Below, piece after piece: positions 1 through 38,801 of a stretch of DNA of 38,801 nt. The stretch lies in IMG/VR virus record IMGVR_UViG_3300045789_000579, positions 1-38,801 of that record; one strand, 5' to 3'. Made by a program: the position numbers and the translations under genes. Each line of letters begins with the position of its first letter. Positions within the stretch are counted from its first letter, which is position 1. The notes under the pieces are model-generated. The model did not search any database. It was not told the DNA's origin and saw nothing but the letters and a program-made list of their open reading frames with translations. The DNA comes from a virus.

Positions 1-193
1 TGTTTTAAATATTGATAACTCAACACAAAATCAGTTAATTGATAATGTTACGTTAAGCTTATTGAATGTTTTAAATATTGATAACTCAACACAAAATCAG
101 TTAATTGATAATGTTACGTTAAGCTTATTGAATGTTTTAAATATTGATAACTCAACACAAAATCAGTTAATTGATAATGTTACGTTAAGCTTA
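1..193 (+). repeat. 66-base tandem repeat, about 2.9 copies
   Basis: Positions 1-66, 67-132 and 133 to about 193 are essentially identical and keep the reading frame (66 bases = 22 codons). They encode the N-terminal visible repeats of the protein ending at 595. The copies downstream have the same 22-residue period but differ in DNA, so the identical copies are a recent expansion or an assembly effect at the edge. Confidence 0.9.
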
Positions 194-595
194 GTGCCCA
201 TTTTAACAATAGCAGATACACTTCAGAGCGAGTTTATAGATAGTATAGCTTTAGCACTGTCCAGCGTATTAACTGTTGATAGTGTGCAACAGAATGAATT
301 GCTCGATAACGTTAACCTCTCGCAATCTAATCTATTAATCGTTAACGGCTTAACTCAAAGTGAGTTGATAGACAATATTACACTCATAACAAGCCAATCA
401 TTGTTGGTTGATGGTTTAACGCAAAACGAGACTATAGATAACATTGGACTAACGTTATCCAACCTCTTAGATGTGCAAGGCGTTAACCAAAGCGAGCTAA
501 TAGACGGTGATTTATTGCTTATTTACATGTCTACAGGTGGCAGCTGCCCAACTGCACAGCAAATTGCGCAAGCCGTATGGGATAAAGTTTTATAA
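2..595 (+). CDS. 22-residue-repeat virion protein, N-terminus cut by window edge
   Basis: The reading frame is open from the left edge, so the true start lies outside the window. The visible part is about eight 22-residue repeats of the type VLxIDxxxQNxLIDNVxLSL. The first three are encoded by nearly perfect 66-base DNA repeats and the later ones have diverged. A short unrepeated tail ends in AQQIAQAVWDKVL, a type of ending seen in phage structural proteins. The regular hydrophobic spacing suggests a beta-solenoid or fibrous protein. Its place directly upstream of connector genes suggests a head decoration or neck-associated structural protein. The exact role is unknown. The stop codon overlaps the next start (TAATG). 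Confidence 0.7.
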   Translation, partial: VLNIDNSTQNQLIDNVTLSLLNVLNIDNSTQNQLIDNVTLSLLNVLNIDNSTQNQLIDNVTLSLVPILTIADTLQSEFIDSIALALSSVLTVDSVQQNELLDNVNLSQSNLLIVNGLTQSELIDNITLITSQSLLVDGLTQNETIDNIGLTLSNLLDVQGVNQSELIDGDLLLIYMSTGGSCPTAQQIAQAVWDKVL

Positions 596-840
596 TGCCT
601 ACAGCATCTGAAAGAATGTTAGAATTAAGCCCATTGGCGCCTGGGGCAACAGCTAGATCTCACTTTTTAGCTATCACATTAGGAGGCGGGTCAGGATTTA
701 CCGTTGTAGAAGGAGTTCAATTGGAGATGGATATGGCACCCGAAATTGAAATCGATGAAGGGTTAGATGTGTCACTAGAAAATGAAAGCGTTGATATAGA
801 GATCGACGATTCAACTGAAATTATTATAGAGGATTGTTAG
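595..840 (+). CDS. Small acidic phage protein, unknown
   Basis: An 81-residue protein. The first half has GGGSG and a short hydrophobic stretch. The second half is very acidic with alternating hydrophobic residues (EIEIDEGLDVSLENESV), suggesting beta strands in a negatively charged tail. It overlaps the previous stop by one base and is followed directly by the next ATG at 841, so it is co-translated in the late operon. No family was recognised. A small head decoration or neck accessory protein is a guess from position. Confidence 0.65.
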   Translation: MPTASERMLELSPLAPGATARSHFLAITLGGGSGFTVVEGVQLEMDMAPEIEIDEGLDVSLENESVDIEIDDSTEIIIEDC

Positions 841-1203
841 ATGGGTATATTGCAAGTAGATGACGCTACAAAAACATTGGAATACGGTAGAGGCGATAGC
901 TTTGAGACAGAAATAACTGTCAAAAACAAAGCAGGTTCAGAAATAGATATTTCAGGTTTCACTTTTGCCTTAACGGTAAATACTGCGCCAGATCCTTCAG
1001 ATAATACGAACGAGGTATTTACAGTTGCCGGGGTTATCAATGACGCCCTTAATGGTAAGGTCGGGTTTTCACCGACGGACACCGATACGGATATTTCTCC
1101 TGACACTTATTTCTATGACATTCAGATGATAGATGCTGCGTCTAAAAAACGAACCATAGTGATAGCTCAGTTCTTAATAACGCAAGACATTACTAAGGCA
1201 TAA
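841..1203 (+). CDS. BppU-N-like / Ig-like structural protein
   Basis: A 120-residue beta-rich protein. The pattern from about residue 35 onward (IDISGFTFALTVN, then GKVGFSPTDTDTDISPDTY, YDIQM and IAQFLITQDIT) matches the N-terminal domain of phage baseplate upper proteins and related Ig-like modules found near connectors. It probably adds a small beta-sandwich to the virion. It sits between an acidic small protein and the DnaT-like connector protein in one operon. The assignment is by pattern only. Confidence 0.55.
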   Translation: MGILQVDDATKTLEYGRGDSFETEITVKNKAGSEIDISGFTFALTVNTAPDPSDNTNEVFTVAGVINDALNGKVGFSPTDTDTDISPDTYFYDIQMIDAASKKRTIVIAQFLITQDITKA

Positions 1204-1205
1204 CT

Positions 1206-1715
1206 ATGACTACTTTTGTACTAGAAGACGAAACAGGATTATCGACTGCGACAAGTTACATTGATGTGACGTTTGCCGATGACTATTTAGGTAAAAGTTG
1301 GGCGACCGGCAAGAGTACTACTGACAAACAGAATGCCATTATTGAGGGCAGCGAGTACGTTGACGCACGATTTTTCAATAAGCTCAGAGGAAGGCCTTTA
1401 GTAAATGATCAAGGGTTAGAGTTCCCTAGAAGCGGACTGTATAACGTTTACGGCGTCTTAGTTGAAGGTTTGCCGAATGATCTGAAGAAAGCCGTTGCCA
1501 TATACGCCGAGCAATCATTAAATGGAACTCTGTATCCAACAAACGAAACAACGGCCAAAGAAATTAAGAAAAAGAAAACTGTTGTGGGCCCAATTGCCAC
1601 GGAGATCGAATATGTTGGATCTAATCGTGCTAAGGAATTTCTAAATTTCCCATTAGCAGACAGGTTGATGGCGCAGTTCCTAAAAACATATGGCGGTAGA
1701 GCGGTGAGAAACTAA
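1206..1715 (+). CDS. Head-tail connector/adaptor, DnaT-like family
   Basis: A 169-residue protein. Features typical of the phage DnaT-like putative ssDNA-binding/adaptor family are ATSYIDVTFADDYL near the start, a helical stretch with DKQNAIIEGSEYVD, and then GRPL...QGLEFPRSG. Members of this family sit between capsid and neck genes in siphophages and act as head completion or adaptor proteins. The order here (adaptor, stopper-like, gp10-like neck protein, tail terminator) supports that. The stop overlaps the next ATG by one base. Confidence 0.65.
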   Translation: MTTFVLEDETGLSTATSYIDVTFADDYLGKSWATGKSTTDKQNAIIEGSEYVDARFFNKLRGRPLVNDQGLEFPRSGLYNVYGVLVEGLPNDLKKAVAIYAEQSLNGTLYPTNETTAKEIKKKKTVVGPIATEIEYVGSNRAKEFLNFPLADRLMAQFLKTYGGRAVRN

Positions 1716-2086
1716 TGGCTGAATCTGACGAATTTTACAACGAGCTATCTACTGAGGTAGTATCTATTTTATCTGAATTAGGTACAACATTCAATGTGAA
1801 AGCTGAAGGCGTTTATGACCCTCAAACCTTAACTACTTCAGAAGGAATTGAAAGGACAGTTACAGGAATAGTTGCAGATCAAGAACAAACCTATTCGCTT
1901 TCATCGGGCGTCGGTGAACCATCTAAATCTTGGATCTCAGGAAAGAATTTATTGTTGTCAGCTGATTCACACCCTAAACCCAAAGAGGAAGTATACGTAG
2001 ACGGGAAGTGGTTTTCTTTAGGTAATGTGAAACCTATAAAACCAGCCGATGTTGTAGTTCTTTATATTTTGGATATAAGCTTATGA
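1715..2086 (+). CDS. Putative head-tail joining (stopper-like) protein
   Basis: A 123-residue protein with a helical N-terminus and a beta-rich remainder ending in VYVDGKWFSLGNVKPIKPADVVVLY. That ending is common in head-tail joining proteins, where the last strands state that a parameter is set by a value or position. It lies between the adaptor and the gp10-like neck protein. The family was inferred from position and general pattern, not from a diagnostic motif. It overlaps the next gene by 4 bases. Confidence 0.5.
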   Translation: MAESDEFYNELSTEVVSILSELGTTFNVKAEGVYDPQTLTTSEGIERTVTGIVADQEQTYSLSSGVGEPSKSWISGKNLLLSADSHPKPKEEVYVDGKWFSLGNVKPIKPADVVVLYILDISL

Positions 2087-2478
2087 GTTTCGGTTCAGAT
2101 CTTACTAAGTTCAATAAAAAGTATGTTGACGTTTTCAGTAAAGTCAGAAGGGGGTCCGCTTTAAATTTATTTTCAGCAGTAGTAATATCTACCCCTGTTG
2201 ATAAAGGAACATTAAGATCTAATTGGTTTGTCGGGATAGGGGCAGGAAGGACCGACGTCTCAGATTCTGTTTTGCCTCAGGCTTCTATTATAAATTCTAT
2301 AAAGCAGGCATTGTTAGATGTAGATGTCTCTAAAGATGTTTTCTTGACAAATAATTTACCATACGCTTCGGCCATAGAATACGATGGGCACTCGGCAAAA
2401 GCCCCTAGAGGTATGGTGAGAATAAATTTAGTCAATTGGGATAGGATAGTAGAATCTAACATAAGGAAATTCAAATAA
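2083..2478 (+). CDS. HK97 gp10-like neck / tail-completion protein
   Basis: A 131-residue protein. The stretch STPVDKGTLRSNW in the first half and NNLPYASAIEYDGHSAKAPRGMVR in the second half are hallmarks of the HK97 gp10-like family. These proteins help join heads and tails or complete the tail terminus. It follows a stopper-like gene and precedes the tail terminator, which is the standard siphophage order. It shares 4 bases with the previous gene and one with the next. Confidence 0.7.
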   Translation: MSFGSDLTKFNKKYVDVFSKVRRGSALNLFSAVVISTPVDKGTLRSNWFVGIGAGRTDVSDSVLPQASIINSIKQALLDVDVSKDVFLTNNLPYASAIEYDGHSAKAPRGMVRINLVNWDRIVESNIRKFK

Positions 2479-2903
2479 TGGCTGCTAATTATTCAGACAT
2501 AGAAAAAGCGTTAATTAAAGGCTATACTGATTTGGCGTTAGGGTACCCTACCAGTTATCCTGCTGCCGAGTTAGATCCTAATAACCAACCTTCAGATGCG
2601 CCTTGGATTACCTTACACAACCTAAGGGCTGAAAGTTTACCGGCAACTTTGGGCAACCAAGGTGAAGATAATCATCCTGGTCTTTTTCAAATAGATATAA
2701 ACACACCTAAGAATAAAGGAAGCGGGCAGAGTTTACAAATCGCTGACACAATACTCGCCTCTTTTACTTCTGGCAATACTTTAATATATAATGCTCAAGA
2801 GGTAAAGATATTGTCAACTAGCCTTTCTCCTGGTCGGTATGTTGGAGGATTTTATCGGGTCAGCGTAACAATTAATTATTATGCAAGAACAACACGCAAC
2901 TAA
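2478..2903 (+). CDS. Tail terminator (DUF4128-like)
   Basis: A 141-residue protein. It starts with a helical region (YSDIEKALIKGYTDLA). A segment APWITLHNLRAESLPATLGNQGEDNHPGLFQIDI then precedes the alternating strands RYVGGFYRVSVTINYYAR. This is the layout of phage tail terminator proteins, which cap the tail tube at the head-proximal end. Its position just before the major tail tube gene agrees. Confidence 0.65.
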   Translation: MAANYSDIEKALIKGYTDLALGYPTSYPAAELDPNNQPSDAPWITLHNLRAESLPATLGNQGEDNHPGLFQIDINTPKNKGSGQSLQIADTILASFTSGNTLIYNAQEVKILSTSLSPGRYVGGFYRVSVTINYYARTTRN

Positions 2904-2915
2904 TCGGAGATTCAA

Positions 2916-4094
2916 ATGGCAGATGGCAGCGGACATTCATTATACGTAGTAGAAGAAACAGTTTCAGGTACAACGCCTACTAACCCGGCGTTAATCCAGG
3001 TTAGAAACACAGGCACAACATTAGCGTTAAATAAAGACTCGTTGCAATCTGAAGAGATTAGGGACGATAGACAGATTTCTGATTTCAGATTAGGAGCTAA
3101 CCAGGTAGCTGGCGACATCCCATTCGAATTAAGTTACGGTTCTTTCGACCTATTATTGGAAGGCGCATTGCTTTCAGACCCCTGGGCACCAATTGCCGAT
3201 ACTACTGTGATAAGCATTGATTCGGCGTTAGGAACATTTACTAGGTCTACGGGCGATTTCCTTGCTGATGGATTCTTAGCAGGTCAAACAATAATTTCAT
3301 CAGGGTACGTTGATTCGAACAATAACGGTAGATTTACTATCGACAGTTTGACGGATCTTGTCTTGACAGTTAGCCCAGCAGATGGCCAGACACAAACCAC
3401 TGAAGCCGGCGGCGGCGATGAGCAAATCTTAACTGCTAATCAGATAATCAAAGCAGGTAAAACAAGGAAGTCGTTGTCGTTTATTCGTTATTTCTCTGAT
3501 GTGTTACCTGCAGACAACCCTTACCATATCTTCACAGGTAATGAATTGAACCAATTACAGTTAACTATTGCTGCAAATACTATGGTAACTGGTTCATTTT
3601 CTGTTGTAGGTAGAGGTCAGACGTTAGCAAACGACTTAACAGGGTTAGGAACACCGACATATCCTGCTGTGTCCACAACCAAGCCTTTAGATTCCTTTAC
3701 AGGAGTATTGAAAGAAGGCGGCACGACTATCGCTGTTATTACAGAAGTAAGTTTGACATTACAGAATGGTATCGAACCTAAGTTTGTAGTAGGTAGTAAG
3801 GATTCAATCGCTCCTTCGATCGGTCGTTCAAACCTTACTGGGCAAATAACAGCGTTCTTTGAAGATTCAACGTTATTAGAGAAATTTATTAATGAGACAG
3901 AATCTGATATAGAATTCACATTACCAGATGCAGCTGGAAATCAGCAAACGTATAGAATCCCTAGAGTTATTTATACAGGTGGCCAACCTGACGTTTCAGG
4001 AGAAGGCCCTGTGACATTAGCGATGCCGTTTCAAGCAGTTCTTGATGCTACTCAGGCAACGAACATAGTTATTGAAAGGTTGTCAGCAGCATAA
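2916..4094 (+). CDS. Major tail tube protein
   Basis: A 392-residue beta-rich protein with a clear GGAG ribosome site 5 bases upstream of its ATG. The first part (ALNKDSLQSEEIRDDRQISDFR, then VAGDIPFELSYGSFDLLLEGAL) is typical of the larger phage tail tube family. The middle part (about residues 90-170) looks like an extra beta domain, and the C-terminal third returns to tube-like strands. Many copies would form the hollow tail tube around the tape measure protein. Length is at the long end for tube proteins. Confidence 0.75.
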   Translation: MADGSGHSLYVVEETVSGTTPTNPALIQVRNTGTTLALNKDSLQSEEIRDDRQISDFRLGANQVAGDIPFELSYGSFDLLLEGALLSDPWAPIADTTVISIDSALGTFTRSTGDFLADGFLAGQTIISSGYVDSNNNGRFTIDSLTDLVLTVSPADGQTQTTEAGGGDEQILTANQIIKAGKTRKSLSFIRYFSDVLPADNPYHIFTGNELNQLQLTIAANTMVTGSFSVVGRGQTLANDLTGLGTPTYPAVSTTKPLDSFTGVLKEGGTTIAVITEVSLTLQNGIEPKFVVGSKDSIAPSIGRSNLTGQITAFFEDSTLLEKFINETESDIEFTLPDAAGNQQTYRIPRVIYTGGQPDVSGEGPVTLAMPFQAVLDATQATNIVIERLSAA

Positions 4095-4190
4095 CGTATT
4101 GATCTTTTAGCGGTGATAGCCGGTAGGAGTAAAGCCTTATCGGCCACCTCCCAGGATCCGCTAGGAGATCATTTTATAGGAGAGGATAAA

Positions 4191-4550
4191 ATGAAAGAAT
4201 TTTTTACAAGAGAGGTGGCAAATGAAGGGAAAAAAGTACCTTTATATTTGCCTAATGGGGAAAAGAGTGAACATTGGTTAGTACTACTAGGTACCGACAG
4301 TGATCAATTCCGTTTAACAGAAGCAAGATCTAAACGGAACGTTATTGAGTTTGCTCAAATTGAAAGTGCTTCTGAACGAGAAGAAGCCGTTGAAGATGCC
4401 AAAAGAACCTTAGTGGCGTCATTGATTTCTGATTGGTCTTTTGATCAGGATTGTGATGAAGCCAATAAGATAGAGTTATTGAAAAATGCTCCTCAAATTG
4501 GTAACATGATTAATTTATATTGTGCGGATAGAAAGAATTTTTTCAAGTAA
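4191..4550 (+). CDS. Tail assembly chaperone, gpG-like
   Basis: A 119-residue protein. The ATG at 4191 is preferred because of an AGGAGAGG ribosome site 5 bases upstream. A GTG further upstream (4113) lacks one. It lies between the tail tube and tape measure genes, where lambda-type phages encode the chaperone pair G and GT that loads tube subunits on the tape measure. Its end carries the heptamer T TTT TTC at 4538-4544 in the correct phase for a -1 shift, six bases before its stop codon, so part of translation should continue into the next reading frame. Confidence 0.75.
   Translation: MKEFFTREVANEGKKVPLYLPNGEKSEHWLVLLGTDSDQFRLTEARSKRNVIEFAQIESASEREEAVEDAKRTLVASLISDWSFDQDCDEANKIELLKNAPQIGNMINLYCADRKNFFK
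4538..4544 (+). promoter_or_regulatory. Slippery heptamer for -1 ribosomal frameshift
   Basis: The sequence T TTT TTC fits the X XXY YYZ rule. Zero-frame codons are TTT (4539-4541) and TTC (4542-4544). After a one-base slip the tRNAs pair with TTT and TTT, and CAA is read next. The zero-frame stop is at 4548-4550. The position between the two tail chaperone frames is the classic one. Confidence 0.7.
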
Positions 4551-4873
4551 GGGTCCAAGAACTTTGTAAGTGGTATGAGTCTGAAATAAAACTTGCAAAG
4601 AAACCTAAAGGATCAAAGGTCTCACTTAGAGATCATTTGGTACAAGTTTGGAAGACCCTAGGTAAAAAACCGAAACAGCTAGAGGAACAGCCTGAATTCC
4701 CTGAAGACTTAAGGTATTTATGGGAATGGTACGGGGAAGTTAAGGGGCCTGAGGTATTTAGTTTTGTCGAGTTGAAAGCTTGGTCAGAACTAACGTTACA
4801 AAAACCTAAGGCGTGGGAAGTCGATGTCATGAAGACATTGGATAGGGTTTATTGGAAAACTATACATGACTGA
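4538..4873 (+). CDS. gpT-like extension made by -1 frameshift (GT fusion)
   Basis: This frame opens after a stop at 4529-4531 and has no good start or ribosome site of its own near its beginning. It encodes about 110 residues: QVRVQELCKWYE, a lysine-rich linker, then WKTLGKKPKQLEEQPEFPED and an aromatic-rich end. It is expected as the C-terminal part of a fusion made when ribosomes reading 4191 onward slip back one base on TTTTTTC (4538-4544). Its end overlaps the tape measure start by 8 bases. A minor separate product from an internal TTG (4637) cannot be excluded but is less likely. Confidence 0.7.
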   Translation, partial: FFQVRVQELCKWYESEIKLAKKPKGSKVSLRDHLVQVWKTLGKKPKQLEEQPEFPEDLRYLWEWYGEVKGPEVFSFVELKAWSELTLQKPKAWEVDVMKTLDRVYWKTIHD

Positions 4874-7259
4874 TATTGCAAGCCTTCAAATCCGAGTTCA
4901 ATCCTTAGAAGCAGTTACTGCTGAAAAGAGGCTAGGGAAGTTATCAAAAACCGGAAACCGTGCAGAAAAAGCAACAGATGGACTGACATCTAGCTTCGGA
5001 CGACTTCTAGGCCCTCTGGCCGCTGTGGTCTCAGTAACGGCAGGCCTTAGCAAGCTTGTCAGTGTCACCAGAGAATTCGACGTACTGAACGCCCAGCTGA
5101 TCACAGCAACAGGTTCTGCCGAAGGCGCTTCTATTGCTTTTGCAAAAATAGAAGACTTCGCGGCAACTACCCCGTTCGATCTCCAACAAGCAACTAGGGC
5201 CTTTACTGATCTAGTCAATAGAGGTCTGACTCCAAGTGAGCAAGCTTTAAAATCATACGGTGATACTGCGTCGGCTTTAGGATTTAGCCTTTCCGATATG
5301 GTACTTGCCGTATCTAACGCTACTGCCGGTGAATTTGAGAACCTTAAAAAATTCGGTATAAGATCTAAGAAAGAAGGTGACAATGTAACATTCACCTTCA
5401 GGGGCGTCGAGCAGACGGTAAGGAATACTACTGAGGCGATTGAGGGGTATTTCATTGCCTTAGGTGAAGAAAACTTCGCTGGTGCGATGATAGAACGGTC
5501 TAAAACATTAGATGGTGCTATCTCAAACTTAGGTGACTCATGGGATACATTGTTCAGGACCATAAGCGAGCAAGGTATTGGCGATGTAATGACCGAAGGC
5601 GTCTTTACTGCTATTGACGTTATTGACGAACTAACAGCGATGTTAGGGTCAGGTGAGATTGAAGCTAGAATCGATGCGATAACAGGCAAGTTCGATGTAT
5701 TCGGCGAGCGTATAATTAGAACTTTTGACATTATATCTTCTAGCATAGATGTATCAACAGGCGGTTGGGAAAAAGATGTATTAGAGTTCTTAAGTATATT
5801 CGACGGTGCGTTTACAAACATGCCGGAAAATGTGGCATTCATTATGGGTGCAATAGGGACCGAAGTAGCAGTCCTATTAGACTATGCTTCCCTATATGGG
5901 GAAGGGTTTGTAAATATCCTCGTTGCCGAATTCGATAGCCTTATAGATAAAGCAAAAGTGTATGGTATAGCGTTAGGGGATGCAATGAATCCTTTTTCTT
6001 ACAATACATTTGACTTAGATGCAGAATTGGCTAAAATAGACGCGCGTACTGATTCTACTTACAAAAACATTGAAGCCGGTGAGAGGCGTATTGCACAGGC
6101 TAGACAAGATTCTTTGCAAGCGCTGGCCGATGAGAGGCAACAATCTATTTCAGGCTATGACGAAGAGATACGGAAAGCAAAAGCCCTGACAGATGAAGCA
6201 ATTAAGCTTAGAGACGAGCGTAGAAACAATCCAGAGGACGTCTTAAAACAGTTTGGAGTAGGTGCCACAGCGACCGGGCCTACAGATGAAGAAACTAAAG
6301 CGGCAGAAAAAGCAGCTAAGGCCGCTGAGAAACTTCGAGAAGCACGAGAAAAAGAGTTAGAAAATTTGCGACTTTCTCTTCGTACAGAGGAAGAGGTAAT
6401 CAGTGAGAGTTACGCTAAGCGATTAGACATTATCCTTACCAATACTCAAGATGGAACGGAAAAGCAACAAGATCTTCTGAAGCGATTGAATGAATCATTT
6501 GCCGACGAAGTTATAGGGCCATTGGCTACGCCAGATAGCTATGAGGAGCAATTAGCCCAAATCGAAGAATTCTATCTAGCACGAAAAGAATTGATATTAG
6601 AGAATGTCAATCTGACAGAAGAAGAACGAACCCAATTAGAATTAGAATTAACGGCTCAAAGAAATGAGAGAATCGCCCAATTGGAAGATGCTAGGAACAC
6701 TGCTATCTTGCAAGGATCAGGTGAACTTTTTGGACAATTAGCAGGTCTGGCTAAGAACTATGGCGGAGAGCAAAGCAAACTTTACCAAACGTTATTCGCC
6801 GCCAGTAAAGCCTTTGCCATTGCCGAATCTGTTATAAAGATCCAACAAGGTATAGCGCAAGCCGCATCGTTGCCGTTCCCTGCAAATCTAGGGGCGATGG
6901 CAACTGTGGCTTCATCGACCGCTGGTATCGTATCAACTATACAAGGTAGTAATTATTCAGGCAATAAAGATGCAGGCGGTATCATTCCTCAAGGGCGAGT
7001 AGGACTTGTGGGTGAGTTTGGCCCTGAGCTCGTAAATGGCCCTGCGAATGTAACAAGTAGAAGGGCTACTGCTGAAAAGCTAGATAAAGCTTCCCAAAGT
7101 GATAACACGCCGGTACAACCCCCTGGAAATAACATCCTTGTTGTGCAAGAAACAAGCGAGGAAGATATTCGTTCGTTCTTAGGCAGTGATGAAGCATCAG
7201 ATATGATATTAGAGGTGCTGCAAAGAAATCCTGAAGCACTCAAATCGGCGACTGCATAA
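4866..7259 (+). CDS. Tail tape measure protein
   Basis: A 797-residue protein and the expected tape measure, setting tail length and passing DNA during injection. The N-terminal third has the conserved tape measure domain (EFDVLNAQLITATGSAEGAS, then FAATTPFDLQQATRAF and LGFSLSDMVLAVSNATAGEF). There are hydrophobic stretches around residues 40-60 and 320-350. A long helical, charged coiled-coil region (about residues 420-620) contains AAEKAAKAAEKLREAREKE. The C-terminus has alanine- and glycine-rich hydrophobic segments. At roughly 800 codons this predicts a tail of moderate length. Confidence 0.85.
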   Translation: MTDIASLQIRVQSLEAVTAEKRLGKLSKTGNRAEKATDGLTSSFGRLLGPLAAVVSVTAGLSKLVSVTREFDVLNAQLITATGSAEGASIAFAKIEDFAATTPFDLQQATRAFTDLVNRGLTPSEQALKSYGDTASALGFSLSDMVLAVSNATAGEFENLKKFGIRSKKEGDNVTFTFRGVEQTVRNTTEAIEGYFIALGEENFAGAMIERSKTLDGAISNLGDSWDTLFRTISEQGIGDVMTEGVFTAIDVIDELTAMLGSGEIEARIDAITGKFDVFGERIIRTFDIISSSIDVSTGGWEKDVLEFLSIFDGAFTNMPENVAFIMGAIGTEVAVLLDYASLYGEGFVNILVAEFDSLIDKAKVYGIALGDAMNPFSYNTFDLDAELAKIDARTDSTYKNIEAGERRIAQARQDSLQALADERQQSISGYDEEIRKAKALTDEAIKLRDERRNNPEDVLKQFGVGATATGPTDEETKAAEKAAKAAEKLREAREKELENLRLSLRTEEEVISESYAKRLDIILTNTQDGTEKQQDLLKRLNESFADEVIGPLATPDSYEEQLAQIEEFYLARKELILENVNLTEEERTQLELELTAQRNERIAQLEDARNTAILQGSGELFGQLAGLAKNYGGEQSKLYQTLFAASKAFAIAESVIKIQQGIAQAASLPFPANLGAMATVASSTAGIVSTIQGSNYSGNKDAGGIIPQGRVGLVGEFGPELVNGPANVTSRRATAEKLDKASQSDNTPVQPPGNNILVVQETSEEDIRSFLGSDEASDMILEVLQRNPEALKSATA

Positions 7260-8395
7260 TGAGTTTATGGCCGTTCGTACCCCAGGCAGAAATGTCAGAA
7301 AAGCAAGAATGGAAGACCGAAGTTCTTGAGGCCTATTCCTCAGAGCAACGGTTGAGTTTGAGGCCTATCCCAAGGACTTACTTAACAATGTCTTTCCAAC
7401 TCGTAGATACACAGCTCGAGCATGCTTACGAGTTAGCCCTGTTACATACGACCGACGAAATTGATTGCCCCTTATGGATAGACTACTTAAGGGTAAACGG
7501 CCTTAAAACTAGCGATACGTCGATTGCAGTAGATACTCAGAGCGGTAGGTTCGTTGTCGGACAGAAAGCATTAGTCCTAGGAGACGACAACACATATGAG
7601 GAAGTAACACTAGATTCTAACACAGGATCTTCTTTGGGCTTCAGCACCACACCGTTAACTAAGGGTTATGATTACGCAATCATTGTTCCGATATTCCCAT
7701 CGATTATGGTAAAGTCCCCTACTTTCACAAAAGGCAATCATCAAACAACAGTATGTAAGGCAGTATTTGCATTTGATGCCGACTTTGGAATAGCCGAGAA
7801 CAATACATTCCCGGTATTCGATGGCACTTATATTATGTCGGATCGGGCCGTGGCTAGTAGTGTGTCTAATGAAGTATCTCAGAAATCGAAAGTTTTTCCT
7901 AATATATCAGGAAAAATAGTGAAACAAACACGATCAAATCTAATTAGAACGACCGACAAACTACAATGGTCTTTTGACAATTATCTAGATAGTTACCCCA
8001 CTCGACAATGGATCCACTCGACTAGGGGAAGACAGAAATCTTTCTATCTTCCAAAATGGACAAACGATTTCATACCAACTCGTGATATAGTAAACACTGA
8101 GACCTTTATCTATGTTAAAAGAAACTTAAACTTAGAGAATAGTTTTTCTGGTCCTATTTTAGTTGTTCTAAATGATGGGACTTTACACCCTTTTATTGTA
8201 ACGTCGCTCGTGCTATTTAATGCGACCGAGCTTAGATTGGAAGTAGGGACAACAGGAATAGACGTGATGTTATCCGATATTGAGTTGATTTGTAGAATGC
8301 CTAAAAATAGACTTTCACAAGACGTTATCAATTTCAGACGTACTAATTCAGGTGGATTCGAATTAGGACTGAAAACAATCGAGGTGACAGCGTGA
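7259..8395 (+). CDS. Minor/distal tail protein
   Basis: A 378-residue protein starting one base inside the tape measure stop codon (TAATG). It begins MSLWPFVPQAEMSEKQEWKT and contains RLSLRPIPRTYLTMSFQL, a style of N-terminus seen in proteins following the tape measure in several siphophage groups. The rest is beta-rich. By gene order (tape measure, this gene, gpL-like, tip protein) it should be part of the distal tail, in the position of lambda gpM or a distal tail ring protein. No catalytic motif was seen. Confidence 0.6.
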   Translation: MSLWPFVPQAEMSEKQEWKTEVLEAYSSEQRLSLRPIPRTYLTMSFQLVDTQLEHAYELALLHTTDEIDCPLWIDYLRVNGLKTSDTSIAVDTQSGRFVVGQKALVLGDDNTYEEVTLDSNTGSSLGFSTTPLTKGYDYAIIVPIFPSIMVKSPTFTKGNHQTTVCKAVFAFDADFGIAENNTFPVFDGTYIMSDRAVASSVSNEVSQKSKVFPNISGKIVKQTRSNLIRTTDKLQWSFDNYLDSYPTRQWIHSTRGRQKSFYLPKWTNDFIPTRDIVNTETFIYVKRNLNLENSFSGPILVVLNDGTLHPFIVTSLVLFNATELRLEVGTTGIDVMLSDIELICRMPKNRLSQDVINFRRTNSGGFELGLKTIEVTA

Positions 8396-9234
8396 CTTAC
8401 GAAACAGCTGAGTTGTCAGTAGAAGGTGGTCAACCATTCTTCTTGTACGAATTTAACACTCCAGATACCACCTACAGGTTTACTAGTTTATCTTACCAAC
8501 ACACGGTTAATTCTGAGGTGTGGTCGCCGTATCCAGTAAAACATTCTGCCGTTAAGCAGACTAATGAGATTTCTAAGAATACTGTAAAAATAACAATGCC
8601 TTTAGGAAATGATCTTACCGATCTTTTTAAAGGTTATGTTCCAGATTTTATAATCACTGTAAACGTTCACAGAGGTCACGAGGGCGAGACAGACACAGAG
8701 CTTTATTGGAAAGGTAGACTGACTACTCATGATTTATCAAATGATAACATTTCATTTTCTTGTGACTCAGTTTTTACATCTCTAAAAAGATATGGGATAA
8801 GAGCAAGATATACTAGAGCATGTAGGCACACGTTATATGATAGAGGTTGCAATTTAGAAAAAGCTAACTTTTCCTATACTTCGTATCTAGGTCAAGTCAA
8901 TGGGCTATTAGTTGTCGCTCCGAACAATGAAGCGGACGGTTTTTTCACCGGCGGAATAATTGAGTTTGAAGATGGATCTGCTAGATTTATATCTAATCAC
9001 TCCGGTGATATACTAACCATAAATTACAAATCTAAATACATAAATGAAACAAATCAGAGCGTAGGCTATGGTTTAAGTTATGGGGAAGTTTATGGCGCAA
9101 AACCAATTACGATATACCCCGGATGCGATAAAACTTTAACAACGTGTGACACAAAGTTTGACAATAAATTGAACAATGGCGGGTTCAAATGGATTCCTTC
9201 TACTAATCCTATGGGTGGGAGTTCGATAGTCTAA
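8392..9234 (+). CDS. Distal tail protein, DUF2163/BR0599 family, gpL-like
   Basis: A 280-residue protein. Its C-terminal part (YPGCDKTLTTCDTKFDN, then GGFKWIPSTNP) and the segment ACRHTLYDRGCN are characteristic of the DUF2163/phage BR0599 family related to lambda gpL. Four cysteines (about C144, C153, C245 and C252) are placed like the iron-sulfur ligands reported for gpL-type tail proteins, so a 4Fe-4S cluster is likely. It would form part of the tail tip below the tube. It overlaps its neighbours by 4 and 1 bases. Confidence 0.75.
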   Translation: MTYETAELSVEGGQPFFLYEFNTPDTTYRFTSLSYQHTVNSEVWSPYPVKHSAVKQTNEISKNTVKITMPLGNDLTDLFKGYVPDFIITVNVHRGHEGETDTELYWKGRLTTHDLSNDNISFSCDSVFTSLKRYGIRARYTRACRHTLYDRGCNLEKANFSYTSYLGQVNGLLVVAPNNEADGFFTGGIIEFEDGSARFISNHSGDILTINYKSKYINETNQSVGYGLSYGEVYGAKPITIYPGCDKTLTTCDTKFDNKLNNGGFKWIPSTNPMGGSSIV

Positions 9235-9464
9235 TGTGGAATTTTGTAATATCATTCGTTGTTAGTTTTGCTATATCTTATTTCTTAGCACCGAAACCTC
9301 AGAGCCAAAAACCACCGGGTGTTGGAGAAATAAAAACCCCCACTGCCGAGGAAGGTAGAGAAATACCTGTATTGTTTGGAACTAGAATAATAAAATCACC
9401 TAACGTTGTTTGGTATGGCGATATAAAAATTGTTGCTATAAGAAAGAAAGGCGGTAAAAAGTGA
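9234..9464 (+). CDS. Tail tip accessory protein (tip N-terminal-like, 76 aa)
   Basis: A 76-residue protein. A hydrophobic N-terminal helix (FVISFVVSFAISYFL) is followed by a segment like the start of tail tip proteins (GEREIP-type sequence AEEGREIPVLFGTRIIKSPNVVWYG). Ending in lysine- and glycine-rich KKGGKK, it looks like the N-terminal piece of a gpJ-type tip protein carried as a separate gene. The next two genes continue the tip module. Its stop overlaps a GTG start (GTGA) of the next small gene. Confidence 0.65.
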   Translation: MWNFVISFVVSFAISYFLAPKPQSQKPPGVGEIKTPTAEEGREIPVLFGTRIIKSPNVVWYGDIKIVAIRKKGGKK

Positions 9465-9643
9465 TAATAAAAATGATTCATATCAGAAAAGCGAAAATGT
9501 GTAGTAAAGGAACTCGGTCTTTCTTTTTGAGACATAATATAGACTGGTCTAGCTTCATAAAAAACGGCGTAGATGAGGATATACTTCTATCTACAGGTGA
9601 TGCGATGGCTAAACATGTTGTCGAGGTTGCCAATGGGAGGTAG
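9461..9643 (+). CDS. Conserved small tail-tip-region protein (60 aa)
   Basis: A 60-residue protein from a GTG start overlapping the previous stop. An ATG four codons later is an alternative. The pattern CSKGTRSFFLRHNIDWSSF, then LLSTGDAMAKHVVEVA, matches a small conserved family encoded just before tail tip genes in several siphophages. It has the core C-x-x-G-x-R, H-x-x-D-W and TGDAMA. Its function is not known. It overlaps the tip gene start by 11 bases, so translation is coupled. Confidence 0.65.
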   Translation: MIIKMIHIRKAKMCSKGTRSFFLRHNIDWSSFIKNGVDEDILLSTGDAMAKHVVEVANGR

Positions 9644-12503
9644 TAGTAAAAAAGTAACTGTTGGTTATAAATACTATGTCGGCGAACACATGGTTATTTG
9701 TAAAGGGCCGGTTGATTATGTTGGAGGAATAAGGATTGATAAAAGACAGCTTTTCAATGGCGTACAGACAGAAGGTTCTATAACTGTAAGCAAGGAAAAT
9801 TTATTTGGAGGAAAAGAAAGAGAGGGTGGTGTATCTGGAAAAATAGATTTCGCCTTTGGTGGAGATTCACAAACGCAAAATAGTTATTTATCGAGCAAGC
9901 TAGGTTCTAATGTGCCGGCTTTTAGAGGTGTTCTATCAGCGATATTGAATAGGCTATATCTTGGTACAAACCCGTATCTCAAGCCTTGGGATTTTAGAGT
10001 CCAAAGAATACACACTAGGCAGAACGGGATAGCTCAGTGGAATGATTCTAAATCTGAGATATTAGCATTTCAATCCGATGATTATGCAATAAAAGAGGAT
10101 TTTTCAGATGGATTAACCCCATACGTCGATGCCACACCTAACGGTTTTAATGGTAGCAAAAGTGAATTTTCTTTGGGTTCTAGTGAATATGGAACGACAG
10201 TTGAGATACCAGAGGCTATTTGGATTGAAGGTGAATCATCTCATCCTCAAATAAACAGAGACTACGGATTATCAATAGAGTTCACTAGAGTAGAAGCAAA
10301 ATTAAGACTAAATTCTAAAACTTTCCAAGGGGATGACTCCGGAGGGGTAGGCTTTCTTACTTCAGGCGGGACGGGCGTGATTGGTTTTGGAATAAGAAGG
10401 CAATACGAAATAGATAACTTGCAAAGACCTAATATTTCACACTCTTCTCAACCTTTGAACCCGGGTAATCCTGTTGGAACCGGTGAAGTAGAATTGGGTG
10501 TTTGGTATCAATTTAGAGCAACATACAACAAGGCATTAGGCAGAGTTACAGGTAGTGTCACTAATTTAGAGACGGGTTTAGAATTCGGAAGTGTTGATTT
10601 CTATACGGGAGCACGTGGAACAATAGGAGAAATTTCTTTTTCCAATGACGATGTCAATGGAACATCAGGATCATGCTCTATAACAGATGTGAGGGTTTTG
10701 GATGAAATAGCCTTTTCTGATATGAACCCTGCACATATAATTAGAGAATGCATAACCGATCCAGATTGGGGGATGGGCTATCTTGATGCAGACGTAGACG
10801 ACTCGTCATTTGAGTTGGCGGCTAACACATTGTATAGTGAAGATTTGGGCGTAAGCATTTTATGGGACAAACAAGTAAAGCTTGAAGATTTCATAATAGA
10901 GGTGCTAAGACATATAGATGCTGCGTTATACGTAGATAGAACAACAGGGAAGTTTGTCCTAAAATTAATAAGATCGGATTATGTAGAAAGTAGTTTGTCT
11001 GTTTTTGATGAAACAAATATAATATCTGTTAAAAGTTATTCCAGACCGACATCCAACGAGCTTATAAACAAAGTTACCGTTGTGTTTGAAAATGTAGAAA
11101 CAGGAGAAAATGAAGTCGTCTCCGTAGATGATCCATCTTTGGTTTTGCAATATGGTGGCGTAAATAGCACCACAATACAATACCCGGGGTTTTCGGTTTT
11201 TTCTACCGCATCAAAAGCCGCAGCAAGAGATCTAAAAACACTTTCCTCTCCTATACTAAGTGCCACACTGACAATCAACAGAGAAGCTTCGTCATTAAAT
11301 GTTGGTGATGTATTTAAGTTTATATGGAATGATTATCATGATGGGTATATTGTCATGAGAGTAAAGCAAATCGCCCTTGGTGACGGAAAAAGCAATTTGA
11401 TCCAAGTAACTTGTTCTGAAGATGTGTTTTCTACCCCTCAGACTAGCATTACTGTTAGAGAGATTGACGCATGGGAGCAACCTGTTTCAATAGCCGGAGA
11501 TATTGATTATGTGGAAATACATGAAGCATCATATTATGAGCTTGTTTTCAGCGAAGGGCAAGAAAGCGTTGACTCTGAGTTGTCAACTGATAACAGCATT
11601 GGATATATAAATGTCTCTGTTGCCCATAGCTCAGACGGAAATTTTATAAACGGAGAATTATGGGTTGATTCTGGCGGGGGTTATATAGAGGTAGATCAGG
11701 TCGATTTTTGCCCTGTTGGGGTTGTCAGCACATCATACTCAAAAACAGACACAACATTATCTTTCTCTAGTATAGAGAATATAGACGAAATATCTATAGG
11801 TAGTCATGGTATCATGAATGGAGAAATAATGTCTATAGTTTCATTTGATTCTGAACTTAACACAATAGACGTACATAGGGGCGTTTTAGATACACTTCCA
11901 AAAATAGGTAATGTCGATGATGTCTTCGTGATTTACTCTGATTACTCAGCCAGTAATGATATACAATACGTTGACGGTGAATCTATCGATATTAAAGTGA
12001 CTTCTCTTACCGGCCAAGGTCGTCAAGACTTAGTTGATGCGACAGCATATCAGACGACTATGGATTCTAGAGCAATTAGACCATATCCTCCGGGCAATTT
12101 ACAAATTAATAGTTTATACTTCCCCACGCAAATACAAGACTCCATAGCAATAACTTGGGCGCATAGGGATAGGCTTCAACAAACAGCATCACACTTTGCT
12201 TATACTACAGGAGACGTTGGTCCGGAAGCAGGAACAACCTATGATATTTCTGTAAAATATTCAGATGATACTGTCTTAGAATCAGCAACAGGGTTAACAG
12301 GAACAAGCTTTACAGTTACAAATCCCATAGAAACTATTGATGACATTCTAACTATAGAATTACAAACTTTTAGAGATGGTTTTGAATCACGTGATAAATA
12401 TCTTTTTGATGTGCAATATGCTGATTCAACAGCATATACTCCTGATGAAGACTTCAGCATGACGAGCGAATCATACACACCATCAAACAACTTTACATTT
12501 TAA
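9633..12503 (+). CDS. Tail tip / host specificity protein, gpJ-like
   Basis: A 956-residue protein. The ATG at 9633 (MGGSSKKVTVGYKYYVGEH) is chosen because of a GAGG site 6 bases upstream. An in-frame codon at 9573 lies inside the previous gene. Residues 1-150 are the tip N-terminal region. Residues 150-360 look like an inserted beta-sandwich. Around residues 360-460 the signature AHIIRECITDPDWGMGY to RTTGKFVLKLIRSDY is that of the gpJ central domain. The C-terminal half is beta-rich. It should form the tail tip that contacts the cell, and the inserted domain may bind carbohydrate. Confidence 0.75.
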   Translation: MGGSSKKVTVGYKYYVGEHMVICKGPVDYVGGIRIDKRQLFNGVQTEGSITVSKENLFGGKEREGGVSGKIDFAFGGDSQTQNSYLSSKLGSNVPAFRGVLSAILNRLYLGTNPYLKPWDFRVQRIHTRQNGIAQWNDSKSEILAFQSDDYAIKEDFSDGLTPYVDATPNGFNGSKSEFSLGSSEYGTTVEIPEAIWIEGESSHPQINRDYGLSIEFTRVEAKLRLNSKTFQGDDSGGVGFLTSGGTGVIGFGIRRQYEIDNLQRPNISHSSQPLNPGNPVGTGEVELGVWYQFRATYNKALGRVTGSVTNLETGLEFGSVDFYTGARGTIGEISFSNDDVNGTSGSCSITDVRVLDEIAFSDMNPAHIIRECITDPDWGMGYLDADVDDSSFELAANTLYSEDLGVSILWDKQVKLEDFIIEVLRHIDAALYVDRTTGKFVLKLIRSDYVESSLSVFDETNIISVKSYSRPTSNELINKVTVVFENVETGENEVVSVDDPSLVLQYGGVNSTTIQYPGFSVFSTASKAAARDLKTLSSPILSATLTINREASSLNVGDVFKFIWNDYHDGYIVMRVKQIALGDGKSNLIQVTCSEDVFSTPQTSITVREIDAWEQPVSIAGDIDYVEIHEASYYELVFSEGQESVDSELSTDNSIGYINVSVAHSSDGNFINGELWVDSGGGYIEVDQVDFCPVGVVSTSYSKTDTTLSFSSIENIDEISIGSHGIMNGEIMSIVSFDSELNTIDVHRGVLDTLPKIGNVDDVFVIYSDYSASNDIQYVDGESIDIKVTSLTGQGRQDLVDATAYQTTMDSRAIRPYPPGNLQINSLYFPTQIQDSIAITWAHRDRLQQTASHFAYTTGDVGPEAGTTYDISVKYSDDTVLESATGLTGTSFTVTNPIETIDDILTIELQTFRDGFESRDKYLFDVQYADSTAYTPDEDFSMTSESYTPSNNFTF

Positions 12504-12513
12504 GGCTTAACAC

Positions 12514-15483
12514 ATGACTTATTCAGCAACAATTCAAGCAGAACCATCCCTAGTAGGCTACTGGAAATTAGACGAAACAAGCGGAACGATTGCTACCGAT
12601 AGCAGTGCCTATTCAAATGATGGCACTATCTCAGGCACACCAACTATGGGGGCTAACGGCTTGGTTTTTGAACCTAGCGGGAAGTGTATTGATTTTGATG
12701 GGGTGGATGACTACGTAGTGGCTGCTTCCGCAGTCAGTGACCCGTCCGAAATATCCCTTGAAGCGTGGTTTTACTCAAACGGCACAGGTAATGAAAAAAT
12801 AATAAGCTACCAAGATTCTTTGGGTCAACTCTTCGCCGTAAACCTTTCAACAGGGGCTAGTGAGATTGTCGTAGGCATAGAAACCTCTGGTACTGCTGCC
12901 ATATACGGTAACACAGGCTTAGTGGCGAATGATGGTGTTGTCAGACATATTGTTGCCACTACTGATAGAGTTGTAACAAAGGTGTACGTAGATGGTGAGT
13001 TTTTAAATTCTTTCGACACAGTTATGAGTGGCACACTTATATCCACAGAAGTAGTGCTTGGAGTGAGGGCAGATAATAAAACGCTAGATTTTCTTACAGG
13101 CAAAATCCAACACGCCGCTATCTACAACACAGCATTAACCCCCCTCCAAGTCCGCCAGCACTACCAAGCAGGTATAGCACAAGGTTTCCATAAAGAAGTT
13201 TTAGCACTAAACCCAACTGCTTACTTTCCATTAAATGAAGCATCTGGCGATGCGATTGATTGGTCTGGTAATGATAATAACGGAACGTTATCTGGCGACA
13301 TTACGCAGGGAGCAACAGGAAACCTTGCTTATGACGATTCGACAGGTTATGCGTTTGCTGGCGTTAATGGAGAGATTTCTATTACGCACCCAGCTTCAAC
13401 AACAACATATTCATTAGTTGCCTTAGTTGAATTAACGAGTGCAACGGGTGAATACAAAATACTGGAGGATAATGGTGTTGGTCATTGGTCAATAAGTGCA
13501 GGTCGGCAGAATTTAAATTATTCAGCGTCAGATCATTTAGCCGATACTTCTTTAGTTAATGGGCAAATTGCTGTTATTGGACTATCTGTTAATGCAGGTG
13601 CAGTATCCTTTTATTTAAACGGTGCGCCAGATGGAACAGATACGGCGGCTATTGCGTTAGATTTTGAAACGCTAAGTGATGCGGCTACGTCATTTGATGG
13701 CTCATTGCTTGGTATTAGTATTTATGATTCAGCTTTGACGTCAGCACAACATCGCACAATAGCGCAATCTGCAAGAACACTAATAGAATCTCGTGGCTAT
13801 TCTAAAGTCATTCAAAACCTAAATCCATCCGGCTATTGGAGGCTAGGAGAAGCGTCAGGCACGACAGCGTTTGATGAATCAGGCAATGACAATGACGGGA
13901 CGATAAACGGCTCGCCCGTTATGGCTACTTCTGACGGTGCTTTGCATCAAAGTAAGTTGAAGGCGATGACGTTTGATGGGGTTGATGATTATATAGATAC
14001 AGGTTACGCAGGGGTTTCTGGAAGTGGTAATAGAACTATATGTGCTTGGATTAAGCCAAACGCCGTAGGTGTGGTAGAATATTTTACGTCTTGCGGTGAA
14101 AATGCATCTGGAAAATTAAACAATCTTCGTGTAAACGCTGATGGTACGCTTGGTGTAGCGTACAACTCTGGGTACGCAGACGGTGACACCGTAATGTCGG
14201 CAGGTAGTTACTATCTTGCCACCTATGTCCTAGATGGCACTACCATAGGAGACACAAAGTTGTATGTTGACGGTGTTGACCAATCACTGACATTCCTCAA
14301 CAGCGGGACAACTGTTAATACTGGAACGACTTTCTCATTTACTATAGGTTGGAATGAAGCACTTTCTGATTACATAGCTTGTGACATTGGGGAGGTAGCT
14401 TATTTCCCAACAGCACTCTCAGCCCAACAAATCAAACAAATCTACGAAGCTGGAAAGTCACGGTACGCCGCGGAGGTTATTAGTTATGAGCCAGTTAACT
14501 ACTTCCGTCAAAACGAAGTAAGCGGGAACACGATCGACTTAGGCTCTTTGGGTAACGATGGCGTGTGGACTGGTTCGCCAACGTATGGACAAGCATCCGA
14601 AGTTATCACCAACGAGGCCGACAATAAATCTATTGCGGTGACTGCTTCGGAATCATTAGCGTTTACAAGCCATGCAGCGACAACAACTTATTCTTTATTG
14701 TCCATTATCAAGCCTACAGGCGTTGCGGGTTCGCAAGAAATATTCACAGATGGCACGGATAGCTTAAAGCTGAACGGCTCTAATCTAAGTTTGTTTTACT
14801 CAGCAGCGGAGCATAATTCAAATACCACGCTGGTTGCTGGTGAAGCGCATATGGTTGGTGTGTCGGTTAATGCTGGCGCAGCAACATTCAATATTGATGG
14901 TACTAATGATGGCGCGGCGACAAGTGCAACATCGTTTGCACCTACAAAACTATACGATTTAACATTTGCTGGAACAGGTGACGAAGCGGCTGTGTTTGGA
15001 ACAGCTTTAACTGGTGAGCAAATCCTCGATATTTACGAGATGGCGAGTTATACCTTAGCTCAGTTAACCCTGTTTGGTATCAAAGGCATACTTACAGAAT
15101 CCATAACAGCAGACCAATGGATAGCTAGAACTCATAAAAGAGATAACGGCGATTTCTTAGACTCCTATACTTGGGACGGGACTGGCTTTTACAATGTCTT
15201 AACAGCACAATATGAAGGTGCTGTGGATGTAACCATCCTTCAGGATATAGGTCTAGAATGGAAACCCTCAGTCGTAACAGCATTAGATGATAGAGTTTAT
15301 CCGACAAATGCAGTAACAAATAATTTCTATTTTATCTGCACTACAGCAGGAACAACAGGAGCTAGCGAACCAGCATGGCCGGGTTCTGGTACAATAGTAG
15401 ATGGAACAGTAACTTGGACTTGGAAGGGTGGTTTGGTTAGACCTAAAGTTCACGGACCGTTAAAACCAACATTAATAGCATAG
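12514..15483 (+). CDS. Multi-LamG-domain protein, likely receptor-binding
   Basis: A 989-residue protein built from four LamG/concanavalin-A-like modules. Each opens with a Y[WF]xLxExSG element (about residues 16, 235, 440 and 655) followed by SxxxNDGTxSG. Two modules carry TFDGVDDY-type strands and two carry TTTYSLxxLV strands, so the order is A-B-A-B. The C-terminal 130 residues differ and include WKPSVVTALDDRVYPTN. LamG modules usually bind sugars, so a tail fibre or adhesin role after the tip gene is likely. The start has an AAGG site 8 bases upstream. Confidence 0.75.
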   Translation: MTYSATIQAEPSLVGYWKLDETSGTIATDSSAYSNDGTISGTPTMGANGLVFEPSGKCIDFDGVDDYVVAASAVSDPSEISLEAWFYSNGTGNEKIISYQDSLGQLFAVNLSTGASEIVVGIETSGTAAIYGNTGLVANDGVVRHIVATTDRVVTKVYVDGEFLNSFDTVMSGTLISTEVVLGVRADNKTLDFLTGKIQHAAIYNTALTPLQVRQHYQAGIAQGFHKEVLALNPTAYFPLNEASGDAIDWSGNDNNGTLSGDITQGATGNLAYDDSTGYAFAGVNGEISITHPASTTTYSLVALVELTSATGEYKILEDNGVGHWSISAGRQNLNYSASDHLADTSLVNGQIAVIGLSVNAGAVSFYLNGAPDGTDTAAIALDFETLSDAATSFDGSLLGISIYDSALTSAQHRTIAQSARTLIESRGYSKVIQNLNPSGYWRLGEASGTTAFDESGNDNDGTINGSPVMATSDGALHQSKLKAMTFDGVDDYIDTGYAGVSGSGNRTICAWIKPNAVGVVEYFTSCGENASGKLNNLRVNADGTLGVAYNSGYADGDTVMSAGSYYLATYVLDGTTIGDTKLYVDGVDQSLTFLNSGTTVNTGTTFSFTIGWNEALSDYIACDIGEVAYFPTALSAQQIKQIYEAGKSRYAAEVISYEPVNYFRQNEVSGNTIDLGSLGNDGVWTGSPTYGQASEVITNEADNKSIAVTASESLAFTSHAATTTYSLLSIIKPTGVAGSQEIFTDGTDSLKLNGSNLSLFYSAAEHNSNTTLVAGEAHMVGVSVNAGAATFNIDGTNDGAATSATSFAPTKLYDLTFAGTGDEAAVFGTALTGEQILDIYEMASYTLAQLTLFGIKGILTESITADQWIARTHKRDNGDFLDSYTWDGTGFYNVLTAQYEGAVDVTILQDIGLEWKPSVVTALDDRVYPTNAVTNNFYFICTTAGTTGASEPAWPGSGTIVDGTVTWTWKGGLVRPKVHGPLKPTLIA

Positions 15484-15492
15484 GAAACAATA

Positions 15493-16143
15493 ATGGCTTC
15501 AACAGCAGAACCAAATTTAGGAATTAATTATAACTGGCTACTTGGTGAGACTGAGTGGAAAACAGGAATGGATTTAAACCTGTTAAAGCTCGGAGCATTA
15601 GTGATGCCTACAGTTTTAAACTCTAATCTTTTAACTCCACCCGGATCACCTACTGATGGCGACATGCACATAATTAATGGTGTAGGGACTGGGTTATGGG
15701 CAGGGCAGGATTATGACATTGCTCATTGGGATGGCGTAAACAGTTTGTGGTTGTTTTATACGCCTAAAGAAGGTTGGGCAATTAAGGACGTAAGCAATGA
15801 TTCCTACATGTTTTTTGAGTCTGGCGTATGGGTCAAAGAGTATGGTAAAACGTCTTCAACTGGTTTAACTGCTGATGTAGGCTCGATACAAGGGGGAACT
15901 CCACTAACAACATTTATTAATGAGATTTCAACTTGTGCAAACGCTGGCGATGCAGTTACTTTGCCAACTGCCCAAGATGGACTAGAAGTAGTTATTGTCA
16001 ATAATGGTGTAGCTGCTTGTGATGTGTTTCCTGCTTCAGGAGGCATTTTAAATGGTGGTACAGTAGACTCGGCAGAGTCTTTAGGGGCTGGAAGTTCTAT
16101 AAGATATGTGGCTTATGATGCAACTAACTGGGTTAGCTTGTAA
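15493..16143 (+). CDS. DUF2793-containing virion protein
   Basis: A 216-residue protein. The first 110 residues match DUF2793: YNWLLGETEWKTGMDLNLLKLGALV, then TPPGSPTDGDMHIINGVGTGLWAGQ and HWDGVNSLWLFYTPKEGW. The rest is a beta-rich tail with repeated strands. DUF2793 proteins occur at the end of tail modules and are thought to be surface or fibre components. It is the last late gene. Its 3' end overlaps by 31 bases the 3' end of the opposing helicase gene. Confidence 0.7.
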   Translation: MASTAEPNLGINYNWLLGETEWKTGMDLNLLKLGALVMPTVLNSNLLTPPGSPTDGDMHIINGVGTGLWAGQDYDIAHWDGVNSLWLFYTPKEGWAIKDVSNDSYMFFESGVWVKEYGKTSSTGLTADVGSIQGGTPLTTFINEISTCANAGDAVTLPTAQDGLEVVIVNNGVAACDVFPASGGILNGGTVDSAESLGAGSSIRYVAYDATNWVSL

Positions 16144-17471
16144 CTCAGGTATTCTATCAGTTCTCTTTGCGATTTCGCCTTACTTCCTAGTGCAGAGAGA
16201 ACTAATTCGTCGACGCAGCCTTTGGCAACCAGGTGGATTATCCTGACAGGCTTAGTCTGGCCTTGCCGATGCAATCTTGCGTTAAATTGATCATAGAGTT
16301 CTAAGGACCAATTTAAACCATACCAGATTATAACCGAACCTCCGTATTGTGCATTAAGGCCGTGCCCTGCGCTAGCTGGATGACAAGCTAGCATCTTGAT
16401 ATTGCCTTTATTCCATTCTACTAATTCGTCGCCTGAGGTGCTCAGAACTACTAGATCAGGGAAGAACGATTTAAGCTTTACTAGATCGCTCTTAAAATTA
16501 TACGCAATTAGAAAGTTTTCGTCAGGGTTGTCATCAATTATGTCCTTGACGGCTTTGAGCTTCTCATCGTGCAGGTTGTGAGTGTCTCCATTTTCATCGT
16601 AAACAGCTCCGTTGCATATTTGAAGTAATTTATTAACTAAAGCTGCAGACGAAGGTGTTTCTATATCTGTCCCATCACTAAGTGTCATGAGGAATTCTTT
16701 CTTTAATTCTGAATAGAGATCCTGGACATTTTTAGGCAGTTCTATGTAGGTAGTAATATCCAACCTATCTGGCAATTCTAAATAATCCGCAGAATCCATG
16801 GTAATGCAGACATCCTTTATTAACGCTTGTACTTGGTCATACGCATCTTTTTTAGGTTCGTACCCATATCCCATATAGCCTAATGGTTTAAAAAACCTTT
16901 GGCGGTAATTCGTAATGGTTTTTCCTAGCCTGGCGCCGTTATCGATTATATACATCTGAGGCCACAAGTCTTCTAACCCTCCTGGTGAAGGTCTTCCAGA
17001 CAATAAGATCACGTGAGACAAATATTTAGTTACTTTCCTTAAAGCTTTAAATCTTTGAGTCTTGTGGTTCTTAAAGCTAGTTGACTCATCGATAATGACC
17101 ATGTCCCATTGCCATGGGACAGCAGACACTAGCCATTGGATGTTTTCTCTATTTATGATATGTATATCATAATCAGGATTAAGCGCACCTAACCTCGCCT
17201 TAGGCGTTCCTGTGCATATTGATATTTTCAAATGAGAGAGGTGGGACCATTTAGCTGCTTCTTGTTTCCACACTGTATTGGCGACGCGCAAAGGCCCTAT
17301 GATCAAGACTCTAGTGATCTTTAGATCATCTAAAAGATCACTAGCAATTGTCAGACTAGTTGTCGTTTTACCAAGACCCATATCTAAGAATAATCCTGAT
17401 TTAGGATTATTCTTAGAAAATTCTATCGCTTGGTTTTGATAGTTATGTAGGTCAGATCTGTCTCGTATCAT
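16113..17471 (-). CDS. SNF2-family (SF2) DNA helicase/ATPase
   Basis: A 452-residue protein. The Walker A motif DMGLGKT is at residues 30-36, motif II is DEST at 128-131, the segment VILLSGRPSPGGLEDLWPQ is motif III-like, and motif VI ARLHRQGQTKPV is near residue 408. These are the SNF2-type helicase core with no large extra domain. Phages often encode such a protein beside a VRR-NUC nuclease in replication modules, as here. It could remodel replication or recombination intermediates. The start overlaps the upstream stop (ATGA). It is the last gene of the leftward block and collides with the late operon. Confidence 0.85.
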   Translation of the reverse strand: MIRDRSDLHNYQNQAIEFSKNNPKSGLFLDMGLGKTTTSLTIASDLLDDLKITRVLIIGPLRVANTVWKQEAAKWSHLSHLKISICTGTPKARLGALNPDYDIHIINRENIQWLVSAVPWQWDMVIIDESTSFKNHKTQRFKALRKVTKYLSHVILLSGRPSPGGLEDLWPQMYIIDNGARLGKTITNYRQRFFKPLGYMGYGYEPKKDAYDQVQALIKDVCITMDSADYLELPDRLDITTYIELPKNVQDLYSELKKEFLMTLSDGTDIETPSSAALVNKLLQICNGAVYDENGDTHNLHDEKLKAVKDIIDDNPDENFLIAYNFKSDLVKLKSFFPDLVVLSTSGDELVEWNKGNIKMLACHPASAGHGLNAQYGGSVIIWYGLNWSLELYDQFNARLHRQGQTKPVRIIHLVAKGCVDELVLSALGSKAKSQRELIEYLSYKLTQLVAS

Positions 17472-17662
17472 AATATAGAAATATCTAATTTGACTTTTTC
17501 TCTAGTCTCCATGAATTTTCCCATTGTAGTGTTAGATCCTTTTGGTTGTATACCATACCAAGACAAATAGGCATCTTTTATTTTGGCGTCAAGTTCTTCT
17601 TCAGTTTTAGATACACAGCTAAATCTCAGTGTTCTTTTTTTTCTTAAACAATATATTGACAC
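17468..17662 (-). CDS. Small unknown protein, GTG start
   Basis: A 64-residue protein starting VSIYCLRKKRTLRF. The GTG at 17662 is preferred: AAGGTG lies 7 bases upstream and it clears the upstream gene. An ATG at 17734 would overlap that gene by 68 bases. The C-terminal half has WYGIQPKGSNTTMGKFMETREKV. No family was recognised. The stop overlaps the helicase start (ATGA), so the two are translationally coupled. A helicase accessory role is possible but unsupported. Confidence 0.55.
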   Translation of the reverse strand: MSIYCLRKKRTLRFSCVSKTEEELDAKIKDAYLSWYGIQPKGSNTTMGKFMETREKVKLDISIL

Positions 17663-17666
17663 GATA

Positions 17667-18059
17667 TTACACCTTAAAATTGTTGCTGCAACTTTTGCAT
17701 TTGTATTTTTGAATACCTGACTTGTCTTTGCCATTTTTGATAATCTTTGTCGTATGGCATTTAGGACAACTAGGATTTTTATCGTGATTCAGGTAAACTA
17801 TAAAATCGTTGACGATTTGATTTCTTGCACCACTGAACCCTTTGCCTCCACCTTTATTTAACGAGATTGCAGAGGAATTAGTCTTTTTTATTCTATTTTC
17901 AATACTTTCAATAAAAGCATCATCACATTCTATTTCGAAAGTCTCGTGGGTTTTATTATCTCTAGTTAGTTTGTATTTGATATTACTATGATCACAAATG
18001 GCAATTACCAACTTTCTAGAATAAGGCCATGCTGCTAATTTAAGTTTAATTGTTTTCAT
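17667..18059 (-). CDS. Zinc-ribbon protein with IS1 InsA-like C-terminus
   Basis: A 130-residue protein. The N-terminal 90 residues match no family I know. They include a glycine-rich patch (LNKGGGKGFSGARNQIV). The last 35 residues, CPKCHTTKIIKNGKDKSG then YKCKSCSNNF, have two CxxC pairs like the zinc ribbon at the start of IS1 InsA and related transposase proteins. This suggests DNA or RNA binding. No catalytic transposase follows and no terminal inverted repeats were noticed, so this is a phage gene using that domain rather than an insertion sequence. Confidence 0.6.
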   Translation of the reverse strand: MKTIKLKLAAWPYSRKLVIAICDHSNIKYKLTRDNKTHETFEIECDDAFIESIENRIKKTNSSAISLNKGGGKGFSGARNQIVNDFIVYLNHDKNPSCPKCHTTKIIKNGKDKSGIQKYKCKSCSNNFKV

Positions 18060-18063
18060 TTTA

Positions 18064-18234
18064 TTATCCGTTTAGGTTGTTTAGAAGCCCTTCCCAGTGA
18101 GCATTAACACGATCGATAGTACTATCTTGGACACTAAGCGAATGAATGACATCACCGCCCAAAGTGAACACGTATCTGTTGTTTGCTACATAAAGAACCA
18201 CCGCACCTTTTTTTGTTTCTGCTAGTCTATTCAT
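18064..18234 (-). CDS. Small unknown protein (56 aa)
   Basis: A 56-residue protein (MNRLAETKKGAVVLYVANNR to LLNNLNG), or 62 residues if the upstream ATG at 18252 is used. Both ATGs are preceded by the same GGAAATAAA leader, so either could work. The predicted structure is a short helix, a beta hairpin (VVLYVANNRYVFTL) and a helix. No family was recognised. It is the first gene after an internal promoter (18287-18315) and before the zinc-ribbon gene. Confidence 0.5.
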   Translation of the reverse strand: MNRLAETKKGAVVLYVANNRYVFTLGGDVIHSLSVQDSTIDRVNAHWEGLLNNLNG

Positions 18235-18286
18235 TTTATTTCCTTTTATCATTTTATTTCCTCAACAGTGCTGCTGAAGTGGGTCC

Positions 18287-18326
18287 AATGTACACTACTA
18301 TTTATACTATGTAAAACTTATTTTAC
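18287..18326 (-). promoter_or_regulatory. Early-type promoter with palindromic operator
   Basis: On the minus strand a -35 box TTTACA (18315-18310) and a -10-like TACATT (18292-18287) are 17 bases apart. The -35 overlaps the 16-base palindrome GTAAAA-N4-TTTTAC at 18311-18326. The same palindrome-over-35 layout recurs at 27744 and 35361. It would drive the small gene at 18234 through the SNF2 helicase. Confidence 0.55.
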
Positions 18327-18327
18327 T

Positions 18328-18606
18328 CTATTTTGAAATAAGATCATCTATTAGCTGTTTACCACATTCAACAGAATCTACTACGTAAACCCTAAAGCCT
18401 TCGTCTTCTATTCTAGACATAACCTTATATTGAAGTTTTGTAGGGACTTTGCCAGGGGCTTTGAACTCTATGAACATCATCACGCCCTGCCTGATGAAGA
18501 TCCTATCAGGAACCCCTCGGTTATTAGGAGAGACGAATTTGTAAGCTAGCCATTGGTTTTGTTTGGCATACGCACAAACTCTTTTCTCAATTTCAGATTC
18601 TCTCAT
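18328..18606 (-). CDS. VRR-NUC nuclease
   Basis: A 92-residue protein matching the stand-alone VRR-NUC domain of the PD-(D/E)XK superfamily. It has an N-terminal helix with ESEIE, then NNRGVPDRIFI containing the catalytic aspartate, and MFIEFKAPG with the E-x-K pair. VRR-NUC proteins cut flaps or Holliday-type junctions and in phages commonly partner an SNF2 helicase, which is encoded just downstream here. The start overlaps the deaminase gene by 14 bases. Confidence 0.85.
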   Translation of the reverse strand: MRESEIEKRVCAYAKQNQWLAYKFVSPNNRGVPDRIFIRQGVMMFIEFKAPGKVPTKLQYKVMSRIEDEGFRVYVVDSVECGKQLIDDLISK

Positions 18607-19024
18607 GTATACACACTATTCCTAATTTCCTTAGTAACTCTATACCCGACGTGTCGACGTATTCATCAGAATAGAACACTTCTTTGCAACTCGTATTCGC
18701 AATTAACTTGGCGCATGTTATACATGGAGAGGTTGTGCAATAAATAGTATCAATATCCATAACGTCATCACATTGCAATAACGCATTCTGTTCAGCATGA
18801 GTAGCCATACACGAATCTAATCCTTTGGAGCTTTGTCCGCTTTGCCCTCCGCAAGGAGTATCGGTGCAATGCTTAAAGCCTCTAGGAACGCCGTTATACC
18901 CGGTTGCTTTTATATGGCCATACTTATTGATGATCACGCAACCTACTTCCCTCCTAGGGCAAGTCGCCCTAGTAGCGACTAACGAGGCTATTTTTAAAAA
19001 GTATATATACTTCGGCTCTCTCAT
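18593..19024 (-). CDS. dCMP deaminase
   Basis: A 143-residue zinc deaminase. The catalytic HAE is at residues 76-78 and the zinc-binding PCITC at 100-104. The preceding CPRREVGCVIIN and TGYNGVPRG are typical of dCMP deaminases, and extra cysteines near 53-72 resemble those of T4-type enzymes. It converts dCMP to dUMP, the substrate for thymidylate synthases and dUMP hydroxymethylases, and might also deaminate 5-hydroxymethyl-dCMP. It overlaps the pyrophosphorylase-like gene stop (ATGA), placing it in the base-modification operon. Confidence 0.9.
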   Translation of the reverse strand: MREPKYIYFLKIASLVATRATCPRREVGCVIINKYGHIKATGYNGVPRGFKHCTDTPCGGQSGQSSKGLDSCMATHAEQNALLQCDDVMDIDTIYCTTSPCITCAKLIANTSCKEVFYSDEYVDTSGIELLRKLGIVCIHERI

Positions 19025-20142
19025 AAAAAATTACCCGTTTTGACCATTTGCTTATAGTCATTTATTGTTATTCCTGATTGATCTAGGATTTTAGTATCTG
19101 ATGGATGGCCACTGCCATTGAATGTGTCGACTAGCCCTAGCTCTAACATAGGCTTTTGCCTACCGAAAGGATGGTCTTTGATGCCGTGGCTTGACCAGAC
19201 AGTATCTAAGTCTAAATGCGAATAATCTAGTTTGGGATTTATGTAGTTCTCAATCCACCTGATAGCGTCGCACGCTACATCTTCGGCATTGTAGGCAAGC
19301 ATGCCTGTGTCTTTGCTTATTTTTTCCATGACGGAATCTAAAAAATCCATTTGAGACTTAGCTTTAGGCCTATCTGCTAGGAAGTTTAAGCATTCCGTTG
19401 CGTTTTTTCCATAAAAGAAAGGCGAAGATACTTCGACTAGATCAGGGAAAAAATCAGCAATGTCGGCAAGTGTTGCCGCGTATTGGAACCTAAACACTCG
19501 GAAACCTCTATCCTTGTTGTATTTCTCAAGCCAAGACATCATGGATCTGAAATCTAATTTCTTATTAGATATATGAGAAGCAAAACGACGAACTAGATCA
19601 GGTAAGACTTCGCACATAAACCAATCACCTCCTCTGATATAATCACCTTCAGGCTTAGGGAACGGGGCTATCTGATACCCTGAAGATGTGAATTTCGGAC
19701 CTTTATGGTTCCTGATCACATTGGCCATGTCATCAATAGAATGACATTCGTTAAAATATAAAAGAACAGAGTTATGGTACCCCGACATACGCGATGCATA
19801 GTTGATTCCGGATCCTGTCAAGCGATGGACAAAAAAAGTATACAACCACTCCTCTAATGACCAAAAAGATGTATCAAACCTGGTGACAACTGCCGATCTA
19901 ATGGCACTCATTTTATGTGCATACGGGTGATTTTTTTCAGAGTATCTAATATCTAAAAGCAATTGAGTAAATCCAGCGTATTTTCTTTCAACGACATCGT
20001 ATAATCTTACATTTTTTATAAGATCATCATCAAAAGGAGTTTCGCTATATGGAATATCTCCTAGATTACAATTATAGTGTTGCCATTTGGACATTTCGTA
20101 ATAACGTAAGAACTCATCATAATATTTTGTAGTATTAGGCAT
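19021..20142 (-). CDS. Alpha-glutamyl/putrescinyl-thymine pyrophosphorylase-like protein
   Basis: A 373-residue protein starting MPNTTKYYDEF. The ATG at 20142 has a GGAGG site 9 bases upstream. Key stretches are WLYTFFVHRLTGSGINYA (residues 100-116) and TSSGYQIAPFPK (152-163). These resemble by eye the phage aGPT-PPlase2 family, which derives from helix-hairpin-helix DNA glycosylase-like proteins and replaces the pyrophosphate of 5-pyrophosphoryloxymethyl-uracil in DNA with an amino acid or polyamine. The surrounding hydroxymethylase, kinase and PLP-like genes support this. No database search was possible; a DNA glycosylase-like protein of other function is the alternative. Confidence 0.6.
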   Translation of the reverse strand: MPNTTKYYDEFLRYYEMSKWQHYNCNLGDIPYSETPFDDDLIKNVRLYDVVERKYAGFTQLLLDIRYSEKNHPYAHKMSAIRSAVVTRFDTSFWSLEEWLYTFFVHRLTGSGINYASRMSGYHNSVLLYFNECHSIDDMANVIRNHKGPKFTSSGYQIAPFPKPEGDYIRGGDWFMCEVLPDLVRRFASHISNKKLDFRSMMSWLEKYNKDRGFRVFRFQYAATLADIADFFPDLVEVSSPFFYGKNATECLNFLADRPKAKSQMDFLDSVMEKISKDTGMLAYNAEDVACDAIRWIENYINPKLDYSHLDLDTVWSSHGIKDHPFGRQKPMLELGLVDTFNGSGHPSDTKILDQSGITINDYKQMVKTGNFL

Positions 20143-21046
20143 GGTCAAATGCCTCCAAGTCACCCCACTCTCTGACGGCGTCAACGGCTTCCCATCCGTC
20201 CAAACCTACTAATCTAGATTCTATTTGGTGATCACTACCGACATTAATAAATATTGCCCCAGGAGCGCCTTCGTCGATGAATCTCTTATAGGCTTTGGCG
20301 TCATATGTAGAAGTTGTCAGGAACTCAGGTATGAAATCAGAATGTTTATAAAACGATTTATGATAAGTCACCACATCAGCATCGCCTTTTTCACCGTCTT
20401 TAATATTTCTAGCTACAGCTACGCCGACAGCCTTAGCTCCAGGCCAACCTAATTGCAATGCCCTTATCATCGTTCCTGTCGATACAGCACAATAGAATTC
20501 TGAAGGTTCACCATGCATCACAGTATGGTCTTCACACATATTGACAAGCCCTGCTGTAACTATAGGGGTATCTGCGAGCCCGAACGGTAAGGCAATGCCG
20601 TCGAACCTTTTTGCCCATTTCCTTATCCACGCATTCAGTGTTGTCATTGCTGGAATTTTAGCAAATCTAAGATCGCACCCATACGCTTTAACAACAGATT
20701 GATGAGCAGTTACTTGCTTAGACGCCGCAGCGAAAAACACTGTTTTCTTATCGTACATTTCTGACAACATCGCTATTGCCTCTGCAGCATGGCCTACCCT
20801 TGGAGCGGCATAACCTAATAGCTCACTGTCTATTGTTGCTATTAATTTCTCAGCGCCATACGCCTTAAGGCCGCACGGGCCTTTAGCAAAGTCTAATATG
20901 AAAATGTCACCTCTCTCAGGGGATGGATAAAAAGCCGGGGCAGGCAATTTTGATCTAAAACTACCATAAAGCTTTAAGTAGTATTCCTTAGAATCGCCAT
21001 CAAGGCATTTATCCTTATTTCGATTACTTTCTGTTATCTGATACAT
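20135..21046 (-). CDS. PLP-dependent enzyme, fold-type II (ACC deaminase/cysteine synthase-like)
   Basis: A 303-residue protein from the ATG at 21046. A likely PLP-binding lysine lies in KGPCGLKAYGAEKL (K61). The glycine-rich phosphate-binding loop is probably VSTGTMIRALQLG (188-200), followed by AVGVAV, as in D-cysteine desulfhydrase and ACC deaminase relatives. The segment VFFAAASKQVTAHQ corresponds to the substrate-loop region. In hypermodified-thymidine phages PLP enzymes process the amino acid attached to the base, for example by decarboxylation. Its position between the pyrophosphorylase-like and SGNH-like genes fits that role. The family call is moderately sure and the reaction is inferred. 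Confidence 0.5.
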   Translation of the reverse strand: MYQITESNRNKDKCLDGDSKEYYLKLYGSFRSKLPAPAFYPSPERGDIFILDFAKGPCGLKAYGAEKLIATIDSELLGYAAPRVGHAAEAIAMLSEMYDKKTVFFAAASKQVTAHQSVVKAYGCDLRFAKIPAMTTLNAWIRKWAKRFDGIALPFGLADTPIVTAGLVNMCEDHTVMHGEPSEFYCAVSTGTMIRALQLGWPGAKAVGVAVARNIKDGEKGDADVVTYHKSFYKHSDFIPEFLTTSTYDAKAYKRFIDEGAPGAIFINVGSDHQIESRLVGLDGWEAVDAVREWGDLEAFDHA

Positions 21047-21048
21047 GA

Positions 21049-22032
21049 TCACCACCCAATAATAGAGTTATAATTTTTCGGAGCAATATGTACTGAGCTG
21101 GACAATTCCATAATTTCTTTGGCATATTCTTCGCCTCCCATCATGTACCAATGCGATGGAGGGATTACGACATCGAAATCACAACAGTATGACATCAATC
21201 TATCTATAAATCTCATTGTGAAATCTAATCTCTCAGATCTAGATCCATTGAAGTTTGCGCCTTTATATTGGCCTGTTTTCGGTAGTTTTCTTTCTTCGTG
21301 TTCTACCGGCACAGGGGCGCATGGCGATATTTTTATTCCTAAAGACTGCTGAGCTGAAATTATTTGCTCTGCATAAGCTTTAGACAAGCTTTCGATATAG
21401 TCGTCCTTGCCGTAAGAATGGAACCTTATATCTATAGAGCCTAGACATAGAGTTACGTCGCCATATTTTTGTGCATTGTTATCTATAATAAAATCATGAA
21501 GGCTAGCATATAGAGCCGAATATAAAGTTTTGCCGTTTATCTTTTTGATTGCCTGCCTACTTGTCGAATAGGCGACGCTATGGCTGTCGCCAAGGATAAC
21601 ACTATCTAATCCTATATCATCCATCGTCAAGGTAGTGGCAGAAGATAAGCACGAATCAAGACTGTTTAAAAAATCAAAATCTACTAATTTAGAAGTTGTT
21701 TTTGCCCCTAATCTTTTTTCTATTTGATCGACATAATTTGCTTCGTTCATAGGTATATCTAACGAGAAAAGTTTAGATCCTTTAGACACCTCGTTCATTA
21801 TCTCTTTGCACCTATTTACGCAGTCGTCGTTAAAGCCGCCGAACAGGTTCATTGGCCCTGAAAAATTAACCCCATGGTCAATATAGATATTGCCAAATCG
21901 GGATATAGAATCGCCTTTAGTGGCTATTTTTGCACCTAACCTCTGTGACCAAGCCTCTGACCAACCTCTGACATGAGATTTGTCAGATTTAGGAATCGGT
22001 GTAAATGGGTTTGTAATCATATGCCCTCCCAT
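21049..22032 (-). CDS. SGNH/GDSL-hydrolase-like protein in the modification operon
   Basis: A 327-residue protein. The ATG at 22032 has GGAGG 6 bases upstream, and MITNPF at 22020 is a second possibility. The N-terminal 140 residues are of unknown type. VILGDSHSVAY (146-156) is an SGNH block I with the nucleophilic serine. LCLGSIDIRFH (195-205) resembles the GEIDCR-type block, and SSVHIAP near residue 315 could supply the catalytic histidine. SGNH enzymes hydrolyse or transfer acyl groups. Lying between the hydroxymethylase and PLP-like genes with minimal spacing, it may act on the modified base or its precursor. This is inference. Confidence 0.5.
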   Translation of the reverse strand: MGGHMITNPFTPIPKSDKSHVRGWSEAWSQRLGAKIATKGDSISRFGNIYIDHGVNFSGPMNLFGGFNDDCVNRCKEIMNEVSKGSKLFSLDIPMNEANYVDQIEKRLGAKTTSKLVDFDFLNSLDSCLSSATTLTMDDIGLDSVILGDSHSVAYSTSRQAIKKINGKTLYSALYASLHDFIIDNNAQKYGDVTLCLGSIDIRFHSYGKDDYIESLSKAYAEQIISAQQSLGIKISPCAPVPVEHEERKLPKTGQYKGANFNGSRSERLDFTMRFIDRLMSYCCDFDVVIPPSHWYMMGGEEYAKEIMELSSSVHIAPKNYNSIIGW

Positions 22033-22033
22033 T

Positions 22034-22693
22034 TCAATCCTCCAATAAGTGAAAGTGCCTAGGATATACATGTAAGGACGCTGCGTTCCAATACATGTTA
22101 CCTTTGGTCAAGTTAGGGTACATGCCTTTTAATTCATCTAATGCCTTATTGAATACAACGTCATGCCAGTATTTGTCATTCTTATATCCAAATACAGCAT
22201 CGTTAGACCGCATGTAGACAATATAGTTTAATTTTCCATTGCGTATCATTAATTGAACAGCGTATGTACACATAAAGTCCTTCATCCCGTCGACAAATGC
22301 GTCTTTATGCATAGTAGGCCGAATATAGATCATCGCCGACTGGCGACTACCAATATCTTCAGCAAGGCAGTTTATTGCTTCTTGGTATTGGTAAAAGTTT
22401 TCTTTTGAAAAAATGCACCAACCGTAATTTGAATTGATCATCCCATGTTTACTAGACACTTGCTCCCAAATTTTAGGTGTTTTACACGACATGTCGAAGA
22501 CATCCAAGCTCATAGAGTTGTACCATTCAACTTCGCATTCGGCATATTCACTGTTGACTGTTCCGAATATGCTCGGCTCATCTGCTATAAATGCAGCATT
22601 GACTATCTCATAAGTATCGTTATTTGCTTTATCACCTAGCCGGTAAAGGGTTTTTAAATGGTCCCTAACGTCAGAGACATTATGTGTAATCAT
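22034..22693 (-). CDS. Thymidylate synthase-like dUMP/dCMP hydroxymethylase
   Basis: A 219-residue protein with a thymidylate synthase fold. IWEQVSSKHGMINSNYGW precedes SRQSAMIYIRP. The catalytic cysteine is C142 in DFMCT. MRSNDAVFGYKND matches the RSxDxFLGxPFN motif, and SLHVYPRHF matches DxHIYxNH. Divergence from ordinary ThyA and the presence of ThyX in the same genome suggest it makes 5-hydroxymethyl-dUMP (or -dCMP) from formaldehyde carried by tetrahydrofolate. By ungapped alignment, Asp173 occupies the position of the uracil-selecting asparagine (E. coli Asn177), leaving substrate choice open. It overlaps the kinase gene by 4 bases. Confidence 0.75.
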   Translation of the reverse strand: MITHNVSDVRDHLKTLYRLGDKANNDTYEIVNAAFIADEPSIFGTVNSEYAECEVEWYNSMSLDVFDMSCKTPKIWEQVSSKHGMINSNYGWCIFSKENFYQYQEAINCLAEDIGSRQSAMIYIRPTMHKDAFVDGMKDFMCTYAVQLMIRNGKLNYIVYMRSNDAVFGYKNDKYWHDVVFNKALDELKGMYPNLTKGNMYWNAASLHVYPRHFHLLED

Positions 22694-23181
22694 GTTTGAT
22701 CCCCCCTTAAACAGATTACTAACGACTTAATGATATTTAAAAATCTGTCTTTAGTTGTATTATTAGGAACAGTGTAATGGCAGTCGGATTCTGTTATTTC
22801 AAATGACGAGAAAGATTCTAATGGGATCCTGTTAGAAGCGTCTACCCATATTATTTTATCGAATAAGTGTTTGCTCGCTTCAAATTCTGTTTTAGATCTC
22901 ATTCCGCAATAAATATCATTTTCAGATAAAATAGCTTTAGATAACCGACTCTCATCACCTTCATTAAATTTTCTTATCAAGTTAAACCATTCTTCGCGAC
23001 GGTTAACTCTATCGTCGAAACACTCCTGCTCAGATGTATAATCACTACCTATCGCCGGCATGATTATATTTTTCAAACAATATTCAGACGATGACGTAAA
23101 TTTGAATGAGTAATTATCCCTCAATACTTCACACAAAGTGTCTTTGCCGTGTCTCGCATGGCCCAATACTAGGAGTTTCAT
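22690..23181 (-). CDS. P-loop nucleotide kinase (dNMP / 5-hmdU kinase-like)
   Basis: A 163-residue protein with the Walker A loop GHARHGKDT (residues 7-15). A downstream segment DRVNRREEWFNLIRKFN and then IYCGMRSKTEFEA and DKIIWVDASNR are typical of phage deoxynucleotide kinase-like proteins. It could raise 5-hydroxymethyl-dUMP toward the triphosphate, or phosphorylate 5-hydroxymethyl-uracil within DNA as the step before amino-acid transfer. At 163 residues it lacks the extra helical domain expected of full 5-hmdU DNA kinases. It overlaps both neighbours by 4 bases. Confidence 0.65.
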   Translation of the reverse strand: MKLLVLGHARHGKDTLCEVLRDNYSFKFTSSSEYCLKNIIMPAIGSDYTSEQECFDDRVNRREEWFNLIRKFNEGDESRLSKAILSENDIYCGMRSKTEFEASKHLFDKIIWVDASNRIPLESFSSFEITESDCHYTVPNNTTKDRFLNIIKSLVICLRGDQT

Positions 23182-23564
23182 TCTAATTCCTCAACAAGGT
23201 CAGATAATACAGGAGATTGCCAGCCTTTAGGCTTGACAAGATCTAAAGCAAAAGAATCCCTTTTCTTATTAGGTCCTATTTCTTTCATACAATTCGCTGC
23301 CATAACACGATTGAATCCTTGATTGAATACCTCAAGCATCCCTTGCCTTTCTGCAGTCCCTAGAGCAAATACGATCAGGTCGATCAATGCGTCTAACTCA
23401 TCTTCACGAGTTTCAGCATCGATATATTCATCGAGCTCTTCCTGCATTGCCATTATTCTGAATTCTTTTTCTTTTAGTGAAAAAGGAACTTCGTCACATG
23501 TGATCCCGAACTTAGTATGCATCTTTTTTATACGGCTTAAAATTTCTGGTAATTGGTGGCTCAT
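23178..23564 (-). CDS. MazG-like nucleotide pyrophosphohydrolase
   Basis: A 128-residue all-helical protein. MAMQEELDEYIDAETREDELDALIDLIVFALGTA contains the E-E-x-x-E and E/D-x-x-D metal-binding pattern of the MazG/phosphoribosyl-ATP pyrophosphohydrolase superfamily. It would cut a dNTP to dNMP plus pyrophosphate. At the head of the modification operon, dUTP or dCTP hydrolysis to feed dUMP or dCMP is plausible. The C-terminal segment KPKGWQSPVLSDLVEEL is typical of phage members. The start sits after a short leader and the stop overlaps the kinase start. Confidence 0.75.
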   Translation of the reverse strand: MSHQLPEILSRIKKMHTKFGITCDEVPFSLKEKEFRIMAMQEELDEYIDAETREDELDALIDLIVFALGTAERQGMLEVFNQGFNRVMAANCMKEIGPNKKRDSFALDLVKPKGWQSPVLSDLVEELE

Positions 23565-23583
23565 TTATTTCTCCCGGTTAAGT

Positions 23584-23754
23584 TTAATTAAATTCTTCTC
23601 TGGCAACATACTCCATGTGATTCTCACGCAGTGTTTCTGAATGCTTCCTATTAAGGGCGTTAGCTATGTCAATAGCTTTACCTCGGGTCTGGCCTATCAT
23701 TATTGTTTCTTTATAATTTGCCGGCCCGACTAATATCACGTTGAATATCCTCAT
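23584..23754 (-). CDS. Small unknown protein (56 aa)
   Basis: A complete small reading frame encoding MRIFNVILVGPANYKETI to MEYVAREEFN. The ATG overlaps the stop of the upstream gene (ATGA) and has GAGGA 5 bases upstream, so it is well supported as a gene despite its size. The composition is a beta strand, a helix with KAIDIANALNRK, and another short helix. No family was recognised. It lies inside the operon that starts at the promoter near 24010. Confidence 0.6.
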   Translation of the reverse strand: MRIFNVILVGPANYKETIMIGQTRGKAIDIANALNRKHSETLRENHMEYVAREEFN

Positions 23755-23957
23755 TGTGTTCCTCTGATCATCCTTAGAATTGTTTGCTCATGGGTTTCGC
23801 CTTGTTCCTTTAGTTTTTCTAGCCTGTCCAGTATGGCATCTTTTACCGATATGAGGATCTTACCGTCTTTTTCTTCTTCTTTTTTGAATACTCTTGGTGA
23901 TATTTTTTCAAGCTTTTTATATGTCAAAAAACTAACGTGTATCATTTTCATTTTTAA
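23751..23957 (-). CDS. Small charged protein, possibly ribbon-helix-helix
   Basis: About 68 residues from the ATG at 23957 (MKMIHVSFLTYKKLEK). Other ATGs lie at 23969, 23966 and 23951. A short strand is followed by lysine- and glutamate-rich helices (FKKEEEKDGKILISVKDAIL, then DRLEKLKEQGETHEQTILRMI). The strand-helix-helix pattern would suit a small ribbon-helix-helix DNA-binding protein, but no diagnostic motif is seen. It is the first gene after the predicted promoter at 23984-24012 and so heads the base-modification operon, a common place for an autoregulator. Confidence 0.5.
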   Translation of the reverse strand, partial: LKMKMIHVSFLTYKKLEKISPRVFKKEEEKDGKILISVKDAILDRLEKLKEQGETHEQTILRMIRGTQ

Positions 23958-23983
23958 TCCTTTCATCATTATATTTCAATAAG

Positions 23984-24012
23984 ATTATAAATTAAATATT
24001 AGATATTGTAAA
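23984..24012 (-). promoter_or_regulatory. Promoter of the base-modification operon
   Basis: On the minus strand the -35 box is TTTACA (24012-24007) and the -10 box TATAAT (23989-23984), with the ideal 17-base spacing. The sequence covering the -35 (about 24008-24025) is a degenerate version of the GTAAAA-N4-TTTTAC operator seen at other early promoters. Transcription would run through the small proteins, MazG-like, kinase, hydroxymethylase, SGNH-like, PLP-like, pyrophosphorylase-like, deaminase and VRR-NUC genes. Confidence 0.65.
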
Positions 24013-24019
24013 TTATATT

Positions 24020-25828
24020 TTATAAGTTTGTGCACCCTATATCGTCCAAAATTGAAAGGGTTTCTTCGATGTATCTACCATAATCTAGATCTTCAGGGAA
24101 CTCCCCGAGAGTCATAATAGGGCGTGCTCCGTCCGACTTAGCAACCTTATTGCCATTCTTTTTATAAGTTATGGGGAAGCCTTCTTTAGAGTAAATCCAC
24201 CTGACGACTCTGCCTAAATACTCATCTCCCCAAACAGCACCTCCGGTGACAGATCTCACAGTTATGAATTGAGTCAGGTCTTTGCAATTCATAATAGTAT
24301 CCCAGATTGATGTTCCATTGGACAAAAGGCGCATCACGGCAATAACACAGATAGGCGCTTGAGGGTTTTTACTTAACGGGTCTATGGTAAATATCCCTTT
24401 ACCTTTGCAGTCGTAATCCGTTATAGCTAGGTAGTTGTTAACGTCTCTAGAATATAGAGCCTTATATTGATTGTCTTCTAATTCAAATTTCGTTTCTTTT
24501 TCCCAATCGCTACAAATTGACTGGTATTCTTCATATTGGTCTTTGGATACTAATGACACGAAGCCATCCGTATTCGCCGATACAACACTGACGCCGATCA
24601 ATTCTAATCTTTCGATCAGCATCAACAACGCCAATTGTCCTGTCAATGTCACGGTCATCATCAAATCAGGAGAATATAAAGCTGACCACTTACTCCCTAG
24701 CTTGCCGAAGCTCCCATTGATGACAATCTTGAGGGAATCGTTAACGACCTTATTTTTGGCCCTTTTAGCTTCTAATCTGGTTTCAACAATATTCCTATAA
24801 ATAGTCAAAAACACTTCGCCGAGTTGTTTAGGATATAGGCCTAGATTCAAGATGATGCTCGGGTAGTAAGCCGCAACGTCTTTATCCATTAATATTTCGT
24901 TATTGCTAGGAACTACCGTTTGTTTTTTCTCGGTAGAATGAAGCCCTCCGACTCCGAGCTGGTAGGAAGATCGACCTAATTTTATCTTCATCTTTTTTAG
25001 CTCAGGAGGAAGCTTTATGGATCCTTTTCCATCTAATTCAAATTTGTGACTTGTTATTATTTTGAATGCTTCTTTCAATTGATCTGTCTGGAATTCAATA
25101 TACTTCGGTGCCTTGTATTTAAATGTAATTCCATCAGGAAGCTTTGGCGCGTAAAATCTTTTCTTCCTAGAAACCTTGGCCAACTCTGACTTGATCACCG
25201 TCTCCGCAATCTGGGCATCGGATTTACTCATTAAGTCTTGTCCATATTGTTTGGACATATCAGCCCTTAGATGCATACTGCCTTCTATCTTCTTATATAA
25301 ATCAATAGTAGTATCTAGATCATTGATACAATATTCATGTATATCGTCCATCTCTTGTTCGGATAGTATTGTTCCAGGTGCAATAGGAAGATCTTGAAGT
25401 CTTTGCGAATTCATCCTACCACCATAAAGCTTAAGGCTAACCTTAACACCTGGGGCAGGTTCTGCTATATCAAAATGGTCCATTCCTGTAGGTTTGACCA
25501 GATCAAATTGATTCATAGTCATCCATCCAGGTTGATTCCCATTGATGATTTTATCTGACAGTTTGTGTATTTCTTCTGGGCTTTTACCTTTCAATACATA
25601 TAAAAGTATCGGTATATCATAGTTGTTACTATTAAAGCCGAATGTCACCCTCTTAGTTAGTATAGACCTAAGCTTGCGGATCTGCATCTCAGGTAGAGCG
25701 CTCGTATTCCCTCGTATTTCTATTGACGATGTCTTATTGTTGTCGATATTTTTAAAAGCAACTAGAAAGTAGTTAGGATAGACTTCACAATCTAATACAA
25801 TAACGCTCTTTTTATCATTGTTAAGCAT
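24020..25828 (-). CDS. Family B DNA polymerase
   Basis: A 602-residue replicative polymerase. The exonuclease part is at the N-terminus: LDCEVYP with D13 and E15 as Exo I, and GFNSNNYD near residue 60 as Exo II. Polymerase motif A is DKDVAAYYPS (315-324), motif B is KIVINGSFG (367-375), and motif C is NTDG (419-422), with Asn instead of the first Asp of DTD; the second Asp is kept. It is short for family B, as in several phage enzymes. It would copy the genome and would need to accept modified pyrimidine triphosphates. It is placed between the DUF2815 and modification genes. Confidence 0.85.
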   Translation of the reverse strand: MLNNDKKSVIVLDCEVYPNYFLVAFKNIDNNKTSSIEIRGNTSALPEMQIRKLRSILTKRVTFGFNSNNYDIPILLYVLKGKSPEEIHKLSDKIINGNQPGWMTMNQFDLVKPTGMDHFDIAEPAPGVKVSLKLYGGRMNSQRLQDLPIAPGTILSEQEMDDIHEYCINDLDTTIDLYKKIEGSMHLRADMSKQYGQDLMSKSDAQIAETVIKSELAKVSRKKRFYAPKLPDGITFKYKAPKYIEFQTDQLKEAFKIITSHKFELDGKGSIKLPPELKKMKIKLGRSSYQLGVGGLHSTEKKQTVVPSNNEILMDKDVAAYYPSIILNLGLYPKQLGEVFLTIYRNIVETRLEAKRAKNKVVNDSLKIVINGSFGKLGSKWSALYSPDLMMTVTLTGQLALLMLIERLELIGVSVVSANTDGFVSLVSKDQYEEYQSICSDWEKETKFELEDNQYKALYSRDVNNYLAITDYDCKGKGIFTIDPLSKNPQAPICVIAVMRLLSNGTSIWDTIMNCKDLTQFITVRSVTGGAVWGDEYLGRVVRWIYSKEGFPITYKKNGNKVAKSDGARPIMTLGEFPEDLDYGRYIEETLSILDDIGCTNL

Positions 25829-26015
25829 CTCCTAAATCCTCAAACAAGCTATCAATAGGGAATACTGAGTTAGGATCCAATACCGACATCGGGACTATTT
25901 TCTTAGCTGTTTTAGAAATCTTAACCACTGCTTTGCTTCCTACTACCTTCATAACCTTTACAACCTGTTCACTGTTCTTAATTTTTACGATATCGTACTG
26001 TTTAATTTGATACAT
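25821..26015 (-). CDS. Small basic beta-rich protein (64 aa)
   Basis: A 64-residue protein MYQIKQYDIVKIKNSEQ to DSLFEDLGDA, with short strands (VVKVMKVVGSKAVVKI) that suggest a small SH3- or KOW-like barrel. The ATG at 26015 is chosen because it just overlaps the upstream gene's stop region; a longer version would run through that gene. The acidic C-terminus overlaps the polymerase start by 8 bases. No family was recognised. A polymerase accessory role is only suggested by position. Confidence 0.55.
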   Translation of the reverse strand: MYQIKQYDIVKIKNSEQVVKVMKVVGSKAVVKISKTAKKIVPMSVLDPNSVFPIDSLFEDLGDA

Positions 26016-26184
26016 GGTCAAAGTTCTTTTTTGGATGTGAATGCCAACCATAGGCTTCAGGTAAACTCCTATCGTCGAATTGGCACAAATAGTTGTCTTC
26101 ATTTTTAGGATCATCCCGAACAAGTGCTTGCTTAAATCTGAGCCTTTTTACAAGACCCGAGTATTGGTATATTGCCGTTCTCAT
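26002..26184 (-). CDS. Small unknown protein (60 aa)
   Basis: A 60-residue protein MRTAIYQYSGLVKRLRF to PKKNFDHVSN. A strong AAGGAG ribosome site lies 6 bases before the ATG at 26184. Notable parts are ALVRDDPKNEDNYLCQFDD and AYGWHSHPKKNF. It overlaps the next gene by 14 bases. It is the first gene after a strong hairpin terminator, so it may have its own promoter or rely on read-through. Function unknown. Confidence 0.6.
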   Translation of the reverse strand: MRTAIYQYSGLVKRLRFKQALVRDDPKNEDNYLCQFDDRSLPEAYGWHSHPKKNFDHVSN

Positions 26185-26206
26185 AATATTCTCCTTATTA
26201 TCAAAT

Positions 26207-26235
26207 AAAAGGCACCTAAATTTTAGGTGCCTTTT
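26207..26235 (-). terminator. Intrinsic terminator after the DUF2815 gene
   Basis: A perfect 14-base inverted repeat (AAAAGGCACCTAAA and its complement) with a one-base centre, which would open to a small loop. On the minus strand the hairpin ends in a run of T residues. It lies 12 bases after the DUF2815 stop codon. Confidence 0.75.
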
Positions 26236-26246
26236 AACATTACAGA

Positions 26247-26771
26247 CTATAAGTCATCATCGTCATCATCCAACCCGTCTTCGAGATCATCAAAGTCGTC
26301 AGTGACGTCAATCGGACCCATCCCAAATGGTTCGCCATCTTTAACAAATTGCACACCATATAAATTTGCATTCACACGCTTACCGAACTTATTATTCTGG
26401 ACCCATAGATCAATAACAACGTTGACGTAACAACCGGCGTAGAGAACCTCATCATCCTCTGTCAAAGGTGTTTTATCGCGATTCAAAACAGTAGGCCGTT
26501 TTGAATTAGCTGCCTTAAGAGACCAGTTTCCTTCGTAGCCATCATAGTCAGACTCGTCCCCGTCTTTGAGACAACGCTTATCTGAAGCGACTTTGATATT
26601 AGCTTCTGCAATAGCTTCTGCAATAGCTTTATCTAAGATCTTTTTAGTCTTAGTGTCATTTTTATCAATAAGGACTGTAGCTTCATACTTGCCTTCTTGC
26701 CCATCAAAAACAGCTCTTTGAAATATAGATGGGAAAGATAGACGTACATTTTTAATCATCATTTTAGACAT
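26247..26771 (-). CDS. DUF2815 ssDNA-binding-like protein
   Basis: A 174-residue protein. IKNVRLSFPSIFQRAVFDGQ at the start, then KYEATVLIDKND and SLKAANSKRPTVLNRD, are typical of the phage DUF2815 family. These proteins look like OB-fold single-strand binding proteins of the T7 gp2.5 type. The C-terminus is strikingly acidic (a run of Asp residues after DFDDLEDG), as in SSB proteins that contact partners through an acidic tail. It is probably the replication SSB of this phage, close to the polymerase and nuclease genes. Confidence 0.75.
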   Translation of the reverse strand: MSKMMIKNVRLSFPSIFQRAVFDGQEGKYEATVLIDKNDTKTKKILDKAIAEAIAEANIKVASDKRCLKDGDESDYDGYEGNWSLKAANSKRPTVLNRDKTPLTEDDEVLYAGCYVNVVIDLWVQNNKFGKRVNANLYGVQFVKDGEPFGMGPIDVTDDFDDLEDGLDDDDDDL

Positions 26772-26836
26772 TTTATATTTTCCTGTTTAAGGTTTATCGG
26801 CTTAACTCGTCAGACCTAGTTTGCCAAGGCTAGGTG

Positions 26837-26862
26837 ACAAGGTGAGATTTATCTCACCTTGT
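26837..26862 (-). terminator. Hairpin between two early genes
   Basis: An 11-base perfect inverted repeat ACAAGGTGAGA / TCTCACCTTGT with a 4-base loop, just after the stop of the gene at 26872. On the minus strand no clear T run follows, so it may be a weak terminator, a processing site or a 3' end protector. Confidence 0.5.
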
Positions 26863-26871
26863 TTCGTTATT

Positions 26872-27159
26872 TTATCTCATATCCAAAACGCGCCGTGTCT
26901 CGGTCTTAAGCATTAACATGACGTCAGGATTTTTATTCAAATACTTTTGAATTGTATTTGAGCTATATTTGCCGCGAGGCAATGGGGATTCGTCGCCTGC
27001 CCAACGGGTATGTTTTGATAACATGAACCACACAATATTTTCTGATCTGACACCGGCTTCTTGCAATATACGCATTGCTGCTTTCCATCCTGAGTCTGTA
27101 TAAGTATCGACAGAATACGCATCTTTCGTAAGATCTGCTAACTCTTCTAACGTTTTCAT
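26872..27159 (-). CDS. Small unknown protein (95 aa)
   Basis: A 95-residue protein from MKTLEELADLTKDAYSV. AAGGA lies 8 bases before the ATG at 27159, while the longer in-frame start at 27192 overlaps the preceding terminator region. The sequence is mostly helical with GWKAAMRILQEAGV and WFMLSKHTRWAGDE, ending in LKTETRRVLDMR. No family was recognised. It is flanked by hairpins on both sides and so may be a separately controlled unit. Confidence 0.6.
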   Translation of the reverse strand: MKTLEELADLTKDAYSVDTYTDSGWKAAMRILQEAGVRSENIVWFMLSKHTRWAGDESPLPRGKYSSNTIQKYLNKNPDVMLMLKTETRRVLDMR

Positions 27160-27197
27160 AATAATTATCCTTATATCCTTTTCGATATGCAAAATGT

Positions 27198-27230
27198 ATT
27201 TGCCTAATTACTATAAGTAATTAGGCAAAT
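27198..27230 (-). terminator. Intrinsic terminator, 14-base stem
   Basis: A perfect inverted repeat ATTTGCCTAATTAC / GTAATTAGGCAAAT with a 5-base loop, located 12 bases after the stop of the gene at 27243. On the minus strand it is followed by ACATTTTGC. Confidence 0.7.
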
Positions 27231-27242
27231 AACTATTAACAA

Positions 27243-27665
27243 TTAGCTAAAATGTTGTTTTACTTTAGACATGTCAGCGGTTTTAACATGAGCTTTGAAA
27301 GCTGCCCAGTTATCGAATTCTTCCTCAACTAGGCCTTCTTCGTCATATAATAACCAGAAGCTACATAATTTGTCTGCGTATTTATGACCGGATCGGGGAC
27401 AGAATCCACCTAAGAAATTTTCTCCATTTATCGTCGATATTCTTATATCGTCATAAGTGCTACCGCTCATAGGGCAATTGTTCTTGAACCAAACGTAGTT
27501 TTTGTCGCCATCAACTAACCCTTGCTTACAAAACTTTAGTTTTGTAAGCAAGGTTTTAGATCGCGCTTCAAGCGAAGTCTCATAGCAGAACCAATCATAG
27601 AATCCAAAATAGTCGCCTAGTAATGAGGGATCGGTGAGAACTTTATTTATTGAATGTTTAGTCAT
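27243..27665 (-). CDS. Unknown early protein (140 aa)
   Basis: A 140-residue protein with a strong AAAAGGA ribosome site before the ATG. It is rich in aromatic residues and cysteines: LLGDYFGFYDWFCYETSLE, NNCPMSG, GFCPRSGHKYADKLCSFW. It resembles no family I can name. It is the only gene between the promoter at 27719-27759 and a strong terminator, so it may be highly expressed alone. A perfect 14-base hairpin lies inside the gene at 27521-27552. Confidence 0.6.
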   Translation of the reverse strand: MTKHSINKVLTDPSLLGDYFGFYDWFCYETSLEARSKTLLTKLKFCKQGLVDGDKNYVWFKNNCPMSGSTYDDIRISTINGENFLGGFCPRSGHKYADKLCSFWLLYDEEGLVEEEFDNWAAFKAHVKTADMSKVKQHFS

Positions 27666-27718
27666 CTTATTTCCTTTTATCGTTTTAGTATCAATCGCAT
27701 TATTGCCGTTGATGGTTT

Positions 27719-27759
27719 ATTATACACTTTAAGTTGTCATAATGTAAAATTTATTTTAC
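27719..27759 (-). promoter_or_regulatory. Early-type promoter with palindromic operator
   Basis: On the minus strand the -35 is TTTACA (27748-27743) and the -10 is a consensus TATAAT (27724-27719), 18 bases apart. The -35 overlaps a 16-base palindrome GTAAAATT-TATTTTAC at 27744-27759. The leader after it ends in the GATAAAAGGAAATAA ribosome site shared with the gene at 18234. Confidence 0.7.
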
Positions 27760-27960
27760 TATTTCTATGACTGCTCTAACAAGAACAGGCGAGTATTCTC
27801 CCTGGGCAGCATAAGGCAAGCTTGAGCCCATACAAAGAGTTGCCTTCTGGAGATCTTCTGTCTGCTGGGCCCTATCCTTATGAAACGGTCCTACCTTCTG
27901 GTTGATCAATAAATACTTCCCTGTCTCCTTATTCCTCCATGCGGGTTTACAACGATTCAC
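27751..27960 (-). CDS. Small unknown protein (69 aa), GTG start
   Basis: A 69-residue protein MNRCKPAWRNKETGKYLL to VRAVIEIVK. The GTG start overlaps the exonuclease stop (GTGA), which supports coupling. Its end overlaps the operator at 27744-27759. The middle part is glutamine- and lysine-rich (GPFHKDRAQQTEDLQKATL). No family was recognised. Confidence 0.5.
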   Translation of the reverse strand: MNRCKPAWRNKETGKYLLINQKVGPFHKDRAQQTEDLQKATLCMGSSLPYAAQGEYSPVLVRAVIEIVK

Positions 27961-28484
27961 AACACTTTCCCTAATTTATTAATCTCGACTAATTTAATCA
28001 GGTACTCGGCCTGGTGTCTGGCGTCATCTAATGCGTTGTGGGCCGTACCTTTAAAGTCCATTTCTATCTTAGGAAAACTACTCCTCATTGTCCTGTAGCA
28101 CCTGTCCTCATGGTATTCCCATGGCGCTTTTGAATTGAACGCAGCATATGCATTCTCTAAAACCACATTATCGAATGCTGCACCGTTACCCCAGATTTGT
28201 TTATTGCCTGAACCTAGCCACGCTTTGAATTCAATCAGCGCTTCTTTCAACGATTTGGTATCGGTAAACAGGTCATGGCTCGCTTTCGCATCTTGTTTTA
28301 TCCACCATTTGAGGGTGCTACCTGACACCTCAAGGCCTTTATTCAAACAACTTTGAATATCTATGTTGGTATAAAAAGTATTGGTGATGCCTAATACCTC
28401 ATCAAATTCAACAGCCCCTATAGAGACTATCGCCGCATTCGGTGAAGTGCTTAATGTTTCTAAATCGACCATAATATTTTTCAT
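27957..28484 (-). CDS. 3'-5' exonuclease, DnaQ-like (DEDDh)
   Basis: A 175-residue protein. Exo I is MVDLETL (D and E near residues 7-9), Exo II is NGAAFDN near residue 98, and Exo III is HNALDDARHQAEYL near residue 153 with the His and Asp of the DEDDh type. It resembles the Rv2179c-like phage exoribonuclease group. It may trim RNA or DNA ends during replication or host nucleic acid turnover. It overlaps the YopX gene by 4 bases and the downstream small gene by 4. Confidence 0.85.
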   Translation of the reverse strand: MKNIMVDLETLSTSPNAAIVSIGAVEFDEVLGITNTFYTNIDIQSCLNKGLEVSGSTLKWWIKQDAKASHDLFTDTKSLKEALIEFKAWLGSGNKQIWGNGAAFDNVVLENAYAAFNSKAPWEYHEDRCYRTMRSSFPKIEMDFKGTAHNALDDARHQAEYLIKLVEINKLGKVL

Positions 28485-28837
28485 GATATGTCCTTCAGCA
28501 ATCCTGGGTTTTGATAAACGTTTCCGATAACTTTACAGCCTAATAATGACCACATTTTTGCTATAGGTTTCCCTGTTATATAATGAGCCTTACTACCCCT
28601 GGCACCGAACCTAGTGCCTGCATTGCTATACTCGACGATACCTAAACCTTTTTTATGGCGTACAATATCTCCTTCGAAAATCTCTACTCCTGATTTGTCT
28701 TTCAGTCCACTATATTGCATTAGTTCCCATATTTCACAATCATGGTACAACATTTGCCCGACTTGGAAATCCTTAAGCTCTGTTTCATCGTGCATTACTG
28801 TCCCATCCCAAGCCCTAAACTTAATCTTCCTGTTCAT
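28481..28837 (-). CDS. YopX family protein
   Basis: A 118-residue protein with the classic YopX pattern: KIKFRAWDG at the start, LMQYSGLKDKSGVEIFEGDIV in the middle and CKVIGNVYQNPGLL at the end. YopX proteins are very common in phages. Their fold is a small beta barrel and the function is not settled. It sits in the replication block between the DUF2800 nuclease and the exonuclease, overlapping both by 4 bases. Confidence 0.85.
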   Translation of the reverse strand: MNRKIKFRAWDGTVMHDETELKDFQVGQMLYHDCEIWELMQYSGLKDKSGVEIFEGDIVRHKKGLGIVEYSNAGTRFGARGSKAHYITGKPIAKMWSLLGCKVIGNVYQNPGLLKDIS

Positions 28838-29982
28838 GATATGTCCTCAAATTCATCTTCTGTTTTACCGGGAGAAACAGCTTTTCTTTTGTCTGACGAC
28901 TTGGCCATAACTAACGGTGCTTCAGGCTTGTAACAGATGTCTTTAACGAAGTCTTTGCCTGCTAACTTCTCAGCGGCCCCTAAGCCTATCAGAGATTTCT
29001 TATATGCATCATCACCTATCTTCTCAACTAATCTTTCTTCTGCATCATCGGTCCATTTTCTGTTGGCTCTACCATGAACTAACTTATATCCAGGAAAAGT
29101 ACCCCCGCTCATCAAGGTATCTTGGGCCGAGGCAAATACTGCTTTCATGAATGCTTCTATAAGGCCCTTATTATCTATGATGGCCCTCTTCTGATCGTCA
29201 GTGATGGTCATAATTTCTATTTCCTCACTACCATCCAAGTCTTCAAATTCGTTAGATATGATCTCTTGTGTGAAGTTGAATAATGCTTTGCAATCTGACT
29301 TGGCTTTACACCATTGGCATTGTTTATCTCCTGGAACTCGAGGCGCCGATTGAGTCAACGCCAGCTCTGCTCTTTCTGCAACAAATTCACCGAACTTGAT
29401 AAGATCAGTTACTGTTATGTCCCAATGGGTGAAATGGTTTAGTCTTGGTTGACATATATGAATTCTGAATTGTTTTATGTCATTCATAAAACCTAACTCA
29501 TTAAGTAAGCCTAATGCATACATCTGGCCTTGTGTGTTTTCAAAGGCATCGACTCTTACTCCTTTGCCATACTTAAGATCAAAAATGTGGCAAGTCCCAT
29601 CAGTTAAATCTAAGACTGCGGCATCCATAGTACCGAAACCTTCAGGCACAACATTTGAGAAGTCAACCCGTTCTTCAGTATATAACACCGAGGTTTTATT
29701 TTCATGTGACAACACGTAGTCCAAATATTCTTGGACGTAGTCCGCCATGTCTTTCTCAATAATAGTATCTAATACTTTTTTGCCGATGTAATACTCAGCA
29801 TCTTTCCTATTTTTAAGAGACAAGTCTGCGACCTCATGGGCTAATGTGCCTTCTTGAGCGAAAGGGGATGAGACTTCTTCAGGGCCGTTTGGATCTATTA
29901 GATCGTCTTCTGCCTTAACTGACCCCGGGCAATTTAGCCACCTTGATGATCCGGATGCTGATAATTTCGCGTGTTGTATCAT
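28834..29982 (-). CDS. DUF2800 PD-(D/E)XK nuclease (Cas4/RecB-like)
   Basis: A 382-residue protein. KLSASGSSRWLNCPGS opens the protein, as in DUF2800 members. EGTLAHEVADL, then GFGTMDAAVLDL and HIFDLKYGKG, supply the PD-(D/E)XK catalytic residues. NTQGQMYALGLL is the QxxxY motif. CQWCKAKSDC is a C-terminal cysteine cluster that may bind Fe-S. Such proteins act as recombination exonucleases, often with an annealing or SSB protein such as the DUF2815 gene nearby. Confidence 0.8.
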   Translation of the reverse strand: MIQHAKLSASGSSRWLNCPGSVKAEDDLIDPNGPEEVSSPFAQEGTLAHEVADLSLKNRKDAEYYIGKKVLDTIIEKDMADYVQEYLDYVLSHENKTSVLYTEERVDFSNVVPEGFGTMDAAVLDLTDGTCHIFDLKYGKGVRVDAFENTQGQMYALGLLNELGFMNDIKQFRIHICQPRLNHFTHWDITVTDLIKFGEFVAERAELALTQSAPRVPGDKQCQWCKAKSDCKALFNFTQEIISNEFEDLDGSEEIEIMTITDDQKRAIIDNKGLIEAFMKAVFASAQDTLMSGGTFPGYKLVHGRANRKWTDDAEERLVEKIGDDAYKKSLIGLGAAEKLAGKDFVKDICYKPEAPLVMAKSSDKRKAVSPGKTEDEFEDIS

Positions 29983-29995
29983 TGTTATATATCTC

Positions 29996-30628
29996 CTATA
30001 ACGTGGTGTTGAAAGAAAATGAAGTTCCCGAATGACGATTATAGGTTGCGTCTGGTATTACCCCTGTGTATTTGCACCCTTCTATCAATGTCTTAGCCAT
30101 ATCTAAAATCTCTATGTTTTTTTCACAATGGCCCTTATCATTTAATACTTGCTTCATTTTTTGATCTAAAATATTCAAAAGGTGTTCACTACCTTCAGTG
30201 TTATCAATTAAGTTTTGTATTTTCTTACAATCTGATTCACGCGAAGACAATGTTTCATTAGCCCGCAACTTAGACGCCTCAATACTTCTAGAAATGTCTT
30301 TGACAAAATCGAATGGAACAAAACTATTACGATCCAAAATAGCAGTATATAGCTCGCAAATACATTGCCATGCTTCCTGCTCAACAGACTTGGGCTGTTC
30401 GGTTTTACCTGTTTTGTCGTAAGCACTCCTCCTAGTAGGATCTTTAAGAATATGATAGGCCTTTTGAAGTTCCTTAAACTGTTCTTCAGTGCCTTCACAA
30501 TCCTCATTGCCTTTACCTTTGTTTTTGTCAGGGTGCAATTTTTGAGCTTTCTTTTTAAAAGACTTTTTTATATCATCCAGGGTCGCTTCTTTTTTAACGC
30601 CTAGAACTTCATACAAGTTATCGATCAT
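29996..30628 (-). CDS. DnaJ-like co-chaperone
   Basis: A 210-residue protein. Residues 1-75 are a J domain (YEVLGVKKEATLDDIKKSFKK, HPDKN with the HPD motif, then FKELQKAYHILKDPTRRSAYD). The remaining 135 residues are helical, lack the zinc-finger and substrate domains of DnaJ, and match nothing known to me. It probably recruits host DnaK for replication complex assembly or protein folding. It overlaps the ThyX stop by 4 bases, so it is co-translated with it. Confidence 0.8.
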   Translation of the reverse strand: MIDNLYEVLGVKKEATLDDIKKSFKKKAQKLHPDKNKGKGNEDCEGTEEQFKELQKAYHILKDPTRRSAYDKTGKTEQPKSVEQEAWQCICELYTAILDRNSFVPFDFVKDISRSIEASKLRANETLSSRESDCKKIQNLIDNTEGSEHLLNILDQKMKQVLNDKGHCEKNIEILDMAKTLIEGCKYTGVIPDATYNRHSGTSFSFNTTL

Positions 30629-31335
30629 TTTTCTACACGAGTGCTAGTTGTTATTTCGATGCCGTTTGTTTCCATGAAAGCTTCTACACAAACGGGGGCA
30701 ATTTCTTTCAACATTAATAATATCTCAACAGCGTATGCCCTGATTTCATATTGTGCATGCTCGTGTAGGCGCTCACGTAAAAAATTAAACCAGTTATGTA
30801 GGTTAGCCGTCGCAAACATATGAGAGTAAGTCCCAACAGGTAAAACAGATCTTGCTAACTCTCTTGGACAACCTTGATCTATGAGCGATCTATAGGTAGA
30901 AAACGCAGCTTCATTTTGCGATCTGATTATCACTTGCATCACGTAACCATTTGGATGTATCTCGTCAGTTCGCATCTGCTTATTATCAGTCGATTGAGTG
31001 GTAATCTGATCTAACTCAGGAACATAAAACTCTTCAGGTAATTCACGATACCTTGCCGACAACTCATTATAAGACTGGGTTCGATGGCGATGCCATTGCC
31101 TGAATACAAATATAGGTGCTTTGATTTCAAATGACACCGTAACTGATTCAAAAGGGGTGTTGTGGTGGTTCTTATATAGATATTTAATAAGTCGCTTGTC
31201 GCCGCCCTTATCCTCACCGGCCCGCCAAGCGGCATCGTAAGACACCCTAGCGTTTCTAACGACGGAAAGATCACTACCCATATGATCAACGAGCCTAATT
31301 AACCCGTGATCTAGGACTTTTATAGATTTATTCAT
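30625..31335 (-). CDS. thyX: Flavin-dependent thymidylate synthase ThyX
   Basis: A 236-residue protein with the ThyX signature RHRTQSYNELSARY (residues 83-96). Other conserved parts are HHNTPFESVTVSFEIKAPIFVFRQW and GCPRELARSVLPVGTYS, then NWFNFLRERLHEHAQ. It converts dUMP to dTMP using FAD, NADPH and methylene-tetrahydrofolate. Having ThyX leaves the TS-fold protein at 22034 free for hydroxymethylation. The start has AGG in its leader and follows the GC-rich region 31336-31499. Confidence 0.9.
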   Translation of the reverse strand: MNKSIKVLDHGLIRLVDHMGSDLSVVRNARVSYDAAWRAGEDKGGDKRLIKYLYKNHHNTPFESVTVSFEIKAPIFVFRQWHRHRTQSYNELSARYRELPEEFYVPELDQITTQSTDNKQMRTDEIHPNGYVMQVIIRSQNEAAFSTYRSLIDQGCPRELARSVLPVGTYSHMFATANLHNWFNFLRERLHEHAQYEIRAYAVEILLMLKEIAPVCVEAFMETNGIEITTSTRVEK

Positions 31336-31499
31336 ATTATTACCTAAGTTGTCATTTTAAATTGAATGGGCTTTGCACCCAATTGCCACCTTTGTCCCCT
31401 TCTCTGTCGAGGCATCCATGCGCTGTTACCAGCTTGTTTCCAGTGGATTATTTCCGGTGTGTCTTGACCATAAAGGGATTCGGGCACACGGGATCAAGC
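31336..31499 (-). other. GC-richer thyX leader: structured RNA or 47-codon gene
   Basis: This 164-base gap is clearly richer in GC than its surroundings. On the minus strand it can fold: GTGTG and CACAC arms enclose about 20 bases, a GCTG-GTAA-CAGC hairpin has a GNRA loop, and TGGG/CCCA closes another. The same strand also has one uninterrupted frame from GTG 31487 to TAG 31344, ending 8 bases before thyX, with an arginine/tryptophan-rich product (NSAWMPRQRRGQRW). That GTG has no clear ribosome site. I could not assign a known riboswitch. Confidence 0.4.
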
Positions 31500-31859
31500 T
31501 TAAGCTTCTTGTATTGCTGTCAATTTCTTATGGAAACTAACAAGCCCGGAATCGCTCAAGTCTGCAATACTATCGGCACCGATTTCGGTAATTATATCTT
31601 TGATGTCAGACCTTGGAGTACCTGCAGCAATAATTTTTCTAGCCATATCTTGAACAAGTTGGCTAGTAATTAAGATCGTCTCCGCTTCAGCTGAAGATTC
31701 TTCAACCTGCTTTGTTTTCGGCTTTGTTTTCGGCTTGCTTTTAGGTTTCGGCGCATCTTCGGAGTCAGCCGATGGCGACAATGTTGGAGCTTGATTCTTA
31801 ATAGCTTCTGTTAAAGCAATAACCGCATTAGTGAGTTCATCGATTTTATTTTCTAACAT
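31500..31859 (-). CDS. Unknown lysine-rich early protein (119 aa)
   Basis: A 119-residue protein in three parts: an N-terminal coiled helix (LENKIDELTNAVIALTEAI), a low-complexity linker (DAPKPKSKPKTKPKTKQ), and a C-terminal helical domain (MARKIIAAGTPRSDIKDII, then LSDSGLVSFHKKL). This layout is common for small phage proteins near replication genes, but no function is known. It is the first gene of the leftward block, directly after the operator-promoter at 31908-31949. Confidence 0.65.
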   Translation of the reverse strand: MLENKIDELTNAVIALTEAIKNQAPTLSPSADSEDAPKPKSKPKTKPKTKQVEESSAEAETILITSQLVQDMARKIIAAGTPRSDIKDIITEIGADSIADLSDSGLVSFHKKLTAIQEA

Positions 31860-31907
31860 TTTATTATCCTATTTGTAGTTGATTAATAGTCTTCGTAAGA
31901 CGGAAAT

Positions 31908-31949
31908 ATAATACTACACAATTTATTATTTGTAAAATATATTTGTTAC
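31908..31949 (-). promoter_or_regulatory. Main leftward early promoter with operator
   Basis: On the minus strand the -35 is TTTACA (31936-31931) and the -10 TATTAT (31913-31908), with 17-base spacing. The sequence 31932-31949 is a variant of the shared operator (GTAA-CAAATATA-TTTTAC). GTGTA precedes the -10 as at the other operator promoters. A small hairpin (GTCTT-ACG-AAGAC) lies in the leader. Confidence 0.7.
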
Positions 31950-31963
31950 TACAATATATTTAT

Positions 31964-31992
31964 TTCACTGAATAGCAATTCTATGATACTAT
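31964..31992 (+). promoter_or_regulatory. Rightward early promoter
   Basis: On the plus strand TTCACT (31964-31969) and TACTAT (31987-31992) are 17 bases apart, with the -10 ending 40 bases before the HTH gene. It is divergent from the leftward promoter just upstream, making this the early control region. Confidence 0.5.
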
Positions 31993-32032
31993 GTCTGCGG
32001 ACACATCATAACTAACTTAATAGGAAAACTAA

Positions 32033-32248
32033 ATGGAAGAGCATTTGCAAGAACAAAAAGACCAGCCGTTAATGTCGCTAGCTCAGATTGAGGTTAAACT
32101 TAAATCTAGACGCTTATACTTTGTCGCTAAAGAAACTGGGCTGTCGTATCCAACTTTAAAAAAGATGGCTGACGGCGAGAACGCTAATTATACTTTAGCG
32201 ACGTTAAGGGCAATAAGCGATTATCTAAGGGACGAAGAATGCGAATAA
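32033..32248 (+). CDS. Small HTH transcription regulator
   Basis: A 71-residue protein. LKSRRLYFVAKETGLSYPTLKKMADGE fits a helix-turn-helix of the Cro/XRE type, with helix, GLSYPT turn and recognition helix, followed by the dimer-type helix TLATLRAISDYL. It sits in the divergent control region, so it is the natural candidate to bind the shared GTAAAA-N4-TTTTAC palindromes. Its small size is Cro-like. No ligand domain is present. Confidence 0.7.
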   Translation: MEEHLQEQKDQPLMSLAQIEVKLKSRRLYFVAKETGLSYPTLKKMADGENANYTLATLRAISDYLRDEECE

Positions 32249-32298
32249 CTTATAGTTGATTAACAATATAAATAACAACCCAATTATAAGGAGAGGGT

Positions 32299-34674
32299 AT
32301 GGGAAGTATTGCAAAACAATACCTTGACGCCGGTAAAAATTTAACACTGCTGTCCGGTAAAAGGCCAATATTAGATGGATGGACAGAAATAACATTGGAC
32401 GAAGATCGAATACTATCGCACAAAGGAAACCTAGGATGGGTTATAGGCGATGGCGATTTAGTTGTTGACGTTGACCCTAAGAATGGGGGCGAAGATAGTT
32501 TCAATAAGATGTTGGACGATGTTCTTGTTACTGAGCAAGATCTGCTACGAATGTCGCCAACAGTAAGAACACCATCCGGTGGTTTCCATATTTATTTGAA
32601 GCTGCCTAATAGTTGTAATGGCGCTAGGTTCAGAAAAACGCTGAACAAAATTTATCCAGGGATTGATTTCTTAACTAAAGGATCTCAATGCGTCATTCCT
32701 GGTAGTAAAACTGACAAAGGAGAATATAGATGGGAAGATGATCTATTCGGTGAGTTTTATCAAGTTAATGCACCTCAAAGGTTGATAGATCTTATAAGGG
32801 TCGATGATTCTATGGTTAACAAACCGGCCGAGCAAGGACTTGACGACCTCGGTGACTTTGAAGGAATTATTGGAGGAAAGTCGTCCACCTGGTCAGAACA
32901 ACGTGTGCTTGAGATGTTAGATTCTCTTGACGCGTCCATGGACAACAATGAGTGGGTTAAAGTCGGTATGGCTTTACACGACTGGGATCCTGTAGATGGT
33001 TTGAGGCTTTGGGAGCAATGGTCTTTGTCAGGTGATAACTACGAAGAAGGTCAAACCGAAAAAAGATGGCGAAGCTTTGATATAGGCGGGGGTGTTACCT
33101 TAGGATCTATCTCATATATGTGCAAAGAGATAGACTACGATCTGTCTGCTGAAAGAGTTGAGAAATATCTTAGGATTATTAAGAAAAGCGACGCTAAAGG
33201 ATTGCAATTCGATCTAGCACCTAAGTTAAAGAAGGAATCATTCTCTGACATCAATAAAGAGATTATTGTCAAATGTTTCCAGGACAGATTCAAAGAATTG
33301 ACAAGCGTTAAGCTGCCGATATCTCAAATAAGAACAATGTTGATGGACAAGAGTAAGTTTGCTGATGGCCAACTAGTAGACAACGAAGATCTCGATGTGC
33401 CTGAATGGTGTAAGCATTGGGTCTATGTCAATAGCCATTCGGCTTTCATGGACCTAAACACGTTAGTATTGCATAAGAGCGAATCGTTTAATATTGAAAA
33501 CGGCAAACAAGTACCTCCCAACGAATCTGGTAGTAAAGTATCGGCGGCTAAGTTTGTTGCTGATTCAGGGTTTATTAACCAAGTCCATGCATTAGCTTAT
33601 TTGCCAACGCATGACGAAGCTATCTGTTCGATCGACGGCCTCAGGGTATTAAATTGCTTTAGTCCTAAGTCTGTACCTGAAGAAGCGACTGAACATACGC
33701 CGGAGGGACTAGAGGCTATCGAGGTCGTCAAAAGGCATATTAAGTTTATTTGTGGAAACAGCAAAGATGCCGATATATTTACCCAGTGGCTAGCTCACCA
33801 AGTTCAATTTCCAGGTAGGCAAGTGTTGTGGTCTCCTGTTATCCAATCGGTTCAGGGCGTAGGTAAGTCGTTCTTCGGTGAATTATTAAGAGCCTGTTTA
33901 GGTGACAGAAATGTAGGTACAGTTTCCCCTGGCCAAGTGGTCAGTGATTTCAACGGATGGGCGACAAACGTTGTTGTCAATATATTAGAAGAACTTCGAG
34001 TTAAAGGCCATAATCGATATGACGCTGTCAATGCTTTAAAACCTTTAATCACAGATAGGATGATTCAGGTCAACGACAAAGGCGTCAAACAATATATGAC
34101 CTACAATACCACTAACTACATGTGTTTCACTAACTATAAGGATGCGTTACCTCTTGATGGTCACGATAGGCGTTGGTGGGTGATCTATGCGCCAATTGAT
34201 TCTCTATCAAACATGAGAAAGTTTGTAGGTGAAGATGCTGTGACATATTTTCCAAAGTTGTTCAAAGCAGTCAACAACAATCCAACTGAGATGCGTAAGT
34301 GGCTTCTAGAGTACAAAATATCACAATCGTTTATAGATATTAAGCAAGCACCTATGACTGACCATAAGAAGTCCATGATTGAGACTGAGGAAGCGGCATT
34401 CGAAGGACTATATGAGATCAAAGAGCTTATCAAAAAAGGTGGCAAATATTTCAACGAGCAAGTGGTTTGTTCAGTCGATCTGTTTGATGCAATGATCTTC
34501 GATTATCCTGAGATTGAGATTCCTAGGAATAAGCGGCACCTGATCTTGAAGAAATTAGGTTATACAATTGCATCTAATAGCATTAAAATTGATGGTAAGG
34601 TTAGGAAGGTGTGGAGTAAATCGACTATGAGCAATGCTGTCATAAGAGAGGCATTAATATCTGAAGACCTTTAG
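32299..34674 (+). CDS. Primase-polymerase / SF3-type helicase
   Basis: A 791-residue replication protein with GGAG before its ATG. The N-terminal AEP prim-pol domain has VVDVDP (D57 and D59), GGFHIYLK (H97) and GIDFLTKGSQCVIPGSKT. Residues about 205-280 form a PriCT-2-like domain (EWVKVGMALHDWDPVDG to KRWRSFDIGGG). The helicase domain has the Walker A loop GVGKS near 520, then VVVNILEELRV, MIQVNDKGVKQY and NYMCFTNYKDALPLDGHDRRWWV, as in phage DUF5906/D5-like helicases. It probably primes and unwinds at the adjacent repeat-rich origin. Confidence 0.85.
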   Translation: MGSIAKQYLDAGKNLTLLSGKRPILDGWTEITLDEDRILSHKGNLGWVIGDGDLVVDVDPKNGGEDSFNKMLDDVLVTEQDLLRMSPTVRTPSGGFHIYLKLPNSCNGARFRKTLNKIYPGIDFLTKGSQCVIPGSKTDKGEYRWEDDLFGEFYQVNAPQRLIDLIRVDDSMVNKPAEQGLDDLGDFEGIIGGKSSTWSEQRVLEMLDSLDASMDNNEWVKVGMALHDWDPVDGLRLWEQWSLSGDNYEEGQTEKRWRSFDIGGGVTLGSISYMCKEIDYDLSAERVEKYLRIIKKSDAKGLQFDLAPKLKKESFSDINKEIIVKCFQDRFKELTSVKLPISQIRTMLMDKSKFADGQLVDNEDLDVPEWCKHWVYVNSHSAFMDLNTLVLHKSESFNIENGKQVPPNESGSKVSAAKFVADSGFINQVHALAYLPTHDEAICSIDGLRVLNCFSPKSVPEEATEHTPEGLEAIEVVKRHIKFICGNSKDADIFTQWLAHQVQFPGRQVLWSPVIQSVQGVGKSFFGELLRACLGDRNVGTVSPGQVVSDFNGWATNVVVNILEELRVKGHNRYDAVNALKPLITDRMIQVNDKGVKQYMTYNTTNYMCFTNYKDALPLDGHDRRWWVIYAPIDSLSNMRKFVGEDAVTYFPKLFKAVNNNPTEMRKWLLEYKISQSFIDIKQAPMTDHKKSMIETEEAAFEGLYEIKELIKKGGKYFNEQVVCSVDLFDAMIFDYPEIEIPRNKRHLILKKLGYTIASNSIKIDGKVRKVWSKSTMSNAVIREALISEDL

Positions 34675-34718
34675 TATTTTTTTTGTAAAACTTCTCAGGC
34701 CTTTATAGGCCAACTCAC

Positions 34719-34762
34719 AACCTATATAATGCTATGTGCGTGGCTTTATATAGGTTTTTTTT
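34719..34762 (+). terminator. Intrinsic terminator after the primase gene
   Basis: An 11-base inverted repeat AACCTATATAA / TTATATAGGTT (34719-34729 and 34746-34756) is followed by a run of eight T residues. The stem is AT-rich with a 16-base loop, so it may be only moderately strong. It ends the HTH-primase transcript. Confidence 0.6.
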
Positions 34763-34771
34763 GACTAAAAT

Positions 34772-35340
34772 AAAAAGGTAACGAGCAAAGGTAACGAGGA
34801 TTTCGTTTGCTGTTACCTTTCTGTAAAAAGGTAACGAGCAAAGGTAACGAGGATTTCGTTTGCTGTTACCTTTTTAAAAAAGGTAACGAGCAAAGGTTAC
34901 TATAGATTGGTTTGCTGTTACCTTTTAGCTTTTTGGTCAATAAATGTACAAAAGCCCAAAAGGTTATTATAGAAACCGCTATAATAACCTAGATCGTTAC
35001 CTTTCTCGTTACCTCCCAAGTTGTTGTTTTCATTATTTATACTACTAAAAGGTTATTAGGTTATATTAAAATAATAATTTATAAAATATATAGGGGAATG
35101 AATAATGGTAATAGGTACTACTGTTGGTATATAAAAACATTCCTCTATATATAGGGACTTTTCCCGCTCGTTACCTTTTCAAAATCGCGATATTTCCAGG
35201 AAACCCTTTGGAGTCAACAACTTGGCGAGGTTACTATAGAAAAAATCCTCGTTACCTTTTGAAAAAACATCAACGTTATCAACAACTTAAAAGGTTACAT
35301 TAAAGGTTATTATAGTCGCCGGCACCGTTACCTTTTCAAA
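34772..35340 (+). repeat. GGTAACGAG / GGTTATTATAG repeat cluster, candidate origin
   Basis: This non-coding stretch has about 20 related motifs in both orientations. GGTAACGAG occurs at 34777, 34790, 34830, 34843 and 34882. GGTTACTATAG occurs at 34895 and 35229, and GGTTATTATAG at 34962 and 35305. Complement GTTACC occurs at 34812, 34865, 34917, 34997, 35009, 35170, 35251 and 35327. The first part is three tandem units of about 52 bases, each flanked by AAAAAGGTAAC / GTTACCTTTTT arms and so able to form a hairpin. With the primase-helicase gene next door, an iteron-type replication origin is the best explanation. A regulatory array is the alternative. Confidence 0.7.
35087..35151. repeat. Long inverted repeat inside the origin-like region
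   Basis: Arms TATATAGGGGAATG (35087-35100) and CATTCCTCTATATA (35138-35151) are complementary except for one base and enclose 37 bases with a GGTAATAGGTACTAC segment. This could fold as a stem-loop in single-stranded DNA, or bind a dimeric protein. Confidence 0.6.
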
Positions 35341-35360
35341 ATCGCGGTATTTTATAATAA

Positions 35361-35400
35361 GTAAAATATATTTTACTTTTAGCGAAAAAGTGTGTACTAT
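35361..35400 (+). promoter_or_regulatory. Rightward early promoter with perfect operator
   Basis: The -35 is TTTACT (35372-35377) and the -10 TACTAT (35395-35400), 17 bases apart. The palindrome GTAAAATATATTTTAC (35361-35376) covers the -35. A GATGAG/CTCATC hairpin (35411-35427) lies in the leader before the first small gene. It would drive the small-gene run at 35444-37753. Confidence 0.65.
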
Positions 35401-35443
35401 ATTTCTACCTGATGAGAATAGCTCATCGAAATAAAAGGATAAA

Positions 35444-35632
35444 ATGATGAAAGACGATGTAATCAAAGAGATTCAAGAAATGCAAAGATTAGGAATGTGC
35501 AAAAATCTAAACTTAGTAGAAATAATCAACTCAGGAAAATATGATGACGAAATTGAAGATATGAAACATTGCAGTGTCTCTGAAGTTGCAGATATGATTA
35601 TCCAATTAGACCGTCTGTTTAATCAGCCATGA
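35444..35632 (+). CDS. Small unknown early protein (62 aa)
   Basis: A 62-residue acidic helical protein (DDVIKEIQEMQRLGMCKNLN to VADMIIQLDRLFNQP). Two adjacent ATGs (35444 and 35447) follow AAGGA, and the second has the better spacing. It is the first gene after the operator promoter. Its stop overlaps the next ATG (ATGA). No family was recognised; small acidic early phage proteins often target host factors, but nothing in the sequence shows that here. Confidence 0.6.
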   Translation: MMKDDVIKEIQEMQRLGMCKNLNLVEIINSGKYDDEIEDMKHCSVSEVADMIIQLDRLFNQP

Positions 35633-35793
35633 TTGATGATAAACCACACTCAAACAATAAAAGCGAGCCACCTGTAGCGCCTGCTTCAGACGAAACAGTG
35701 CTCGAGTGTATCGATTGTGGTCGCGATAGTTACAATCGACTAAGATGTCGCAATTGTGACGACTCTCGCCAACAACTTTTAAAAGGAAACTAA
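35629..35793 (+). CDS. Small zinc-finger-like protein (54 aa)
   Basis: A 54-residue frame MIDDKPHSNNKSEPPVAPAS to LLKGN. The motif CIDCGRDSYNRLRCRNC gives two CxxC pairs 11 residues apart, so it probably binds one zinc ion as a small ribbon. The N-terminal 25 residues look disordered. It starts in the stop of the previous gene (ATGA) and ends in a TAA with AAAAGGAAA just before the next gene. It may bind nucleic acid or protein; function unknown. Confidence 0.6.
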   Translation: MIDDKPHSNNKSEPPVAPASDETVLECIDCGRDSYNRLRCRNCDDSRQQLLKGN

Positions 35794-35794
35794 A

Positions 35795-35968
35795 ATGATT
35801 GAAGCAATTGACCTATCTCAAGAGCAAGAGGTTTACGACTTTTTGAACCGAGAAATATTGAAAGAACCTATTTCAGATGAAGAGCTAAGTGTTAAACTGA
35901 AGGAAGAATTCTACTTCACTAAAAATGAAGCAAGCCGGTGGTTAGATAAATGGAGCAAAAGATCATGA
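35795..35968 (+). CDS. Small acidic helical protein (57 aa)
   Basis: A 57-residue frame MIEAIDLSQEQEVYDFLNRE to WLDKWSKRS. AAAAGGAAAC lies just upstream at good spacing, and its stop overlaps the next gene's ATG. It is probably three helices. No family was recognised. It belongs to the run of tiny genes controlled by the promoter at 35361. Confidence 0.55.
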   Translation: MIEAIDLSQEQEVYDFLNREILKEPISDEELSVKLKEEFYFTKNEASRWLDKWSKRS

Positions 35969-36195
35969 GAAAAAAATCTAAACATTCAGATCTTGTTATT
36001 TTTGTGATACTTATTTCTATGATAATCCTTGGGGTTCATCAGGTTATCACAGTTCGAAGTTTCGGCATCTATCCTAATGGCAAATGCGCCTACGAAGAAG
36101 TCGATATTGGTAAGACTGCTTGCCCTGAAGTTCTACCTAGGAACAAGTCTACACACAAAGTGTCACCTAATTGGGCACATTCAACTAAGCGCTGA
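35965..36195 (+). CDS. Small single-pass membrane protein
   Basis: A 76-residue protein from MRKKSKHSD; the ATG at 35965 overlaps the previous stop (ATGA), and a longer in-frame start at 35950 is possible. A basic N-terminus is followed by one membrane segment (LVIFVILISMIILGVHQVI), then a hydrophilic part with two cysteines (CAYEEVDIGKTAC). The positive-inside rule suggests the short N-terminus is cytoplasmic and the tail periplasmic. Function unknown. It could be an early membrane factor; a holin is unlikely in this early cluster. Confidence 0.55.
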   Translation: MRKKSKHSDLVIFVILISMIILGVHQVITVRSFGIYPNGKCAYEEVDIGKTACPEVLPRNKSTHKVSPNWAHSTKR

Positions 36196-36216
36196 GCAGC
36201 AAAACGGAGTATTAAT

Positions 36217-36612
36217 ATGACTGAATTTAAACAAGGCCAAATGATTGAAGTTAGTAACTATGAAACCTTTCCAAAGAAACATAGCTACCAAAGGGAATTT
36301 GTATGGGGCTGTGATACGTATTGGTGTATAAGCGGACACGATAAAAAAGAATTATCATCTTGGACTTTCGCACGAGTTATTCCTGAGAAAAAATACAGGT
36401 CATTTGCTTTCGACACTTTCCCCAAGCAGTTAGTCTTTGCAAGAATAAAAGATAGAGAAGTAGGTGAAAGAGCAAGCGGTATAGTCAATGCCCACAAGGA
36501 TGAAGGTATCCTAGTATTTGATTGCACCATGAGTTATGAGTACGCTTTTAACATTATAGAAATTTCATTAGATGGAGGTAAAACATGGCAACCTTGCGGT
36601 GAGGAACTATGA
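36217..36612 (+). CDS. Unknown phage protein (131 aa)
   Basis: A 131-residue protein with GGAG before its ATG. It is beta-rich with many aromatic residues: NYETFPKKHSYQREFVWGCD, FARVIPEKKYRSFAFD, ISLDGGKTWQPCGEE. A short SLDGGKTW piece resembles an Asp-box, but only one copy is seen, so no sialidase-type fold can be claimed. Its end overlaps the next start by 4 bases. Function unknown. Confidence 0.6.
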   Translation: MTEFKQGQMIEVSNYETFPKKHSYQREFVWGCDTYWCISGHDKKELSSWTFARVIPEKKYRSFAFDTFPKQLVFARIKDREVGERASGIVNAHKDEGILVFDCTMSYEYAFNIIEISLDGGKTWQPCGEEL

Positions 36613-36890
36613 TACAAGGTTCAGTCAGGTACAAAATAACTCATAAAAGAGGTCTACCTTATCCGGAGTTTTACGTTTGCGTAACTGACCCAAGGGATAA
36701 TGGTAAGAGGCAATACGTTAAACACTTCGCCATTGGTAAGAAGAGATCAGCTAAAGAAGCTAAAAAACAAGCACTTGCTCACTTATTAGAAATCCAAAAT
36801 GAGTTCAGAGCGTTAGGGTTCAATGTTGGATATGGGACCCTAATGAACGCACCTATGAAGAGACGTAAGAAGGAGAACTTAGATGGGTAA
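36609..36890 (+). CDS. Small AP2-like DNA-binding protein
   Basis: A 93-residue basic protein. YKITHKRGLPYPEFYVCVTD then GKRQYVKHFAIGKKRSAKEA followed by a helix KKQALAHLLEIQNEF has the three-strands-plus-helix arrangement of AP2/integrase arm-type DNA-binding domains. The C-terminus is lysine-rich. No nuclease or recombinase domain is attached, so it may be a stand-alone DNA-binding protein. It overlaps the next tiny gene by 8 bases. Confidence 0.5.
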   Translation: MIQGSVRYKITHKRGLPYPEFYVCVTDPRDNGKRQYVKHFAIGKKRSAKEAKKQALAHLLEIQNEFRALGFNVGYGTLMNAPMKRRKKENLDG

Positions 36891-36972
36891 GCATAAACAG
36901 GCTAAGAGTCAGTGCTGTGGTAATGAGCACCCTGAGAGGCTCACGTTCGACCAGTGGAGGGAGTTGTTATGA
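36883..36972 (+). CDS. Tiny protein (29 aa)
   Basis: A 29-residue frame (MGKHKQAKSQ then CCGNEHPERLTFDQWREL). AAGGAG lies 8 bases before the ATG, and its stop overlaps the next start (ATGA). Good ribosome site and coupling support translation, but size makes it uncertain. A Cys-Cys pair and a His could bind metal. Confidence 0.4.
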   Translation: MGKHKQAKSQCCGNEHPERLTFDQWRELL

Positions 36973-37049
36973 AGAACTGGGCCATGCTCGACTACATCAA
37001 CTCGGTGTTAGCTGTAACCTTACCAGCGATATTAATGCTTAACTTTTAA
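36969..37049 (+). CDS. Tiny hydrophobic peptide (26 aa)
   Basis: A 26-residue frame (MKNWAMLDYI then NSVLAVTLPAILMLNF) whose ATG overlaps the previous stop. GGAGGG is just upstream, 7 bases from the ATG. The second half is a short membrane-like segment. It could be a membrane peptide. It is too small to name. Confidence 0.4.
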   Translation: MKNWAMLDYINSVLAVTLPAILMLNF

Positions 37050-37063
37050 AACAGGAGTAAGAA

Positions 37064-37753
37064 GTGAATTATAAAATTAAGAACAGATACACAGGTGAAG
37101 TGATTTTAACATTGGAAAACAGAGCCAACCTTCGTGGAGCCAATCTTCGTGAAGCCGACCTTCTTGGAGCCGACCTTCGTGGAGCCAACCTTTATGGAGC
37201 CAACCTTCGTGAAGCCGACCTTCTTGGAGCCGACCTTTGTGGAGCCGACCTTCGTGGAGCCGACCTTCGTGGAGCCAACCTTCGTGTAGCCGACCTTCGT
37301 GAAGCCAACCTTCGTGGAGCCAATCTTCGTGAAGCCGACCTTCTTGGAGCCGACCTTCGTGAAGCCAACCTTCGTGGAGCCGACCTTCGTGGAGCCAACC
37401 TTCGTGGAGCCAACCTTTATGAAGCCGACCTTCGTGGAGCCAACCTTTATGGAGCCAACCTTCGTGAAGCCGACCTTCGTGGAGCCAACCTTTATGGAGC
37501 CAACCTTCGTGGAGCCGACCTTCGTGGAGCCAACCTTCGTGAAGCCGACCTTCTGATCATCCAGAATATCGGTAGTGAGTCAGGAACACTAATAGCAACA
37601 TGGGAAGGTGATGATTGTCATGTAACACGAGGTTGCTTCAGTGGAACTCTTGGTGAGTTTGAAGAAGCAGTGAAAAAGACCCATGAAGGTTCTCAGTACT
37701 ATCATGAGTACATGCATGTAATAATGTTAATCCAATTAAGAATGAAGAAATAA
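37064..37753 (+). CDS. Pentapeptide repeat protein
   Basis: A 229-residue protein starting at GTG 37064, with AGGAG 6 bases upstream. Residues about 22-165 are some 28 pentapeptides of the A(D/N)LRG / A(D/N)LxE type, which form a right-handed four-sided beta helix. The last 65 residues ([19 protein letters not shown] to LRMKK) match the C-terminal tail common in phage pentapeptide proteins. Qnr/MfpA-type pentapeptide proteins mimic DNA and bind gyrase, but most phage members have no tested function, so gyrase or restriction-enzyme inhibition is only a possibility. Confidence 0.8.
37130..37552 (+). repeat. 15-base tandem repeat array encoding pentapeptides
   Basis: About 28 copies of a 15-base unit of the type GCCAACCTTCGTGGA run without interruption. 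Variants affect mainly two codons (GAC/AAC and GGA/GAA), and the silent positions are nearly constant, so the array looks recently expanded and likely varies in copy number. Long open frames on the other strand and phases here are by-products of the repeat. Confidence 0.85.
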
Positions 37754-37757
37754 ATCA

Positions 37758-37785
37758 TTGACACACTGTGTCATTAATATAGAAT
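37758..37785 (+). promoter_or_regulatory. Sigma-70 promoter of the methyltransferase, with palindrome
   Basis: A consensus -35 TTGACA (37758-37763) and a TAGAAT -10 (37780-37785) are 16 bases apart. A perfect palindrome TGACACA-C-TGTGTCA (37759-37773) covers the -35 and may be an operator different from the GTAAAA type. It ends 11 bases before the predicted cassette junction. Confidence 0.65.
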
Positions 37786-37830
37786 GCTTTACGTTGTTAT
37801 GTTGCACCTTCACAAAACTAGGAGAATAGA

Positions 37831-38541
37831 TTGATTAATTTAATGCAGGGTGACTGCCTTGAAAAAATGAAAGAAATACCTGACGGCTCAGTTGATATGA
37901 TTTTGACTGACCCGCCTTATGGTACTACAGGTTGTAAATGGGATTCAGTTATACCGATAGAGCCAATGTGGGAGCAGTTGGAGCGAATTATTAAGCCTAA
38001 TGGGGCGATTGTGTTGTTTGGGAGTGAGCCGTTTAGCAGTGCTTTGCGTATGAGCAATATTAAGCAATATAAGTATGATTGGGTTTGGGATAAAAGACTG
38101 CCTAGCGGTATGCAGTTGGCGAAGTATAGGCCGATGATGAGACATGAGAATGTGGTTGTTTTTTGTTTCAATGGAACACCTAACTACTACCCAATAAAAA
38201 CACCACAAAAGAAACGAACAGGTAAAATTCATTCAAAAAGTGAAACATCACCGATAGCCTATGATGACGGAAAGCTAAAAACTTACACTGAAAAGAATCC
38301 ACAAAGTATTCTTGAATTTTATAAGCGTGATGGTAAATCACTACACCCAACCCAAAAACCAGTTGGCCTAATGGAGTATCTGATTAAAACTTACACCAAC
38401 GAGGGCGAAACTGTTTTAGATTTTACAATGGGCAGTGGTAGTACTGGCGTAGCTTGCAAGAACCTAAACCGTAAATTTATTGGTATAGAGCTAGATGAAG
38501 AATACTTTAAGATTGCACAAGATAGAATTAGTGCAACATAA
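37831..38541 (+). CDS. DNA adenine/cytosine-N4 methyltransferase (beta class)
   Basis: A 236-residue protein from a TTG start; GGAG lies 6 bases upstream and MINLMQGDCLEKM is a typical N-terminus. Motif IV is DPPYG (about residues 27-31) and motif I is DFTMGSGSTG near residue 198, so the order is that of beta-class enzymes. HPTQKPVGLMEYLI is motif X-like. It transfers methyl from S-adenosylmethionine to adenine N6 or cytosine N4; target bases cannot be read from sequence. In a phage it would protect DNA from host restriction. It seems to be carried on an integron-like cassette. Confidence 0.85.
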   Translation: MINLMQGDCLEKMKEIPDGSVDMILTDPPYGTTGCKWDSVIPIEPMWEQLERIIKPNGAIVLFGSEPFSSALRMSNIKQYKYDWVWDKRLPSGMQLAKYRPMMRHENVVVFCFNGTPNYYPIKTPQKKRTGKIHSKSETSPIAYDDGKLKTYTEKNPQSILEFYKRDGKSLHPTQKPVGLMEYLIKTYTNEGETVLDFTMGSGSTGVACKNLNRKFIGIELDEEYFKIAQDRISAT

Positions 38542-38629
38542 CCCCAAGCTAAACGGAGAGGAACCGCCCACACTCGCGGAAATTATCGAACAGATACCCG
38601 CCGAGAAGCGAATGGTGGTAGCCATATAA
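38531..38629 (+). CDS. Possible tiny second cassette gene (32 aa)
   Basis: A 32-residue frame from GTG 38531, overlapping the methyltransferase end by 11 bases, with product ending PPTLAEIIEQIPAEKRMVVAI. Its TAA lies inside the attC inverse core, a frequent place for cassette stops. No good ribosome site is seen, so it could be a decayed gene end. Confidence 0.3.
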   Translation: MQHNPKLNGEEPPTLAEIIEQIPAEKRMVVAI

Positions 38630-38683
38630 CCCTCGCTTAACCGCGCGAGCGGTAGCGAGTCGGTTTTAATGCCGTTGTTAGGC
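38624..38683 (+). repeat. attC-like site (integron recombination site)
   Basis: The layout is R'' ATATAAC (38624-38630), 5-base spacer, L'' CTTAACCG (38636-38643), a terminal structure, L' CGGTTTTAA (38661-38669), 7-base spacer, and R' GTTAGGC (38677-38683). L'' and L' pair over seven bases with a small bulge, and TAAC pairs with GTTA. An alternative hairpin CTCGC/GCGAG is also possible. The order and spacing match known attC sites. Confidence 0.65.
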
Positions 38684-38704
38684 GTGAACGAACAGGAGAG
38701 ATTG

Positions 38705-38801
38705 ATGGAACACTTAAGAGTTAACAAGCATTGTGATTGCACACACAAAATTACATGGTTTGCTGAGAATGTAGAAAACTGTGTTATTGATAGGGAGTAT
38801 G
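38705..38801 (+). CDS. Start of next cassette gene, cut by right edge
   Basis: An ATG at 38705 preceded by AGGAGAG opens a frame that runs off the window; the first 32 residues are MEHLRVNKHCDCTHKITWFA onward. It begins 28 bases after the cassette junction, which is typical of cassette genes. Too short to identify; the Cys/His-rich start may bind metal. Confidence 0.5.
   Translation, partial: MEHLRVNKHCDCTHKITWFAENVENCVIDREY

Follow-up and report, generated by a model that had tools for sequence, protein, structure and literature searches.

The 5-hydroxymethyl-cytosine (hmC) system of phage T4 consists of the dCMP hydroxymethylase gp42, the dCTPase gp56, the dNMP kinase gp1 and a beta-glucosyltransferase (BGT). 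The thymidine systems of phages M6, SN1 and PaMx11 comprise a hydroxymethylase, a nucleotide kinase, aGPT-PPlase1/HMUDK_hel, aGPT-PPlase2/ADDT, a radical SAM enzyme and a PLP enzyme, and it is for thymidine that amino-acid-based hypermodification by way of a hydroxymethyl base has been described. Here we analyze a run of genes (Table 1) in a viral sequence of 38,801 nucleotides (IMG/VR record IMGVR_UViG_3300045789_000579), the whole of which we call the window. The reading that we favor, with moderate confidence, is a cytosine hypermodification operon in which hmC in DNA would undergo amino-acid-based hypermodification through an SGNH-like protein, a PLP enzyme and a further protein that we call X.

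Table 1. Features of the operon and its surroundings in the window
Feature	Position	Strand	Remarks
Sigma-70-like promoter, TTTACA-17-TATAAT (plausible)	23984..24012	-	Upstream of operon; 11/12 consensus positions
Small ORF, 72 aa	23751..23969	-	First of the run; without family at cut-off (Pfam, PHROG)
Small ORF, 56 aa	23584..23754	-	Without family (Pfam, PHROG)
MazG-like (PRA-PH) nucleotide pyrophosphohydrolase	23178..23564	-	PF01503 1.5e-4; phrog_671 2.7e-15
P-loop kinase	22690..23181	-	phrog_139 (dNMP kinase) 7e-7; phrog_38514 4e-38
Predicted dCMP hydroxymethylase (T4 gp42 ortholog)	22034..22693	-	PDB 1b49/1b5e E 2.4e-61; Asp173 = TS position 177; Cys142 nucleophile
SGNH-like protein: BGT-like N-terminus and GDSH domain	21049..22032 (start 22032 or 22020)	-
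PLP-dependent fold-type-II enzyme, phrog_7093	20135..21046	-	phrog_7093 4e-37; Lys61, putative PLP lysine
Protein X, HhH-fold, amino-acid:DNA-transferase-like (PUGT-like) by model	19021..20142	-	AF2 model, pLDDT 75
dCMP deaminase (dUMP for ThyX)	18593..19024	-	PF00383 2.3e-20; phrog_174 5e-43
ThyX flavin-dependent thymidylate synthase	30625..31335	-	TIGR02170 4.6e-53, exceeds curated cut-off; outside operon, supplies dTMP

The open reading frames of the operon are all present at the coordinates of Table 1, and neighbors overlap by a few bases (ORF check). The genes are real and most were read correctly in the first-pass annotation: its dCMP deaminase, MazG-like, P-loop kinase, TS-fold and PLP-like calls each have a Pfam or PHROG match (for the TS-fold gene, PF00303 at 3e-11). 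The wider claim of a base-hypermodification operon with a hydroxymethylase, an M6-related PLP enzyme, and HhH-fold transferase-like and SGNH-like proteins is supported by families, motifs and the structural model of X; the assignment of the modified base to thymidine is not supported. That these genes occur together goes far beyond what chance would give, as the combination recurs across many viral contigs. A megablast search of the region against phage records returned zero matches. A single promoter had also been proposed, and the site in question is indeed present and top-scoring within 10.5 kb. Note however that promoter-like sites in the operon region are not more numerous than expected by chance, so that a function as operon promoter is plausible rather than demonstrated.

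The identity of the base is indicated by the hydroxymethylase and its context. In a PDB sequence search, the T4 dCMP hydroxymethylase was matched at E 2.4e-61 versus 1.6e-8 for the best thymidylate synthase (TS), and the protein is 44-54% identical to gp42 of T4-like phages. Asp occupies E. coli TS position 177 in 36/36 relatives, all of which likewise carry the catalytic Cys. This position is the published switch between dUMP and dCMP specificity, and TS-Asp177 together with PRA-PH and dCMP deaminase is a mark of modified-cytosine contigs (PMC8670742). With a gp42-type hydroxymethylase that carries Asp at TS position 177, and a ThyX encoded by the phage itself, the predicted base of the operon is 5-hydroxymethyl-cytosine and not 5-hydroxymethyl-uracil. 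Predicted activity on dCMP is strongly supported by these sequence comparisons, and the phage very probably replaces cytosine with hmC.

The SGNH-like protein, the PLP enzyme and X constitute a module that is almost inseparable in many IMG/VR contigs. The three co-occur at 128 of 168 related loci, and when loci with 5 kb or more on each side were chosen solely by the SGNH-like gene, X was present in 28/28 and the PLP enzyme in 26/28. The module appears in five gene orders, and a partial SGNH-X fusion of 786 aa was found once, in a 225-kb phage. Furthermore, tblastn in one viral collection confirmed 301 SGNH-like and 283 PLP candidates. The hydroxymethylase, MazG-like (a conserved neighbor) and deaminase genes adjoin the module in most loci; a search for further conserved tailoring genes beside it turned up only a DUF6378-like gene and genes recognisable as replication genes, and an enzyme providing an acyl or amino acid donor was not identified. 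As first proposed, there is no separate helical-domain DNA kinase: the HMUDK helical domain (HMUDK_hel, PF18723), detected in M6 and phiW-14, was found neither in the window nor in 13 related contigs.

The SGNH-like protein starts at 22032 or 22020, and not at 22071 as originally annotated. Its N-terminus resembles, by profile and motif, the hmC-binding half of T4 BGT: the hhalign score against the BGT N-terminus was 40.6-45 (maximum of 100 shuffles, 24.2), and the putative acceptor motif N64-LFGG68 plus D94 has the same spacing as N70-FFGG plus Asp100 of BGT. The alignment ends at BGT residue 105-119, the remainder being the GDSH domain; the UDP-glucose-binding C-terminal half of BGT was not recognised in this profile alignment. 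The GDSH motif (block I GDS) and the final His (His317) are each present in 54/54 relatives. Two other SGNH blocks are atypical in these proteins: G[SN][IV]D stands in place of GxND (block III) and M-E-x-x-x-x-V-H in place of DxxH (block V). The SGNH label is backed by the invariant GDSH and by a Pfam SGNH match in 3/18 relatives, which is weak direct support (best E 0.002), and a PDB search gave no match. The protein is a candidate hmC-DNA O-acyltransferase or activating enzyme that probably activates or acylates the hydroxymethyl group. The same domain occurs in Aeromonas T4-like phages carrying gp42, there fused to a C-terminal domain that in 44RR gave a sub-threshold HMUDK_hel match (E 0.0036). 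Equating this 44RR C-terminus with X was not supported by sequence, hhalign providing no signal over controls.

The initial description of X as aGPT-PPlase-like is supported by structure prediction but not by sequence. X had zero Pfam, PHROG or PDB sequence matches and no HMUDK_hel match, and PF18724 (ADDT) was unmatched in 20 X members and 14 contigs (positive control M6 gp51, 1.4e-46). When X was compared by hhalign with HMUDK_hel, ADDT and the 44RR C-terminus, also with 45 diverse members included, the signal was not above controls, in a weak test in which HMUDK against ADDT likewise gave none. A first AlphaFold model built from 4 sequences (pLDDT 57) produced meaningless matches and was discarded. 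With the model of pLDDT 75 (Foldseek E 0.74), the best of 312 chains was 8z2n (Z 10.4, rmsd 3.8, 208 residues), where Z below 13 in helical proteins may reflect a common arrangement. This chain is PUGT, a phage 5-phosphomethyl-dU glycinyltransferase. Nearly all further structural matches were HhH glycosylases, and the model also matched ADDT/HMUDK-annotated proteins in BFVD. A protein unrelated to HhH glycosylase folds had been named as the finding that would count against the operon; this check did not refute it, since the solved structures closest to the model are those of PUGT and HhH glycosylases. A Z of 10 in a helical protein is suggestive only, and X may be an HhH-fold PUGT-like transferase. 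As for the PLP enzyme, M6 gp52 is likewise annotated as PLP family phrog_7093, and the two aligned proteins have the Lys and an S-x-G-T motif in common. Lys61 is kept in 44/44 relatives and Pfam PALP was matched in 12/18 (best 2.2e-8). By family assignment, the enzyme is a member of the family of M6 thymidine hypermodification.

The nucleotide-level steps of the pathway are strongly supported by sequence families. The MazG-like enzyme would remove dCTP, probably returning it to dCMP, which the gp42-type enzyme would convert to 5-hydroxymethyl-dCMP. Kinases would take this product to hm-dCTP for incorporation by the phage polymerase, and the deaminase and ThyX would maintain the dTTP supply. 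The P-loop kinase is probably an hm-dCMP/dNMP kinase with a T4 gp1-like role. Its homologs adjoin MazG in marine phages, and it is present in 0/168 related loci; the original call of a P-loop kinase holds, but not its place in a conserved modification core. Its candidacy as the missing DNA kinase was rejected, as a core part, on the same absence, and it resembles a nucleotide-level kinase, not a DNA kinase.

For the DNA level, we infer the step order, the acyl chemistry, the amino acid and the product. The BGT-like N-terminal part of the SGNH-like protein would recognise hmC, and the protein would modify the hydroxymethyl oxygen, most likely by acylation, an activation that would stand in for the DNA kinase step known from thymidine systems. 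X would then add an amino acid to the activated hmC, and the PLP enzyme would reshape it by decarboxylation or beta-elimination/replacement. The decoration on hmC is probably an amino-acid-derived group, and the suggestion of a new end product is retained as probable. The likely gain from such a cytosine would be resistance to host nucleases. More tentatively, and as a proposal that could well fail, these steps may define a widespread and undescribed route: a BGT-like/GDSH chimera would activate hmC with an ester, not phosphate, leaving group, a new HhH transferase family would add the amino acid, and the PLP enzyme would finish.

Other explanations account for part of these patterns. Were the TS-fold enzyme to make hm-dUMP and the remainder to proceed as in M6, the result would be thymidine hypermodification, and both the M6 family of the PLP enzyme and the likeness of X to PUGT, whose substrate is 5-phosphomethyl-dU, would fit. 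This is highly improbable given the gp42-type hydroxymethylase, whose specificity residue is Asp in every relative, the dTMP already made by ThyX, and the lack of HMUDK_hel and Pfam ADDT matches in the contigs searched. The module could instead target a non-DNA-base substrate (host metabolism, RNA, defence) and merely travel with nucleotide genes. Five contigs with the triad and no detected hydroxymethylase agree with this, though they may be fragments; its position beside the hydroxymethylase, MazG and deaminase genes at most loci and the BGT-like and HhH DNA-base folds make such a role very unlikely.

An hmC-based alternative deserves more weight, even if we consider it unlikely. The SGNH-like protein may be a simple hmC O-acyltransferase with the ester as final product, X and the PLP enzyme acting separately, e.g., in making or loading an acyl or aminoacyl donor. 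The BGT-like N-terminus and GDSH motif indicate direct O-transfer, and SGNH-like proteins without detectable X or PLP enzyme exist in Aeromonas 44RR and Tenacibaculum PTm1. However, X and the PLP enzyme nearly always adjoin the SGNH-like gene, X is fused to it once, and the fold of X is of the DNA-base-enzyme type. We prefer amino-acid-based hypermodification of hmC. If true, it would constitute a parallel of the thymidine system on hydroxymethyl-cytosine, with the same chemistry on a second base and an enzyme set for installing amines on hmC. Since the module is common, environmental phages may widely contain an undescribed DNA base; no description of the cytosine module or its DNA product was found in the literature searched. 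Because cultured Aeromonas phages carry a related SGNH-like domain, part of the system can already be tested directly.

With T4 the operon has in common an orthologous hydroxymethylase, the nucleotide-supply logic, and a tailoring enzyme with a BGT-like acceptor motif. Unlike in T4, this enzyme has a GDSH C-terminal part and no recognised UDP-glucose-binding half, and the PLP enzyme and the HhH protein are extra. With M6, SN1 and PaMx11 the operon shares the PLP family, and X may, by its model, have the fold of PUGT (aGPT-PPlase2 type), but its hydroxymethylase (that of the operon) is of the cytosine type, HMUDK_hel, a Pfam ADDT match and a radical SAM enzyme are absent from the operon, and the SGNH-like protein stands where the DNA kinase is. 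The Aeromonas T4-like phages 44RR, 25, 31, Aes012 and UP87 (ST44RRORF233c family, phrog_13881/17781), with gp42 in their group, have the same SGNH-like domain, functionally unannotated and in 44RR and UP87 fused to a different C-terminal domain. Finally, a cytosine C5 handle is further decorated in the carbamoyl-hmC system, which has the same set of TS-Asp177, PRA-PH and deaminase (PMC8670742), and in the 5-carboxymethyl-C system, where glycine is attached to a cytosine derivative (PMC12783734). The tailoring differs, being carried out by a carbamoyltransferase in the former (PMC8670742) and by a Cx-SAM methyltransferase plus amide ligase in the latter (PMC12783734).

The base modified by the products of this operon is very probably cytosine, judging by the sequence of the TS-fold enzyme. 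When compared with the PDB, this protein matched T4 dCMP hydroxymethylase at E 2.4e-61 over 201 residues and the top thymidylate synthase at only E 1.6e-8, and its nearest phage relatives were gp42 proteins of T4-like phages (44-54% identity). TS position 177 sets the substrate within the fold, Asn specifying dUMP and Asp dCMP (PMC8670742). The window's enzyme carries Asp (Asp173) at this position, and Asp was found in 26/26 sequences of a first set and 36/36 of a wider one. The virus also encodes ThyX, which supplies dTMP and therefore leaves the TS-fold enzyme free for another job. Consequently, thymidine, the target base proposed in the first-pass annotation, was not borne out.

The run of minus-strand genes from 23969 to 18593 described in that annotation was confirmed. 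Within this virus record of 38,801 bases, the putative promoter hexamers at 24012-23984 were the top sigma-70-like match in 10.5 kb, although shuffled sequence contained sites of this kind at least as often as the region did. No close DNA relative of the operon was found among 50,697 phage records. The P-loop kinase was absent from all 168 related loci; since its relatives in marine phages adjoin MazG-like genes or are fused to them, the simplest reading is that of a nucleotide kinase. It occupies the slot of a small DUF6378-like gene that lies between MazG and the hydroxymethylase in two tabulated loci and about 30 others.

Features of the window and of related viral loci
Feature	Location	Strand	Details
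dCMP deaminase	18593-19024	-	
Protein X	19021-20142	-	
PLP enzyme	20135-21046	-	phrog_7093, 4e-37
SGNH-like protein	21049-22032	-	start probably 22032 or 22020
TS-fold hydroxymethylase	22034-22693	-	
P-loop kinase	22690-23181	-	
MazG-like protein	23178-23564	-	
Protein with DnaJ-like N-terminal stretch	29996-30628		directly downstream of thyX
ThyX	30625-31335		TIGR02170, 4.6e-53
Pentapeptide-repeat-like protein	37064-37753		A[DN]LRGA repeats; near record end
DNA methyltransferase	37831-38541		phrog_67, 5e-83; near record end
DUF6378-like proteins	L004:1189-1539; L126:2991-3302		
Aeromonas phage 44RR2.8t ORF233c	L005:5995-8382		795 aa
Microcystis phage Mae-JY30 PLP relative	L116:3295-5613		
SGNH-like + X fusion	L269:580-2940		786 aa; 225-kb IMG/VR contig (G018)
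X in two overlapping ORFs	L037:1915-3049		169 and 273 aa

In the C-terminal part of the SGNH-like protein, GDSH and the last His are invariant (54/54) and a G[SN][IV]D motif is present; Pfam SGNH matched a few relatives weakly. Its N-terminal part brought a surprise: a profile of 50 relatives matched the N-terminus of T4 beta-glucosyltransferase (BGT) with a score of 40.6 (P 1.2e-4), or 44.9 with the Aeromonas proteins added. Among the controls, 100 column-shuffled profiles reached 24.2 at most, the reversed profile 13.3, and unrelated families no more than about 21. BGT N70-FFGG74 and D100, numbered by counting from the alignment, align with N64-LFGG68 and D94 at a spacing of 30 in both; among 54 rows, N64 is conserved in 52, LFGG68 in 50-53 and D94 in 48. 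In BGT, this stretch touches the flipped 5-hydroxymethyl-cytosine (hmC), and Asp100 serves as general base. The natural reading of the alignment is that the SGNH-like protein binds hmC in DNA and acts on its hydroxyl, the GDSH domain replacing the UDP-glucose half of BGT. Among T4-like phages of Aeromonas, ST44RRORF233c and related proteins have the SGNH-like domain as their N-terminal half, and several of these phages code for gp42. The C-terminal domain fused to the SGNH-like domain in 44RR2.8t gave a sub-threshold HMUDK_hel match (E 0.0036), and the gene adjoins that of a predicted SSF sodium:solute symporter.

Sequence searches with X returned no family. An AlphaFold model built from 20 sequences (pLDDT 75, pTM 0.75) found its best solved match in PUGT (8z2n; Z 10.4, rmsd 3.8, 208 residues), the phage PaMx11 glycinyltransferase that acts on 5-phosphomethyl-dU, and then almost exclusively in HhH DNA glycosylases (Z 4-8); Foldseek also ranked PUGT top, at a non-significant E of 0.74. 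Among predicted viral structures, a 49%-identical relative is named amino acid:DNA transferase domain protein, and weaker matches were phage ADDT and HMUDK helical proteins. The model suggests that X is likely an HhH-fold, PUGT-like transferase. Sequence gave no support for the aGPT-PPlase-like character first ascribed to X; the model is suggestive of it and did not contradict the proposed HhH relation. Pfam PALP matched 12/18 relatives of the PLP enzyme (best 2.2e-8), and Lys61 is invariant among those aligned. Two relatives are labelled DNA modification methylase: Erythrobacter phage R6L gp1 (L006/L115), within an 872-aa frame, and the Mae-JY30 protein, whose gene follows two ParB/sulfiredoxin genes.

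These three genes recur together. Scans with X yielded 29 contigs, and those with the SGNH-like and PLP profiles about 300 confirmed candidates each, of which 80 were kept from each. All three were present in 128/168 loci, which are not independent, some contigs being counted several times; contig ends truncate many of the others. Loci picked only by the SGNH-like protein and flanked by 5 kb or more on each side had X in 28/28 and PLP in 26/28; those picked by PLP alone had both partners in 22/25, and the contigs of the remaining three carry both elsewhere. The module shows five gene orders, and in a 225-kb phage SGNH-like and X form a single 786-residue protein; the PLP gene of this contig is separate, and its TS-fold protein has the specificity-position Asp. 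Some contigs bearing the module have the gene content of small phages, whereas others have T4-like replication genes; X was additionally found in four contigs that had been binned into bacterial MAGs. The split X at one locus (L037) is possibly a frameshift or sequencing error. No hydroxymethylase was seen in five triad-bearing contigs, which may be fragments or may draw hmC from another source. We found no published experiment on any module member.

The predicted route as far as hm-dCTP follows from the enzyme families. For the DNA-level steps we infer that the SGNH-like protein would recognize hmC in DNA and then O-acylate it (or remove a group), X would transfer an amino acid, and the PLP enzyme would reshape the product in a PLP-dependent manner. 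In modified-cytosine contigs, TS domains with Asp177 co-occur with PRA-PH/MazG and dCMP deaminase domains (PMC8670742), the same set as in the window. The M6/SN1 cassette comprises a hydroxymethylase, Nmad5, aGPT-PPlase1, a kinase, a radical SAM protein, a PLP enzyme and aGPT-PPlase2 (PMC9476957). Its M6 PLP enzyme, gp52, encoded within the thymidine cassette, bears the same annotation as that of the window, and the two align at 22% identity with the Lys and a Ser-x-Gly-Thr motif in register.
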